Assembly (NCBI RefSeq): GCF_023702715.1 | Contig: NZ_CP098480.1 | Coordinates: 2,232,001-2,296,000, forward strand | Reading direction: 5' to 3' | Source: Acinetobacter sp. C32I | Lineage (GTDB): Bacteria > Pseudomonadota > Gammaproteobacteria > Pseudomonadales > Moraxellaceae | Length of the DNA: 64,000 nucleotides | Part shown: piece after piece, positions 1 to 64,000 of the stretch | Numbering within the stretch: position 1 is the first letter of the stretch | How the letters are laid out: each line of letters starts with the position of its first letter | Notes under the pieces: generated by a model | What the model was told of the DNA's origin: nothing | Database searches by the model: none | What the model saw: the letters and a program-made list of their open reading frames with translations, nothing else | Position numbers and translations under genes: made by a program

Positions 1-950
1 TCTGAAGCGAATAAAGCCGTTTTAATTAACGGTGACTCAGCAACGCTATAGGCCACATCACAACATTCTTGGGTATTGGCTCCACCTTCCACCTGAACGG
101 TAATGAACTTGGTCGCACCTTCACCATCACGCACAATCAATTGCGCCAAACGATTCATAATACGTGCAAGCACATCAAGCACTTGTTGATAACGTGCGTC
201 GTCTTGACTCTGAATTTCAGCACCGCCAGCTAGACCCGTTGCGACAAAGATACAAGAGTCATTGGTCGAGGTATCACCATCAATGGTAATGCGGTTAAAG
301 GAATGCTCAACCGTGGTTTGCAGTAAACGCTGTACCAATTCAGCACTAATCGGGGCATCGGTTGCAACGAAGCTGAGCATGGTCGCCATATTCGGACGAA
401 TCATGCCTGCACCTTTGCTGATTCCCGTCATGGTATAGGTCACACCATCCAGCTCAAACTGTTCAGATGCACCTTTTGGTATGGTATCGGTGGTCATGAT
501 GCCTGATGCCGCTTCCGCCCAACGATCCGCATTTAAATCATTTAATGCAGGTTGAATGCCTTGTACTAAACGTTCAATCGGGAGTTGCTCACCAATCACA
601 CCCGTTGAAAAGGGTAAAATCTGATTGGCTTGAACCCCAGTTAACTCAGCTAACTTGGCACAAGTCGCTTCTGCATTTTTATAACCAACTGTTCCTGTTG
701 CAGCATTGGCATTACCCGTGTTGATAATCAGGTAACGTGGGGTATTTTCTGTTAAATGCTTTTTACTCAATTGAACAGGCGCAGCCGCAAAAGCGCTTTG
801 GGTAAATACCCCTGCAACATTTGAGCCTTCGGCAAATTCAAAAATGACTAAATCTCGTCGATTTGGATAACGTACATACGCCTCAGTTGAGCCAATTTTT
901 ACACCCTGCACCACATGCATAAGTGGCATTGTTACGTCACCAACAGCCAT
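1..950 (-). CDS. argJ: ArgJ, bifunctional glutamate N-acetyltransferase / ornithine acetyltransferase (partial, C-terminus outside window)
   Basis: The reverse-strand reading frame is open from an ATG at 950 to the window edge, giving about 316 residues of a protein that is usually near 400. It begins [17 protein letters not shown]. It carries the ArgJ self-cleavage motif [14 protein letters not shown], in which Thr190 would be the new N-terminal nucleophile of the beta subunit after autoproteolysis between Ala189 and Thr190. The conserved stretch [11 protein letters not shown] is also present. In this family the enzyme recycles the acetyl group from N-acetylornithine to glutamate in the cyclic arginine pathway; in some species it also uses acetyl-CoA. 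Its promoter should lie in the 951-1299 gap. Confidence 0.95.
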
Positions 951-1021
951 TTTTAAACTTCCATTCAATTTGTTATGAAAAAGAAAATGAATACATACCC
1001 TATATATGAGACTCGGAAAGA

Positions 1022-1106
1022 TCATCTACAACCTGCGTGGTATTTGTAATATCCCGTTTCTGCGATAGATAAAACAAATGCAACAAGTGAACAGGTTTTG
1101 TAGATG
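1022..1106. repeat. Imperfect inverted repeat in the argJ-ogt gap
   Basis: The left arm TCATCTACAACCTG (1022-1035) matches the reverse complement of CAGGTTTTGTAGATGA (1091-1106), apart from two extra T residues in the right arm. The arms are separated by 55 bases, so the element could form a long-loop hairpin or be the ends of a small degenerate element. The whole gap (951-1299) holds no convincing gene. It lies upstream of argJ and downstream of ogt. Confidence 0.5.
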
Positions 1107-1112
1107 ACAATG

Positions 1113-1156
1113 CCTTTGGTTACTTTGGGCGAAACCAAAGTAACTCGAACCGAAGG
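1113..1156. repeat. REP-like palindrome
   Basis: A perfect 10-bp stem, GTTACTTTGG (1119-1128) and CCAAAGTAAC (1135-1144), encloses the 6-base loop GCGAAA. Flanking copies of CCTTTGGTT (1113-1121) and AACCGAAGG (1148-1156) pair with one mismatch, giving overlapping alternative stems. The compact hairpin with nested half-sites is typical of repetitive extragenic palindromes. Whether it is repeated elsewhere in the genome cannot be seen here. Confidence 0.5.
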
Positions 1157-1299
1157 TTATTCCTAATATTGAATTACACTAAGCAAGACACCGCCTCGCT
1201 AATAACTGAGTTACGGTTCAAGTCATAAAATATGTCGATTCATATCTGTTAAGTAGCTTATTCCAAAAAGAAATGAAAATCGAGTATTAACACTACAGA

Positions 1300-1788
1300 T
1301 TATGGAATTTGGCTTTGCTCTAAACTCAGTAAAATCTGCTTCTTATCCAGACCACCTGCAAAACCCACCAAAGCCCCACTCGCCCCAATCACCCGATGAC
1401 ACGGCGCAATAATCGAAATCGGATTCTTCCCATTGGCGGCTCCAACAGCACGAACCGCTTTTTCATTCCCTAACTGAATAGCAATATCTTTATAACTGCG
1501 TGTTTCCCCATAAGGAATACTCAATAAAGCCTGCCAGACTTGTTGCTGAAATGTAGTGCCTTGAAAATCAAGTGGTAAATCAAACTGCTGACGTTGCCCT
1601 GCAAAATACTGTTCTAATTGTTGTTTAACGTTATGCAGCATTGGATGCTGGCGATCTTCAATCAGCTCAGAAAGCCGCACCCGTTTATGGTCTTCATTGT
1701 CCCACATCACAGCGACAAGTGCCTGATCATGAGCAACCAGCTTTAATGCACCCACAGGAGAATCCATGTACATATACACCAGTTGCAT
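1300..1788 (-). CDS. ogt: Methylated-DNA--protein-cysteine S-methyltransferase (Ogt type)
   Basis: The product repairs O6-alkylguanine and O4-alkylthymine by irreversible alkyl transfer to its own cysteine. The active site motif PCHRVIG is clear, with Cys130 as acceptor, preceded by the conserved AVGAANGKNPISII segment and followed by GFAGG. The size (162 residues) matches the Ogt/AGT core without an Ada domain. I chose the ATG at 1788 because GAGGAG lies 6 bases upstream of it. An ATG at 1806 would overlap the gdx stop as TAATG and add six residues, but has no visible ribosome binding site. It is the second gene after gdx and is probably co-transcribed with it. Confidence 0.93.
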   Translation of the reverse strand: MQLVYMYMDSPVGALKLVAHDQALVAVMWDNEDHKRVRLSELIEDRQHPMLHNVKQQLEQYFAGQRQQFDLPLDFQGTTFQQQVWQALLSIPYGETRSYKDIAIQLGNEKAVRAVGAANGKNPISIIAPCHRVIGASGALVGFAGGLDKKQILLSLEQSQIP

Positions 1789-1805
1789 CACGCGCTCCTC
1801 AATCA

Positions 1806-2123
1806 TTAATTTGACGATAACTTCATCAATACAAGACCTGAAACGATTAATACCGCTGCGATCATGCGCATAGCCGTCATCGGTTCATTCAAGATCAAAA
1901 TGCCGACAACAAATGATCCTATTGCCCCGATTCCCGTCCAAATGGTATAGGCCGTTCCAAGTGGTAAAGTCCGCATCGACATGGAAAGTAATACCACACT
2001 TAAAATCATGAAAACAATGGTCACGATACTTGGCGTTAACTTGGTAAATCCTTCAGACATTTTCATAGAATATGCCCAAATAACTTCAAAAATACCTGCC
2101 AAAATTAAAATTGCCCATGCCAT
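1806..2123 (-). CDS. gdx: Guanidinium exporter Gdx (SugE), small multidrug resistance family
   Basis: This 105-residue protein has four predicted membrane helices and belongs to the SMR family. It begins MAWAILILAGIFEVIWA, with the essential Glu13 in helix 1, and has the WTGIGA motif in helix 3 that is typical of the SugE/Gdx branch. Members of this branch exchange guanidinium for protons as dimers in the inner membrane. The open frame continues upstream for 32 codons, but that stretch overlaps a guanidine-II riboswitch and reads as RNA structure rather than protein, so the start is set at 2123. The riboswitch strongly supports guanidine rather than a drug as substrate. Confidence 0.93.
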   Translation of the reverse strand: MAWAILILAGIFEVIWAYSMKMSEGFTKLTPSIVTIVFMILSVVLLSMSMRTLPLGTAYTIWTGIGAIGSFVVGILILNEPMTAMRMIAAVLIVSGLVLMKLSSN

Positions 2124-2148
2124 TTTATTACGCTCAACTTTATCGAGT

Positions 2149-2192
2149 GTCGGGTCGTCCCAACGTGATTCTTTCGAGGGAGGTCGTCCTCC
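2149..2192 (-). promoter_or_regulatory. Guanidine-II riboswitch (mini-ykkC) upstream of gdx
   Basis: On the minus strand there are two small hairpins, each closed by the loop ACGA. Hairpin 1 is GGAGG-ACGA-CCTCC (2192-2179). Hairpin 2 is GTTGGG-ACGA-CCCGAC (2164-2149), which contains one G-U pair. They are joined by a 14-base linker. Two stem-loops with ACGR loops are the defining signature of the guanidine-II class, in which two loops pair with each other and each binds guanidinium. The element ends 25 bases before the gdx ATG, in the right place to control translation initiation. Confidence 0.9.
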
Positions 2193-2291
2193 TAGGTGCA
2201 GCAGTGTACTGTAAAACATGAAAGTTATGTGATTTGTTATGTATCTAAAATCACTAAGGCATTGAAAAGATAAATGTTCTATTCAAATGCA

Positions 2292-2837
2292 TTACTGCCA
2301 GATAATCTGATCGACCCGCATCAACTCACATGCACCATTCCCCGTATCCTCTCGAGATAAAGAACTCTTCCAACGCCAGCCATCTTGGGTCTGAATCTCA
2401 ATCAGAGAGCCTTTTAAATACACCAGATCATCTTGCTTAATTTTTTTCATTTGTGTTGCAATTGTGGCATTGGCGGGAACCAGATGCATATTGGCACTAT
2501 GTGTTGCAATCTGCCGAAGTGAGATTGGCGGTTCGTGATCAATAGACCAACGATACCAGCGGTTACTTTGAGAAATATCAAGCTGTTTGTAGACCTGAGG
2601 ATTGGCCATTTCCCCCCAGCCTACGGCGATATCCATAGGAGAAAACTCAGCTTCACGCCCTAAATGATAGTCTTCTCTCGACAGTACACGAAATGAGCCT
2701 TCATAATTTTCTAAGGCCACAACTTGTACCCCTTGCTGAGTCGTAATCTGACTGATATCAGGTATCGGCTTAATCCATTTTGTCCACAGCATCCAGCCGA
2801 GTGCAATCACCAGCAAGCCATACATCCATCTCGGCAT
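2292..2837 (-). CDS. Hypothetical membrane-anchored protein
   Basis: I do not recognise a family. The 181-residue product has one N-terminal hydrophobic segment (about residues 5-20), then KWIKPIPDIS and a soluble domain rich in Trp, with GWGEMANPQVY and RWYRWSIDHEPP. The C-terminus contains Cys-Glu-Leu-Met. The predicted topology is an inner-membrane anchor with a periplasmic domain. It starts one base after the stop of the gene at 2839-3339, so the two are surely co-transcribed. Confidence 0.75.
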   Translation of the reverse strand: MPRWMYGLLVIALGWMLWTKWIKPIPDISQITTQQGVQVVALENYEGSFRVLSREDYHLGREAEFSPMDIAVGWGEMANPQVYKQLDISQSNRWYRWSIDHEPPISLRQIATHSANMHLVPANATIATQMKKIKQDDLVYLKGSLIEIQTQDGWRWKSSLSREDTGNGACELMRVDQIIWQ

Positions 2838-2838
2838 G

Positions 2839-3339
2839 TTATTGATCCTGTTTATTGCCTAAAGCTTTTATCCATTGCTTAAATCGCGTTAAAGCAGTTG
2901 AAAAGAACTGTTGAATCAGGCTTAAGACATTTTCATCTTGCTGCTGATCTTTATTCTGAGCGACTTGTGATTTAGAGGTCGCCAGTTCCATCGGTTCATA
3001 ATGCGGCATGGTTTGCTGTAATTCCGCACCAAGATTCAAGCGCTGTAATGCGGCAGTCACCTCAGCAATCGGGTCCTGATGATAGAGGGCTAAATGGCGT
3101 GCTTCTAAATCAATACAGTGTTCAATGAGTTGATCTGAAAAAGGCAGTAATGCTTTTCTTACGCGCTGCTCTTCTACAGCACTACTCATATGAGGGATAT
3201 AGTAAAAACTCACATTCATACTGCCATCGGCAGGAATCAACTCAAGCTGAGAAGCCGACACACGTTGAGATTTTTCTCTCAAGTTAGTCGACGCGTTTAG
3301 TTTATCTATTATTGGATTATCTTGTTGTTCTAAAGCCAT
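2839..3339 (-). CDS. Hypothetical cytoplasmic protein
   Basis: A 166-residue protein without signal peptide or membrane segment. The N-terminal half contains NVSFYYIPHMSS and a helical region. A Gln/Asp-rich linker at about residues 125-138 joins it to a short basic C-terminal helix (FSTALTRFKQWIKALGNK). No catalytic motif is visible. It is the first gene of a two-gene unit with the membrane-anchored protein at 2292-2837. A terminator separates it from the upstream copper operon, so it should have its own promoter. Confidence 0.7.
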   Translation of the reverse strand: MALEQQDNPIIDKLNASTNLREKSQRVSASQLELIPADGSMNVSFYYIPHMSSAVEEQRVRKALLPFSDQLIEHCIDLEARHLALYHQDPIAEVTAALQRLNLGAELQQTMPHYEPMELATSKSQVAQNKDQQQDENVLSLIQQFFSTALTRFKQWIKALGNKQDQ

Positions 3340-3357
3340 TTATGCACCATGAATGAC

Positions 3358-3395
3358 TCAAAAAAGATACTGTCAGTATAAACCAACAGTATCTT
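3358..3395 (-). terminator. Rho-independent terminator after copB
   Basis: The minus strand reads AAGATACTGT (3395-3386), a 12-base loop, ACAGTATCTT (3373-3364), then a T run. It lies 27 bases past the copB stop and closes the copper operon. Confidence 0.75.
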
Positions 3396-3421
3396 GAAAA
3401 AATGACATTTTAAACAAAATA

Positions 3422-4324
3422 TCAGAACTTTAGCGACAGACCAGCACCATAGACCCAACCTGTTTTGGAGTCACTGGCGGTTTGCCAGTTGGTTTCCTTA
3501 CGCCCTTTGCTATAACCATAGCCAACATCGATAAAAGGCATCACTCGATTCTTGACGATTTCATAGCGGGTTTTAACCCCCACTTCAGCATCGGCAAGGC
3601 CTGTTTTAGCGGCATACTTGGATTCATCCCGCAGTACCCATTCCATTTCCAGATATGGCTGCAGGATCAACTTTTGAGTCAGCAACAAATCTCGTTCTGT
3701 TTCCAACACAAAGCGCCATTGTTGGTCTTGTCCAACATACAGATGCGCATCGGTTTCGAAGAAATACTGCGCCATGCCGTGAAAACCGACAACACCCTCA
3801 AATTGTTCCTTATCCACATCACGATCAGGGTTATAGCGATAATTTACCCCAGCTTGCACATCCCAGAAATCTGCAATATTCCGACTGTATAGCGCAGCCA
3901 GACTTTGCTCCGATTTTTCTGACTCGGCCTTGGCATAGTCCGCGATGATAAATAATTTATTTTCATCAGTTCCCACCCAAGTTTTTAACTTGGACTTGAG
4001 CGTGCCCTGCCCATCTTCATCAAGTAGCCATTGCGTATCTAACTGCGTCGACTGATAAATCTGTCCACCATGTTCCTTATAATGGTCAGCATGCCCATCT
4101 TGATTCTGCATCTGAGGGGAAATGCTTGGGCTCTGATGCTGTGAATGGTCCATCGGCATGGATGCATTCACTGTCATGTTTTGCTGTGCCGACATATCCA
4201 TTTGCATCGAGTGATCATGTCCTTCATGTGCATAGGCCAATGCACTGAAAGAAGAGACAATGCCACCAATTGCCAATAATTGTGTATAACGTTTCATCTT
4301 AGAAGATTGCTTAGTGATGTGCAT
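3422..4324 (-). CDS. copB: Copper resistance outer-membrane protein CopB/PcoB
   Basis: The 300-residue product has a signal peptide ending near LAYAHEG and then a Met/His-rich stretch (HEGHDHSMQMDMS...MPMDHSQHQ) suited to Cu(I) binding. The C-terminal about 200 residues form the CopB beta-barrel domain, with YSRNIADFWDVQAGVNYRY and WVLRDESKYAAKTGLADAEVG, ending in KF. In the family it works with CopA in copper tolerance at the outer membrane. I chose the ATG at 4324 because AAGGAGCG lies just upstream and because this start overlaps the copA stop by 14 bases, a sign of translational coupling. An upstream ATG at 4393 would lie deep inside copA and spoil the signal peptide. Confidence 0.92.
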   Translation of the reverse strand: MHITKQSSKMKRYTQLLAIGGIVSSFSALAYAHEGHDHSMQMDMSAQQNMTVNASMPMDHSQHQSPSISPQMQNQDGHADHYKEHGGQIYQSTQLDTQWLLDEDGQGTLKSKLKTWVGTDENKLFIIADYAKAESEKSEQSLAALYSRNIADFWDVQAGVNYRYNPDRDVDKEQFEGVVGFHGMAQYFFETDAHLYVGQDQQWRFVLETERDLLLTQKLILQPYLEMEWVLRDESKYAAKTGLADAEVGVKTRYEIVKNRVMPFIDVGYGYSKGRKETNWQTASDSKTGWVYGAGLSLKF

Positions 4325-6335
4325 GGCTCGCTCCTTGAGATGATTGAACTGGTGTTGTTTGTGCTGCTTTGCTGTCATCCACATTGGCGACAATTAACTT
4401 ACTCATCATGCCCGCACTCATGTGATACAACAGATGACAATGGATCGCCCATTCACCGATTTCATCCGCAGTCAATAAAGCCGTAACCGTCTTACCTGGC
4501 GGTACAACCAGAGTATGTTTATTTGGCATATCTTGAGGTGCCTGACCATTTTCCAGCTGCATAAACATGCCATGTAAATGCATCGGATGCGCCATCATAC
4601 TGTCATTGACAAATTTGAGTCGGATACGCTCGCCATAACGCACGGTTAAAGGCTTAAAGTCAGGATCGCTAAATTTCTTGCCATCAATGGTCCAGATATA
4701 ACGCTCCATGGTTCCACCCAAACGGATTATCACTTCACGTTCTGCTGGACGGCTATAGCTTTCAGGTTGTGGCTTTAAAGATTGCAAATCTGCATAACTT
4801 AACGCTTTATGGCCTGCTGGCGTTGCCGCATTGGCCCAGCCTTGCACAGTATCCGTGTTTGATGTGTCCGTCGTAGTGGCAGCTGATTGATGCTGGCTAT
4901 GGTCCATATTGCTCATATCCATTTGAGCATGTGCACTGTGATCCATAGCAGGCTGCGAAGTCGTTGCAGTCTTCGCCTTATCTTGCGGCATCTGGTGCTG
5001 GCTATGATCCATCTTGCCCATATCCATTTGACCATGTGTACCATGATCCATAGCAGGCGGCGAAGTCGTTGCAGTCTTCGCCATATCTTGCGGCATCTGG
5101 TGCTGGCTATGATCCATATCCGCCATATTCATTTGGCCATGTGCACTGTGATCCATAGCGGGCTGTGAAGTTGTTGCAGCCTTCGCCATGTCTTGCGGCA
5201 TCTGATGCTGGCTATGATCCATCTTGCCCATATCCATTTGACCATGTGCACCATGATCCATACCCATATCTTCCATGGTTAATAAGGCACGTGGACGCGC
5301 TTTAGGAATCTGAACCTTTTGGGTATTGGGCGTCATGCTATTGTGCAGTGAGCCAATAGCAAAGCCAGTACGGTCAATCGACTCTGCTTCAATCTGATAA
5401 TGAGCTTGTTTGGGCTCAACCAATACATCATAAGTTTCGGCTGTTCCAATACGGAATTCATCCACAGGAACAGGTTTCACGGGCTGGCCATCGGCACTGA
5501 CCACCGTCATTTTTAAGTTGGGAATACGTACATCAAAGAAAGACATTGCTGAAGCATTGATAAAACGTAAACGTACTTTTTCACCCGCGTTAAAAGCACC
5601 GGTCCAGTTTTGTTGTGGTGTCTGACCATTGACCAAGAAGGTGTAGCCATCTACATCGCCCATGTCGGTTTTGGCCATACGCATCTGATTCCATGCGGAA
5701 CGGTCTTGCCAGGTGGCTTTTAAACCCTGCGTTTTAACTTGTTTCCAGACATCACCCAGTGTTTCACGATGATTTTGGTAGTATTCCGCAGACTTTTTCA
5801 AATTCGCCATGATCTTGTCACTTTCCGTTTCATGGAAATCCGACAACATCACCACATAATCACGTTCAGCTTTTTCATGGGCAGCAACAGGTTGCTTGCC
5901 TTTTGGATAAATCACCAACGCGCCATACAAACCATCTTGTTCCTGCCCTTTGCTATGTGCGTGATACCAATAGGTGCCGTTTTGACGTACTTTGAAGCGG
6001 TATTCAAAACTGCCATTCGGCTTAATCCCTTGGAAACCATTAAAACCTGGTACACCATCCATCAATCCAGGTAACAGCAATCCATGCCAATGCAAAGAGG
6101 TATCTTGATTTTTGAGTTGGTTATGCACATGAATGACCGCTTCATCACCCTCTTCAAACTCTAAGAGCGGGGCGATAAATTTACCGTTTACGGTAATGCG
6201 TTTGACGGGCTTACCAGTGACATTCACCATCCCTTCATTAATGTTCAGATGATATTCTTTAATTGCAGCCAAAGTATAAGGCGCAAACAATAGGCTTAAG
6301 CTAGCGACAACACCAGCATATAGTTTTGAAGACAT
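4311..6335 (-). CDS. copA: CopA, periplasmic multicopper oxidase for copper resistance
   Basis: The 674-residue protein has the cupredoxin copper ligands in order: HWHGLLLPGLMDG and WYHAHSKGQ near the N-terminus, and HPMHLHGMF and HCHLLYHMSAGMM at the C-terminus. Family members oxidise Cu(I) to less toxic Cu(II) in the periplasm. A Met/His/Asp-rich insert of about 125 residues in tandem 35-residue units lies in the middle. The signal peptide (MSSKLYAGVVASLSLLFAPYTLAA) is Sec-like and has no twin-arginine motif, unlike most CopA/PcoA proteins. AGGA precedes the start, so a longer N-terminus is unlikely. It lies between the copL-like gene and copB in one operon. Confidence 0.95.
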   Translation of the reverse strand: MSSKLYAGVVASLSLLFAPYTLAAIKEYHLNINEGMVNVTGKPVKRITVNGKFIAPLLEFEEGDEAVIHVHNQLKNQDTSLHWHGLLLPGLMDGVPGFNGFQGIKPNGSFEYRFKVRQNGTYWYHAHSKGQEQDGLYGALVIYPKGKQPVAAHEKAERDYVVMLSDFHETESDKIMANLKKSAEYYQNHRETLGDVWKQVKTQGLKATWQDRSAWNQMRMAKTDMGDVDGYTFLVNGQTPQQNWTGAFNAGEKVRLRFINASAMSFFDVRIPNLKMTVVSADGQPVKPVPVDEFRIGTAETYDVLVEPKQAHYQIEAESIDRTGFAIGSLHNSMTPNTQKVQIPKARPRALLTMEDMGMDHGAHGQMDMGKMDHSQHQMPQDMAKAATTSQPAMDHSAHGQMNMADMDHSQHQMPQDMAKTATTSPPAMDHGTHGQMDMGKMDHSQHQMPQDKAKTATTSQPAMDHSAHAQMDMSNMDHSQHQSAATTTDTSNTDTVQGWANAATPAGHKALSYADLQSLKPQPESYSRPAEREVIIRLGGTMERYIWTIDGKKFSDPDFKPLTVRYGERIRLKFVNDSMMAHPMHLHGMFMQLENGQAPQDMPNKHTLVVPPGKTVTALLTADEIGEWAIHCHLLYHMSAGMMSKLIVANVDDSKAAQTTPVQSSQGASHAHH
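4887..5261 (-). repeat. 105-bp tandem repeat inside copA encoding Met/His-rich units
   Basis: Three full 35-codon units (5261-4947) and a partial fourth unit of about 20 codons (4946-4887) follow one another without a break. Each starts MDHxxHxQM and contains KMDHSQHQMPQ followed by an Ala/Thr/Ser/Pro spacer. The units differ at only a few positions. Such identical repeats can change copy number by slippage or recombination, and so change the number of copper-binding Met/His clusters. Confidence 0.9.
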
Positions 6336-6405
6336 GATAATTTCCTAATCTGTTAGCTTTTCAAATTGCTCTATTCATGAATAGAAAGAGCCGAGTAAAG
6401 ACAGA

Positions 6406-6831
6406 TCAGGCTTTAGGAGGGCGTAAAATCTCTTGCCAATAACCAGCAAGGTGTCGAGCCTGATAATCCGTATTGGTACGGGTACTCAACTCTAAAAATG
6501 GCGAAGACGTTAGACTTGGGCTATGTTGATCCAAACCTAAATTAATGCTTTGACAATGTGAGGTACTATTGCAGTCCAGACAATGTTGATCGCTATGCAT
6601 TTTCCCATCATGGCACTGTGCTGAACTGAGTGAGTCACTTTTCGAACTTGGCATCTGATGATGTTGATCCATCATTTGCTGATCGTGACACGCCATGCTT
6701 GGCATAACCGTTGAAGTATTTTGATCGGATTGAATCGCTTGAACAGCAGCAACAGCCACGCCACTTCCCCCGATGAAAAATATCATCAGGAATACAAACC
6801 ACAGGCGTTTGTATCGCTTAAGAAGTTGCAC
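6406..6831 (-). CDS. CopL-like Cys/His-rich periplasmic protein
   Basis: The 141-residue product has an N-terminal hydrophobic signal or anchor (about residues 8-30) and then a metal-binding region with MACHDQQMMDQHHQM, QCHDGKMHSDQHCLDC and SHCQS. It ends in LRPPKA, a terminal motif seen in small copper-associated proteins of the CopL/DUF2946 type. It is the first gene of the copper operon, 70 bases before copA. CopL proteins are needed for copper-induced expression of copAB in Xanthomonas; whether this one regulates or just binds copper is not visible here. Confidence 0.7.
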   Translation of the reverse strand: MQLLKRYKRLWFVFLMIFFIGGSGVAVAAVQAIQSDQNTSTVMPSMACHDQQMMDQHHQMPSSKSDSLSSAQCHDGKMHSDQHCLDCNSTSHCQSINLGLDQHSPSLTSSPFLELSTRTNTDYQARHLAGYWQEILRPPKA

Positions 6832-7027
6832 TTATGTTCCTTATTCCAATCATCAAAAAAATAACTTAATCTGCCTAGGATAATTTCTTTTGCAGTTATG
6901 CACAATCATCTTTGTGTTTGAATTTCGATAATTCCACCCAAACCTCACTCCAAACTGCTGCTTTATCAAGCTAAACAGTACATCAATAAGCATGAGCAAA
7001 AATAAAGCAAAATGAAGAAGTTAATGC

Positions 7028-7058
7028 ACAAAAAAAGGACAGAAAACTGTCCTTTTTT
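7028..7058. terminator. Bidirectional terminator between the copper operon promoter and rpe
   Basis: The stem AAAAGGACAG and CTGTCCTTTT surrounds the loop AAAA, with A and T runs on the two sides. On the minus strand it lies downstream of rpe and would end that transcript before the copper operon. Confidence 0.8.
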
Positions 7059-7115
7059 CATCATTTTGTTGCCAATATAAACAACTGAAATCATTTTGTT
7101 TATTTTAACAACATT

Positions 7116-7172
7116 TTATCCACCTGGTTATCAACACGGTTATCCACCGAGTTATAAACAAAGTTATCCACA
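7116..7172 (+). promoter_or_regulatory. Array of five DnaA-box-like nonamers at exact 12-bp spacing
   Basis: Five sites in the same orientation start at 7116, 7128, 7140, 7152 and 7164: TTATCCACC, TTATCAACA, TTATCCACC, TTATAAACA and TTATCCACA. The last is a perfect DnaA box (TTATNCACA) and the others differ at one or two positions. A separate perfect box, TTATGCACA, lies at 6896-6904. The array sits between the rpe stop and its terminator, so it is not an obvious promoter operator. It is next to an AT-rich segment (7061-7115). A role in DnaA binding or titration is inferred. Confidence 0.65.
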
Positions 7173-7200
7173 AGAGTATGTGAATAATAGAATGAAAATA

Positions 7201-7887
7201 CTAAACTTCTTTTGCACCAACTTGTGCCAACTCTGCACGCATTTGATCAATCACGGTTTTATAGTCTGGCTGACCAAAAATTGCTGAGCCTGCAACAAAC
7301 ATATCTGCACCGGCTTCTGCGATTTCACGAATATTGGCCGGTCCTACACCGCCATCCACTTCTAAACGGATATCACGACCACTGGCATCAATAATTTTGC
7401 GTGCTTGACGAAGCTTTTCCAAAGTCATTGGAATGAATTTTTGCCCACCAAAGCCTGGGTTTACACTCATCAATAGAATTTGGTCAACTTTATCCAATAC
7501 ATAATCAAGATAGTGCAACGGTGTTGCAGGATTGAACACCAAACCTGCTTTGGCGCCACCGGCCTTAATCAACTGTAACGAGCGATCAATATGATCCGTT
7601 GCTTCTGGGTGGAAGGTAATAATATCTGCACCGGCTTCCAAGAAATCACCGATCATACGATCAACAGGTGAAACCATGAGATGCACATCAATCGGCGCTT
7701 TGATGCCATAGTTTTTCAGTGCCTTACATACCCCTGCACCAAAAGTCAGGTTAGGTACATAGTGGTTGTCCATCACATCAAAATGTACAACGTCTGCGCC
7801 CGCAGCTAGAACTTTCTCTACATCTTCACCTAAACGTGCAAAATCAGCAGATAAAATCGAAGGCGCAATTAAATAAGGCTTGGACAT
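7201..7887 (-). CDS. rpe: Ribulose-phosphate 3-epimerase
   Basis: The 228-residue TIM-barrel enzyme interconverts ribulose 5-phosphate and xylulose 5-phosphate in the pentose phosphate pathway. It has the family motifs [58 protein letters not shown] and FVAGSAIFG. The metal-binding His and Asp residues lie in HFDVMD, HLMV and VDGG. The length is as usual for bacteria. It appears to be a single-gene unit. Confidence 0.97.
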
Positions 7888-8068
7888 GGACGACCTGGCA
7901 AACTCTAAGAAAATAATGTAAGGATTATAGCAAATTTAGCGGACTTAAGTCTGTTACAAAGTCATTATTAGGACATTGCAAACTTGCAACAACGCGTTGC
8001 ATCTGAACTATTTTTATCTTTTCTCAGCTTTGCTATGGTATGGAGTGAAATAAGAGGATGTCTAAAAC

Positions 8069-8344
8069 ATGAACAGTACGACTCAAATCACAACCACTGA
8101 AGGAAAACGAATCAGTAAGCGCTTACTGAACCATTGGAAACATAAGTTTGAAGTCTTGGAAACTGAAACCCACTCAAAAATTTTTATGCCGACAGCCACG
8201 GTGACACTTACACCACAGGAACAGCATTTGGCTGTACTGATTGAAAATCAACAAGAAGATGTAACGCGTCTAGAACAGGTGGTACTGGATCATTTAAACC
8301 GGATGGCACAACAGGAATTCGTTGCTGAATGGCAGCATAGTTAA
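8069..8344 (+). CDS. DUF2218 domain protein
   Basis: This 91-residue protein fits the DUF2218 pattern: a Thr-rich start, a basic helix with LLNHWKHKFEV, a central strand pair (SKIFMPTATVTLTP), and a C-terminal helix with VVLDHLNRMAQQEFVAEW. Members are small cytoplasmic proteins of unknown function, often found near iron or metal uptake genes. No such partner is adjacent here. AGAGGATG lies upstream of the ATG. Confidence 0.8.
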   Translation: MNSTTQITTTEGKRISKRLLNHWKHKFEVLETETHSKIFMPTATVTLTPQEQHLAVLIENQQEDVTRLEQVVLDHLNRMAQQEFVAEWQHS

Positions 8345-8365
8345 AAACTAAAAAAGTGTTAAATC

Positions 8366-8402
8366 AGCGGGCAGATCCGTATTTCAACTCGATCTGTCTG
8401 CT
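8366..8402 (+). terminator. Stem-loop after the DUF2218 gene
   Basis: AGCGGGCAGATC (8366-8377) pairs with GATCTGTCTGCT (8391-8402) using two G-U pairs in RNA, with a 13-base loop. No clear T run follows, so termination is only probable. Confidence 0.5.
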
Positions 8403-8469
8403 TAAATCAGATGAATTAAAAATAGTATTTTTTTTTGGATATCCTGTATGCCTTAAATAGGGAAAACAT

Positions 8470-9477
8470 ATGAATAAGAAACTTTCATCCGTCATGTTAA
8501 TAACGGCAATCATCAGCCTAATAACCATCGGTTGTAGTAAAAAACAAGAAAAGCATGAGGCAGCCGAGACAAGTGCGCCAACAACAGAACATCAATCAGT
8601 AGAAACCCAGTCAAAAACAGCTAGCTTCAGTATCGATCAAATTCCGATTTCGAATGTTGAACTTGGAGATTTTCCATTTATTCAACTCCCTAAAGGCTAT
8701 CATTTTGCTCATCAATCCACTGAAAACTTCGCTCAAATGGAGTTTTGGGTCGGAGACAAACTTGAGAAAGTTGAGGGTCAGCTTTTCAATGGACGGATCG
8801 ATGCTGAAGAAAATAACAAACAAGCCTCCTTTTTGGAGCTACAGCGTAATTTGGATGCGGTTATTAGCAGCCTAGGCGGCAAAAAAATTACAGACAGTAA
8901 AATTCCGACCGAACTCAGTACCCAACTTTCAGAAAAATATGGTGTCGCTTATGTGGATGGATTAGGAGATATTTATAACAATCCAACACAAAGCTATGTG
9001 ATTCATCAAAATCATCGAGATATCTGGTTTCAAATCACTCAAAGTGGACGATCAGCGGGTTTATTGGTCTTAGAAACCCGACCTATAGAAATCACTGCAC
9101 AAGCCCTATCTGCAAATCAGTTAAAAGCCGCTTTAGATCAAAATAATAAAGTTGATATACAGATTAACTTTGAAACAGATAAAGCCACACTGTTAGCAGA
9201 TTCACATGAACAAATTACCCAAATACTGAACTTATTAAAAAGTGATGATGCGCTAAAACTTGAAATTAATGGCTATACCGATAACTCAGGCGAGTCCATA
9301 CATAATTTAAAACTCTCTCAGGCAAGAGCACAAACTGTTGTCAAAGCATTGACCGATGCAGGGATTGATCCATCTCGTTTAAAGGCGCAAGGCTTTGGCG
9401 ATAGCAAACCGGTTTCCAGTAATGAGAGTGAAGCTGGTAAAGCAAAAAATAGAAGAGTCGAATTAGTAAAATTATAA
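8470..9477 (+). CDS. OmpA-family peptidoglycan-binding protein, probable lipoprotein
   Basis: The 335-residue product starts with a signal sequence ending ITIGC (Cys22), a plausible though not ideal lipobox. A region of unknown fold follows (about residues 45-220). The C-terminal OmpA domain (about 228-335) has INFETDKATLLADS, INGYTDNSGESIHNLKLSQARAQTV and GFGDSKPVSSNESEAGKAKNRRVEL, including the Asp and Arg that bind diaminopimelate in this family. It probably tethers the outer membrane to peptidoglycan. GGGAAAA lies before the start. It stands alone between a stem-loop and a palindromic element. Confidence 0.88.
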   Translation: MNKKLSSVMLITAIISLITIGCSKKQEKHEAAETSAPTTEHQSVETQSKTASFSIDQIPISNVELGDFPFIQLPKGYHFAHQSTENFAQMEFWVGDKLEKVEGQLFNGRIDAEENNKQASFLELQRNLDAVISSLGGKKITDSKIPTELSTQLSEKYGVAYVDGLGDIYNNPTQSYVIHQNHRDIWFQITQSGRSAGLLVLETRPIEITAQALSANQLKAALDQNNKVDIQINFETDKATLLADSHEQITQILNLLKSDDALKLEINGYTDNSGESIHNLKLSQARAQTVVKALTDAGIDPSRLKAQGFGDSKPVSSNESEAGKAKNRRVELVKL

Positions 9478-9490
9478 TGCGCTAACAAAT

Positions 9491-9548
9491 TAGGGGCTGT
9501 TGGCATTTCAGCTATGCCTTATGTTATAAGCTCAAACAACAGCCCCTA
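9491..9548. repeat. Multibranched inverted-repeat element
   Basis: The outer stem TAGGGGCTGTTG (9491-9502) pairs perfectly with CAACAGCCCCTA (9537-9548). Inside are two smaller hairpins, GGCAT/ATGCC (9502-9506 with 9514-9518) and CTTAT/ATAAG (9518-9522 with 9526-9530). They share a base at each junction, so in practice one base pair must open. It lies between convergent genes and could act as a bidirectional terminator, but lacks a T run. Confidence 0.6.
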
Positions 9549-9566
9549 AGCAGAACCTTTCGGTTG

Positions 9567-10415
9567 TTAATTTTTTTCTAATTGAATCGCATGGAATTGT
9601 AAATGATCATCGATAAAACTTTGAATGAAGTAATAGCCGTGATCATAGCCTTTGTGTTGGCGTAAAGTCAGGTGCTGCCCTGCATCCAGACAAGCTTGCT
9701 TAAACTTTTCAGGGTTCAATTGCGCATAGAACTGATCATCCAGACCTTGATCAATTAAAATTTCATCAAATACACGGCCCTTTTGCTGAACCAAAGCCGT
9801 CGCATCATGTGCGAGCCATTGTTGTTGATCAGGACCTAAATACTGGCTAAATGCCTTTTCACCCCAAGGACAAATACTTGGTGCACAAATTGGCGCAAAG
9901 GCCGAAACCGATTTAAATTGCTCTGGGTATTTAAAGGCCAAGGTTAGAGCGCCATGTCCACCCATTGAATGCCCGAAAATACCAATTTGGTTTTCGATCA
10001 CAGGTAATTCCTGTAAGACATGCGCATACAGTTCATCAACCAGATAGGACTCCATCTGATAATGCGCTGCCCAAGGCTGTTGCGTTGCATTGAGATAAAA
10101 GCCAGCACCCTGACCAATATCCCAGTGATCGCCTTGAGCCACACCATCTCCACGTGGAGAAGTATCCGGCGTAATCAAAATCAGACTTAATCGAGCAGCC
10201 ATTCGTTGCGCATGTGCTTTGATGGCAAAGGTTTCTTCGGTACAGGTCAGTCCCGCAAGATAAAACAAAGCTGAACAAGACTTGCCTGCCAAAGCAGCAG
10301 GAGGCAAATAAACACCGACCTTAGTGCTTCCCTTTAAATGTTGAGATTCCAACTGATAAATACGTTGCTCACCCTCAAAACAGCGGTTTTTTTGCAGTAG
10401 CTGCATGTTCATCAT
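9567..10415 (-). CDS. fghA: S-formylglutathione hydrolase
   Basis: The 282-residue alpha/beta hydrolase matches the S-formylglutathione hydrolase (esterase D) family in length and motifs. It contains FYLAGLTCTEETFAIKA, DTSPRG, GAGFYLNATQQPW, the nucleophile elbow GHSMGGHGAL, and the late catalytic segments (DQGLDDQFY and the His in KGYDHGYYF). It releases glutathione and formate in formaldehyde detoxification. No formaldehyde dehydrogenase gene is adjacent. The start overlaps the end of the C13 peptidase gene by about 40 bases; nearby ATGs at 10412 and 10406 are alternatives. Confidence 0.93.
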   Translation of the reverse strand: MMNMQLLQKNRCFEGEQRIYQLESQHLKGSTKVGVYLPPAALAGKSCSALFYLAGLTCTEETFAIKAHAQRMAARLSLILITPDTSPRGDGVAQGDHWDIGQGAGFYLNATQQPWAAHYQMESYLVDELYAHVLQELPVIENQIGIFGHSMGGHGALTLAFKYPEQFKSVSAFAPICAPSICPWGEKAFSQYLGPDQQQWLAHDATALVQQKGRVFDEILIDQGLDDQFYAQLNPEKFKQACLDAGQHLTLRQHKGYDHGYYFIQSFIDDHLQFHAIQLEKN

Positions 10416-11820
10416 CCTGTGTTTTGGTTATATCTGTTGAAGCGATATTCTGAGTTGGAAATAAATAGGGCTCAAGCTGTGGCAACATCAGTTCCATGTT
10501 GCGTCCAATCGCCCACTGAGGCTCAGAAGGTTCTACGCCCTGTGCAATTTCCCATTTGGTTACCGTTTGCTTGGCCTGTTCAAATGCAGTTTTCATTGAA
10601 TATTGTTCGCGCATCGCCAAATCAAAGAACGCTCGACCAAAATAAGTATAATCTGCTTCATTATTACAGCCAAACGAGGTTTTATCCGCAGCAGATGCGG
10701 TAATAATTAAAGTATCCGGTGACTGTAATGCTGGAATAAAACTGCCTGAATAACAGGCTGAAATCACGATCACACGCCAGCGAATCCCCGATTTATCCAA
10801 GGTTTCTCTTAACCATTTTGGATCAACCTGATCTAAATCCAAGGGTGCATTTTCAATTTCAAAATGATTACGCTCACCATGCGAGGTCATATACAGAAAC
10901 AAGACATCACTATCCCGATTCATTTGCTGACCAATACGGCGTAAAGCCAACTCCATACTGGTTTTAGAGGCAATCGGGACGTCTAAGCGTGTTGCAGGAT
11001 TATTAATCAGCATAATCGAGCGCCCAAAGGTTCCAAAACGCGTATCAAACTGTTCTCTTATCCGCTCGATTTCAGATTTAAACACATCCACATAGCTATC
11101 ACCTGCCACGCCCATAAAGTACCAATGACTTTTGGCGATATCACCATATTGAATCTGATCCAACGCTTTATCTAACAAATGACTTTGTGCATAGAAAGCA
11201 TCTTCAGCAAAACTTGGCGGCGTTGCTTCAACTTTCCAAATCGGCTGATCTTTCACTGAAAGCTGCCAAACCACCATAGTGGCGATGGTTGCGACAAAGA
11301 CCAAGGCACGTTCCCACCACGGCCAGTTTAAAGCACGTGAAAAAACCCAGATCACAGCCAAACTTTGCCAAACAAAGAGACCCACAAACAAAGGTGGCAG
11401 GAAGCCGTTATAAATACTGTCAGGAATGAAATTGAGATAGCCGTTCGAGCCCAAATACTGAATGATGCATTGCAACAATAGAATATTGGTATCCAACACC
11501 AACCATAACAAAGCAGGTACCAGCATCAGACGCGGCTGGTTCATGCGTTGCGAAAGGAAAATACCGACAATGAGCGCAATAAACGGCCAAAGCGCATAAC
11601 CAATCAGACCTTGGGAGTTAAACTCTCCCACTTGCCCAGCCACCAACCAGCTATATAAAGAGTTGGTACATCCTCCGAGAATTCCCCAAATAATCAGTTG
11701 GGTAATCGAGGGATGAACGATCTGTAAGGAGCGACGTGACCCGAGGAACAACCACATTCCAGCAATTTGGTTACTTTTAAAATCATGCCAGATATTAATA
11801 GAGGGTTTGAGGTCGATCAT
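10375..11820 (-). CDS. Membrane-bound C13-family (caspase-fold) cysteine peptidase
   Basis: This 481-residue protein has about five hydrophobic segments in the first 210 residues, then a soluble domain. The soluble part has the clan CD catalytic pair: His314 in LYMTSHGERN and Cys356 in VISACYSGSF. Both match the peptidase C13 (legumain-like) pattern of hydrophobic-SHG and hydrophobic-ACYSG. The N-terminal membrane region suggests an inner-membrane enzyme. The function of bacterial C13 membrane peptidases is not known. It is upstream of and overlaps fghA, so the two are probably co-transcribed. Confidence 0.85.
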   Translation of the reverse strand: MIDLKPSINIWHDFKSNQIAGMWLFLGSRRSLQIVHPSITQLIIWGILGGCTNSLYSWLVAGQVGEFNSQGLIGYALWPFIALIVGIFLSQRMNQPRLMLVPALLWLVLDTNILLLQCIIQYLGSNGYLNFIPDSIYNGFLPPLFVGLFVWQSLAVIWVFSRALNWPWWERALVFVATIATMVVWQLSVKDQPIWKVEATPPSFAEDAFYAQSHLLDKALDQIQYGDIAKSHWYFMGVAGDSYVDVFKSEIERIREQFDTRFGTFGRSIMLINNPATRLDVPIASKTSMELALRRIGQQMNRDSDVLFLYMTSHGERNHFEIENAPLDLDQVDPKWLRETLDKSGIRWRVIVISACYSGSFIPALQSPDTLIITASAADKTSFGCNNEADYTYFGRAFFDLAMREQYSMKTAFEQAKQTVTKWEIAQGVEPSEPQWAIGRNMELMLPQLEPYLFPTQNIASTDITKTQDDEHAATAKKPLF

Positions 11821-12023
11821 AAAATTCTTCGGGAGTTTCTCTTTTCAAGCCTAAACTGAAAATATGCCATTCTAATCATTGAATGGACAGTACTTTTCCT
11901 AAAAGACGCGATGCGTGACTGTAGTGTAAGCTCGACAAGAATTTTTTAGCAATCATGCTTTTGCACTATATCACAAATCTTTACCGAGCATTGACGCAAG
12001 CCAAACAATCATTCAATTCTGAT

Positions 12024-12833
12024 TCAAATTTGACCTTTTGGAAAATAGGCATCAAAACGGCAGGCATCACCGAGCCATTGATGATCAGGGGCTTGATCTG
12101 CCAGATAGACGGCATGGCGTGGGCGCTTCACAATGACACGTTTGGCAATTTTCTGCGCTAGATGTAGCAGTTGATCACCTAAATCCATCTCGCCATCTTC
12201 AGGCAACAACATATGCAGCAATTGCATTTGTTTTTTGACTTGTGCCTGCTTTTTGACTGCTTGTTGATTCTGATCACGCTGTGGAAACATTGGATCTAAA
12301 TACACCACATCCACCTGCTCGCCTTGCTGAGCTAATTGCTGTAAATAGGTATTGGAATCTGCATAAATCAGCTCAATTCGCTGCATAGAACTTTGTAAAA
12401 ATGGATCTTGCTCAGCGTTGGCTTTGCTATATTCCAATAGCATAAATAGAATCGGATGACGCTCAACTAAACGAACATTCGCCCCCAGATGGGCCATCAA
12501 TAAACTGTCATGCCCTAAACCTGCGGTGGCATCAATTAAGGTTGGTTTTTCCCCCAACTGACAGGCTCTGGCAATCATTTCTGATCTAAGACTGGCTCTT
12601 TTTAGGCGAGGAATTTCAGCACGCCAATCAGGCTGCATTTTCATGCCATTGGCAGCGAGACTGAGCCCATCCTCATCCAAAACCAATGCCATGTCAGGAT
12701 TCAAACGTAAAAAACGTGCATTAATTTTTTCAACAACCTGCCCGTTGAGCTGCACATTTAGTTCAGCCAAACGGGTTTGCAGTTGTTGAAACGGTTGTTC
12801 ATATTCCGCTGGATACCAACATCGCATTTGCAT
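12024..12833 (-). CDS. rsmJ: 16S rRNA (guanine(1516)-N(2))-methyltransferase RsmJ
   Basis: The product (269 residues from the ATG at 12833) has the SAM-binding motif [20 protein letters not shown], the acidic VRLVERHP loop and the catalytic [10 protein letters not shown] motif. This combination is diagnostic for RsmJ (YhiQ), which methylates G1516 in the small-subunit rRNA. I chose the start at 12833 because its ATG overlaps the uppP stop as TAATG, suggesting coupled translation. A longer frame begins at 12860, inside uppP. Confidence 0.92.
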
Positions 12834-13654
12834 TACCAATGCACCCAACCTGTCCACCATGTTGCAAGAATAAATAAACCAAAGATAATGCGATAGTACG
12901 CAAATGCGGTGAAGTCATGTTTAGAGACATAACGAATCAAAGCGCGAATCACCACCAAAGCAGAAACAAAGGCAACAATGATTCCTACGCCTAGCACAGC
13001 CATATCATTGCTATGCAACTCATGACGCATCTTGTACATATCCAGTAAGCCTGCACCCATCAGCACTGGAATCCCTAAAAAGAAGGAAAACTCTGCTGCA
13101 GCTTTACGTGATACGCCTAAGAATAATGAGCCAATAATGGTCGAGCCTGAACGAGACGTTCCTGGAATCAAAGCCAGACACTGAATCAAACCAATTAAAG
13201 TCGCTTGTTTAAAACTCAGATCATCCACTTCTTGAGTGACGATCTGATGTGGACGGCGTTCCGCCCATAAAATAATAAAACCACCGACAATCAAGGCAAT
13301 CGCAACGGTAATCGCATTAAATAAATAAGCTTTAACCACATCGCCGAAGGTCAAACCAATAATCACAATTGGAATCGAGGCAATAATCAGATTCAGGCTT
13401 AAACGGCGACCTTGCTCTTGCCCTGTTAATGCACCAATCAGTGCACCCCACAATTTACCCCAATATTCATAGATCACGGCTGCAATTGCACCAATCTGTA
13501 CAGCCACCGCAAACATATCCCGTTTTTCAACAGTCCAGAAATCCAACAGCTGACCGGTTAAAATCAAATGTCCTGTACTTGAAATCGGTAGAAATTCGGT
13601 AACCCCTTCCACCAACCCCATAATTGCTGCTTTAAATAGCAATAAAAGATCCAT
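12833..13654 (-). CDS. uppP: Undecaprenyl-diphosphatase UppP (BacA)
   Basis: The 273-residue polytopic membrane protein dephosphorylates undecaprenyl diphosphate to recycle the lipid carrier for peptidoglycan. It has the family motifs [20 protein letters not shown] near the N-terminus (with the catalytic Glu) and [12 protein letters not shown] in the middle. It lies 8 bases after tsaB and overlaps rsmJ by one base, so tsaB, uppP and rsmJ form an operon. Confidence 0.96.
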
Positions 13655-13662
13655 AATTAACC

Positions 13663-14361
13663 TTAATTCGCTTTACCTTGTTCGGGAATTTTTTTCCAAG
13701 CATCATCACGTAAATACACAGGCAGCGCATATTCAGCATCAACCCATTTTTGTTGTGCCGCATATACGCGGGCAATGGTTGCAATGTCCTGCGCCGTTGC
13801 CTTGATGTTGACATTTGATGTGTGCTGATTGGAAGCCGCTTCTGAGTCTATGTCAGTTGGCTTAATTAATTCTGAACCCGAACCGATCGCTGTAAATTGA
13901 CAATACGCTGTGGCCTGCTCATAACTTAACAATTTCTCATCATCAATGGCCTGCATCATGCCCTGCCCATCTAGACTAAAATTGGCAATATAGACTTCTT
14001 GCATACGCGCATCGAGAACAGCTGTCACCTGCTCTAAGCCATTGAGACGATAAGCCGCCTGCGCCAAAGCCTGTAAACTTGAAACAGGAATAACAGGTAA
14101 ATCTTGCGACCACGCTAAGGCCTGTGCTACCGCCGCATTGATGCGTACACCACTGAATGAACCAGGACCACGACTAAACGCGATCGCAGTTAAGTCAGCC
14201 AATTGCGTATCCGTTTGCAACAGGGCTTGTTCCGTTAAAGGTAAAATGGTTTGAGTTTGTGCCTTGGTTCGCTCATCCAATTGAAAATAGAGTTCTTGAG
14301 TATCATCAATTAATGAAACAGAACACTGCTCATTTGCAGTTTCCAATGCAAGCAACTTCAT
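13663..14361 (-). CDS. tsaB: tRNA threonylcarbamoyladenosine biosynthesis protein TsaB
   Basis: The 232-residue protein has the ASKHA-fold start MKLLALETANEQCSVSLI, the region TAIAFSRGPGSFSGVRI and PVSSLQALAQAA, all typical of TsaB. It is the scaffold partner of TsaD and TsaE in making t6A37 on ANN-decoding tRNAs. It lacks the metal-binding HxxxH of TsaD, as expected. It is the first gene before uppP and rsmJ. Confidence 0.94.
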   Translation of the reverse strand: MKLLALETANEQCSVSLIDDTQELYFQLDERTKAQTQTILPLTEQALLQTDTQLADLTAIAFSRGPGSFSGVRINAAVAQALAWSQDLPVIPVSSLQALAQAAYRLNGLEQVTAVLDARMQEVYIANFSLDGQGMMQAIDDEKLLSYEQATAYCQFTAIGSGSELIKPTDIDSEAASNQHTSNVNIKATAQDIATIARVYAAQQKWVDAEYALPVYLRDDAWKKIPEQGKAN

Positions 14362-14451
14362 GCAAAAACCTTAGAGAAAAAGAGATAAAAAACGTCGAGT
14401 ATCATACTCCACTCAAACGCGATAGGCGAGTTATTGTCTTTTTATCACCAT

Positions 14452-14476
14452 AAAAAAGCCAAGCATAAACTTGGCT
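14452..14476 (-). terminator. Terminator after the gamma carbonic anhydrase gene
   Basis: On the minus strand AGCCAAG, a TTTATG loop, CTTGGCT and six T residues follow the stop codon at 14493. It separates this unit from tsaB. Confidence 0.8.
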
Positions 14477-14492
14477 GATTACACTGAAATGA

Positions 14493-15023
14493 TTAAAACT
14501 GGAACGGCGCTAAATCTAAGAAATTTTTATAATGTTCGGCATAATGCAAGGCACTTAAACGCAATCGGGCAGCGCCCTGCTCATCCAGCGTTTTCACTAC
14601 TTTACCCGGTGATCCCATCACGACTGAATTATCAGGAATCACTTTCCCTTCAGGAATCAGTGCATTGGCTCCAATAATACAATTCTTGCCAATCACTGCA
14701 TTGTTGAGGATTACAGCATTCATGCCAATTAAGGAATTATCGCCAATCGTACAACCGTGCAGCATCACCTTATGCCCAATCGTGACATATTCACCCACAT
14801 TCAATTCGATGCCTGCATCAGTATGTAATACTGCATTTTCCTGAATATTGGAAAAATTGCCAATCCGAATCACGCAATTATCAGCACGAACCACAGCACC
14901 AAACCAAATGCTGACCTGACGTCCTAATTCAGCCTGACCAATCACGGTCGCCGTAGGTGCAACCCAACCATCCCAAGGTTCATGTAATGCTTTTGGACTC
15001 AATCCCTGATAGGTATACATCAT
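14493..15023 (-). CDS. Gamma-class carbonic anhydrase family protein (YrdA-like)
   Basis: The 176-residue left-handed beta-helix protein has hexapeptide repeats throughout. The metal-ligand histidines lie in AVLHTD, IGHKVMLHGC, and the usual motif SNIQENAVLHTD is present. The NCVIRIGNFSNIQENA segment matches YrdA/CaiE-type gamma carbonic anhydrases. Catalytic activity in this branch varies and cannot be told from sequence alone. It lies 21 bases after the CoA pyrophosphatase gene and is likely co-transcribed. An ATG one codon later is equally possible as start. Confidence 0.9.
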   Translation of the reverse strand: MMYTYQGLSPKALHEPWDGWVAPTATVIGQAELGRQVSIWFGAVVRADNCVIRIGNFSNIQENAVLHTDAGIELNVGEYVTIGHKVMLHGCTIGDNSLIGMNAVILNNAVIGKNCIIGANALIPEGKVIPDNSVVMGSPGKVVKTLDEQGAARLRLSALHYAEHYKNFLDLAPFQF

Positions 15024-15044
15024 GATAAAAAACTCTTTTAAAGA

Positions 15045-15659
15045 TTAGAACTTTGCAATACCAAAGTGAGGTGGATTCACCAAGAACGGCCAATTTTTTT
15101 GATAACCTAAACCGTACTGAAATAAGGAAATCAGCATCCGAGCTGTCAGCCCCCAAACAATTTCACTCTCGACCTGCATACTTGGAAAATACAGCGATTG
15201 TCTCGCCAAACGGACTTCATAAGGCAACGGTGGTGCATCAATCAGTTCCTGCAAGGGGACAAAAAAGATTCGATCAATTTCGGTGGGCTGAGCAATTAAG
15301 TCGACTTGAGCAGGGATTAATCCCACAATCGGTTTAACCGAGAGACCGCTTCGTGCACGTTGAATCGGTAAATCACCTAACAACTTTACATCAAAGGGAT
15401 TTAAGGCTGTTTCTTCCTGTGCCTCACGTAAGGCAACCACGATATTACTGGTATCACTCGGATCACGCTTGCCACCAGGGAATGATACCTCCCCCGCATG
15501 TTGCGACAGTTGCATTGAACGGCGGGTCAGTAAAACTTTGGGTTGCGGCTCTTGGGTAATTGCAATCAAAACAGCGGCATCTGCCTGCTGGATTCGTTTG
15601 GAAAAACGCAACCGTTGTTGTAAAAGCTGTATTAACGATGGTTCTTCCATATGACTCAT
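15045..15659 (-). CDS. CoA pyrophosphatase, NUDIX family (NudL-like)
   Basis: The 204-residue protein carries a NUDIX box beginning GGKRDPSDTSNIVVALREA and ending QEETAL, preceded by LLTRRSMQLSQHAGEVSFPGG. The LxxHxGxVSFPGGK signature before the box is typical of the CoA pyrophosphatase branch (UPF0035). These enzymes split CoA into phosphopantetheine and 3',5'-ADP. The later AYGLTARML-like segment appears as IVWGLTARMLISL. It is divergent from the NUDIX gene at 15780, with about 120 bases shared between them. Confidence 0.9.
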   Translation of the reverse strand: MSHMEEPSLIQLLQQRLRFSKRIQQADAAVLIAITQEPQPKVLLTRRSMQLSQHAGEVSFPGGKRDPSDTSNIVVALREAQEETALNPFDVKLLGDLPIQRARSGLSVKPIVGLIPAQVDLIAQPTEIDRIFFVPLQELIDAPPLPYEVRLARQSLYFPSMQVESEIVWGLTARMLISLFQYGLGYQKNWPFLVNPPHFGIAKF

Positions 15660-15779
15660 CTCTTTTTCTCTTTTTCCTTATCCAGCATCATAGCCGAAAT
15701 TTTAACTGCAATCATAGATCATGATGCGAAGTCATCAAAATTCAGTTATGCTGAGCTATCTCTACGGTTGATGATAATT

Positions 15780-16328
15780 ATGAGCTTTTGCGTTGCGTGT
15801 GGACATCAAACTGAAGCAAAAATTCCACTCGGTGATCATAAAACACGACTTGTCTGCACTCATTGTGGCAACATTCACTACGAAAACCCCAAAGTGATTT
15901 GTGGTGCATTGGCCCTATGGGATGACAAGGTGCTGTTATGTCGCCGCGCAATTGAGCCACGCTATGGCCTATGGACTTTACCTGCCGGTTATATGGAGCT
16001 CTTTGAAACCATGGAGCAAGGTGCGGCACGTGAAACCCGAGAAGAAGCCGAGGCCGAAGTAGAAATCGAACAACTGTATTGTATGTACAATATTCCACGT
16101 ATTGGCCAAATCTATGTCCTATTCAAAGCGCATTTAAAACAAGGCTTATTTGGTGCGGGCGAAGAAAGCCTTGAATGTCGTCTATTTGAAGAACATGAAA
16201 TTCCTTGGACAGAACTGGCTTTTCCGAGTGTAGAACAAACACTTCGACATTATTTTGCTGACCGTCAAACGGGACTATTCCCAACCCATTTAGAAACGCT
16301 GGGAACACGGCTCGATCATACAGGTTAA
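15780..16328 (+). CDS. NUDIX hydrolase with N-terminal zinc ribbon
   Basis: The product (182 residues) begins MSFCVACGHQTE. Its Cys pairs (CxxC at residues 4-7 and CTHC further on) form a zinc ribbon, followed by a NUDIX domain with box GYMELFETMEQGAARETREEAEAEV. This is the architecture of NADH-pyrophosphatase-like and ADP-ribose pyrophosphatase-like NUDIX proteins; the substrate cannot be told from the sequence. The open frame extends upstream to 15651, but that part overlaps the divergent NUDIX gene and has no homology-like features, so the ATG at 15780 is preferred. Confidence 0.88.
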   Translation: MSFCVACGHQTEAKIPLGDHKTRLVCTHCGNIHYENPKVICGALALWDDKVLLCRRAIEPRYGLWTLPAGYMELFETMEQGAARETREEAEAEVEIEQLYCMYNIPRIGQIYVLFKAHLKQGLFGAGEESLECRLFEEHEIPWTELAFPSVEQTLRHYFADRQTGLFPTHLETLGTRLDHTG

Positions 16329-16330
16329 AT

Positions 16331-16361
16331 AAAAAAGACCGCAATTGCGGTCTTTTTTATT
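16331..16361. terminator. Bidirectional terminator between the NUDIX gene and filF
   Basis: AAAAAAGACCGCA and TGCGGTCTTTTTT form a strong hairpin with A and T runs on either side. It lies between two convergent genes and can serve both. Confidence 0.9.
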
Positions 16362-16369
16362 GATATATA

Positions 16370-18379
16370 TTAAGATTTCACTTTAATTGCATTACATGCA
16401 GGAATCTTTTGATCTGCGATACGAATACTTGCAGTTCCTTGATAACCTTTTGCAAAAGCACGCTCTTGAGCTGTTGGTTCAACAAACTTGCTTTTATCTG
16501 TTCCTTCTTTATCGTAAGCATTGATATAAGCGGTCAGATATAAAGCTGAATTATTCAACCAAGAAACCGTATTATTTGAGAAGTTGGTTAAGTTAATTCC
16601 TGTAGCTTGACCATTTAATAAGTTATGCACATTGATTTTCGCACCACTAATATTATTCTGGCCATTTAAAGAGGTAAAGTTCAAACCAAGTAATACACCA
16701 TCAATTGTCCCAAATTTTGGATTTGCAAGAATCATACGGACTGTAATCGACTTATCATTCGCTGAATAAAGTGCCCCACCCGTCGTACCCACTCGATATT
16801 GCGTTACACCATATTCATCAATAAATGTACCATCTGCCTGTGACTCTGCTTTAGCACAGCTTCCTGACATATCGTTTGCCGTCGCATCCTTTTTAATATC
16901 AGTACGAATATCTCCATGCTCATCAATCACAATGCCTAAATCGACTGGTGCAATGCTAGTATCCTGAAATTTAAAGGTCAGGGTTGCGTATAGTGGGAAT
17001 GCATAACGCTGCCCAGTTCGAACATTTGCTTCTGTCGTAAAGACATCTTTCGGCAAATAACTGGCTGGGTTGACCTTAAACACATCCGTCACCCCCTTAT
17101 AATTTACGCCAGCAATACTCTGCTGCCATAAACCTAAATCTTTTGCATTATTAAATGGGTCTGTAGATTTAAACTTCATCAACTGGCGATAGACCGCTTC
17201 AGTACTTGCAATATTGGTTCCATTAATCAATTTACCCTGTGTCATTAACACATCTTCGGCAGCGTTATTGTTTAATGTAAAGCGTAATGGCTGGTTTGGG
17301 TTAATCTCTTGATTCACTAAGTTAAACCATTCTTTTTGGGCATTGATTTGAAGTTTGTCTGGTTTTATTGTTCCCAATAATACGATTGGCGGAGATACGA
17401 CACCATTGGTAATAATTGGACTTCCTCGCCACTGCTGACCATTACCGATAATATACCCTTGACGATCCGTCAACAGCTCAAAACGTCCCATTGAATGGAG
17501 GAGATTAGCACTTTTACCATCCAGACAATCCGTATACAGCTCTTTATTACATCCAAAGAGACCATCTGGAAATACGCCACTTCCTTCATTAGGAACTTCA
17601 ACAACCGCGCCATTACTTCCTGCTTTAAAAAGAGGTAATTCGGCATACCAAATCCCAATATTGCTTAGATTCAGTAACTGAGTAACGACAGCAAATGCCT
17701 GATCATCACTGACTTTACTGACATCTAACCATGGTTTGATAATTTCAGCATATGCACCACTCATTAATTCAGTGGCACCTATATCGCGGCTTAAATTCAC
17801 AAGTGTATTTTTCTTCTCAAGCGTAAACTCAATCGGTTGTATGTCGCCAATAATGTTACTACCATCTACTATACTCTGGCTTTGGAAAATTTTAGCCAAA
17901 GCCATCGCCACTCTAATTGTATCATCACTGGCACTTAAGCTAGCTGGCGTTTGTCCAGTCAATCCTATTGCTAGATCAACAATTCGAATACGAGCAGGTA
18001 CCCCACCAACTTTCGTTTTTGTAATTTTATCTAGTGGAATCGTACCTAAGCTAATTTTTCTTGGACTACCTTCACCTTGTAAGTAGAAAGTAACTGTATC
18101 ACCTAACTTACATGCACCAGTGACAATATTGCTATCTAACTTTGTTGCAAAGTGATTGACCTTGTCACTGCTACAATCAAAGTTGATTCCTGCGGCTGGA
18201 TAATCTAAAACAAATTGTAAACAATCCGTTGCTGTCACATCACAACTGGTATTTGAAGTAACACCTGTTACGCCTTTAGTAGGATCTTCATTAATTTTGG
18301 AACTTTCACTACCACAACCATGTAAAAAAATAGCCAATGTTGAAAGTGCAAATGGCAGTAATATTTTTTTGTTCATCAT
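16370..18379 (-). CDS. filF: FilF, large lipoprotein of the fil cluster
   Basis: The 669-residue product has a signal peptide with lipobox LHGC (near residue 22) and then GSESSKINEDPTKGVTGVTSN. The rest has no recognisable enzyme motif; it is Asn/Ser/Thr-rich and probably beta-structured, with several cysteines (CDVTATDCLQF, FDCSSDKVNHF, GACKLGD) that could form disulfides. In Acinetobacter genomes the last gene of this cluster is annotated as putative pilus assembly protein FilF; the name rests on position and size. It is the last gene of the filB-filF unit and ends at a terminator. Confidence 0.72.
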   Translation of the reverse strand: MMNKKILLPFALSTLAIFLHGCGSESSKINEDPTKGVTGVTSNTSCDVTATDCLQFVLDYPAAGINFDCSSDKVNHFATKLDSNIVTGACKLGDTVTFYLQGEGSPRKISLGTIPLDKITKTKVGGVPARIRIVDLAIGLTGQTPASLSASDDTIRVAMALAKIFQSQSIVDGSNIIGDIQPIEFTLEKKNTLVNLSRDIGATELMSGAYAEIIKPWLDVSKVSDDQAFAVVTQLLNLSNIGIWYAELPLFKAGSNGAVVEVPNEGSGVFPDGLFGCNKELYTDCLDGKSANLLHSMGRFELLTDRQGYIIGNGQQWRGSPIITNGVVSPPIVLLGTIKPDKLQINAQKEWFNLVNQEINPNQPLRFTLNNNAAEDVLMTQGKLINGTNIASTEAVYRQLMKFKSTDPFNNAKDLGLWQQSIAGVNYKGVTDVFKVNPASYLPKDVFTTEANVRTGQRYAFPLYATLTFKFQDTSIAPVDLGIVIDEHGDIRTDIKKDATANDMSGSCAKAESQADGTFIDEYGVTQYRVGTTGGALYSANDKSITVRMILANPKFGTIDGVLLGLNFTSLNGQNNISGAKINVHNLLNGQATGINLTNFSNNTVSWLNNSALYLTAYINAYDKEGTDKSKFVEPTAQERAFAKGYQGTASIRIADQKIPACNAIKVKS

Positions 18380-18401
18380 TGGTTCATCCCATCCGTATTA
18401 T

Positions 18402-19652
18402 TTACTGTAAAACAGAAATTTTTATCTGTCCTTGATTCGAGAGTTCTTGCTCAGAAACATCAACTGCAGATGCTAATGGAGTCATCATCACATAACGAAC
18501 ATCTTTAGGTACTTTTATCACACCTTGAATAGCAGAGTGTTGCAACACTGTCGCTGCAGTTTGACTATTTTTAAAGCCACTGACACCCTCAGTAATACAC
18601 CCTTTTTCATCGAGAAAAACAACGAGTGGCCAGTAATACACTGGTTTACTATTATTAGAAGAATATGAATCAATCTGCATATATTGAATTGAGGTATCTA
18701 ACTTCAATAACTCATATTCAAACTTTTCCTTTAATGGTTTTCGGGGCCAAAGTCCAATATCTTTATTCAACTTCAAGGTTTTGATCGACTTCTTATAGTC
18801 CTCTAAAAAGCAGCGGTCATTTTCAAAAGCGGCTTTTAAATCTTCACTCGATAAACGTACATAAGTGCTAGACAATACGATTGGAGCTGTCAATTGCTGT
18901 GAACGATTCAATAGTTTATCTAACATTGAGCGACTCACCCCTTTTTTTCTTTCAATGGTTTCCATACGCCCTGTACCATCAGGCATGGTATAAAAACGTT
19001 TTTTTCCATCTAAATTAAACTCTTGATTTTCCAGATACTCATTATTGACATAATCAACGCCATCAACCTGACTAAACCCAGTGGAAGAGACCACCTCATT
19101 TGAAGAGTTTGAAGCACTTTGAGTTAATGGTACATTTTCTATCCCAGTTAATTTTTTTTCAGCTGCTGGGTGCTCTACCTTCAACTGACTTGTAGACGCT
19201 TGAGTCACTTTTGATTGTTCAACAGGTACGACTGAAAGCTTTTTTACATCCTTGTCTACCACTTTAGAAGGGGGCATCGATTCTATTTTTTGTTGCCCTA
19301 TCGTGGGTTCAACACCTTCGGTAGTTTTCATTGCCTTAGATGAGCTTTTAGTAGATTCAACTGGTTGAGAATATTCAATCTTTTTCTGCTCAACAGGTAC
19401 AGCAACAGCCGTTACTTTCTCGGAATGGTCAATAGCTGGCAAAGTCATTTTTTCAGTATGAGTAACCTGTTTCTGCTTATTTGGCCCAACTTCTTTTTTC
19501 CCAACTCTCATTGGCACAACCATAGGACGACCATCTGGCCCAATGATTGTATAGAAACCATCTGCATAAACAGCCGGAACACTTGATACCATTAAACAAA
19601 ATAATGAAATAGCAAGTGTCGATTGTTGAGTCTTTTTCTTTTGCATTACCAT
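18402..19652 (-). CDS. filE: FilE, secreted protein of the fil cluster
   Basis: The 416-residue product has a signal peptide (LAISLFCLMVSSVPAVYA) followed by DGFYTIIGPDGRPMVVPM. A long low-complexity linker (about residues 45-190) rich in Val, Pro, Lys, Ser and Glu comes next. The C-terminal domain (about 250-416) has two cysteines (DRCFLED and EKGCITEG) and resembles no family I can name. The linker suits a protein spanning the periplasm. The start overlaps the filD stop by 7 bases; a second ATG at 19646 overlaps it as TAATG. Confidence 0.7.
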   Translation of the reverse strand: MVMQKKKTQQSTLAISLFCLMVSSVPAVYADGFYTIIGPDGRPMVVPMRVGKKEVGPNKQKQVTHTEKMTLPAIDHSEKVTAVAVPVEQKKIEYSQPVESTKSSSKAMKTTEGVEPTIGQQKIESMPPSKVVDKDVKKLSVVPVEQSKVTQASTSQLKVEHPAAEKKLTGIENVPLTQSASNSSNEVVSSTGFSQVDGVDYVNNEYLENQEFNLDGKKRFYTMPDGTGRMETIERKKGVSRSMLDKLLNRSQQLTAPIVLSSTYVRLSSEDLKAAFENDRCFLEDYKKSIKTLKLNKDIGLWPRKPLKEKFEYELLKLDTSIQYMQIDSYSSNNSKPVYYWPLVVFLDEKGCITEGVSGFKNSQTAATVLQHSAIQGVIKVPKDVRYVMMTPLASAVDVSEQELSNQGQIKISVLQ

Positions 19653-21313
19653 CTTGTTCTGTAGTTAATCCCAAGTAAAGTTACTTTCGTATTTGTTTTT
19701 ACATTTAGGCCCGCATATGGGTTTAATAACAGGTTGTTTACACCTGTTTGGTTAGAAAGGCTACTTGTATTTGCAGGAATATCATCACGGCTACGTAAGA
19801 AACCAACAGATAAGTCAATATCTGTGTCCTGATCAAAACGATAGCCAAGACCCAAGCCAAACAATTGTGCATTGTTAATTGGCACCATGGTATTTCGTTT
19901 ATCATCTGGAATCGAACTGGTACGAGGCTCATATCCCATCCGCAACTTCAAACGATCTGTTGCGGAATACTCAAAACCAATTCCCCACCGCCAGGAAGAT
20001 TGAAATTTCAACGGTAAAGCAAGTGACCGATCCGTTACATCATTAGATAAAAGTTTAGCCACTTTTAATAATGAAATTTGTCGGTCAAACTCAAATCTAA
20101 ATTTGTCCCATGCCGAGAAATCTGTCCAACCTACATCAAAATTCATTTGTAAATCAGGGAATATTTTATATTTTATTCCTGCTTTAAAATGTTGTGGGTA
20201 CTTAAAATCCATTGCCAATAAACCAGATTCGACTGGTGGTGCATAACCAGGAAAACCTAAAATAGCAGCCAAAATTTGACCTGTTGCAGATGAATTTAAT
20301 CCAGCAATTAATTGTTGTGGTGCATCTGCGACATTAATTAAGTATTTCCCCTTTAACCGCATCTTCGCTTCACTTTGATATACCATTCCGAAACTAAAGT
20401 CGTCGGTCGGCTCCCAAAGTAAACCCAAGTTATAACTAGGGCTGAGCGATTGCTCAAGAGAAACATCTAAAGACCCTACCTTACTAAAAGGATCCATGCC
20501 TTGTTTGGCATTACAAATACCAAAAAGTAAGAGATCTGTAATAATGTCTCCATTCTCTTTAAACGGTCCACATACGACCTCATCGACCATACGTAACACC
20601 CCAATCATCTCGTTGGGGAAACGTAAGTCAGTTTTCATGGCAATCGCTTGATAAGACATTCCAAAAGACGCACCAAGATATAAATTATCATTCACCTGAT
20701 AACCAAACGAAGGTGACAAATAGGTAATACGTTCTAATGCAACCTGCTGTCCCATATAGTTACTTGGATTACCATCTTCTGCACCAAAACCAGCAACAAG
20801 TGGCGCATAAATAGCTGTTGCATATGTTACTTTGGAACCTGGTGGTTTATAAGAAATACCCGCGGTTGGTGCAACTAATGGAGAGTTAGGGCCTAAATCT
20901 ACAATTTTCTTCAAGATAGGAACATAAATACTGGCATATTCGACATCACCACTCACTGTCCCTTTGAAGTCTGTACAGATATTCGCATCAACTTCAGGCC
21001 CATCGTTACACACAATTGGATCATCTGAATAGCCAAAAACGTTGTAACCCGCAGGCGCCGCATAATCACGTTTAATTGCAAAATTGGCTAGAATCCCTTG
21101 CACATCCGTCTGTAAGCCATCTAATTTAGCAAGTGCAGCTGGGTTAAAGTGAACAGCACTAATACCAGGAGGATCCGCAGTAACCGCATTCCCCAATGCC
21201 AAAGAACGTAAATCTACCGATAAGTCTTGTCCGAGTTGTGCATGGGTAGCACTCGATAGCCCAGCAAATAAAATTGCTATCGTTAATGGACATAATTTAA
21301 GGTTTTTCACCAT
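19646..21313 (-). CDS. filD: FilD, FadL/OmpP1-type outer-membrane barrel
   Basis: The 555-residue protein has a signal peptide ending THAQ, then LGQDLSVDLRSLALGNAVTADPPGISAVHFNPAALAKLDG, which matches the N-terminal plug region of the FadL/TodX/OmpP1 family (the NPA motif). Repeated amphipathic strands follow, including WRWGIGFEYSATDRLKLRMGYEPR and FGLGLGYRFDQDTDIDLSVGF. It ends in aromatic TRW, as expected for a Bam substrate. FadL proteins move hydrophobic compounds across the outer membrane; here the gene context suggests a dedicated role in the fil system. Confidence 0.82.
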   Translation of the reverse strand: MVKNLKLCPLTIAILFAGLSSATHAQLGQDLSVDLRSLALGNAVTADPPGISAVHFNPAALAKLDGLQTDVQGILANFAIKRDYAAPAGYNVFGYSDDPIVCNDGPEVDANICTDFKGTVSGDVEYASIYVPILKKIVDLGPNSPLVAPTAGISYKPPGSKVTYATAIYAPLVAGFGAEDGNPSNYMGQQVALERITYLSPSFGYQVNDNLYLGASFGMSYQAIAMKTDLRFPNEMIGVLRMVDEVVCGPFKENGDIITDLLLFGICNAKQGMDPFSKVGSLDVSLEQSLSPSYNLGLLWEPTDDFSFGMVYQSEAKMRLKGKYLINVADAPQQLIAGLNSSATGQILAAILGFPGYAPPVESGLLAMDFKYPQHFKAGIKYKIFPDLQMNFDVGWTDFSAWDKFRFEFDRQISLLKVAKLLSNDVTDRSLALPLKFQSSWRWGIGFEYSATDRLKLRMGYEPRTSSIPDDKRNTMVPINNAQLFGLGLGYRFDQDTDIDLSVGFLRSRDDIPANTSSLSNQTGVNNLLLNPYAGLNVKTNTKVTLLGINYRTRW

Positions 21314-21325
21314 TATTACATCTCC

Positions 21326-22489
21326 TTAACGAATTTTTTTACCAAAACCTATGATATCAAGCGGGAAAGACAGGCCAAGTGAAACATCTGGTGCATCTTC
21401 AGTTAAACCGATTCCCACAGTACCGTTGACAATTGTTTCAGGCGATACACGTACCCCTAAAGCAAATGACAACATGGCGCTACTCTGGTCAGCAGATTTA
21501 TAACTCTCATCATTCTCAAAATAGAATTTTGCGCCCGTATTAAAACTTTGTTGATATGACATGGTCAAAGACACGTCATAATTAAATGAATAAGCAAATC
21601 CAAAAGAAAAACCACCACTCAAACCTGGATCAAAACTTTCCAGTACTCGGCTTCCACGCAATTGATTGAGGCCGGATTCTTTTAAACCATAACTTGTTGA
21701 AACCGAAGCAAACAATACGACAGGATCAATATATTTACGTGTACTCGCTCCAGCACCTACAGAATAATAACCTTTACCAGTAGATAGCTCGTCTACCCCA
21801 ACTTCATAAGGACTATCGCCAGTTTTGGTCGATAAACTACCAAATAAAACTAAAGGCAATCGACCTTGTTTTAAAGGAAATGGTTCCCAACGTGCACCAA
21901 AGTTGATATCACCCAGTCCTGCGGTTGTTTGGTCTTGTAATAAGTCTTTTTTTGCAACAAAAGGCAATGAGGCAGATAAAGTGACGTTATCCAGCAAACC
22001 ATACTGAACTGTAAAGGTATTGGTTAATGTATGGTTGGCATCTTCTTCTACACGTAATCTAGATAATGAACTATTACTATCATTCATTGCCAAATCAAGG
22101 CGACTATCCCGATAATAGGTATAATCCAAATCATAATAAGACGAAAAGATCCCTTTTTTTATGAGTGAGTACTGACGCTCATTTGAAGTAAACACTTCTT
22201 GTAAATTTGTTTCCTGTGTTGCATCACTTTCTTTTTTTTGTAAAGCGCTTGCAGCCTGATCTGCCTGACTCCCCTCCGCAACAGGAGCAGCCTCCACTAC
22301 AGGTTTAATAGCACTTTCAACCGCCGTATTGGTTTGTCCTTCAGCTACCACCGCAGTCTGATCTGTTTCAGATGCTACAGTCTCCGTTACGGGTTGTTGA
22401 TCTGCTGCGTAAAGTGTTGATGTGATTGCACCTAAACTTAAGGCCAACACACTCATATTCATCCATGTACGATTCATTTTACTTTGCAT
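21326..22489 (-). CDS. filC: FilC, outer-membrane beta-barrel with low-complexity N-terminal segment
   Basis: The 387-residue protein has a signal peptide ending LYAAD, then an Ala/Val/Gln/Glu-rich segment (about residues 30-90) that could be disordered or helical. A beta-barrel of about 280 residues follows. It contains YYDLDYTYYRDSRLDL, SLSRLRVEEDANHTLTNTFTVQYGLLDNVTLSASLPFV, GLGDINFGARWEPF and TGKGYYSVGAGASTRKYIDPVV. This layout and these strand motifs recall FapF, the amyloid exporter of Pseudomonas; that is inference from memory of the family. An ATG at 22477 is another possible start. Confidence 0.75.
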   Translation of the reverse strand: MQSKMNRTWMNMSVLALSLGAITSTLYAADQQPVTETVASETDQTAVVAEGQTNTAVESAIKPVVEAAPVAEGSQADQAASALQKKESDATQETNLQEVFTSNERQYSLIKKGIFSSYYDLDYTYYRDSRLDLAMNDSNSSLSRLRVEEDANHTLTNTFTVQYGLLDNVTLSASLPFVAKKDLLQDQTTAGLGDINFGARWEPFPLKQGRLPLVLFGSLSTKTGDSPYEVGVDELSTGKGYYSVGAGASTRKYIDPVVLFASVSTSYGLKESGLNQLRGSRVLESFDPGLSGGFSFGFAYSFNYDVSLTMSYQQSFNTGAKFYFENDESYKSADQSSAMLSFALGVRVSPETIVNGTVGIGLTEDAPDVSLGLSFPLDIIGFGKKIR

Positions 22490-22523
22490 CCTATTACATT
22501 AATTTTACTGTTTTTTTCTAAAC

Positions 22524-23357
22524 TTACTTCCGCTTGTAATATAAGCGCATATAGGTCGTAATCGGTTGGTTATAAGTTGCTGAATTAGGATCTGCATCCA
22601 ATACCCGACGCATGGTTGATGCTTTGTCTGCAAGACGTTCAAATTTTTGCGTTGGAAACTGAATTTCAGCAAGGGCATACCGATTTACTGTTGCATCCTC
22701 TACATGACGCATATCTGCATCTTGTAATGCCAATAAACTCTTTTGGTATTGTTGAGGAATATCAACAATAAATAATGTATTGTTGTCCCATATTTCTTTA
22801 AACCTAGATTCATCAAAGCTAATATTACCGAGTGCAGGATCAGCAACATAAACTCTTCCATCTTTATACGCTTTATATACGACAAAATGTTTAAAGCCAG
22901 CATAAGTAATAGGAACAATCGCTGGTTGTTTTAACGCAATAAGATCCGAAAATTCCCCACGATAGCCTCCACTATTAATCCCTAAAGCGGAGACAAAACG
23001 TTTCATATCCAACAAAGAGAAACTTCGACGCTCGATAATGCGCTGATACTCCCCATACTGAAGTAAGCCACTCATGGTCTGCTGTTCGGTAAGGCGTAAA
23101 CCACCATAACCATTCAGTAGGGTCGTTAAAGCAGCAGAACCACAGCTATAGTCATAAGCTTGGCGTACAATCCCACGAAACTGCTCCTCTACAGCAGGTT
23201 TAATCACAACTGCTTCGCGATGATTCCGTGTAAATGAAGGGTTACGAGAGTCCAAAGTTTCTGTATAGAATACAGTCCCTTCTGGTTTTTTTTCTATTTC
23301 AAAGGCTTGCGTTGTAAAGTAATACATCAATGCCGAGCCTAAAGCGATCTCTAACAT
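22524..23357 (-). CDS. filB: FilB, membrane-anchored C39-family cysteine peptidase
   Basis: The 277-residue protein has one N-terminal hydrophobic segment (about residues 1-18), then a C39 peptidase domain. The catalytic triad is visible: Cys72 in YDYSCGSAALTTLL, His156 in GFKHFVVYKA and Asp172 in VADPALGN. No ATP-binding cassette or transporter is fused to it, unlike bacteriocin exporters. The predicted location is the periplasm, tethered to the inner membrane. A stand-alone C39-like peptidase is also encoded in fap operons (FapD). It is the first gene of filB-filF; AAAGAGA precedes the ATG. Confidence 0.82.
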   Translation of the reverse strand: MLEIALGSALMYYFTTQAFEIEKKPEGTVFYTETLDSRNPSFTRNHREAVVIKPAVEEQFRGIVRQAYDYSCGSAALTTLLNGYGGLRLTEQQTMSGLLQYGEYQRIIERRSFSLLDMKRFVSALGINSGGYRGEFSDLIALKQPAIVPITYAGFKHFVVYKAYKDGRVYVADPALGNISFDESRFKEIWDNNTLFIVDIPQQYQKSLLALQDADMRHVEDATVNRYALAEIQFPTQKFERLADKASTMRRVLDADPNSATYNQPITTYMRLYYKRK

Positions 23358-23728
23358 AAGTCTCTTTTTCTAACAATGGCAGCACTTGCCTTATTCATTT
23401 TATTTTTAGTGTCTATGACACTACATCCCTGCAAGATGAAGATACCTGCTTTTATAAGAAAATACATCTTTTTTTTAGTTTTTTTTGACGGAATGTTATT
23501 TTTTTTATAATTACCTCTACAATTAAACAATTAGCCACCTTAAAAAAACAATTCAGCAACAAGAAATTGCTGCTAAAAACGCCTTTTTATTCCTTATAAA
23601 TTACCATAGTGGGTCAAAAATAAATAAACGATAGGCATAAAATAACATCAAGTTAAACCCTCAAAAGCGAAAGGCACCCTATGATTCACACTTGCTACTC
23701 GTCAGAGAATAAGTTTTCCTTTAAAAAC
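23358..23728. other. Gap between filA terminator and filB
   Basis: This stretch holds no convincing gene. It is very AT-rich, with T runs at 23467-23484 and 23503-23510. It should contain the promoter for filB-filF on the minus strand, but I could not pick a clear -35/-10 pair. Confidence 0.5.
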
Positions 23729-23757
23729 AAAAAAAAGCGCAAAATGCGCTTTTTTTT
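23729..23757 (-). terminator. Terminator directly after filA
   Basis: A strong hairpin, AGCGCA and TGCGCT (23736-23741 and 23745-23750), is flanked by runs of A and T. It lies 14 bases past the filA stop and would stop most transcripts before filB, so filA can be made in excess over the assembly genes. Confidence 0.88.
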
Positions 23758-23770
23758 GTTTGATAACTGA

Positions 23771-24718
23771 TTAGTGACCAGAAATCGTGATCGCTGCACC
23801 ATTACCGCCAGCATAAGTGGTTTTCAAACCTTGAATTTCTACATCACCAATTGAACCAGCAGTAGCACTACCTAAACGAACACCTTTAATGTAGATATCT
23901 GAACCATTAGTTGGAGATTGGCTTACAATTCTTAAGAATCCATCATTAGCACCAGCAGTACTTTCACCAACAACACTAACATTCGCCTTAACAGTCATGT
24001 CAGTACCACCATTATCAGCAACTTTAATGCTGTCTAAATGGATTTCACCAGCTAATGTACTTGCAACACCAGTTGAAGTTGTTTGACCAATTGTTGATTT
24101 ATCTTTAATGCCTAGATTGGTAATTTCCAAACCACCAGTCATTGTTGTATTCAACATGATCATTGCACCTTGAGGAGCAGCACCTAATTGAATATTTGCA
24201 TCCATTGTACCAGTTTTTAAAGTTAAACCAGATAAGATCTCATTTGCTGTACCAGTCGTACCACGTTGGATACTAGTTGTACCTTGTGTTCCAGAAGCAG
24301 CTACTTCAATTTTACCCAAGCTAATATTCAAGCCAGATACTTTTGCTGCAACATTAAGGAACGCACCACCTGTTGCTGTAGTACCAGCATCAGTATCAAT
24401 TGCTAAATCAGCTAAGTTATGAGAAGGCAATAATGCAGACATATTTGGTGTAATTGCAACGTTGTTTACAACGATTGCACCAGCAACACCTGTACCACCA
24501 GAACCGATTGTACCAGCCGCAGCACCATTGTCAGCATAACCATCGTTATCATGAATTAATAATTTGTCGATCGTAACAGAAGTAACACCAAGACCAATGT
24601 TAATACCGTCTTGACCTGTTGCAGCGCTTAGTGCAGCATCGTCCATTGACTGCATAGCCATTGCATTTACGCTAATCGCCATTGAAGAAACTAAAGCTAG
24701 TTTAGTAAACATTTTCAT
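23771..24718 (-). CDS. filA: FilA, secreted putative filament subunit
   Basis: The 315-residue protein has a signal peptide ending NAMAM, followed by the signature QSMDDAALSAATGQDGINI, which recurs in putative pilus-assembly proteins of this type in gammaproteobacteria. The rest is rich in Gly, Ala, Thr and Asn, lacks Cys, and alternates short beta-like strands (VTIDKLLIHDNDG, AIVVNNVAITPN, GLEITNLGIKD, LAGEIHLDSIKVADN), as expected for a repetitive fibre or beta-helix. The start at 24718 has GGGAGAG upstream; a longer frame from 24739 has none. It is separated from filB by a strong terminator. Confidence 0.78.
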   Translation of the reverse strand: MKMFTKLALVSSMAISVNAMAMQSMDDAALSAATGQDGINIGLGVTSVTIDKLLIHDNDGYADNGAAAGTIGSGGTGVAGAIVVNNVAITPNMSALLPSHNLADLAIDTDAGTTATGGAFLNVAAKVSGLNISLGKIEVAASGTQGTTSIQRGTTGTANEILSGLTLKTGTMDANIQLGAAPQGAMIMLNTTMTGGLEITNLGIKDKSTIGQTTSTGVASTLAGEIHLDSIKVADNGGTDMTVKANVSVVGESTAGANDGFLRIVSQSPTNGSDIYIKGVRLGSATAGSIGDVEIQGLKTTYAGGNGAAITISGH

Positions 24719-25227
24719 TGAGCACTCTCCCAAGAGCATTTATTTTTTGACTTACACTACTCTAAACTGTCCACGGTCGTTTTATTCTTAAATGACAACT
24801 TGAACTTCCAATCCTTGAGTAGTTCGCTTAGCAATTACTAAATTACCTGTTTGTTATTTTATGTTCAACTCCTGTTAACTGCTTTTTATCCACAAACCGA
24901 CAAACGGCATAAAGAACACACAATTTTCTAAGCAGCGAAAAATTATGACAACAGCATGTAATTCTTGATTATTTTTATAAAATAATTTTTAAATCCAAAA
25001 TAACAAAGTTTGGCGATGCTCCGTTTATCCAGGGCTAAATACGTATAAGAAGTGTTAACAAAAGCGCTTTCTTATTTTAATTTGATAAATACATCATTCA
25101 TTTTACCTAAGCAATCAACTCCTACAACTCTGAATTTTTAAGCAAAAAACTGGATTATCATCCATGTGATGTTTTTGAATGTAGTACAATTCTGCTCTCT
25201 AAATTTAGTGCAAGTATTTCCATTTTT
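24719..25227. other. Divergent promoter region of filA and pabB
   Basis: No gene is visible. The region is AT-rich and should hold the filA promoter (minus strand) and the pabB promoter (plus strand). A single perfect DnaA box, TTATCCACA, occurs at 24886-24894. I could not place sigma-70 or sigma-54 promoter elements with confidence. Confidence 0.5.
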
Positions 25228-26571
25228 ATGTCTTATTTTCAGCAAAAGCTTAACACGCAACTCACTTCTGCATTTGAGCTTCTGTCCCGACTTTATGATT
25301 TAACTGGATTGGTCTATTTGCACGACCAAGCTTCGCCTGTGATTGCCTTTTTACCCACAGAGTTTTTAGTTTCTCAACACGCTGAACTGCAACAATTCCA
25401 ACAGATACAATTCAATCAATATCAAATCAAATCAGAAGTGAACACGCTCTTAGAATTCGCTCAGTTTGATGACATCTCCTGTTCTGATCACTCTAATGGA
25501 TTTCATGGTGGATATATTGGTTTCTTTAGTTATGACTATAGTGCGAATCAATTTATTGAAATTGCGGCCCATCCACAACCTCACTTTTTTTTAGGCCAAT
25601 ACACTAGCTTTTTAAAGTTTCAGCAAGGTGAATGGTACTTTCATAGTAAAGATGTTCAGGCCGAACGTATCTATCAATACATTTCCAATTTACTCAATAC
25701 ACCAAAACAACTCAATACACTGTCTTTAAATCAACAATGCCACCCTCGTTGGGCGAAACAGCAGTACTTCACTGCATTCAACCAAGTTCAGGAGTACATC
25801 AAAGCGGGGGATTGTTATCAAATTAATTTGACCCAAGAATTTACAGCACCGACCCAGGGCTCATTACTCAGTCGCGCCCAAGACTTATGGGAACTTACCC
25901 ATGCCCCTTATGCGGGTTATCTCAAAATTAATGATTTTGAGCTGCTCAGTTGTTCACCTGAATTGTTTATTGAATTTCAAACTCATGGAAAGATAAAAAC
26001 GCGCCCGATTAAGGGAACCATGCCCCGTTTTGATGATCCTGAGCAGGATAAAATCTCTAAAAATAAACTAAGTAGTTCTGAAAAAGATCAGGCTGAGAAT
26101 GTCATGATTGTGGATTTACTGCGCAACGATTTAAGCGTTTATGCAGAAACAGGTTCGGTAAACACCACAAAACTGTTTGAAATTGAAAGCTTCAATCAAG
26201 TTCATCATATGGTCAGTGAGATCACCGCGACTTTAAAAGAACAGATTAATCCAATGCAAATGCTATTGTCTGCCCTGCCTGGCGGTTCGATTACAGGCGC
26301 ACCCAAAATTCGAGCAATGCAGATTATTGAAGAATTAGAAGGCGCACCACGAGGTGCTTATTGTGGCAGCTTGGGTTATTTTAATTTTGATGGAACAGGA
26401 TGCTGGAATATTTTGATTCGCAGTATTCAGCAATACCAGAATCAATTATCGATGTGGGCGGGTGGCGGGATTACCATTGCCTCTGATGCAGAAGCCGAGT
26501 ATCAGGAATGTTTCGATAAAATTTCTGCCATGCTTGATTTACTCAATACATGGCAGAAAGCGGACAATTAA
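25228..26571 (+). CDS. pabB: Aminodeoxychorismate synthase component I
   Basis: The 447-residue chorismate-binding enzyme makes 4-amino-4-deoxychorismate for folate synthesis, using ammonia from the PabA subunit. Motifs include KAGDCYQINLTQEF, RPIKGTMPRF with the PabB-specific lysine (TrpE has PIAGT), ENVMIVDLLRNDL, LPGGSITGAPKIRAMQIIEELE and GAYCGSLGYF. The lysine in PIKGT is the nucleophile in PabB, which supports PabB over TrpE. It is convergent with hisC, with only 8 bases between the two stops. Confidence 0.95.
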   Translation: MSYFQQKLNTQLTSAFELLSRLYDLTGLVYLHDQASPVIAFLPTEFLVSQHAELQQFQQIQFNQYQIKSEVNTLLEFAQFDDISCSDHSNGFHGGYIGFFSYDYSANQFIEIAAHPQPHFFLGQYTSFLKFQQGEWYFHSKDVQAERIYQYISNLLNTPKQLNTLSLNQQCHPRWAKQQYFTAFNQVQEYIKAGDCYQINLTQEFTAPTQGSLLSRAQDLWELTHAPYAGYLKINDFELLSCSPELFIEFQTHGKIKTRPIKGTMPRFDDPEQDKISKNKLSSSEKDQAENVMIVDLLRNDLSVYAETGSVNTTKLFEIESFNQVHHMVSEITATLKEQINPMQMLLSALPGGSITGAPKIRAMQIIEELEGAPRGAYCGSLGYFNFDGTGCWNILIRSIQQYQNQLSMWAGGGITIASDAEAEYQECFDKISAMLDLLNTWQKADN

Positions 26572-26579
26572 ATCAAAGC

Positions 26580-27665
26580 TTATAAAATTTGCGTTTTAAG
26601 GGTATCCACGAAACGCTGATTTTGTTCATCGGTGCCAATGGTAATACGCAAGAATTGATTGATTCGTGGTTTGTTGAAGTAACGAACAATAATTCCTTGT
26701 TCACGCAATTGTTGGGCAAGTCGTGCCGCATCATGTTGTGGGTGCGTTGCAAAGATAAAATTAGCTTTTGATGGTAAAACCTCAAACCCCAAAGCGGTAA
26801 GATCACTCACCAATTGCTCGCGACTCTCGATCACCTTTTGACATTGCGCTTCAAAATAAGCTTGATCCTCAAAAGATGCGACAGCGGCTGCTATGGCAAA
26901 GCGATCCATTGGGTATGAGTTAAAACTATTCTTCACTGCTTCAAGTGCCGCAATCAAATGCGCCTGTGCAATCGCAAAGCCGACACGTAATCCTGCCAAT
27001 GAGCGTGATTTCGATGTCGTTTGGCAAACCACTAAATTTTCGTATTGATTGACCAATTGTACTGCTGATTCTGCACCAAAATCGACATAGGCTTCATCAA
27101 TCACCACCACGCGATCAGGATTGGCTTTAAGCACCTGCTCAATCTGTGCTAATCCTAATGCAATGCTGGTTGGTGCATTCGGATTGGTAATGATGATCCC
27201 GCCATTTTCCTGTGCATAATCAGAAACATCAATTTCGAATTTTTCATTCAATGGGATCTGCTTGGTTTGCGTTGCAAAAAATTGGCTATAAACAGGATAA
27301 AAGCTATAGGTAATATCTGGATAAAGAATCGGCTCTTTTTGAATAAAAAACGCTTTAAAAATATGCGCCAAAACTTCATCCGAACCATTGCCGACAAAGA
27401 CTTGGCTGATATCTACCTGTTGTTGCTTAGCAATCGCCTGCTTGAGTGCCGTTGCATCAGGATCTGGATAAAGACGTAGGTCATCCGCTTGATTCGTCAA
27501 AACGGCTTCAACCGCTGCCACGACTTTTGGCGATGGTGGATATGGATTTTCGTTGGTATTCAGTTTGAGTAAGTTCTGAATTTTAGGTTGCTCACCTGGC
27601 ACATACGGCTCTAATTCACGAACTTCGGGACTCCAAAAACGCATTTGTTCTGTTGTAAACGTCAT
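26580..27665 (-). CDS. hisC: Histidinol-phosphate aminotransferase
   Basis: The 361-residue PLP enzyme converts imidazole acetol phosphate to histidinol phosphate. It has the fold-type I motifs [45 protein letters not shown] and [14 protein letters not shown], with the PLP lysine in SKSRS. The N-terminus [18 protein letters not shown] is typical of the HisC form found in gammaproteobacteria of this group. A repeat element separates it from hisD. Confidence 0.95.
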
Positions 27666-27682
27666 TTTATATTCTCTTGTTG

Positions 27683-27776
27683 CCCTCTCCTAACCTCTCC
27701 CCAAGGGAGAGGAATCTTCAAACCTATTTCACATATATCGTGACAAGTCCCCGCTCTTTTTAGGAGAGGGTTAGGG
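27683..27776. repeat. REP-like imperfect inverted repeat between hisC and hisD
   Basis: CCCTCTCCTA (27683-27692) is the reverse complement of TAGGAGAGGG (27761-27770), and an inner hairpin CCTCTCCC/GGGAGAGG (27694-27701 with 27705-27712) lies inside the left arm. The GGTTAGGG tail further matches the CCTAACC of the left side. The element resembles intergenic CCTCTCC/GGAGAGG palindromes that occur in many copies in bacterial genomes. Confidence 0.6.
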
Positions 27777-27822
27777 AAAGGTTTATATTTGTTATCGTGC
27801 TAGGTTACGACACACTTCAAAC

Positions 27823-29127
27823 TTAACTTTGGTAGCGATAGCGGGCTGAACGTGCATGAGCATCAAGATTTTCTTGTACCGCAAGGACATCGGCCGTTTT
27901 CGCCAAAGTTTTAACACCGTCCTGTGAGCACATAATCAGGCTTGAACGCTTCTGGAAATCATAAACCCCAAGTGGCGATGAGAACCGTGCTGTGCCCGAT
28001 GTAGGTAAGACATGGTTTGGACCCGCACAATAATCACCAATCGCTTCTGGTGTATAACGTCCCATAAAGATTGCGCCTGCATGACGAATTTCTTGACTCA
28101 TCACTTCAGCATCATCAAGGCACAGTTCCAAGTGCTCAGGTGCTACTTGATTGATCAACGCAATCGCTTCAGCACGGTCTCGCACCAAAACTAAAGCGCC
28201 GCGATTCTGAATCGACGTTCGCGCAATTTCGGCTTTTGGTAATTCAGCCAAGTGCTTTTCAATTGCGGCATCCACAGCATTTAAAAGTGCTTCATCAGGT
28301 GTGATAAAAATGGCTTGAGCAACGGTATCGTGTTCTGCTTGAGACAGTACATCCATGGCTAACCATTCAGCATTATTTTCACCTTCGGCATAGACCAAAA
28401 TTTCCGAAGGCCCTGCGATCATATCGATCCCAACCTGCCCAAAAACAGCACGTTTTGCAGCTGCAACAAAGCGGTTGCCTGGCCCTGTGATTTTATCCAC
28501 AGCTGGAATAGTTTCGGTTCCATAAGCCAATGCCGCAACAGCTTGTGCACCACCAATGGTAAATACACGGCTTACCCCTGCCAAATAGGCAGCAGCTAAC
28601 ACCAATGGATTCAATTCACCATTCGGAGCTGGAACCACCATGATGATTTCAGGAACTCCCGCGACATGTGCAGGCAAAGCATTCATTAACACCGATGAAG
28701 GATAAGAAGCTAAACCACCCGGTACATAAATCCCGACACGATCAAGCGGTGTAACTTTCTGGCCTAAGGTATTGCCCAACTCATCCACATAGCTCCAACC
28801 TTCTTGCTTTTGCGCTTGGTGGAACGAGCGAATACGTTTTGCGGCCAACTCCAAAGCTTCACGAATTTCAGTACTTAAGCCTTCAAATGCGGTTTTCAAT
28901 TGGGCTTGGGTCAATTCTAAATCAGAGAATTGATGCGCTGGATGTCGATCGAACTGCTGTGTTAATTTAAGTACATGTTCATCACCATGCCGACGTACAT
29001 CAGCAATGATTTGGTCCACAGTTTGTACTAATTGAGGATCATTCACAGTTTCAAATGCTAAAAGTTCAGCAAAAGCCTGTTTAAAGTTCTGATCCTGAGT
29101 CGATAAACGTCGCATCAATTTACCCAC
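27823..29127 (-). CDS. hisD: Histidinol dehydrogenase
   Basis: The 434-residue enzyme oxidises histidinol to histidine in two NAD-dependent steps. Recognisable motifs are [86 protein letters not shown] and the C-terminal [17 protein letters not shown]. The zinc and active-site residues (His and Glu in the SQAEHD and PEHLEL segments) are present. A second ATG at 29115 (MRRLSTQ) may be the real start. Confidence 0.96.
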
Positions 29128-29246
29128 AAGGCGAATAAGAGAGCGCTAAGTTTACTCTTTTTCATCCGACTTGTGGGCAAGATAACATCAGCATTTCCAT
29201 CTGCTTTAATAGGAAAAATCATTTTTAGGCTTAAATATTTTAAATT

Positions 29247-29909
29247 TTATGTATTTAGGTCAGGATTATCCCAATCGCCATCGCGTTGTATAAGCCAATT
29301 TAAAGCCCCATGACGTTCTACAACTACCGAAGTATTTAAATTTGCAGGTGCATCTTGTTGTTTTAAGCGAGCATCTACACATGCCCAATCATAGCGATAG
29401 ATTAAATCTGCCTGATCTAAAATTTCATCGACACTTCTTAACTCAACTTGCTGCATAAATTCATCAAAAGAACCACAGGCAGAGACCACTTGCACTGCAA
29501 AATCACAATCTGCAATTGTATCTGGATAGCCGAGCTCTTTAACGATACCTAAAGCCCAAAGTAAAACCCAGTAAGCCTCATATTTCCAAATCATATTGAC
29601 GATATCTTGTTGAGAACCTTCTTGATTTAAAATATTTTGCTCTTTAGAGCTTAACTCATCAAATACTTTAAATTTATGCAGTAAATCAACGATAAAGCTT
29701 TTCGTTTCCTGATCAAATTGCTGATGATTTAAATCACAGGCCACTTGGATGATGATTAAACATGCAATTGCCCGTTTGGCAATATCCTCTGCGGAACGAG
29801 CAATCACCTCATCAGCCGATTCAATATGCGGTAACCATTCTATATAAGGGATAGACTGAGCTTGTAATTTTAAAATTGACTCTTGTTTACGCTGTAAAGG
29901 CGTTTTCAT
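29247..29909 (-). CDS. DUF4272 family protein
   Basis: The 220-residue product fits DUF4272: an N-terminal KTPLQRKQESILKLQAQSIPYIEWLP, then RSAEDIAKRAIACLIII, and the central signature WKYEAYWVLLWALGIVKELGYPD followed by DCDFAV. The C-terminus has VVERHGALNWLI. It has no signal peptide and is probably a helical cytoplasmic protein of unknown function. It sits between hisG and hisD but is flanked by a terminator on the hisG side, so it is probably not part of a histidine operon. Confidence 0.82.
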   Translation of the reverse strand: MKTPLQRKQESILKLQAQSIPYIEWLPHIESADEVIARSAEDIAKRAIACLIIIQVACDLNHQQFDQETKSFIVDLLHKFKVFDELSSKEQNILNQEGSQQDIVNMIWKYEAYWVLLWALGIVKELGYPDTIADCDFAVQVVSACGSFDEFMQQVELRSVDEILDQADLIYRYDWACVDARLKQQDAPANLNTSVVVERHGALNWLIQRDGDWDNPDLNT

Positions 29910-30002
29910 TATTATTACTCATCACCAGACAATACGCCCTTTTAGCACAACCCTCAATCTGAAAGGAAGATTTTCCTTTTCCTAATCAGAAGATTCAGCG
30001 AT

Positions 30003-30031
30003 AAAAAAACCGTTCAAAGGAACGGTTTTTT
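30003..30031 (-). terminator. Terminator after hisG
   Basis: CCGTTC and GAACGG with an AAAG loop, flanked by A and T runs, form a strong hairpin 19 bases past the hisG stop. Confidence 0.88.
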
Positions 30032-30049
30032 AGAAACATCATGTAAAAA

Positions 30050-32001
<1,952 letters not shown>

Positions 32002-32253
32002 TTAAGCTCCGAAAAGGCTTGCTTTGCGCCATTCGTCTTTTGTCATTGCGCGAATCGTAACAGCGTGAACTTCACCACTCGCAATATAAGAATTTAGAGG
32101 TGCATAAACCGATTGTTGACGAGCAACGGTACGTTTACCTTCAAACTGATCATCAACAATACGCAGGTCAAATTTTCCAGCTTGTCCGCTCACTGCTACT
32201 TCTGCTTCAGGGAAAGCTTCTTTTAAAATTTGCGTGAGCTGCTCACTATTCAT
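32002..32253 (-). CDS. ibaG: BolA/IbaG family protein
   Basis: The 83-residue protein has the BolA fold, with EAEVAVSGQAGKFDLRIVDDQFEGKRTVARQQSVYAPLNSYIASGEVHAVTIRAMT. The conserved Ser-Gly-Gln region and the C-terminal HAVTIRAMTKDEW identify the IbaG (YrbA) type. These proteins bind glutaredoxin-bound Fe-S clusters and are often encoded just upstream of murA, as here. Confidence 0.92.
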   Translation of the reverse strand: MNSEQLTQILKEAFPEAEVAVSGQAGKFDLRIVDDQFEGKRTVARQQSVYAPLNSYIASGEVHAVTIRAMTKDEWRKASLFGA

Positions 32254-32349
32254 TCCAAGACCTCTTATACAACCATTGGTGTAAAACGAGCTATTTTACT
32301 ATAACTTTTTCACATAATTCAGTAAGCAGTTTCTTTTTTTATCAATAAA

Positions 32350-32379
32350 AAAAAAGAGGCTCCACAAAAAGCCTCTTTT
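32350..32379 (-). terminator. Terminator after hpf
   Basis: AAAAGAGGCT (32352-32361) pairs with AGCCTCTTTT (32370-32379) around an 8-base loop, followed by a long T run on the minus strand. It lies 13 bases past the hpf stop. Confidence 0.88.
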
Positions 32380-32392
32380 ATAAAAATAAAAA

Positions 32393-32734
32393 CTAACTCA
32401 AAAGTGCCAGTTCATGCTGATAAGAACATTGAATTTTTCGATGTTTCGCAAGCTGACGTTTTAATTTATCTGTAAGTTTTCTAATCGAAGTATACATATC
32501 ATCGGCTGTCGCCTGTGCAAACAGTTCCACCCCCGGCAAACGGATAATTGCTTCTGCAATATGGTTTGCACTGCCTTTGTGTGAACGTTTATCAATTTGA
32601 TGATCTTTCGCCAGTTTGATTTGCATACTATTGACCTGATCGAGATGCTTGGTCATTTGACTAAACTTTTCTTTTATATTTTCTTCAATGGCTGGTGTAA
32701 TGGTTAAATGGTGTCCACGAATCGTTATTTGCAT
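32393..32734 (-). CDS. hpf: Ribosome hibernation-promoting factor (short HPF)
   Basis: The 113-residue protein begins MQITIRGHHLTITPAIEENIKEKFSQMTKHLDQ and has the beta-alpha-beta core of the HPF/YfiA family, with HIAEAIIRLPGVELFAQATADDMYTSIRKLTDKLKRQLAKHR. It lacks the C-terminal dimerisation domain of long HPF, so it should help form 100S ribosome dimers together with RMF-like factors. The ATG at 32734 follows AGGTGAGG; a frame starting at 32749 would include this ribosome-binding region. It follows rpoN, an order known from many gammaproteobacteria. Confidence 0.93.
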   Translation of the reverse strand: MQITIRGHHLTITPAIEENIKEKFSQMTKHLDQVNSMQIKLAKDHQIDKRSHKGSANHIAEAIIRLPGVELFAQATADDMYTSIRKLTDKLKRQLAKHRKIQCSYQHELALLS

Positions 32735-32850
32735 AATTCTATCCCTCACCTTTTTTTCTCAGGATACAAGACAATCGCTCAAGCAAATTTAATGCACATC
32801 AGTGGTTCAACATCCATTAAATCATTTTCAGCGACTCCTCTAGTGACTAT

Positions 32851-32878
32851 AAAAAATTCATTATTCCGTAATAATGAA
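32851..32878 (-). terminator. AT-rich terminator after rpoN
   Basis: On the minus strand TTCATTATT, an ACGG loop and AATAATGAA are followed by six T residues. An outer repeat GTGACTAT/ATAGTCAC (32843-32850 with 32887-32894) encloses it. It could give partial read-through into hpf. Confidence 0.55.
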
Positions 32879-32904
32879 CTACTAGAATAGTCACACCTTA
32901 AAAT

Positions 32905-34353
32905 TTAGATCAAGACTTTTCTTTCAGAAGATGATGGAATATGTAACGATTCGCGATATTTTGCTACGGTACGACGAGCCACCTCAATCCCTTCATCCTT
33001 CAACATTTCAGCGATTGCATTATCAGACAAAGGCTTACGTGGATTTTCATTCGATACCAGTTTTTTAATCATGGCACGAATTGCAGTCGAGGAAGCTTCA
33101 CCACCCGTTGTGGTTCCCACATGGCTTGAAAAAAAGTATTTCAACTCAAATAAACCACGTGGCGTCAGCATATATTTATTGGTGGTCACCCGTGAAACAG
33201 TTGATTCATGCAATTCAACTTCTTCTGCGACATCACGAAGCACCAAAGGTTTCATTCCCTCTGGTCCTTGCTCCAAGAAAGCGCGTTGATGTTCAACAAT
33301 GCAGGTTGCCACTTTCAACAAAGTCTTATGGCGCTCATCAATGCTTTTAATAAAATTCTTCGCTTCCAGCATTTGATTACGCAGATAGACATTATCGTCA
33401 CTTTGATCAGCTCGACGAATCATGCCTGAATAAAAAGAATTAATTCTCAGTTTTGGCATTACATCTGGATTAAGCTGGACTTGCCAGTGTTGGTCTTTTT
33501 TTGCCACCACCACATCAGGCACTTGATACTCAGACTCTTGCTGATTAAATTCCAAACCAGGATAAGGCTTCAAAGTCTTCAGCAAATCAACTGCACTTTT
33601 TAGTTGTTCTTTGGATAGTCCCGTTTGTTTTAATAATTTATTCAGATCATTCGAGATCAATAATTCATAGTATTTTAATAGATTTCTAGCTTCAGCAAGA
33701 TAAGGAACTTTTTCATTAAAGGTTTCAAGCTGGATAGCTAAACATTCAGCCAAATTTCTTGAACCCACGCCAATTGGATCTAAACGTTGAATATGTTTTA
33801 AAACCACAATGATTTCATCTTCTTCAACTTCTTCCTCACTTTCCATTTCTTGTAACAAGCGGGAAACTGCAAGTAGGATATCCTCCAACGCTGCATCGAG
33901 GAATCCTTTATCATCCAAAGAGTCCACAATGCAATATGCAATCAGTTTATCGACAGTCGAAAAATGCAAAAGATTCACTTGATCTAAAATATGCTCTTTG
34001 AGGCTCAATTGTATCTGACGATTGTCCTCTCTCTCTTCATATTCTGGTGAGCCCAAGGCCGTCGATTGATGGGTATAAATATCATCCCATTCGGTATCTA
34101 CAGGTAAATCATTGGGAAGATGATCAGCATTGAGTTCAGTGGTTAAGTCCGCTGTCTCTTTTGTCTCTAGCGTCGAAAGACTTTCCGTTGTACCTAGATC
34201 CTCAATTTTCTCTAATAAAGGATTGCTATCTAATTGAATCTGGATTTCTTGTTCGAGTTCTAAACTTGAGAGCTGTAAAAGACGTATGGCCTGTTGTAAT
34301 TGAGGAGTCAACGATAAACTGTTCGCAACTTTCAATCCAACAGATAATTTCAT
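32905..34353 (-). CDS. rpoN: RNA polymerase sigma-54 factor
   Basis: The 482-residue protein has the sigma-54 region I (VANSLSLTPQLQQAIRLLQLSSLELEQEIQ), an acidic region II (about residues 55-110), the core-binding domain, the helix-turn-helix with LRDVAEEVELHESTVSRVTTNKYM, and the RpoN box ARRTVAKYRE near the C-terminus. It recognises -24/-12 promoters and needs enhancer-binding ATPases. It is followed by hpf as in other proteobacteria. No enhancer-binding protein or clear -24/-12 site was seen here. Confidence 0.97.
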   Translation of the reverse strand: MKLSVGLKVANSLSLTPQLQQAIRLLQLSSLELEQEIQIQLDSNPLLEKIEDLGTTESLSTLETKETADLTTELNADHLPNDLPVDTEWDDIYTHQSTALGSPEYEEREDNRQIQLSLKEHILDQVNLLHFSTVDKLIAYCIVDSLDDKGFLDAALEDILLAVSRLLQEMESEEEVEEDEIIVVLKHIQRLDPIGVGSRNLAECLAIQLETFNEKVPYLAEARNLLKYYELLISNDLNKLLKQTGLSKEQLKSAVDLLKTLKPYPGLEFNQQESEYQVPDVVVAKKDQHWQVQLNPDVMPKLRINSFYSGMIRRADQSDDNVYLRNQMLEAKNFIKSIDERHKTLLKVATCIVEHQRAFLEQGPEGMKPLVLRDVAEEVELHESTVSRVTTNKYMLTPRGLFELKYFFSSHVGTTTGGEASSTAIRAMIKKLVSNENPRKPLSDNAIAEMLKDEGIEVARRTVAKYRESLHIPSSSERKVLI

Positions 34354-34529
34354 AGTCTTTCCTTTTATTTAAACAAGCAAAAAACATGCCTATAAAATTA
34401 TTTATAACATAAAGCAATGTTTACGCATATAAGGAAAGTGATTTTAGACTGACTAATTTGTTCAAAAACCAATATAAAATAAATACCCCTATCTATTTAT
34501 TCACTAACTACTAATCAAGGCATCCGAAA

Positions 34530-34964
34530 TTACAATCCTACTTGTCTTGCCTGCTCTTTCAGCTCATCAAAGGTCATATCCGTATGATGTGTAGCAAAAA
34601 ACCATGAATGACCAAATGGATCTTCAAGCTCGGTCATAAGATCTCCATGAAATTGCTCCTCGACTGGCCGGATCACTTTAACTCCCGAAGCCTGTGCTCG
34701 CTCAAAAAAAGCTTTTACATCTTTTACATATACAAATAAATTAATAGGTGTACCACCAATTGACTCAGGGCTTTTAAAATTAAATTCAAGGTACTCTTCT
34801 CTTAACATAAAACGAGCACCCTCGATAGACACATCCGCATGTGCCACCAAGCCTTCTTTACGCTCAATAATATTTAATACTTCCGCACCAAAGGCGACCT
34901 TATAAAACTCAAGTGCAGCAAAAGCATTACGAACATTCAGATATGGAATCACAACATCAGCCAT
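34530..34964 (-). CDS. VOC family protein (PhnB/glyoxalase-like)
   Basis: The product (144 residues from the ATG at 34964) starts MADVVIPYLNVRNAFAALEFYKVAFGAEVLN and shows the paired beta-alpha-beta-beta-beta units of the vicinal oxygen chelate fold, with LFVYVKDVKAFFERAQASGVKVI and EDPFGHSWFFATH. The pattern GDLMTELEDPFGHSWFFATH is typical of PhnB-like VOC proteins. The substrate is unknown. GAGGTGG precedes the chosen ATG; a start at 34991 would put this site inside the coding region. Confidence 0.88.
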   Translation of the reverse strand: MADVVIPYLNVRNAFAALEFYKVAFGAEVLNIIERKEGLVAHADVSIEGARFMLREEYLEFNFKSPESIGGTPINLFVYVKDVKAFFERAQASGVKVIRPVEEQFHGDLMTELEDPFGHSWFFATHHTDMTFDELKEQARQVGL

Positions 34965-35100
34965 TTGAGCCACCTCGCTGTTATTTTTCAATACTTATTT
35001 TTATAAATAGAATAGACTCTCAATCCTCATAAAAGTTAACCAATCAGGCCAATATTTCCAACATATTATGTGTTTTTATTCTTATTTTTCCGCACGATAA

Positions 35101-35134
35101 AAAACACCCCCAACCAGTTAGGTTGGGGGTGTTT
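35101..35134 (-). terminator. rRNA operon terminator
   Basis: A perfect GC-rich hairpin (arms 35102-35115 and 35121-35134, loop AGTTA) with a T run lies just past the 5S gene on the minus strand. Confidence 0.93.
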
Positions 35135-35143
35135 AGATTTAAA

Positions 35144-35258
35144 AGCTGGCGATGACTTACTCTCACATGGCAAGTGCCACACTACCATCAGCGCTAAGAG
35201 GTTTCACTTCTGAGTTCGGGAAGGGATCAGGTGGTTCACTCTTGCTATTGTCGCCAGC
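35144..35258 (-). rRNA. rrf: 5S ribosomal RNA
   Basis: The minus strand reads GCTGGCGACAATAGCAAGAG and ends with GTCATCGCCAGC, giving the closed outer stem of a 5S rRNA of about 115 bases. The conserved CCGAACTCAGAAGTGAAAC is present. It lies about 160 bases past the 23S gene; the ends are approximate. Confidence 0.95.
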
Positions 35259-35416
35259 AAACTGTTTTGGTTTTGGGTGGTCTTACATTTTTTGCCACTT
35301 AGTACCGAAAGAGTTATTAACGGATTAGATAATTGGTCTGTATTGTAACTAGATTTCACACTAAATCAAGTTATGTATTGAATTTATCTTGAATACAACA
35401 ACTGTTTGGGTGTTGT

Positions 35417-38310
<2,894 letters not shown>

Positions 38311-38747
38311 TACAACCCCAAACAGTCGTTAACACATACAAGTGAGTGTTATCGTTGCAAACTTAATTGCCACTGGTTTGTTGTCTGTGAACTTAATCAC
38401 CATACAGCTTCAATCTAAATTCATATACCAAAACGCTTGATTCAGTGTTTTTGCTAGTTCTCAGATTAAATATCTTCTTAACAATTGCTTGTTAAGCTTA
38501 TATCTAATCGAGTTTGAACAATTTATTTCAGACTCAATTTTCTAATCTGTTAATGATTAACTACCACCTCGTCGGTGAGTAGTAAACTGTGATAAATCAC
38601 AGAGATTAATAAACCAGTCAACTTGGACTGTATTCACTAAACTCTATAATCTTCTTAGCTTCAAGCTACATCCTATGTGTGCCTGCGCACAGCATAGCTG
38701 TTTGCTTAAATTCTCGGACAAAGCGTTGCTTTGTTTACCCTCGAATT
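38311..38747. other. Spacer between tRNA-Ala and 23S rRNA
   Basis: This 437-base spacer holds no gene. It contains the 5' half of the 23S processing stem next to 38310 and is otherwise AT-rich. Antitermination boxes may be present but I could not fix their position. Confidence 0.7.
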
Positions 38748-38823
38748 TGGTGGAGACTAGGAGAGTCGAACTCCTGACCTCCTGCGTGCAAAGCAGGCGC
38801 TCTACCAACTAAGCTAAGTCCCC
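38748..38823 (-). tRNA. tRNA-Ala (anticodon TGC)
   Basis: The 76-base minus-strand sequence starts GGGGACTTAGCTTAGTTGG, has the anticodon loop CTTTGCACG with TGC, the T-loop GTTCGACTC and an encoded CCA end. It lies in the 16S-23S spacer, its usual place. Confidence 0.97.
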
Positions 38824-38878
38824 AGCTTATCACTTAATGAACGACATATCTTTCAATCCAAGCTACTGCAATCAGATT

Positions 38879-38955
<77 letters not shown>

Positions 38956-39014
38956 TCAGATACATCTTCGAAGAACAACTTGTTGTGGATTCTTACCAGT
39001 CACCAATCTTTCGT

Positions 39015-40552
<1,538 letters not shown>

Positions 40553-40754
40553 AAAATCATTAGTAGCTTATGGCTACAAATCTTGGCTCATCAATTTTCT
40601 GACTAAAAATTCGCTCAAATAAACTTCGAGAAATTTCTACTCTTCAATCAATGAAATATTTTCGATTGATCAACTAGTAAAAATCCACACAAGTTGTTCT
40701 TCTATTCTCTTAATGATCTTCTCGATGATTCGTCATCATCAAGCTAGGTCGGCT

Positions 40755-40782
40755 ATATTACTCTCAATTTCTTAAAAGTCAA
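40755..40782 (-). promoter_or_regulatory. rRNA operon promoter
   Basis: On the minus strand TTGACT (40782-40777), a 16-base spacer and TAATAT (40760-40755) lie about 200 bases before 16S. The GC-rich discriminator GCCGACC that follows is typical of stringently controlled rRNA promoters. Confidence 0.75.
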
Positions 40783-41126
40783 CAGGTAATTTAGATATTT
40801 AACAAACTTATCAATCAACCCAAGAACTCAACCACTTTAGCCAAATCCTTGTTTCTCAACAAGTTTTTATCTGCATCACCGCCGATGGATGTGCATTCTA
40901 CAGCATTTCCAATCCAACACAACCCCATTTTTTAAATTATCTTGATTTAATGCTTCGAATGTACATTTTTAAACCAAAATCACAATTTTTCTTATATTTT
41001 TCGACCGAATTTGTTTTAATAATAGGAGAACAACTAAACTATATGCTCATCTTTATGTTTCGCGTTTGCTGACGCAATCATTTTAATGGCTGTATTATTT
41101 CGCTCTCACAGCGATTAAGGACTTAT
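40783..41126. other. Region between the rRNA promoter and mlaA
   Basis: No gene is visible. It should hold upstream activating DNA for the rRNA promoter (AT-rich) and the mlaA promoter. AAGGAC lies just before the mlaA ATG. Confidence 0.5.
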
Positions 41127-42014
41127 ATGCATTACTCAAATTTTATCTTGCTTGGGTTGTTAACTGCTGGAGCATGTTCATCAGTATTCGCACAAGAAAC
41201 TCCCAGCGATTCAACCAACCAAACTAATGCTGTAGCAAACCAAGTCAGTGCAGAGCAAAAAACCTCAACGATTCAAGCCATCAAAGATTTAAAGCATCTG
41301 ACTAAAAATGATTTAAAAGTAAATGCCAATGCAGCACAGCCAGATTCGGTGAAAGACCCGCTACAACCGTTGAACCGCCAAATCTATGCTTTTAATGATA
41401 TGTTAGACCGCAATTTATTAAAGCCTGTTGCAATTCAATATGTTGCCAAAGTACCAGAACCTGTACGTAGCCCCTACCGTCAGTTTCGCAAAAACCTAGG
41501 TGAACCTTGGAATGCGGTGAATCAACTGATACAAGGCCGTCCGACACGTGCTGCAAAAACTTTAGGTCGCTTTACTGTAAATACTTTAACAACTTTAGGT
41601 TTTGCAGATCCTGCTCGTCGTTTAGGTTTAAATACTGAAGAAGAAAGTTTTGGTGTCACTCTTGGTTATTATGGTGTTCCATCTGGTCCTTATGTGATGT
41701 TGCCATTCTTCGGCCCAAGTACCTTCCGTGATGGTTTTGGTTTAGCCGCAGATAGTTTCGGTCGCCCACAAAAATACCTATTGGATGATCAAGAAGGTAT
41801 TTATTGGTCAACCAACCTGTTACAAGCTGTTGATGCACGTTCTCAAATTCTTGATATTGAAGAAAGCTTAAAAGGCGACAAGTATTCAATGATCCGAGAC
41901 TTTTATTTACAACGTAAAGCCTTCCAGATTGCCGAGAAACGCAGTGACTCAAATGACGTTTCTTTTGTCGGTGATGCAGATGATGTCGATGACAGTTCTA
42001 CCGACGAAAAATGA
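41127..42014 (+). CDS. mlaA: MlaA (VacJ), outer-membrane phospholipid-asymmetry lipoprotein
   Basis: The 295-residue protein has an N-terminal signal sequence (about residues 1-22) and the VacJ domain with DPLQPLNRQIYAFNDMLDRNLLKPVA, YRQFRKNLGEPWNAVNQLIQGR, RFTVNTLTTLGFADPA, ESFGVTLGYYGVPSGPYVMLPFFGPSTFRDG. MlaA removes misplaced phospholipids from the outer leaflet of the outer membrane and passes them to MlaC. Its mla partners are elsewhere. A signal peptide Cys in AGACSS could be the lipidation site, but the lipobox is not ideal. Confidence 0.95.
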   Translation: MHYSNFILLGLLTAGACSSVFAQETPSDSTNQTNAVANQVSAEQKTSTIQAIKDLKHLTKNDLKVNANAAQPDSVKDPLQPLNRQIYAFNDMLDRNLLKPVAIQYVAKVPEPVRSPYRQFRKNLGEPWNAVNQLIQGRPTRAAKTLGRFTVNTLTTLGFADPARRLGLNTEEESFGVTLGYYGVPSGPYVMLPFFGPSTFRDGFGLAADSFGRPQKYLLDDQEGIYWSTNLLQAVDARSQILDIEESLKGDKYSMIRDFYLQRKAFQIAEKRSDSNDVSFVGDADDVDDSSTDEK

Positions 42015-42114
42015 TTAAATTAAAATAATGTTTTACAAACTTATGTATTGCCAGAGAATTTAAACTCTGGCAATACTATATCCAAGGTCATCTTTCATCC
42101 CTGATGAATTTTAA

Positions 42115-43113
42115 ATGATCATACAAAGGATTGGCTATTCATCTATGTATTTCATTCAACCCACGCGTTCCATACCTTGTTTAGATCAAGCTTTAACTGA
42201 ATTACCCAGTTTGCAGATGATTCAAATTGATGATTTGGATTTGTATGATCAAACCATTATCGCAATTGCAGATGTCCAAGATTTTTTAAAATATCAATGG
42301 AAACTCCCTACGATTGTTCTTGCGTTTGAACATGAAGGTGCAGCGCTGGCACAAGCATGGGAATTAGGAGCTTTAGCAGGTTGGATGTGGGATAGTTTAC
42401 CTAAAAATCCTGTTCATTCCTTATTTAAGATAGATGCGCAATACAAACGCAATCAAGACAGTCGAGATTTGCCCTCAGCCGCCGAATTACAAAAGCGTCT
42501 ATTACCCAACCCTATCGAATTACCTAACTATCAGTTTGAATCCTTTTTTCAACCTTCGGCCTATCTATCTGGCGACTGGTATGATTATTGGCGCTTAAAT
42601 GATGAAGAAGTTTTATTCTATCTTGCAGATGTATCAGGGCATGGTGTTACCAGCAGTTTATTAACCTCGTGGATGGCCGCATTTCATGGCCGTTCAAAAA
42701 CTCCAAGTCAATTGATTCAAAAACTCAATGCCATGTTGGTGCAAGAAAATATTGAAAAGCACATTACCATGGTGGCAGGGATTTTAAACTTGGTTACACA
42801 TGAAGTCCGCTGGTCAAGTGCAGGACACTACCCTCCACCGATTATTTTTGAACCCAACCAGCCCCCTCAAATCTTGACCACCAGCAGTTTTCCATTAGGT
42901 TTGACTGAAGAGTTAGAGGTGGAAGAACATCATTGTCGATTAAGTCGCCATGCACGGTTTATTTTATGTTCTGATGGTGCTTTAGAGCCCTTCGATGGCG
43001 GTTTAAATGATCAGTTTAATCAATTGGTCGAACATCTACAAAAAGATTCCTTCAAAGCCCCAGATCATGTGGCAGATGATATCGCAATCCTGAGCTTGTG
43101 CCGAATGAATTAA
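42115..43113 (+). CDS. gigA: PP2C-type (RsbU-like) phosphatase GigA
   Basis: The 332-residue protein has an N-terminal receiver-like region (about residues 10-110) without a clear phosphoacceptor Asp motif, then a SpoIIE/PP2C phosphatase domain (about 120-330). The metal-binding acidic residues lie in SGDWYDYW, LADVSGHGVTSSL, CSDGALEPFD and DDIAILSL. In A. baumannii GigA dephosphorylates the anti-sigma antagonist GigB and this pair controls stress, antibiotic tolerance and virulence. The next gene is gigB. A start at 42145 (MYFIQPTR) is an alternative. Confidence 0.85.
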   Translation: MIIQRIGYSSMYFIQPTRSIPCLDQALTELPSLQMIQIDDLDLYDQTIIAIADVQDFLKYQWKLPTIVLAFEHEGAALAQAWELGALAGWMWDSLPKNPVHSLFKIDAQYKRNQDSRDLPSAAELQKRLLPNPIELPNYQFESFFQPSAYLSGDWYDYWRLNDEEVLFYLADVSGHGVTSSLLTSWMAAFHGRSKTPSQLIQKLNAMLVQENIEKHITMVAGILNLVTHEVRWSSAGHYPPPIIFEPNQPPQILTTSSFPLGLTEELEVEEHHCRLSRHARFILCSDGALEPFDGGLNDQFNQLVEHLQKDSFKAPDHVADDIAILSLCRMN

Positions 43114-43215
43114 TTTAAAAATCAATAATTTAATTAAATCATACCTTGCAACCACTTGTGTCTACAATATCACTATGGGATAATTTTATATCCTTTCTCT
43201 GAAAATGGCATTTAT

Positions 43216-43737
43216 ATGTCAACAGGTCATGTTGAATATGCAAGTTTGAACGGAACGCATATTTTCAAGCTTATTGGCGAAGTGCGTGCTCACTCTTGTA
43301 TAAGTCTAGACAAACTACTCAACAGAATTGAACAACAGCAGAATGTTGTTGGTGCAATTGTTGATTTAACTGAAACCACATTTATTGACAGTACTGTTTT
43401 AGGCATACTGGCAAAATTGGGTTTAAAGCTTAAGCAAGCTCATCACATACAAGCGGTTATGCTGTCAACAAATCCAGATATTACCACCTTGGCCAACAGT
43501 ATGGGGCTCGGGCAAGTTTTTGTGATTTTAAATTACTGCGGTGACCCAAATGTATGCACGCTAGAGCTAACAGATGAACATGTCACACATAGTGCCATGC
43601 TCAACACCGTGCTCGATGCACATAAAACGCTGATGCGTTTAAATGAAAACAACCAGAATATGTTCGAACCACTGGTGAAGCAATTGCAAAAAGAACAAGA
43701 TTGCATGAACCTAGATGTACAAAAACAAAATGCTTGA
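43216..43737 (+). CDS. gigB: STAS-domain anti-sigma-factor antagonist GigB
   Basis: The 173-residue protein from the ATG at 43216 has a STAS domain with VEYASLNGTHIFKLIGEVRA and VDLTETTFIDSTVLGILAKLGL, in which Ser59 is the expected phosphorylation site. A C-terminal tail of about 60 residues goes beyond the usual STAS domain. GigA should dephosphorylate it; reported work links GigB to the nitrogen phosphotransferase protein NPr. The frame opens upstream to 43156 but that part is not STAS-like. The next gene starts 26 bases after. Confidence 0.85.
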   Translation: MSTGHVEYASLNGTHIFKLIGEVRAHSCISLDKLLNRIEQQQNVVGAIVDLTETTFIDSTVLGILAKLGLKLKQAHHIQAVMLSTNPDITTLANSMGLGQVFVILNYCGDPNVCTLELTDEHVTHSAMLNTVLDAHKTLMRLNENNQNMFEPLVKQLQKEQDCMNLDVQKQNA

Positions 43738-43763
43738 TCGCTAAACTCAGTAGTGGCCTCCCT

Positions 43764-44588
43764 ATGACCTTACTTTCTGTTGCCCAAATGAATTCCCAAA
43801 ATGACATTGAAGCGAACTTCAATGTCATCGAATCATTATTGCAACAAAGTAAGGCTCAAGGCGCCGAGCTGATTGTTTTCCCTGAGAATTTTGTCTGCTT
43901 TGCCGCAGGAAAACAGCGCGAAACTGCTGCGCAATTCGAAGTCATTCAGGCACGCTTAGAACAATTGGCACATGACTATCAAATCTGGATTGTTGCAGGT
44001 ACACTCCCATGCCCTTTCCGTCCAGATGGCTCTGTCATTCAAGATGGTCGTGTTCGAACCGTCAGTTTATGTATTAGCCCTGAAGGGACTGAAGCCCGCT
44101 ATGACAAAATCCACTTGTTTGATGTACAAGTGGGCGATGCTGTAGGTGGTTATCAAGAATCCAAGTTCTTCGAACCTGGCGATCAAGTGGTGGTTGCCAA
44201 AACGCCTTTTGGCAATATTGGCCTAATGGTCTGCTACGACTTACGCTTCCCTGAACTTGCTTTAACATTGCGTCAGCAAGGTGCTAATATCTTAACCGCC
44301 CCTGCTGCATTTACTTACACCACAGGCCAACTCCATTGGCAATTGCTCTTACAAGCACGTGCAATGGATAGCCAATGTTATGTACTCGGCGCTGCACAAC
44401 AAGGTTGGCACGGCGAACAACGTCAAACCTGGGGACATGCCGGTATCGCAGATAGCCGCGGGCAACTATTACAAAGTATCAATACTGAGGGACATGGCCT
44501 AATCACCGACAGCTTTGATCTCGAACAACAAAATCAGCTTCGTTTGGCAATGCCGCTGATGCAACATCGCACCATTATTCATTACTAA
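43764..44588 (+). CDS. Carbon-nitrogen hydrolase (nitrilase superfamily, Nit/omega-amidase type)
   Basis: The 274-residue product has the nitrilase triad: Glu in IVFPENFVCFA, Lys in RYDKIHLFDV and Cys in LMVCYDLRFPELA. The segments LFDVQVG and GHAGIADSRGQ are typical of the Nit1/Nit2 branch, which hydrolyses deaminated glutathione or omega-amides. The branch suggests repair of deaminated glutathione but this is inference. The frame opens upstream to 43701 inside gigB; I chose MTLLSVAQMN at 43764, where the family's usual N-terminus begins. Confidence 0.9.
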   Translation: MTLLSVAQMNSQNDIEANFNVIESLLQQSKAQGAELIVFPENFVCFAAGKQRETAAQFEVIQARLEQLAHDYQIWIVAGTLPCPFRPDGSVIQDGRVRTVSLCISPEGTEARYDKIHLFDVQVGDAVGGYQESKFFEPGDQVVVAKTPFGNIGLMVCYDLRFPELALTLRQQGANILTAPAAFTYTTGQLHWQLLLQARAMDSQCYVLGAAQQGWHGEQRQTWGHAGIADSRGQLLQSINTEGHGLITDSFDLEQQNQLRLAMPLMQHRTIIHY

Positions 44589-44799
44589 GCTGCTTCTACA
44601 CATACGCTGCCTGCCAAGCTCTTACTGTATAAAATACACCCAATCAAAGACAATCTGACTGAGATGATCAACTTTTATAAATGTTTGATCTATAGAATCA
44701 TGATTTAATAAAAATTATTGCTCATAGTAGAACAAGCTCAAACGATTTTGGACTATGAATGATGTAACATCGTCAATTAATTCTTATTAAGTTTTATTC

Positions 44800-45162
44800 A
44801 TGTTTAGATTGATTCTGATTTTCTTTCTTTTGGGGACCGCTGTACCACTGCATGCGTCATCGCTTGATCTCGATGGGGATGAATCTACGTCATCTTCTCG
44901 AGTTTTGTCTACACCACAAAATTTATCCTTAAATGCGTTTGGGCAATGGGTGATTGGTTGGGGAACAGGTGCTGAAGGTGCAAGGCAGCGATTAAGCAAT
45001 ATTCGACGCGAGGATGTTGCAGTGATTAAGCAAAAAGGCACTACTTTAGATATGATCAAGGCTTGGCAACAACACTTTGAACTTGAAGCACAAAACAATC
45101 TGAGTAATCCAACAGCACTTTATCGAGCACGATTGATGAAAAAGATTGCCGATCTTTGGTAA
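44800..45162 (+). CDS. Small secreted protein, DUF4951-like
   Basis: The 120-residue product has a clear signal peptide (MFRLILIFFLLGTAVPLHA) and then SSLDLDGDESTSSS. The conserved-looking core is NLSLNAFGQWVIGWGTGAEGARQRLSNI followed by a helical region ending in RLMKKIADLW. I recall this GQWVIGWGTG pattern from DUF4951 proteins of Acinetobacter; the function is unknown. Periplasmic location is predicted. It lies alone between the amidase gene and ohrR. Confidence 0.7.
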   Translation: MFRLILIFFLLGTAVPLHASSLDLDGDESTSSSRVLSTPQNLSLNAFGQWVIGWGTGAEGARQRLSNIRREDVAVIKQKGTTLDMIKAWQQHFELEAQNNLSNPTALYRARLMKKIADLW

Positions 45163-45278
45163 TCTCAGCTTTAATCTGATTAAGCTAGCTATTTTTTATA
45201 ATCAATGCTTTTCGTATTTGAATTGCACTGCAAATGACTTAGGTAATCGTGCAGAGCAATATATACTGATTTGATGAA

Positions 45279-45734
45279 ATGACCTTTGAGAATGATATGG
45301 GCGAAGAACATCCACAATTGTTATTAGACAATCAGTTATGTTTTCTGATTTATTCGACCAATCTCGCCTTGAATCAAGTCTATCGCCAGTTGCTTGGCCC
45401 ACTGGGTCTGACCTACCCACAATATCTCGTGATGTTGGTGCTTTGGGAAAAAGATCAGCTTTCTGTCTCAGAGATTGGTGAACGACTATTTTTAGAATCC
45501 TCAACACTGACCCCATTGCTTAAAAAACTTGAAGCAGCCGCACTGATCACGCGCAAACGCTCCCATAAAGATGAACGACAGGTAATTATCGAGCTGACTG
45601 AACAAGGACAAGCTTTACAATTGCAAGCGACTGATATTCCAAATCAACTGGCTCAAGCCGCCTCGTGTACACCTGCAACCTTATCTGAGTTGAAAGCGCA
45701 ACTTTCAGAACTGCGTACTAACCTAAACAAATAA
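45279..45734 (+). CDS. ohrR: OhrR, MarR-family organic hydroperoxide sensor
   Basis: The 151-residue winged-helix repressor has the OhrR signature LCFLIYSTNLALNQVYRQLLGPLGLTYPQYLVMLVLWE, with the peroxide-sensing Cys21. The DNA-binding part has LSVSEIGERLFLESSTLTPLLKKLEAAALITRKRSHKDERQ, typical of MarR. It should repress ohr until Cys21 is oxidised. It lies 87 bases before ohr. A start at 45297 (MGEEHPQ) is an alternative. Confidence 0.93.
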   Translation: MTFENDMGEEHPQLLLDNQLCFLIYSTNLALNQVYRQLLGPLGLTYPQYLVMLVLWEKDQLSVSEIGERLFLESSTLTPLLKKLEAAALITRKRSHKDERQVIIELTEQGQALQLQATDIPNQLAQAASCTPATLSELKAQLSELRTNLNK

Positions 45735-45774
45735 GTTTAAAATTTACACAACAGCAACTTGTTTTTTAATTTAT

Positions 45775-45786
45775 ATCGTGTACGAT
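45775..45786. promoter_or_regulatory. Candidate OhrR operator
   Basis: The palindrome ATCGT-GT-ACGAT lies 36 bases before the ohr ATG in AT-rich DNA, where a MarR-family repressor would bind. Assignment to OhrR rests on location only. Confidence 0.5.
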
Positions 45787-45821
45787 TTAATTGCATTCAA
45801 TATTATTTAGGAACAATAATC

Positions 45822-46256
45822 ATGTCTTTAGAAAAAGTGGTTTATCTTGCGAAAGCAAAAGCAACAGGTGGTCGTGATGGTCGTGCAACTTCCTCTGACG
45901 GTGTTTTAGATGTGCAATTAGGTGTGCCAAAAGAAATGGGCGGTGCAGGTGGCGCAGTCACCAACCCAGAGCAACTGTTTGCTGCAGGTTATTCAGCCTG
46001 TTTCTTGGGTGCAATGAAATTTGTAGCGAATCGCGATAAATTTAAAATTAGCAAAGATGCCTATGTCGAAGGTGAGGTCGGAATTGGCCCTATTCCAAAT
46101 GGCTTTGGTATCGAAGTGACCTTGAATGTGTATTTAATTGGAATGGAACAAGCAGAAGCAGAGCAATTGGTTGCTGCTGCACATATCGTTTGCCCTTACT
46201 CAAATGCGACACGTGGCAATATCGATGTGAACTTTAATATTGTGACCGCTGCATAA
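45822..46256 (+). CDS. ohr: Organic hydroperoxide resistance protein Ohr
   Basis: The 144-residue protein has both redox cysteines of Ohr, Cys60 in GYSACFLGAM and Cys124 in IVCPYSNATRGN, and the N-terminal KAKATGGRDGRATSSDGVLDVQLGVPKEMGG. It is a thiol peroxidase for organic hydroperoxides, reduced through lipoyl groups. The ATG at 45822 has AGGA upstream; the open frame before it is non-homologous. It is followed by a terminator. Confidence 0.97.
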   Translation: MSLEKVVYLAKAKATGGRDGRATSSDGVLDVQLGVPKEMGGAGGAVTNPEQLFAAGYSACFLGAMKFVANRDKFKISKDAYVEGEVGIGPIPNGFGIEVTLNVYLIGMEQAEAEQLVAAAHIVCPYSNATRGNIDVNFNIVTAA

Positions 46257-46272
46257 TCCGAATACTCAAACA

Positions 46273-46304
46273 AAAACAGCATGGTTCAACCATGCTGTTT
46301 TTTA
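46273..46304. terminator. Bidirectional terminator between ohr and gspE
   Basis: AAAACAGCATGG and CCATGCTGTTTT with a TTCAA loop and A/T runs on both sides form a strong hairpin between convergent genes. Confidence 0.9.
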
Positions 46305-46317
46305 TGCATGAATCAAT

Positions 46318-47808
46318 TTATTCTTCCGCAGCTTCATTGGTGACACGAAGCACTTCTTCTAAAGTGGTTTTACCCGCCAAAACTTTCAATAAACCATCAT
46401 CACGAATCGAAGCAGCATGACGACGTGCATGATTTTCCAATTCATACTCAGCCGCATTACCATGAATTAAACGGCGCATCGATTCATCTACGGGCACAAT
46501 TTCATAAATTGCAGTTCGTCCGCTAAAGCCAACATGTGAACATTTTTCGCAACCATGCGGCTCTGGTAGCTGCATATATTCATCCACTTTAAGATGCTGG
46601 AATACTTGGCGTTCAAAATCATCCGCTTTACGCCACGTGACACAATGCGGACATAAAGTTCGTACCAAACGCTGTGCAATCACCCCGATCAGTGAACTAG
46701 CAAGCAAGAACGGTTCAATCCCCATATCTTTTAGACGCGTCACCGCACCAATTGCGGTATTGGTATGCAGTGTAGACAACACCAAGTGACCCGTTAAAGA
46801 GGCTTGTACTGCAATTTCCGCAGTTTCCAAATCACGAATCTCCCCCACCATCACCACATCTGGATCTTGACGTAACATCGCCTTAAGCGCACGTGCGAAG
46901 GTCATATCAACTTTGGTGTTGACTTGAGTCTGACCAATTCCTTCCAACTGGTATTCAATCGGATCTTCAGCAGTCAAAATATTGCGAGTATTGTCATTCA
47001 GATCCGATAGCGCCGCATATAGTGTGGTGGTTTTACCCGAACCCGTTGGACCAGTGACCAAGATAATGCCATGCGGGCGATGAACCAGTTGCGTTAAACG
47101 CTCATAGTCATTTTGCATTAAACCCAAATGGGTCATGTTTAAACGCCCTGCCTGCTTATCCAGCAAACGCATGACTACACGTTCACCATGCGAAGAAGGT
47201 AAGGTCGAAACACGCACATCCACTTCACGCCCTGCAAGACGTAATGAGATACGTCCATCTTGCGGAATCCGTTTTTCGGCAATATCCAGCTTGGCCATGA
47301 CTTTGATACGTGATACCAACAACGGCGCTAATTCACGACGCGGCTGGACAATTTCACGCAATTGTCCATCGACACGTAAACGTACCGAAAGTTTTTTCTC
47401 AAAGGCTTCGATATGAATATCCGAGGCACCTACCCGAATCGCTTCTGACAATAAGGCATTGATTAGACGCACGATCGGTGCATCATCTTCCTGATCCATC
47501 AAGTCTTCCGCTTCAGGCACTTGATCCGCCAAACTCAATAAATCTGGATGATCTTCCAAGCCTGCTGCAACCTGCTGCGACTCCCCAGTATCCCCTGCAT
47601 AACTGGAACTCAGTAAGGCATGAAACTCTTGATCAGTACAAAGTTGATCATGAGCTGATTTCCCCAAAATTCGACGAGCTTCCTGCAAAGCAATACGCGC
47701 GGTGTCCTTGCGTCGTACAATAAAAACTTGATCGCCTTCATAACGTAACAAAACGCCATGTCGTTTAGCGAAACTATAAGGAATTTGTATTTGTTTAAGT
47801 ATTTGCAT
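46318..47808 (-). CDS. gspE: Type II secretion ATPase GspE
   Basis: The product (496 residues from 47808) has the GspE order: an N-terminal domain, Walker A GPTGSGKTTTLYAAL, Asp box TAEDPIEYQLEG, Walker B DPDVVMVGEIRD, His box GHLVLSTLHTN and the zinc-binding tetracysteine CPHC-(about 27 residues)-CEKC. Length matches GspE and not PilB. It powers secretion of folded proteins through the outer-membrane secretin. The open frame goes upstream to 47997 but there it overlaps the divergent DUF432 gene; the ATG at 47808 gives the usual N-terminus. No other gsp gene is nearby. Confidence 0.92.
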   Translation of the reverse strand: MQILKQIQIPYSFAKRHGVLLRYEGDQVFIVRRKDTARIALQEARRILGKSAHDQLCTDQEFHALLSSSYAGDTGESQQVAAGLEDHPDLLSLADQVPEAEDLMDQEDDAPIVRLINALLSEAIRVGASDIHIEAFEKKLSVRLRVDGQLREIVQPRRELAPLLVSRIKVMAKLDIAEKRIPQDGRISLRLAGREVDVRVSTLPSSHGERVVMRLLDKQAGRLNMTHLGLMQNDYERLTQLVHRPHGIILVTGPTGSGKTTTLYAALSDLNDNTRNILTAEDPIEYQLEGIGQTQVNTKVDMTFARALKAMLRQDPDVVMVGEIRDLETAEIAVQASLTGHLVLSTLHTNTAIGAVTRLKDMGIEPFLLASSLIGVIAQRLVRTLCPHCVTWRKADDFERQVFQHLKVDEYMQLPEPHGCEKCSHVGFSGRTAIYEIVPVDESMRRLIHGNAAEYELENHARRHAASIRDDGLLKVLAGKTTLEEVLRVTNEAAEE

Positions 47809-47901
47809 CACACAAATAATGATAAAAGAAAGCAGTGAGTGTACTCTAAGCAGATTACAGCGTGAAGTCTGTTTAGCATACTCACACAGGAATTTTGCAT
47901 C

Positions 47902-48723
47902 TTGTCTCAAAATAATCAATATGAAGCGCCACATTCCAATACTTTGAAATGGTGGGGCGAACAACAATTCGAAATTCAACAGGCCAAAGCTTGGCAATTC
48001 GGTTCATTGCTATTTCGTCTTACCCGCGGCATCAAAGAATGGCGTTTGGAATATCATCGTCCTCAATTTCAATATGACTACGAGCAGCAGTGGCGAATAT
48101 TGAATGATATCGAATTCGCCATGCCACCTCCTGCAAAAATCGAACGCTATATGTTTCACAAGACCAATAGCAGCTTTCATCTGATGCCGCGTTTGGCAGA
48201 TCGTTCAGTAGTGATTCGACCCGTTGATCCGATTTATATTCCTGCGGGCCAGCGTGGCACCTTATATATCAGTACACCTTTATGGATTGCAGGCTTGGTG
48301 GATGGACTCTCTGAACCTTTATTTGATATCCCTGTGATTCAACCCAAGGACACTTGGTTTGGTAAAGATCCACAAAATGGTGAGATTTGCTATGCCACCT
48401 CAGTCGATGGACGTATTGATTTAAACCTACTCAAACCACGTGCTTTCCGTGCGGTGACTCCAATTGAGTTCCACAATACCAGTCATCACCAATTGCGTTT
48501 TGACCGTATGAATGTCCCCGTCCCTGCGCTGCCTTTATTTTATAGTGAAAGCACAGGTCGTTTATGGACATCACAAATCAAAGTCTATTATGAAGGAACC
48601 GATCATCCCGCACGTATTCGTATTGAAAATAAGACCCCAACCCAAGCGGGTGAAGTCACCTATGTGCATCCCCCTCGTGCACCTGGTAGTACTTTATTTA
48701 ATATGTTTGATTCATTTTTTTAA
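47902..48723 (+). CDS. DUF432 domain protein
   Basis: The 273-residue product fits DUF432: WWGEQQFEIQQAKAWQFGSLLFRLTRG, DRSVVIRPVDPIYIPAGQRGTLYISTPLWI and LNLLKPRAFRAVTPIEFHN. It has no signal peptide or membrane segment. The function is unknown, but the gene is regularly found next to MscS-type channel genes, as here (9 bases apart). The frame begins with TTG at 47902, with AGGA about 10 bases upstream; no in-frame ATG precedes it. I take TTG as the start. Confidence 0.85.
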   Translation: MSQNNQYEAPHSNTLKWWGEQQFEIQQAKAWQFGSLLFRLTRGIKEWRLEYHRPQFQYDYEQQWRILNDIEFAMPPPAKIERYMFHKTNSSFHLMPRLADRSVVIRPVDPIYIPAGQRGTLYISTPLWIAGLVDGLSEPLFDIPVIQPKDTWFGKDPQNGEICYATSVDGRIDLNLLKPRAFRAVTPIEFHNTSHHQLRFDRMNVPVPALPLFYSESTGRLWTSQIKVYYEGTDHPARIRIENKTPTQAGEVTYVHPPRAPGSTLFNMFDSFF

Positions 48724-48732
48724 GGGGTCGCG

Positions 48733-49650
48733 ATGCCAAATTCGAATATTCCCAAAGATGTTGCAGGCAGCCTAACCAGTGTTTTCACCAACATTAACTT
48801 GGAGCGACTCAGTGAAATCGTAGTCGCCATTATTTTATGTTTCATCGGCTTCCTAATTGCACGTTTGGTTTCAAATGCCTTTATTCGCACGGTAGGTAGT
48901 CGCTTTAATGCCCATCAACGCCTGTTATGGCGTCGGGGGATTTTTTACTTCATCTTTTTGCTGTTCATTATGACCAGCCTGAGAGAAGCAGGCTTTAAGC
49001 TCAGTGTGTTTTTGGGTGCAGCCGGTATCTTAACCGTTGCCTTAGGTTTTGCCTCACAAACCTCTGCCAGCAACTTGATCAGTGGTCTATTCTTGATTGG
49101 TGAAGGTTCATTTGAAGTCGGTGATACCATTCAAATTACCTTAATTCGAGGTCAAACCATCGAAGGTGAAGTAATTTCGATTGATCTACTCTCAGTTAAA
49201 CTTTTGACGCTGGACAATGTTTATATTCGTTTGCCGAATGAACAACTGATCCGAACCCCCGTGATGAACTTATCCAAATACCCGATCCGGCGTATTCCAA
49301 TCACTTTGGCGATTAACTTCCACGAAGACATTATTAAAGTGCGACATGTGTTGTTAGAAGTGGCAGCCAAATATCCGCTGGTGATGGATGACCCTAAGGC
49401 GACCGTCACAGTGACGGCGTTTAGAGAATCATCTATTGAACTGTTATTTGCGGTGTGGTGTCGTCAGGAAAACTCACTCAAAGTTCGCGATGAAATGCAG
49501 GAACGTATTCGTAATGGCTTCTTGGAAAATGAGATCGAGATTCCAGTACCGAAGATGGGCCTGATTGACCGACCTCTCCCTTTAGAGAATGACGAAGTCG
49601 ATCAATATGCCAATCAGAAAGAACTCAAAAAAGAACAGAAAGAGAGTTAA
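48733..49650 (+). CDS. MscS-family mechanosensitive channel
   Basis: The 305-residue protein has three N-terminal hydrophobic segments (about residues 22-45, 68-85 and 90-120). The pore-lining part is FLGAAGILTVALGFASQTSASNLISGLFLIGEGSFEVGDTIQI, with the Gly/Ala packing of MscS TM3. The beta domain has GEVISIDLLSVKLLTLDNVYIRLPNEQLI. It is a small-type MscS. It is coupled to the DUF432 gene upstream. Its C-terminus (QKES) is encoded by one arm of a palindrome shared with the convergent gene. Confidence 0.92.
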   Translation: MPNSNIPKDVAGSLTSVFTNINLERLSEIVVAIILCFIGFLIARLVSNAFIRTVGSRFNAHQRLLWRRGIFYFIFLLFIMTSLREAGFKLSVFLGAAGILTVALGFASQTSASNLISGLFLIGEGSFEVGDTIQITLIRGQTIEGEVISIDLLSVKLLTLDNVYIRLPNEQLIRTPVMNLSKYPIRRIPITLAINFHEDIIKVRHVLLEVAAKYPLVMDDPKATVTVTAFRESSIELLFAVWCRQENSLKVRDEMQERIRNGFLENEIEIPVPKMGLIDRPLPLENDEVDQYANQKELKKEQKES

Positions 49651-49661
49651 CTCTCTTTCTG
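49636..49661. repeat. 26-bp perfect palindrome over two convergent stop codons
   Basis: The arms CAGAAAGAGAGTT (49636-49648) and AACTCTCTTTCTG (49649-49661) are exact reverse complements with no spacer. The central TTAA contains the stop of mscS (49648-49650) and of the DUF2339 gene (49647-49649). Both proteins therefore end in Gln-Lys-Glu-Ser. Confidence 0.9.
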
Positions 49662-52514
49662 ATTTTCTTCTATCGCAGGGGGTAACGGTGCCAGATAAGC
49701 AATCACCAGCATGACAGCCCCCGAACCAATAAATGAAATCACACGAGTTAAAGTGCCGCTTTGAGATAGATCCAATAACAACAGTTTCGCTACTACAATG
49801 GCTAACAAGGCCGCACCAACAAACCAGATTTGTCGGATATGACGGCGACTGGAAAAGGTCATCAGAATAAAGGCCAAAATCACCCATAGCAGTGTCAAAC
49901 TCAGTTGCACATCGCCATTCGACCAGATTGCTGTCCCCCAGAATGGTGTGCCCAGATAATGGTGCATGGCACGTACCACCACACTACTGAGCACCAATAG
50001 ACCAATCAAAATGGTGGTGACTTTAAAGCCCCACTCCATCGATCGCTCTGCACTAAAGTCATGCTGATATATCATCCAGATCAGGCCAGCAAACACCAAC
50101 AAAGACAAAAGATCGGTAGGATTGAATAGCGGTAAAGCATAATACTGTTCAGCCGAATACGGATCTAGACTAATCAGCAATAACCAGAACAGGCTTAAGC
50201 CCCATACAGGTAATTGATGTAATAACTGTGTTTTATGCAATCGTAATAACCCAACAGCATACATCACAGGGATCAACGCAAGCGCTGCAATCGGCATGAT
50301 TGGGAAAATGGCCAAACCGATACTGGCAAGACTCAACCACAGCAACGTCGCCCAAATCACCGTATAGACGCTAGACTTGCTCAAATTTAAGCTGATCAGC
50401 AGTAAGGACAATAAGCTCGCAGCGACAGCAAAGCTAACCTGATTTAAGGTGCTTGGCCAATGTCCTGTCGAATAAACCTCTACAGCAAAAGTTTCCCCGT
50501 ACAGCAGAAATAACAACACCGCCACCAAAATCAGCTGTAGATTGCCCCACTGCAAACGTGATTTAACATGCACAGCCAGACTAAACAATGCCAATAATAT
50601 TGTAGCAACGGCGAGATAAGGACTCAGTCCATACTGCTGCCATTGCATCAACTCAGCTCCTGCAATCGCGCCTGAATACAAACCAAGTGCCAGAAAAACC
50701 CCACTCAACATACGGGCACTGAAATACTTCTCGACTTCTTGATAATGCAATAAGTAAAAAGCAGAAATAAATTGAGCAAGCGCAAAAATCGCTGTACTTA
50801 AAATTGGAAAATGATCGTTTGACCACACTTGGAACAATAATGCTACTGAGCTTAATAACACCAGTGCCACGCCAACATAACGGCTTAAACGATATCGCTC
50901 GGTCACGCCCCAAACAATCAGTGCAGTTCCCTGAATTACCCAACCTGTTGAAGTCCAATGCGCCCCTTTGGCCAGCGGGAAAATCAACGCAACGAAGACC
51001 ACAGCAAGAATAAAGAAACTTTTGGCCAAAATTGATAATTGTGGATGCTGGCGTTTAATCCAGATATTTAAACTGATATACACAATCGCAAGTGCAACTG
51101 CCCCCCAAGTGAGTGCTGAGGTCGAGTTATGCATTAAATAAGCATGTAGCGAAAAGCCCAGTACAGGAACACTAAAAATCAGGCCTACATCTAAAATGGG
51201 TTGTAAACGCTCAGATGCCTGAGCTGTTTGTTGCTGCGCATTTTGAGCACGTAACATCAATTGGCTATAACGAATACTCAGCCAGATAAATAGCGCCATA
51301 TGTAGCCAGAGAATGATATCTAGCGTATTAAACTGCGCGGTTTTTGCATAAATCCCGATCGTCGAACCACCAATAAACATGGTGGCGAAGAAGGCAATTT
51401 GATGCAGAATTTTCCAGGGTTGAATAAAATTCAACGCGGCCACGGCTAAGTTAATGACAAAATAATAGCTAAATAAGAAAATCACATCAGGATGATTTTG
51501 TGGAATCACCAAGGGCGCTAGATAAGCCATGGTTAAAGCCAACATGGCCAAATACAAGGCTTGTTGCTTTAAACTCAGATAGACTGTCGCCAGTAATAGC
51601 ATCACAAATAAAATACTGGCGGTACTTAAGCTGGCAATGACGGCGAAATGATGCGAGAAGATCAGGGTTAAAAAAACCACCGCTAAACCGACGCCTTGTA
51701 AGGCCACTGCAAATAGCTGATTTTTCTTTTGCAGTAAATATCCTGCAACAGTAGTCGCAATCCCAGCAATCGCAATAAAGCCCAGTTTCACGCCTAGACT
51801 GAGTTGCCAATGTTCACTGGCAAAACGCAATAACAACACCACCCCAACCATAAGTACCGCGACGGCGACACGTAAAATTGGATTGCCATGTATCATCCAA
51901 TCCAATGCTGGCTGCCACCAAGCAGGTTGTTTGGATTCAGAAGGATGAGCAGCAGAGGTAGCGTTCTGAAGTATTGGACTTTGAACTGATTCAGATCGAG
52001 CCTGCATCCAAGCAGGCTGCTGCTGTTCCACAATTGCAGAGTTTGAAGCTGTCGTTTCATCCCATTCAGCAGATTGACCAATATTTAGCGTCTGTTGCTG
52101 TGGCTGAATTAAAATATCTGGATTGAGTGATTGTGTTGCAACCTGCTCTAAATGCAGCAATCGGGTTTGAAAAGCGCTGATGGTTTGAACCAAGCAAAGC
52201 AGCACCACCAACAAGGCACCACCTGCGAGCCACATCCAAGTATTGGCATAGGCAAATAGTGCGACGAGTGCCGCAGCATATATCACAATTTTTTGTACAC
52301 CAATACTGGCCCCTAATGCAGAATAGCTCGGTGCAGCTTGCTCTAGTTGCAGCAAACGCTGATGAATTTCAGATAGAACGTGCACAATTACAACGGTCAA
52401 TCCAATCCCAGCAGCAACAATTGTCCCTTGCCACTTCAATACAATTGCAGCCGCAAGCAATACAGCCAAGGCAATTAATACAACGATGAGTCCCTGTTTG
52501 TCTTTTTTATACAT
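49647..52514 (-). CDS. DUF2339 family polytopic membrane protein
   Basis: The 955-residue protein is almost wholly hydrophobic, with about 25 predicted membrane helices broken by one soluble segment (about residues 125-200, with QQQPAWMQARSES and SESKQPAWWQPALDWMIHGNPILRVAVAVLMVGVVLLLRFASE). The latter junction, with NPILRVAVAVLMVGVVLLLRF, is typical of DUF2339. The function of this family is unknown. It ends against the mscS stop (3-base overlap), within a shared palindrome. Confidence 0.85.
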   Translation of the reverse strand: MYKKDKQGLIVVLIALAVLLAAAIVLKWQGTIVAAGIGLTVVIVHVLSEIHQRLLQLEQAAPSYSALGASIGVQKIVIYAAALVALFAYANTWMWLAGGALLVVLLCLVQTISAFQTRLLHLEQVATQSLNPDILIQPQQQTLNIGQSAEWDETTASNSAIVEQQQPAWMQARSESVQSPILQNATSAAHPSESKQPAWWQPALDWMIHGNPILRVAVAVLMVGVVLLLRFASEHWQLSLGVKLGFIAIAGIATTVAGYLLQKKNQLFAVALQGVGLAVVFLTLIFSHHFAVIASLSTASILFVMLLLATVYLSLKQQALYLAMLALTMAYLAPLVIPQNHPDVIFLFSYYFVINLAVAALNFIQPWKILHQIAFFATMFIGGSTIGIYAKTAQFNTLDIILWLHMALFIWLSIRYSQLMLRAQNAQQQTAQASERLQPILDVGLIFSVPVLGFSLHAYLMHNSTSALTWGAVALAIVYISLNIWIKRQHPQLSILAKSFFILAVVFVALIFPLAKGAHWTSTGWVIQGTALIVWGVTERYRLSRYVGVALVLLSSVALLFQVWSNDHFPILSTAIFALAQFISAFYLLHYQEVEKYFSARMLSGVFLALGLYSGAIAGAELMQWQQYGLSPYLAVATILLALFSLAVHVKSRLQWGNLQLILVAVLLFLLYGETFAVEVYSTGHWPSTLNQVSFAVAASLLSLLLISLNLSKSSVYTVIWATLLWLSLASIGLAIFPIMPIAALALIPVMYAVGLLRLHKTQLLHQLPVWGLSLFWLLLISLDPYSAEQYYALPLFNPTDLLSLLVFAGLIWMIYQHDFSAERSMEWGFKVTTILIGLLVLSSVVVRAMHHYLGTPFWGTAIWSNGDVQLSLTLLWVILAFILMTFSSRRHIRQIWFVGAALLAIVVAKLLLLDLSQSGTLTRVISFIGSGAVMLVIAYLAPLPPAIEENQKES

Positions 52515-52702
52515 AGACTTATATCAATTATGACAGCTTCATTGCGGCTATCTTACTTGATCACTAGATAGGCAGGTATTGTTACATACAAAATACTGCA
52601 AATTTTAAACGACACAAGCAGCCGCTCTCCGTCCAGTTCAGATAAGACAGCCACCACTTTTTCACGTAAAATACCGAGTAATTTATAATTAGGATTTGCG
52701 CA

Positions 52703-55468
52703 ATGCCACCTTTTGTCTTGGTAGACGGGTCTTATTTCTTATTTCGTGCTTTTCACGCCTTACCCCCATTAACCACGTCGACTGGCTTACATACCAATGC
52801 CATTCGAGGTGCAATATCAGCGATCCAAAAACTGATGCGCCGCACTCAACCGACGCATATGGCTGTGATTTTTGATACGCCAGAGCCGACTTTCCGTCAT
52901 AAATTATCGCCAATCTACAAAGGCGACCGTCCAAGCATGCCTGAAGAATTATCTCAACAAATTCCCTATTTGCATGCCTTAATCAAAGCGCAAGGCATTC
53001 CTCTGTATTTTCTCGCGGGTGCGGAAGCGGATGACATTATTGGTACGCTAACTAAACGTGCCTTGGCAGAAGGTCATCACGTCCTCATCTCGACCGGCGA
53101 CAAAGACATGGCACAGTTGGTGAATGAACATGTCAAACTGGAAGACAGTTTTAAAGAACGTGTTTTAGATGAAGCGGGGGTGTTTGAAAAGTTTGGGGTA
53201 CATCCAAATCAAATCATTGATTACCTCACCCTGATGGGCGATGCGTCTGACGGTATCATGGGCGTTCCGGGTGTGGGTGCAAAAACAGCGGCGAAGCTGT
53301 TGAATGAATATGGCACACTCAACAATATTATTGCCAATGCTGATCAGCTTAAAGGCAAACTCAGCCAGAATATTAAAGATAATGTAGACAACATCAAAGT
53401 TGACCATCAACTGGCCAGCATTGTCTGTGATCTCGATCTTGCTTTAGATTGGCACGACCTAAAACTCACCAACCCGAATGTGGATCAACTCCGTGAGCTC
53501 TATACTGAATTAGAGTTTCGTAATCAGTTACAGTCGCTGGATCATCCCAACAATCCAAATAGTCCTGCGTATCAACAAACCTCGCAAAGTATTGCCAAAG
53601 CTGAACAAAAAGCAGAACCCGTGGTGGCTGAAGATCATGCCAATCTTTCAAGCCAAGATGATCAACTCGGTAATGCGACTTATCATACGGTATTGAGCCA
53701 ACAAGCTTGGGATGCCCTATTGCAGCGTATGCAGCAAGCCGATCATTTTGCGATTGATACCGAAACGACTAATCTGGATTATCGCTTCGCCGAACTAGTC
53801 GGTTTCTCGGTGGCATTTGATGCCAAAGATGCCTATTACGTTCCTGTGGCACATGACTATGAAGGTGCCCCTGAACAACTGAATCGTGAACAGCTTCTCG
53901 CTCAGATCAAACCGATTCTTGAAAATGAACAGGTCAAGAAAATTGGTCATCATCTCAAATATGATGCGCATATCTTTGCCAATCACGGTATCACCATTCA
54001 AGGCTGGTATTTCGATACCATGCTCGCTTCATATGTATTGAATGCCGCTGCAACGCGACATGGTATGGACGATGTTGCTCGTCTTTATCTCAGTCATTTG
54101 ACCACCACTTTTGAACAAATCGCAGGTAAAGGCGCCAAACAAAAAACCTTTAACCAGATTGAGCTCGAAGTCGCAGCGCATTATGCGGCTGAGGATGCGC
54201 ATGTCACGTATCGTTTGTATGAGGTGCTCGCAGCAAAACTGAAAGCCCATCCAGAACTGGTCAATATTCTGCATAATATTGAAATGCCTGTTGCTCGCGT
54301 GCTCACGGGCATGGAAGAAGATGGCATTAAGCTGGATCATCAATTCCTCGATCAACTCAGTGTCGAGTTTTCAGAAACCATTCAAACGCTGGAAGCTCAA
54401 GCAGCAGAACTGGCAGGTGAAGCCTTTAATGTTGCCTCACCCAAGCAAGTCGGTGAAGTCCTGTTTGAAAAGCTAGGACTCAAAGGCGGTAAGAAAACTG
54501 CAACAGGTCAATACAGTACCAGTGAAAGTATTCTAGAGAAAATCGAACATCCATTGGCTGAAGTCATTTTAGAACATCGTGGCTTGGCAAAACTCAAAAA
54601 TACCTACACCGATCGCCTGATTGAACAATCGCATGACACAACCCATCGTGTACATACCAGCTATCATCAAGCTTTAACTGCAACAGGTCGTTTGTCTTCA
54701 ACCGATCCAAACCTGCAAAACATTCCAATCCGTACCCCGATTGGGCGTCAAATTCGTAAAGCCTTTATTGCACCTGAGGGTCGAGTGTTACTCGCGGCCG
54801 ATTATTCACAAATCGAATTGCGTTTGATGGCACATTTCTCTCAAGATGATGCCTTAGTGCATGCCTTCCAGCAAGGTCAGGACGTGCATCGCCGTACCGC
54901 ATCTGAAGTGCTTGGCATTGCCATTGAAGATGTCACCAATGACCAACGCCGCCAAGCCAAAGCGGTGAACTTTGGTCTGCTCTATGGTATGTCTGAATTT
55001 GGTCTCACCCGTCAGCTTGGCTTTAGCCGTGAAGAGTCACGTAGCTATATCGCACGTTACTTCCAACGCTATCCGGGCGTATTGGATTATATGGAACGTA
55101 CGCGTCAGATTGCACGTGAGCAAGGCTTTGTTGAAACCATTTTAGGCCGTCGTCTATACACACCAGACATTATGGCCAGCAATAAAATGATCAAACAAGC
55201 GGCTGAACGCGCGGCCATCAATGCGCCTTTACAAGGCAGTGCGGCAGATATTATTAAACTGGCCATGATTGCAGTGGATAAAATGCTGCCTAAAGATCAA
55301 GCCAAGCTGTTATTACAAGTACACGATGAACTTGTGTTTGAAGCGGATGCTGCGATTGCGGATGAACTATCCAAGCAAATTGCTGACGTGATGCAATCGG
55401 TATTGGAAATTTCAGTGCCGTTTGTGGTTGAAGTTGGACAAGGTCCAAACTGGGATGCTGCCCACTAA
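52703..55468 (+). CDS. polA: DNA polymerase I
   Basis: The 921-residue enzyme has all three domains. The 5' nuclease (residues 1-290) has LVDGSYFLFRAFHALPP, AEADDIIG, STGDKDMAQL and GVPGVGAKTA. The 3'-5' proofreading domain (about 330-510) has the metal ligands in FAIDTETTNLD and KYDAHIFANHG, so it should be active. The polymerase domain has motif A DYSQIELRLMAHFS, motif B RRQAKAVNFGLLYG and motif C QVHDELVFE. AGGAT lies before the ATG. It fills gaps in replication and repair. Confidence 0.98.
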   Translation: MPPFVLVDGSYFLFRAFHALPPLTTSTGLHTNAIRGAISAIQKLMRRTQPTHMAVIFDTPEPTFRHKLSPIYKGDRPSMPEELSQQIPYLHALIKAQGIPLYFLAGAEADDIIGTLTKRALAEGHHVLISTGDKDMAQLVNEHVKLEDSFKERVLDEAGVFEKFGVHPNQIIDYLTLMGDASDGIMGVPGVGAKTAAKLLNEYGTLNNIIANADQLKGKLSQNIKDNVDNIKVDHQLASIVCDLDLALDWHDLKLTNPNVDQLRELYTELEFRNQLQSLDHPNNPNSPAYQQTSQSIAKAEQKAEPVVAEDHANLSSQDDQLGNATYHTVLSQQAWDALLQRMQQADHFAIDTETTNLDYRFAELVGFSVAFDAKDAYYVPVAHDYEGAPEQLNREQLLAQIKPILENEQVKKIGHHLKYDAHIFANHGITIQGWYFDTMLASYVLNAAATRHGMDDVARLYLSHLTTTFEQIAGKGAKQKTFNQIELEVAAHYAAEDAHVTYRLYEVLAAKLKAHPELVNILHNIEMPVARVLTGMEEDGIKLDHQFLDQLSVEFSETIQTLEAQAAELAGEAFNVASPKQVGEVLFEKLGLKGGKKTATGQYSTSESILEKIEHPLAEVILEHRGLAKLKNTYTDRLIEQSHDTTHRVHTSYHQALTATGRLSSTDPNLQNIPIRTPIGRQIRKAFIAPEGRVLLAADYSQIELRLMAHFSQDDALVHAFQQGQDVHRRTASEVLGIAIEDVTNDQRRQAKAVNFGLLYGMSEFGLTRQLGFSREESRSYIARYFQRYPGVLDYMERTRQIAREQGFVETILGRRLYTPDIMASNKMIKQAAERAAINAPLQGSAADIIKLAMIAVDKMLPKDQAKLLLQVHDELVFEADAAIADELSKQIADVMQSVLEISVPFVVEVGQGPNWDAAH

Positions 55469-55594
55469 GCCATCCACACATTAGAAAACAAAATGTTTCT
55501 TGCAGACAGGGGATAAACTCCCCTGCGCTACAAGAACACTGAAAATAAAGAATAGCTGATAAAAATTAATTCGTATAGGAGAAAGGAATGCACT

Positions 55595-56722
55595 ATGTCC
55601 TTTAATCAAGTTCAATTTAACCGTCATCATTCCATTGACACACTCCGCTTTATTTCAATCTTTCTAGTTTTACTGCATCACTTTAATATCCCTTATAAGC
55701 TCTTTGACACCTCGATCAATTTTCAGATTTTTGGTGAAAACATCACCACGCTTTTAGCCCGCAATGGTAACTATGGGGTTACCATGTTTTTTGTGATCTC
55801 GGGCTATCTCATCACCTCACATACCATCAAACGCTGGGGTGCATTACATCAGATCAATACGCGCGACTTTTATATTTCACGATTCGCTCGCATCATGCCG
55901 ACCTTGATTCTGCTGATCTGTCTGGTCAATCTCTTCGGTGCATTTGAGCTTAAACCTTTTATGACTCAGGCTCCCAATGGCATTGTGGTGGCTCAATCAA
56001 CAGTAAACTTGGCAGCACTGACCTTTTGGATGAATATCCTGATTATTGAAAATGGCTGGGTCAACTATGCGCTTGGCGTGTTATGGTCTTTATCTGTGGA
56101 AGAAGTCTTTTATTTACTTTTCCCACTAACAGCACTGCTATTCAAGAAGAAGCCCTACTTTCTATTTGTCTGTGTTGCTGTAATTTTATTTGCGCCGTAT
56201 TTTAGATATTTACATTATGGCGAGGAAAGTGGTGCGTACCTCTATCATTACTTCTCCAGTTTTGATGGGATTGCCTTTGGTTGTATTGCAGCACTGATTG
56301 CACCGCAACTGAAACTGCAAGCCAAAACTTGGTTAGCGCTGAAATACATTGCCATTGCGACCATGTTCATTATTTATTTTTCTGCACCGATTAAACAAAA
56401 CTGTATTTGGGGCGTCAGCCTATTTGCTCTTGCGACAGCAATCGTGATTGTTGCGAATGTGGCAAATGAACATACCACCACGCAGACACAACGTTTTAAG
56501 TGGTTACAGGAGATTGGCAAGAACAGTTATGAAATTTATTTATTCCACCTGATTATTTTAGGTTTTTTTAAACTGTTTTATACGCCAGCAGTCACAGAAG
56601 GCAACATCAAACTGGTCTTATTGTTGATTTATTTCGTCCTTGCGATTGGGCTAGGTGCTTTCATTGCACGCTATTTCTCCAATCCACTCAATCGAGCAAT
56701 ACGGCAACGTTGGATCAAGTAA
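55595..56722 (+). CDS. Acyltransferase family 3 membrane protein (OafA/YrhL-like)
   Basis: The 375-residue protein has about ten hydrophobic segments and the family motifs SIDTLRFISIFLVLLHHFN (with the catalytic His in the first helix), TMFFVISGYLIT, DFYISRFARIMPTLI and VLWSLSVEEVFYLLFP. Such enzymes O-acetylate or O-succinylate surface sugars; the substrate is unknown. AGGAGAAAGG lies upstream of the ATG. It stands alone and ends in a strong terminator. Confidence 0.92.
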   Translation: MSFNQVQFNRHHSIDTLRFISIFLVLLHHFNIPYKLFDTSINFQIFGENITTLLARNGNYGVTMFFVISGYLITSHTIKRWGALHQINTRDFYISRFARIMPTLILLICLVNLFGAFELKPFMTQAPNGIVVAQSTVNLAALTFWMNILIIENGWVNYALGVLWSLSVEEVFYLLFPLTALLFKKKPYFLFVCVAVILFAPYFRYLHYGEESGAYLYHYFSSFDGIAFGCIAALIAPQLKLQAKTWLALKYIAIATMFIIYFSAPIKQNCIWGVSLFALATAIVIVANVANEHTTTQTQRFKWLQEIGKNSYEIYLFHLIILGFFKLFYTPAVTEGNIKLVLLLIYFVLAIGLGAFIARYFSNPLNRAIRQRWIK

Positions 56723-56753
56723 TAAAAAATGGGCGTTACGCCCATTTTTTATT
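56721..56753. terminator. Bidirectional terminator between the acyltransferase and yggT
   Basis: TGGGCG and CGCCCA with a TTA loop and A/T runs on both sides form a strong hairpin between convergent genes. Confidence 0.92.
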
Positions 56754-56766
56754 GAATCAGCTTTGC

Positions 56767-57336
56767 TTAAAGACCCATTAATAGCACTTTAGCGGCTTCA
56801 TTCATCAGAATCTCAGCGACGTACAAAGCCAAGAAAGCCAAAATTGGAGACAGGTCGATCATCCCCATATTCGGTAATAAACGACGGAATGGTGCAAGCA
56901 ATGGCTCAGCCAATTCTTGAATCACTTCGATATAAGGCGAACGTGTCTGAGTAAACATCACCACCCAACTGAGAATAATGGTGGCAAAGATCAAATAACG
57001 ACAGAAACGAATCAAGTCCTGAATCATAGTCACAAAGGTGGTGATCACCAAATACACGGCACTATGCGGCATCTGTCCAGACAAATACATCAAACCGAAC
57101 ATTTTCAACAGATACAACACCACCAACAAGGCAACCGCCGCTAAATTGACACGGCCCTTACCCACTGTTGGGAAAATACGGCTAAAAATATCTACAATCT
57201 TGGTGGCTTTCACGGTTGAAAGTACCACAGGATTGTATGGACTCACTGCCGCCAATTGCATTAAAAAACGGAAAAAGACCAATAAAATTGCAACATTGAT
57301 CAAAACACCAAAAATTAGCGCAGAACTTGCACCCAT
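56767..57336 (-). CDS. YggT family membrane protein
   Basis: The 189-residue product has two YggT repeats, each with two hydrophobic segments. The repeats read LLVFFRFLMQLAAVSPYNPVVLSTVKATKIV and ATIILSWVVMFTQTRSPYIEVIQELAEPLLAPFRRLLP. Bacterial YggT proteins are inner-membrane proteins linked to osmotic tolerance or to cell division; no precise role is known. It follows proC by 16 bases, as is common, so the two form an operon. Confidence 0.92.
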   Translation of the reverse strand: MGASSALIFGVLINVAILLVFFRFLMQLAAVSPYNPVVLSTVKATKIVDIFSRIFPTVGKGRVNLAAVALLVVLYLLKMFGLMYLSGQMPHSAVYLVITTFVTMIQDLIRFCRYLIFATIILSWVVMFTQTRSPYIEVIQELAEPLLAPFRRLLPNMGMIDLSPILAFLALYVAEILMNEAAKVLLMGL

Positions 57337-57352
57337 AATTGTCTTATCCTAC

Positions 57353-58192
57353 TTAAACCGATTTAGTCTTGTCACCCAACTCTTGCGCTAGCTCTTGGCT
57401 ACGCTTCTGAGCTGCTGCAAGCGCTGCTTGAATATTTTGTGAAATCTGCGCACGATCAAACACTTCTAAAGCTGCTTGCGTTGTACCATTTGGAGAGGTC
57501 ACATTTTTACGTAATTCTGCGGGAGAATTCGAGCTGGTAATCGCCATTTGTGCCGCACCTAACGCTGTTTGCAGCGTTAATGCAGTCGCGACTTTCTCAT
57601 CTAAGCCCAAGTTTTTACCTGCACGGATCATACTTTCCATCAAATAAAAGAAATATGCAGGACCAGAACCAGAGACTGCTGTTACAGCATCAATTTGAGC
57701 TTCCGTTTCAACCCAAATCGTTAAGCCAGTTGCCGCTAAAATTTGACTGGTTAACTCGCGATCTTGCGCATTCACAGCATCAGATGCATAAATACCATGT
57801 GCACCTGTTTGTACCAATGCTGGTGTATTCGGCATCACACGAACAATTCGCTGACTACCGCCAATGAGATCTGAAATGGTCTGAATTTCAGCACCCGCAA
57901 TAATTGAAATGACCAGTTTATCTGACAATAGCCCTTTTAATGGTTGTAATACCGTTGCCAAGACCTGTGGCTTTACCGCCAATACAACAACATCCGCATT
58001 TTTAATTGCTTCGACATTGTCTGTGGTGGTTTGAATGCTTTTTTCTTCTAAGATGTGACGAATTTGTTCTACAGGATCAGAAACCGTAATGCGGGTTGTG
58101 GGTAAACCACGAGACAGCAATCCACCAATCAAGGCTTGTGCCATGTTACCGCCGCCAATAAAACAAATATTTTGATTCAATGTTGTCGCCAT
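57353..58192 (-). CDS. proC: Pyrroline-5-carboxylate reductase
   Basis: The 279-residue NAD(P)H enzyme reduces pyrroline-5-carboxylate to proline. It has the Rossmann start ICFIGGGNMAQALIGGLLSRG, AVKPQVLATVL, VVRVMPNTPALV-type segment (RIVRVMPNTPALVQTG) and the signature ALTLQTALGAAQMAITSSNSPAELRKNVTSPNGTTQAAL. It starts 3 bases after the tilS stop. Confidence 0.96.
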   Translation of the reverse strand: MATTLNQNICFIGGGNMAQALIGGLLSRGLPTTRITVSDPVEQIRHILEEKSIQTTTDNVEAIKNADVVVLAVKPQVLATVLQPLKGLLSDKLVISIIAGAEIQTISDLIGGSQRIVRVMPNTPALVQTGAHGIYASDAVNAQDRELTSQILAATGLTIWVETEAQIDAVTAVSGSGPAYFFYLMESMIRAGKNLGLDEKVATALTLQTALGAAQMAITSSNSPAELRKNVTSPNGTTQAALEVFDRAQISQNIQAALAAAQKRSQELAQELGDKTKSV

Positions 58193-58195
58193 GTC

Positions 58196-59587
58196 CTACT
58201 CATCATATGAAAAAGACTGCTGAAAAAAGTCATTACAGTCAGAAATTAAACTTGGTTGCCAACCGCCCTGCTCTAAATAATCAGATTGCGCCAACCAAAA
58301 ACCCTTTGGGCTAAAAACCCCAAGCATAACATTATCTACGACTAATATTTGAATTGTATGACGTAACCAAGGCAAAATCTGCGCTTCTTGAATGGCTTTT
58401 TTCAATGGCCAATGCCCAACACGCCCATACAAGTGAATTTTTTCACCGCCTTGTCGTTTAAGCAACCTTAACTCTCGCCCTAAAAGCCGAGATGAAAGAC
58501 CAATTTTTTGAGTTTCAATCTTAAATTGTCCCGCCGCAACATTGATGGTTTCACCCATATCAAACTGTTGCGACAACGTATCTGGAAAGGAAAATAATTT
58601 TTCTGCATATAACTCATCATAGCTTAAGCGATATAATGTTTTCTGATAGCGCACAAAATAATGTTGGTTGAAATGCAGAATTGCTTGCGCATCAGGTTTT
58701 GCCAGAATTACTTCATGTTGTAAGCGTTGCACCATATCGTAACTGGGACGATATTGATCATTTCCTTTCATCCAGGCAGACAATAACTGACTTTGTCGAG
58801 CAGCTGACAGTTGTGCCAATTTGATCAGATCGAGCTGATGATTGGTGGCACATTGTTGCCAATCTACTTGCAACACCTGATCCAGTATTTCAGCCGCATC
58901 TTGCATTAAATAACTGCTGCGCGCGACAGCCGCCTGCATTTTAGGAAAACGTTGTTGCAACATCGGCCAGAGCTGTTCCCGACACCATGCCCGATCATAA
59001 TGCGTATCGTGATTGCTTGGATCAGTCACATAGTCAAAACCGAGCTGTGCTGTCCATTGCTCTATCTGTTCGCGGCTGAGTTCCAGAAACGGCCGCCAAA
59101 TGGTCATCTCTTGACGCACATCAAGCTGCTGCATGGCCGCAAGTCCATTGACTCCGGCCCCTGAGAATAAACGCAATAACAATGTTTCTGCTTGGTCTTG
59201 CTGATGATGGGCTAACACCAAAAATTCATTCGATTTTAAATGCTGTTGATACGCTTGATAACGGGCATCACGTGCTTGCTGTTCTAAATTACCAGCCTCG
59301 ACCGAGACTTTTTGAACAATACAAGCAATATTGAGTGCATTCGCATGCTGTTGAACCAACTGCCCCCATTCACCACTTCTGCTTTGCAGTTGATGGTCGA
59401 TATAAATCGCACGGCTTCGGTGTGGAAAAAGTTCAGACATCAGATACAGCAACAGCATGGAATCCATGCCGCCGCTACACCCAATCAGGAATTGAGTTTG
59501 TTCAGAAAAATGCTGAGTTTGTACTAAGACGCGATGCCTAAATTGCTGCTGCCAAACTTCATTAAACGTTGATAACGTGCGTCGCAT
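58196..59587 (-). CDS. tilS: tRNA(Ile)-lysidine synthase
   Basis: The 463-residue enzyme changes C34 of tRNA-Ile2 to lysidine so that it reads AUA. It has the PP-loop [18 protein letters not shown] (residues 34-51), [21 protein letters not shown] and [22 protein letters not shown]. The start at 59587 overlaps the end of accA by 64 bases. No ATG, GTG or TTG occurs between the accA stop and the PP-loop, so an overlap of some length is required. Confidence 0.94.
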
Positions 59588-60348
59588 CGTTCTTGCGCAT
59601 CCATCGGTTGCAATTCATCTAAAGCTTGTTTAAGCACATCTTTTAACGCATGCATGACTTTTTCAGGTTGCGTATGTGCGCCCTCGCCTTCATCCACAAC
59701 ATATTCGACGATGCCTAAAGCCTTCAGTTTGTCTGCGGTTAAAGCCAGTGCCTCACTCGCCTGAGCCGCTTTATCTGCAGTTTTCCACAAAATAGACGCA
59801 CAGCCTTCAGGTGAAATGACTGAGTAAATACTATGTGACAGCATAACCACACGGTCAGCAACACCGATCCCCAATGCGCCACCAGAACCACCTTCACCTA
59901 GAATCGTGGCAATCACAGGCACTTTCAAACTTGAAAGTTGTGCCAAGCTGGTCGCAATCGCTTCGGCTTGACCACGTTCTTCCGCACCTACACCTGGGTA
60001 TGCGCCCATGGTATCGACAAAAGTAAACACAGGTAAATTAAAACGTTCAGCCATATCAAGCAAACGTTGTGATTTACGATAACCTTCTGGGTTACACATC
60101 CCAAAGTTATGCTGTAACTTTTCACGCGTGCTACGGCCACGGTGTTGACCAACCACCATCACAGGCTGTCCATCAAAACGTGCCAAACCACCGATCATGG
60201 CCCCGTCATCACCATATAAACGGTCGCCATGAAGAGCATCAAATTCAGTAAAGATTTCACTGACATAATCTAGAAATTGCGGACGTTCAGGATGTCGTGC
60301 AATTTGAACCGTAGCCCAAGCCTTGGACTGAGTCGCTTTATTTTTCAT
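59524..60348 (-). CDS. accA: Acetyl-CoA carboxylase carboxyltransferase subunit alpha
   Basis: The 274-residue subunit moves the carboxyl group from biotin to acetyl-CoA with AccD, in the first step of fatty-acid synthesis. It is a compact AccA, with [101 protein letters not shown] and [19 protein letters not shown]. It is a little shorter than the E. coli protein (about 319) because it lacks most of the N-terminal helical extension. Confidence 0.95.
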
Positions 60349-60381
60349 AAGTCGTAGATAATCCCTAACGAGGATGTATTG

Positions 60382-61902
60382 TTAATCAACAAATTTGTCT
60401 GACTGAATATTTAACTCAATGTCCCAATGCTTAAATTGCACCTGCTCATCATGCAGGTCTGCAACCAATAAAGGCCATTGTTTAGCATCGCCAGAAACGC
60501 TGAGTTGCCATTGTTGATCATTTACAACACTCAGTTCAATGGCAGGAAGCATCTGATCACTACGACTATGGTTCAGCAAAACTGCGAGACGAAGCAATAA
60601 ACAGAGATAAAGTAAATGGCTACCGCCGACCTTTAAAACGTCATTTTTTGCATCTGCACGTAACTTACGACGATGGTGCGAAACCAAATGCGAGAGATGA
60701 TTTTGATCAATTTGTGAGAAGCCAGGAATATCCGAATGTTGCAATAAATATGCCCCATGACGGTGATAACCGCCGTGGCTAATCGCTAAACCGATTTCAT
60801 GCAAATAAGCTGCTCGACGCAGTAAGTCACTGTCTTCAGTCGTTAAATTTAACGCATCAGCCACGCCATCAAATAATTCTTGTGCCGTGTTGACCACACG
60901 TTCAGCTTGTTTTGGATCGGCGTTATAACGCCCCATTAACGCTTGCACACTACGGTCACGAATATCTTCATGCTTAAAACGACCGAGCAAGTCATACATC
61001 ACGCCTTCACGTAATGCACCGTCAGAATATGCCAATTTATCGATATCTAAAACCTCAAAAATGGCATATAAAATCGCAAGACCGGCTGGCAAAACTGCTC
61101 GACGATCTTCACGTAGACCTTCAAAATCAATTTCAGAAATATGTTTAAATTTAAGCAAACGCTCTTTTAATTTGTTTAAACCGTCACGGGTTAAGTTTTC
61201 TTGCTCATCACTTAAACCCAGATTAACTACAATCTGACGACAGGCTTTAATGGTTCCGCTCGAACCAACGACCGTATCCCAACCCACAGATTTATAGGTA
61301 TTGGCAATGGCGGACATTTCTTTACGCGCTGCAACCACAGCTTTATCAAAGGCTTTACTGGTAATTTCACCATCAGGGAAATAAGTTTTACTATAGGCCA
61401 CACAGCCCATTTGTAATGATTCGGTATGCAGCGGTTCAAATTCCTCGCCAATGATAAACTCGGTTGAACCTCCACCAATATCCACCACCAAACGGCGACC
61501 GCCATTGGCCATGGTATGTGAAACACCGAGGTAAATCAGACGTGCTTCTTCACGACCTGCAATAATTTCAATCGGTTTCGGTAAAATTTCGGCTGCTTTT
61601 TGAATAAATTCGTGGCCATTTTTTGCTTGTCTTAGCGCATTGGTTGCCACGATACGTAAACGATTTGGTTGTACTGAGCTCAAACGCCCGACAAAACGGG
61701 CTAAACATGCCAGTCCACGCTGCTGTGCAGCTTCAGTTAAATTCTTATTTTCATCAAGCCCAGCTGCTAACTGTACTTTTTCTGACATTGAAGCAACTTT
61801 CTTAACTTCACCGTGATCAACACGAGCGATTGCCAGATGGAAACTGTTCGATCCCATATCAATCGCAGCAAGTAATTCTTCATCAATCAGAAAATCAGAC
61901 AT
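60382..61902 (-). CDS. ppx: Exopolyphosphatase (Ppx/GppA family)
   Basis: The 506-residue protein has the ASKHA fold start LAAIDMGSNSFHLAIARVDHG, RLRIVATNALRQAKNG, GREEARLIYLGVSHTM and the phosphate-binding VVDIGGGSTEFIIG. The C-terminal HD-like domain has AAYLHEIGLAISHGGYHRHGAYLLQHSDIPGFS. It cuts polyphosphate from the end; GppA activity on pppGpp is an alternative that sequence alone does not exclude. It is monocistronic and divergent from trxA. Confidence 0.92.
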   Translation of the reverse strand: MSDFLIDEELLAAIDMGSNSFHLAIARVDHGEVKKVASMSEKVQLAAGLDENKNLTEAAQQRGLACLARFVGRLSSVQPNRLRIVATNALRQAKNGHEFIQKAAEILPKPIEIIAGREEARLIYLGVSHTMANGGRRLVVDIGGGSTEFIIGEEFEPLHTESLQMGCVAYSKTYFPDGEITSKAFDKAVVAARKEMSAIANTYKSVGWDTVVGSSGTIKACRQIVVNLGLSDEQENLTRDGLNKLKERLLKFKHISEIDFEGLREDRRAVLPAGLAILYAIFEVLDIDKLAYSDGALREGVMYDLLGRFKHEDIRDRSVQALMGRYNADPKQAERVVNTAQELFDGVADALNLTTEDSDLLRRAAYLHEIGLAISHGGYHRHGAYLLQHSDIPGFSQIDQNHLSHLVSHHRRKLRADAKNDVLKVGGSHLLYLCLLLRLAVLLNHSRSDQMLPAIELSVVNDQQWQLSVSGDAKQWPLLVADLHDEQVQFKHWDIELNIQSDKFVD

Positions 61903-62175
61903 TATTCATATAAACCCATGCTCAATTCACGCATTAGAGTAATTCACATGCTTACAATTTTAAAGTCATTTTAAGCAATAAAAGTCGCGTATTTTCGCAT
62001 TTCGTGCATAAATGATTGTAGAAGTCGATGCTCAACATCGCGAGCATCCATTAGACTTTTCATTTTCAAACTTGAATAATCAGAACAAACCCTTACATTG
62101 AATAAAGCGGCAATGTAATATTCATCGTGATGATGATCAAATTCGCACTTTATTTCTTAAATTTGGAGCAACCTT

Positions 62176-62502
62176 ATGTCTGCGACTATTGTTAATACAA
62201 CTGATGCTAACTTCCAAGCAGATGTTTTAGATGCTGAAACCCCGGTACTTGTTGATTTCTGGGCTGGCTGGTGTGCGCCATGTAAAGCAATTGCACCTGT
62301 TCTTGAAGACTTGTCTACTGAATATGCTGGCAAAGTAAAAATCGTTAAAGTTGATGTGACCGCATGTGAAGATACTGCTGTTAAATATAACATCCGTAAT
62401 ATTCCAGCATTATTGATGTTTAAAAATGGTGAAGTTGTCGCTCAACAAGTGGGTGCAGCACCTCGCTCTAAACTTGCAGCGTTCATTGACCAAAACATCT
62501 AA
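62176..62502 (+). CDS. trxA: Thioredoxin 1
   Basis: The 108-residue protein has the thioredoxin fold and the redox motif WCAPC in LVDFWAGWCAPCKAIAPVLEDLS, then VDVTACEDTAVKYNIRNIPALLMFKNGEVV with the cis-proline. The active site has Ala in place of the usual Gly (WCGPC), a common variant. The trxA-rho order seen here is conserved in many proteobacteria. Confidence 0.96.
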   Translation: MSATIVNTTDANFQADVLDAETPVLVDFWAGWCAPCKAIAPVLEDLSTEYAGKVKIVKVDVTACEDTAVKYNIRNIPALLMFKNGEVVAQQVGAAPRSKLAAFIDQNI

Positions 62503-62830
62503 TTTAATTGTTTACAGTCAATAGCAGAAATACGCGATTCATTAAATCGCGTATTTCTTCGTAAAAATTGACAATTTGCTTGATTTCCTCTATATTTCTG
62601 GATCAAGAAGCTTTGAATGGAATCTACTTCATTGCGCTTCTTACAAGACACAAAACATAAGATCGCCGCTCGGCAATAAACAATTGTTTTCACATTTCTC
62701 TCTGAAACAATGAACCAGACTACTGAATCGTGGTTGTGTAAATACAATTACCTCAGCATGTATGTATGCGGTCGATTTTTATTCTTTCCCTAACGTAGTC
62801 CTCCACTTATTCCATTCTGTCTGACCACTT
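62503..62830. other. trxA-rho gap with stem-loop and rho leader
   Basis: A perfect 14-bp stem (62526-62539 with 62545-62558, loop CATTA) follows trxA and probably ends its transcript, though no T run follows. The remaining about 270 bases form the leader of rho, which in other bacteria is subject to autoregulation by Rho itself; no gene is visible in it. Confidence 0.6.
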
Positions 62831-64000
62831 ATGAACTTAACTGAACTCAAGAAAAAACCCATTGGCGAACTCATTAAAATTGCGGAGTTTATGGGCCTTG
62901 AAGGCATGGCACGTAACCGTAAACAAGATATTATTTTTGCCATTTTAAAACGCCATGCCATGAACGGCGAAGAAATCTTTGGTGATGGTGTTCTCGAAAT
63001 TCTTTCTGATGGTTTTGGCTTCCTACGCTCTGCGGCTGGTTCATATTTAGCAGGGCCAGATGACATCTATGTCAGCCCATCGCAAATCCGCCGTTTTAAC
63101 TTACGTACGGGTGATACCATTACTGGTACTATTCGCCCGCCAAAAGAAGGTGAACGTTATTTTGCTTTATTAAAAGTAAACCAAATTAACTACGATACGC
63201 CTGAAAACTCGCGTAATAAAATTTTATTTGAAAACCTGACCCCATTATTCCCGACTGAACAACTGGTCATGGAACTCGGTAATGGTACAACTGAAGATTT
63301 AACCTCTCGTGTAGTCGATCTGATTGCGCCGATTGGTAAAGGTCAACGTTCTATTATTGTTGCACCACCGAAAGCGGGTAAAACAATGTTATTGCAAACC
63401 ATTGCACAATCCATTGTTCGTAATAACCCTGAAGTGTTCCTGATTGTGCTGTTAATTGACGAACGTCCTGAAGAAGTTACCGAAATGGAGCGTACTGTTC
63501 GTGGTGAAGTGATTGCATCTACATTCGATGAAGCACCAGCCCGCCACGTTCAAGTTGCTGAAATGGTGATTGAAAAAGCAAAACGTCTGGTTGAACACAA
63601 GAAGGATGTTGTCATTCTACTTGACTCGATTACCCGTCTTGCACGTGCCTATAACACCGTCATTCCTTCATCAGGTAAGGTATTAACAGGTGGTGTGGAT
63701 GCACATGCCTTAGAACGTCCAAAGCGTTTCTTCGGTGCTGCACGTAACATTGAAGAAGGTGGTTCACTCAGCATTATCTCAACTGCCTTGATTGAAACAG
63801 GCAGTAAGATGGATGATGTGATCTACGAAGAATTTAAAGGTACAGGTAACCAAGAGATTACCCTTGACCGTCGTATCGCAGAGAAACGTGTATTCCCTGC
63901 AATGAACATCAAGAAATCTGGTACGCGCCGTGAAGAACGCCTCATGAGTGAAGAAAATCTACGTAAAGTCTGGATTTTACGTAAACTTCTTCACCCAATG
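62831..64000 (+). CDS. rho: Transcription termination factor Rho (partial, C-terminus outside window)
   Basis: The frame is open from ATG 62831 to the window edge, 390 codons of about 420. It has the N-terminal domain [24 protein letters not shown], the RNA-binding cold-shock-like part [35 protein letters not shown], Walker [27 protein letters not shown], Walker [17 protein letters not shown] and the Q/R-loop regions [20 protein letters not shown] and FKGTGNQEI. It is a hexameric RNA helicase that ends untranslated transcripts. Confidence 0.98.

Follow-up and report, generated by a model that had tools for sequence, protein, structure and literature searches.

The window analyzed here, a 64,000-nucleotide stretch of the Acinetobacter sp. 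C32I genome, carries the six fil genes as intact ORFs on the minus strand, in the positions that an earlier note on this DNA had assigned to them:

16370-18379, minus strand: filF, intact ORF, 669 aa
18402-19652, minus strand: filE, intact ORF, 416 aa (PF22881, 2.5e-68)
19646-21313, minus strand: filD, intact ORF, 555 aa (PF03349, 3e-62)
21326-22489, minus strand: filC, intact ORF, 387 aa (NF050079, 2.5e-201)
22524-23357, minus strand: filB, intact ORF, 277 aa (NF050078, 1.9e-161)
about 23723-23762, minus strand: intrinsic terminator in the filA/filB gap (fold -20.0 kcal/mol)
23771-24718, minus strand: filA, intact ORF, 315 aa, start at 24718
23771..24610, minus strand: mature fibre subunit FilA, residues 37-315 and stop (NF050077, 2.7e-97)
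24611..24655, minus strand: post-Sec leader of FilA ('GQ tag', residues 22-36, MQSMDDAALSAATGQ), which FilB is proposed to recognise and to cut after Q36
24656..24718, minus strand: FilA signal peptide, residues 1-21, cut predicted after AMA (read by eye)

The filA start has GGGAGAG just 5' of it, and the ORF list holds a further upstream ATG at 24739. The genes are not wholly unknown: NCBIfam models carry names for all six proteins, and in Acinetobacter sp. Tol 5 the Fil fimbriae are reported to be built from FilA (PMC3498257). The intrinsic terminator, which is absent from the consensus-scan listing, separates filA from filB-filF, and the filA product is therefore probably made in excess over the products of the other five genes. 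We found a comparable hairpin in 27 of the 38 filA-filB gaps measured among 39 Moraxellaceae loci, the remaining locus having no recognised FilA. A 38-codon ORF with a lipobox lies directly 5' of filB in Acinetobacter sp. C32I and was seen at 0 of the 38 measured loci.

The FilA band of Tol 5 was identified by Edman degradation, according to the available text of PMC3498257. In Acinetobacter sp. C32I, FilA is a secreted protein that lacks Cys and whose mature part is rich in Gly, Ala and Thr (16%, 12% and 12.5%), in agreement with the earlier description. Across an alignment of 44 FilA sequences, A21 at the end of the signal peptide and G314 of the C-terminal GH are invariant, and H315 is conserved in at least 90%. 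The predicted structure is all-beta (mean pLDDT 78.7), and no enzyme fold was found for it, a Foldseek search of the PDB at E<=0.001 returning 0 matches. The suggestion that FilA is amyloid-like was not supported: its internal repeats (score 52) were not above those of shuffled sequences (48.6, sd 8.3), so that imperfect repeats of the FapB/FapC type were not detected, and its Asn+Gln content is low, about 9%. The primary paper on the Tol 5 fimbriae, with the Edman data, is reportedly Hori 2011.

The segment directly after the signal peptide follows the consensus L/M(-15)xxM/L(-12)xDxxL(-7)xxVTG(-2)Q(-1), numbered from a cut after Q36 that we propose is made by FilB. In the 44-sequence alignment T34 and Q36 are invariant, and D27, L30 and G35 are conserved in at least 90%. 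This register equals that of the published C39 leader consensus, L(-12)xxxE(-8)L(-7)xxxxG(-2)G(-1), whose stretch from -10 to -4 is helical on the peptidase (PMC6959990, available text); residues 27-34 of FilA (-10 to -3) are likewise helical, with a strand from 37, in a low-confidence region of the model. Judged by these alignments, the Fil tag fits C39 leaders in register, with hydrophobic residues at -12 and -7 and Gly at -2, positions that were partly fixed by the search pattern behind our set of 171 tagged proteins and not by the 44-sequence alignment. Position -1, which is Gly or Ala in C39 leaders, is Gln in 162 and Glu in 9 of the 171 proteins, under a pattern that admitted only Q/E there; a few GA variants appeared in other genomes once Ala was allowed. 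Having Gln or Glu in place of Gly, unlike classical C39 substrates, counts against the reading of the tag as a cleaved leader. When E(-8) and S(-11) were included in the published consensus used for scoring, the neighbours of Fil-type filB genes were not clearly enriched.

FilB is a stand-alone C39 peptidase (PF03412, 4.9e-17) with an N-terminal hydrophobic segment, and the claim of a tethered peptidase with an intact triad held: the triad C72/H157/D173 and the preceding Q66 align with residues that are invariant in five FilB proteins of distant hosts. The FilB profile matched solved C39 domains of ABC transporters (PCAT1 and LahT type) at about 1e-7, and FilB matched the FapD model at 8.9e-32. 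The latter score, 110.2 bits, is below the NCBIfam cut-off of 330, and FilB by this measure is homologous to FapD without being the equivalog; in the tree it falls in a clade of its own, apart from FapD (32 rows, support 100/99). We consider it unlikely that the tag serves only for docking or retention, with FilB (or FilC/FilD) binding it without cutting and the FilB protease acting on some other target. The unusual Gln at -1 and the non-cleaving C39-like chaperone domains described for some type 1 systems (PMC5557850, PMC6173800, available text) would suit such a role, but the triad and its Gln are invariant in the distant FilB proteins, the active-site Cys of FapD is needed for Fap secretion (PMC5557850), and the G35-Q36 end of the tag is conserved as described above in the 44 FilA homologues.

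The comparison with FapA-F extended to FilC. FilC is a barrel of the Phenol_MetA_deg family in Pfam, as the claim of a barrel had it, and it matched the FapF model at 7.5e-17 (61.2 bits, below the equivalog cut-off of 700) and solved FapF chains at about 9e-11, making FapF its nearest solved relative by sequence. It too forms its own clade, apart from FapF (30 rows, support 100/100), and we propose that FilC is a FapF-related outer-membrane barrel acting as a protein channel. The FapB, FapC and FapE models were listed for none of the six fil proteins at E<=0.1.

The remaining proteins also agreed with their first description. FilD is a FadL/OmpP1-type barrel (FadL/Toluene_X), FilE is a periplasmic accessory protein with a long linker and a FilE_C domain, and FilF is a Cys-rich lipoprotein with a lipobox-like LHGC, nine Cys in all and a model with two beta-barrel-like domains; we propose that FilF is a surface accessory or anchor. 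The gene in the filE position of one Marinobacter locus (L168) encodes DUF4124 and MalM domains. In a set of 80 FilB loci drawn from a wider range of bacteria, filB, filC and filD occur together at 78 and are the conserved core of the cluster, with filD as one part of it. Conserved co-occurrence across genomes was borne out.

These barrels could also belong to a system for the uptake of hydrophobic substrates, in which FilA and the other tagged proteins would go no further than the periplasm or outer membrane and FilC and FilD would be import or lipid channels. The families of both barrels point that way, as do the hosts, which include the oil degraders Marinobacter, Alcanivorax and Thalassolituus. 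The Fil fibres of Tol 5, seen on cells grown on triacylglycerol (PMC3498257, available text), fit this reading too, but that work reports FilA as a component of a surface fimbria, and the protein channel FapF is the nearest solved relative of FilC, leaving uptake a rather improbable explanation. That the cluster makes a conventional pilus of an established assembly type is very hard to credit, since the six proteins gave no Pfam match to a chaperone, usher, pilin or sortase domain and FilB and FilC are related to Fap, despite the database name 'putative pilus system' and the terms third type of pilus and type III pilus in the available text of PMC3203104 and PMC8792954. A chaperone-usher pilus was rejected on finding neither a periplasmic chaperone nor an usher; type IV pilin and ABC transporter domains were also unmatched in the six proteins at E<=0.1, as had been claimed.

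The distribution of the tag follows that of FilB. Among Moraxellaceae, the tag was present in 58 of the 59 genomes that have FilB and in 4 of the 90 that lack it, and a class-wide draw gave 6 of 6 and 0 of 268, respectively, counts that are not phylogenetically independent; a tag profile picked out the same 6 of the 274 genomes in the draw. The profile had matches in 14 of 14 FilB genomes, 8 of which were picked because their filB locus had no local tag. The possibility that relatives lack filA in the cluster was partly realized, as a tagged gene near filB is missing at 35 of the 80 FilB loci in the wider bacterial set, but all 8 searched genomes of this group have tag matches elsewhere. Nine tagged secreted proteins, in 5 mature-region clusters, are encoded by Acinetobacter sp. 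C32I and 20 profile matches were found in one other genome, contradicting the idea of one abundant product. The mature regions of 22 tagged proteins from two genomes fell into 17 clusters and those of the 171 proteins into 30, the largest with 107 members, so that much of the tag conservation lies within one family. The mature proteins that bear the tag are of many unrelated kinds, and their genes often lie at a distance from filB.

We looked for a counterpart of the tag at FapD-type loci. A FapE motif, LxDxELxxLRG[KR], is in register with the FilA tag and was defined after inspection of the same 28 loci. Eighteen of these loci have it in a gene other than the barrel gene (19 counting one barrel gene), against 1 of 28 when the opposite strand was read, and 10 lack it. 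Thirteen of the 18 carriers were scanned with the FapE model; 10 matched, one of them above the cut-off, and 3 shorter ones did not. In FapE of P. nicosulfuronedens and P. citronellolis, both above the model cut-off, the motif comes directly after the signal peptide. FapE is a proposed, unproven target of FapD; N-terminal peptides of FapE were missing in PMC5557850, where the FapD target was unknown, and processing seemed to extend to about residue 70, beyond the motif, which counts against a shared cut site. The FapD target and recognition sequence were open in the available text of the 2017/2018 papers (PMC5557850, PMC6173800), and the listed titles from 2019 onward point to no solution. FapD probably works on FapE as FilB would on tagged proteins, and the Fil tag suggests where FapD may cut its target.

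Taken together, these results make it likely, in our view, that the fil genes encode a secretion line of the Fap kind that uses a post-Sec leader. FilA and other secreted proteins would leave the cytoplasm by Sec, and loss of the signal peptide would bare the 15-residue N-terminal tag (L/M..M/L.D..L..VTGQ), which would dock on the tethered periplasmic FilB as bacteriocin leaders do on C39 domains. FilB would cut after Gly-Gln, and the freed chain would cross the outer membrane via the FapF-type FilC, with FilD, FilE and FilF as its probable partners, to judge from homology and conserved gene order. FilA, presumably in excess given the terminator behind filA, would polymerise into the Fil fimbria, a fibre reported in Tol 5; the tagged proteins encoded elsewhere may share this whole route, or FilB at the least, and FapD probably acts likewise on FapE with its register-matched N-terminal motif. 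The FilB-FapD and FilC-FapF homologies, the C39 register, the co-occurrence and the unrelated cargo count for the post-Sec leader, and the 35 loci without a tagged gene beside filB count against it. The claim of a secretion line that spans both membranes is supported, and the same homologies relate this line to a known amyloid exporter.

A wider scheme, a general post-Sec sorting system of Pseudomonadota, is slightly favored in our estimate. In it, periplasmic C39 convertases (FilB, FapD and a 'minimal' clade) would each recognise and strip a tag resembling a GG leader, bared on secreted proteins once the signal peptide is gone, and an outer-membrane barrel that partners the convertase would then take over the cargo. 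The tag would be portable among unrelated, scattered proteins, with as many as 20 profile matches in a genome, and would have a clade-specific code at -1: Gln in Fil, mostly Lys/Arg/Gly in FapE and Ala/Glu/Asp/Lys/Arg in the minimal clade. If this is true, the leader class of small cytoplasmic bacteriocin precursors would also act in the periplasm, as a code by which large surface proteins are sorted, the export route of a biofilm- and pellicle-associated fibre would be explained, DUF6160 would gain a function, and undescribed surface or secreted proteins would be predicted in Acinetobacter, Marinobacter, Pseudomonas and others. An exact predicted cut site follows from the Fil tag together with its FapE counterpart.

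Several known systems bear comparison. The FilA of the Tol 5 fimbriae is the same by name as that of Acinetobacter sp. C32I; no mention of the assembly mechanism, the tag, the Fap kinship or further tagged cargo was found in the available Tol 5 fimbriae literature (PMC3498257). DUF6160 (PF19657), like the tagged proteins, spans a signal peptide plus GQ tag; its matches cover mainly the first 40-45 positions in distant genomes and often 60-95 in Moraxellaceae, and its members have the leader more widely in common than the mature part, which falls into the 30 clusters noted above. Double-glycine leaders and their C39 ABC transporters (PCAT1, LahT) share with Fil the hydrophobic and Gly(-2) register, the helical -10 to -4 segment and the C39 triad, whereas cutting in Fil would be post-Sec and periplasmic, by a stand-alone peptidase, with Gln/Glu at -1 and large cargo. 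Fap, like Fil, combines Sec-secreted subunits, a periplasmic C39 peptidase and a FapF-type outer-membrane channel encoded by adjacent genes. Fil differs from it in the separate clades and sub-cut-off scores of FilB and FilC, in the additional FilD, FilE and FilF, in having neither FapB/C-like repeats nor FapE among the six proteins, and in a tag with Gln at -1 carried by many proteins encoded outside the locus. By sequence, the fil genes appear to be distantly related to Fap, the amyloid exporter of Pseudomonas.

Reading the ORFs from the window confirmed six intact genes, filA to filF, on the minus strand where the earlier note had placed them, with the filA start at 24718. Each Fil protein has its own NCBIfam 'exception' model, named 'putative pilus system' or 'pilus assembly'. 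Between filA and filB lies an intrinsic terminator (-20 kcal/mol), as in 27 of the 38 Moraxellaceae filA-filB gaps measured. One further ORF lies here, and it was absent from all 38 related gaps:

Window 23351-23467: lipobox ORF of 38 codons, overlapping the filB start.

A symmetric terminator at 16328-16361 lies between filF and a convergent gene that by eye resembles a NUDIX hydrolase, and the C-terminal Gly-His of FilA (23774-23779) is kept in at least 90% of 44 aligned homologues. We found filB in 30 of 41 same-genus genomes and at least 572 FilB relatives in GTDB contigs, from which 80 loci were kept for locus comparison. filB, filC and filD were all present in 78 of these 80, which include four named Acinetobacter loci with the fil cluster; other hosts include Marinobacter, Thalassolituus, Hahella, Alcanivorax, Pseudomonas, Ideonella and a Desulfonema MAG. 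Behind filD, one Marinobacter locus (L168) has a gene with DUF4124 and MalM domains that fits a FilE-like role.

Immediately behind its signal peptide FilA reads MQSMDDAALSAATGQ; residues 22-36 form the tag, numbered backwards from the proposed FilB cut after Q36. Across the 44 aligned FilA homologues T34, Q36 and G38 never vary; conservation is 90% or higher at D27, L30, G35 and D37. The tag stretch also occurs on small and large secreted proteins in other genomes. In a set of 171 unique tagged proteins taken from 111 loci, -15 is L/M in 169, -10 is D in 140 and -3 is T in 120; -1 is Q in 162 and E in 9, with M/L/I at -12, L/M at -7 and G at -2, although the search pattern itself fixed parts of -12, -7, -2 and -1. 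GA variants turn up once the pattern admits them. The published C39 leader consensus is L(-12)xxxE(-8)L(-7)xxxxG(-2)G(-1), helical on the peptidase from -10 to -4 (PMC6959990). The FilA model predicts a helix at residues 27-34 (-10 to -3) and begins its first strand at 37, right behind the proposed cut, both within a stretch of low confidence.

Fil-type filB was found in 59 of 149 Moraxellaceae genomes, and DUF6160 (PF19657), which covers signal peptide and tag, in 58 of these 59 and in 4 of the 90 without filB (counted by hand from match tables; all our tag-FilB co-occurrence counts ignore shared ancestry). The four (G037, G038, G041, G072) are draft assemblies of 220-450 contigs; the sole filB genome lacking DUF6160 (G053) is 82% complete with a stop inside the filB match. 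Eleven further genomes matched by the FilB model hold distant C39s, termed minimal and not counted as Fil-type. The 11 genomes of the same genus for which no filB was listed had no DUF6160 listed either. In a class-wide draw of 274 genomes, DUF6160 (E<=0.001) occurred in six, five of them over the Pfam cut-off; the same six had FilB above 200 bits, a threshold chosen once the gap between 211.6 (lowest of the six) and 130.5 (next genome) had been seen, and DUF6160 occurred in none of the 38 other FilB-model-matching genomes. A 40-residue tag profile picked the identical six, its negatives being the informative part since some of these genomes contributed rows to it. The profile also matched all 14 genomes chosen among the 80 loci (E<=0.05; weakest 0.0017), including all eight picked for a filB locus without a local tag, and the tag was readable in 28 of the 30 loci fetched (L248-L277).

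This genome has nine tagged proteins, FilA and eight at a second locus about 110-135 kb away, outside the window:

L028 3133-9748 and L278 504-13982 (second locus): eight tagged secreted proteins of 342, 862, 258, 724, 513, 497, 499 and 487 aa.

The mature parts of the nine form five clusters, 22 tagged proteins from two other genomes form 17, and all 171 form 30, the largest (n=107) presumably the FilA family. The tagged mature parts split into many clusters; therefore, DUF6160 is a leader more widely shared than any single mature domain. The second-locus genes include one of the Trp_halogenase family, and past the locus lies a pair that by eye resembles two-partner secretion.

The amyloid-like option in the earlier note was not supported, as an internal-repeat comparison of the FilA sequence found no amyloid-like repeats; on this basis, a folded beta subunit is as likely as an amyloid. 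Hosts of fil-type loci include oil degraders and FilD is a FadL-type barrel, from which we infer that Fil is a surface fibre for hydrophobic or lipid interfaces. Long curved fibres, reported to have FilA as their subunit, cover Acinetobacter strain Tol 5 on triacylglycerol; on other substrates they are sparse (PMC3498257). FilF was raised in the A. baumannii pellicle (PMC3203104), and FilC and FilF were up 71-fold and 12-fold in the solid-liquid biofilm of strain SDF (PMC8792954).

Short stand-alone C39s, mostly with a barrel gene, occur in other Moraxellaceae genera (L038-L043, L162-L166) and at one more distant locus (L156); many lie beside small secreted proteins that bear, in the same leader register, M-T-D-x-E/Q-M-x-E-T-E-G-A-like motifs. 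One genome (G193) has seven stand-alone C39 matches; at all six loci fetched (L148-L153) a peptidase adjoins a secreted protein whose leader is L-S-E-E-E-M-like and whose cargo varies.

In Pseudomonas Fap, the FapD Cys is essential and FapE is apparently processed at its N-terminus; the same report describes Fap proteins as without canonical C39 sites and the FapD target as unclear (Rouse et al., PMC5557850). A FapE-type motif, L/V(-12)xxx[E](-8)[LM](-7)xx[LM](-4)RG(-2)[KRG](-1), e.g. LSDEELGGLRGRY, was found in a same-strand non-barrel gene near fapD in 18 of 28 FapD-type loci (19 with one match in a barrel gene), and on the opposite strand in one of 28. The FapE model matched 10 of the 13 motif carriers scanned, one over the cut-off, and left three (158-183 aa) unmatched. 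The FapE proteins of P. nicosulfuronedens and P. citronellolis, both above the cut-off, carry LKDQELAQLRGK and LKDAEMAQLRGR, respectively, directly behind the signal peptide. When scored on the published leader consensus, 24% of the 55 FapD-neighbour candidates reached 17 or more; shuffles did so in 1.7% and far ORFs (n=167) in 4.8%. Neighbours of Fil-type filB showed no enrichment by this score, also with a relaxed cut. The portions of the open-licence PMC literature covered showed no link between FilB and FapD, between DUF6160 and a protease, or between FapE and this motif.

The comparison with FapA-F proposed in the earlier note held in part: FilB matches the FapD model (8.9e-32) and FilC matches the FapF model (7.5e-17) and the solved FapF (about 9e-11), but both score under the FapD/FapF equivalog cut-offs. 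When 80 C39 and 69 barrel sequences were placed in trees, those of Fil type grouped into separate clades, 32 rows for FilB (support 100/99) and 30 for FilC (100/100). Because of these sub-cut-off scores and separate clades, Fil is, as judged from sequence, a sister line of Fap and not Fap proper.
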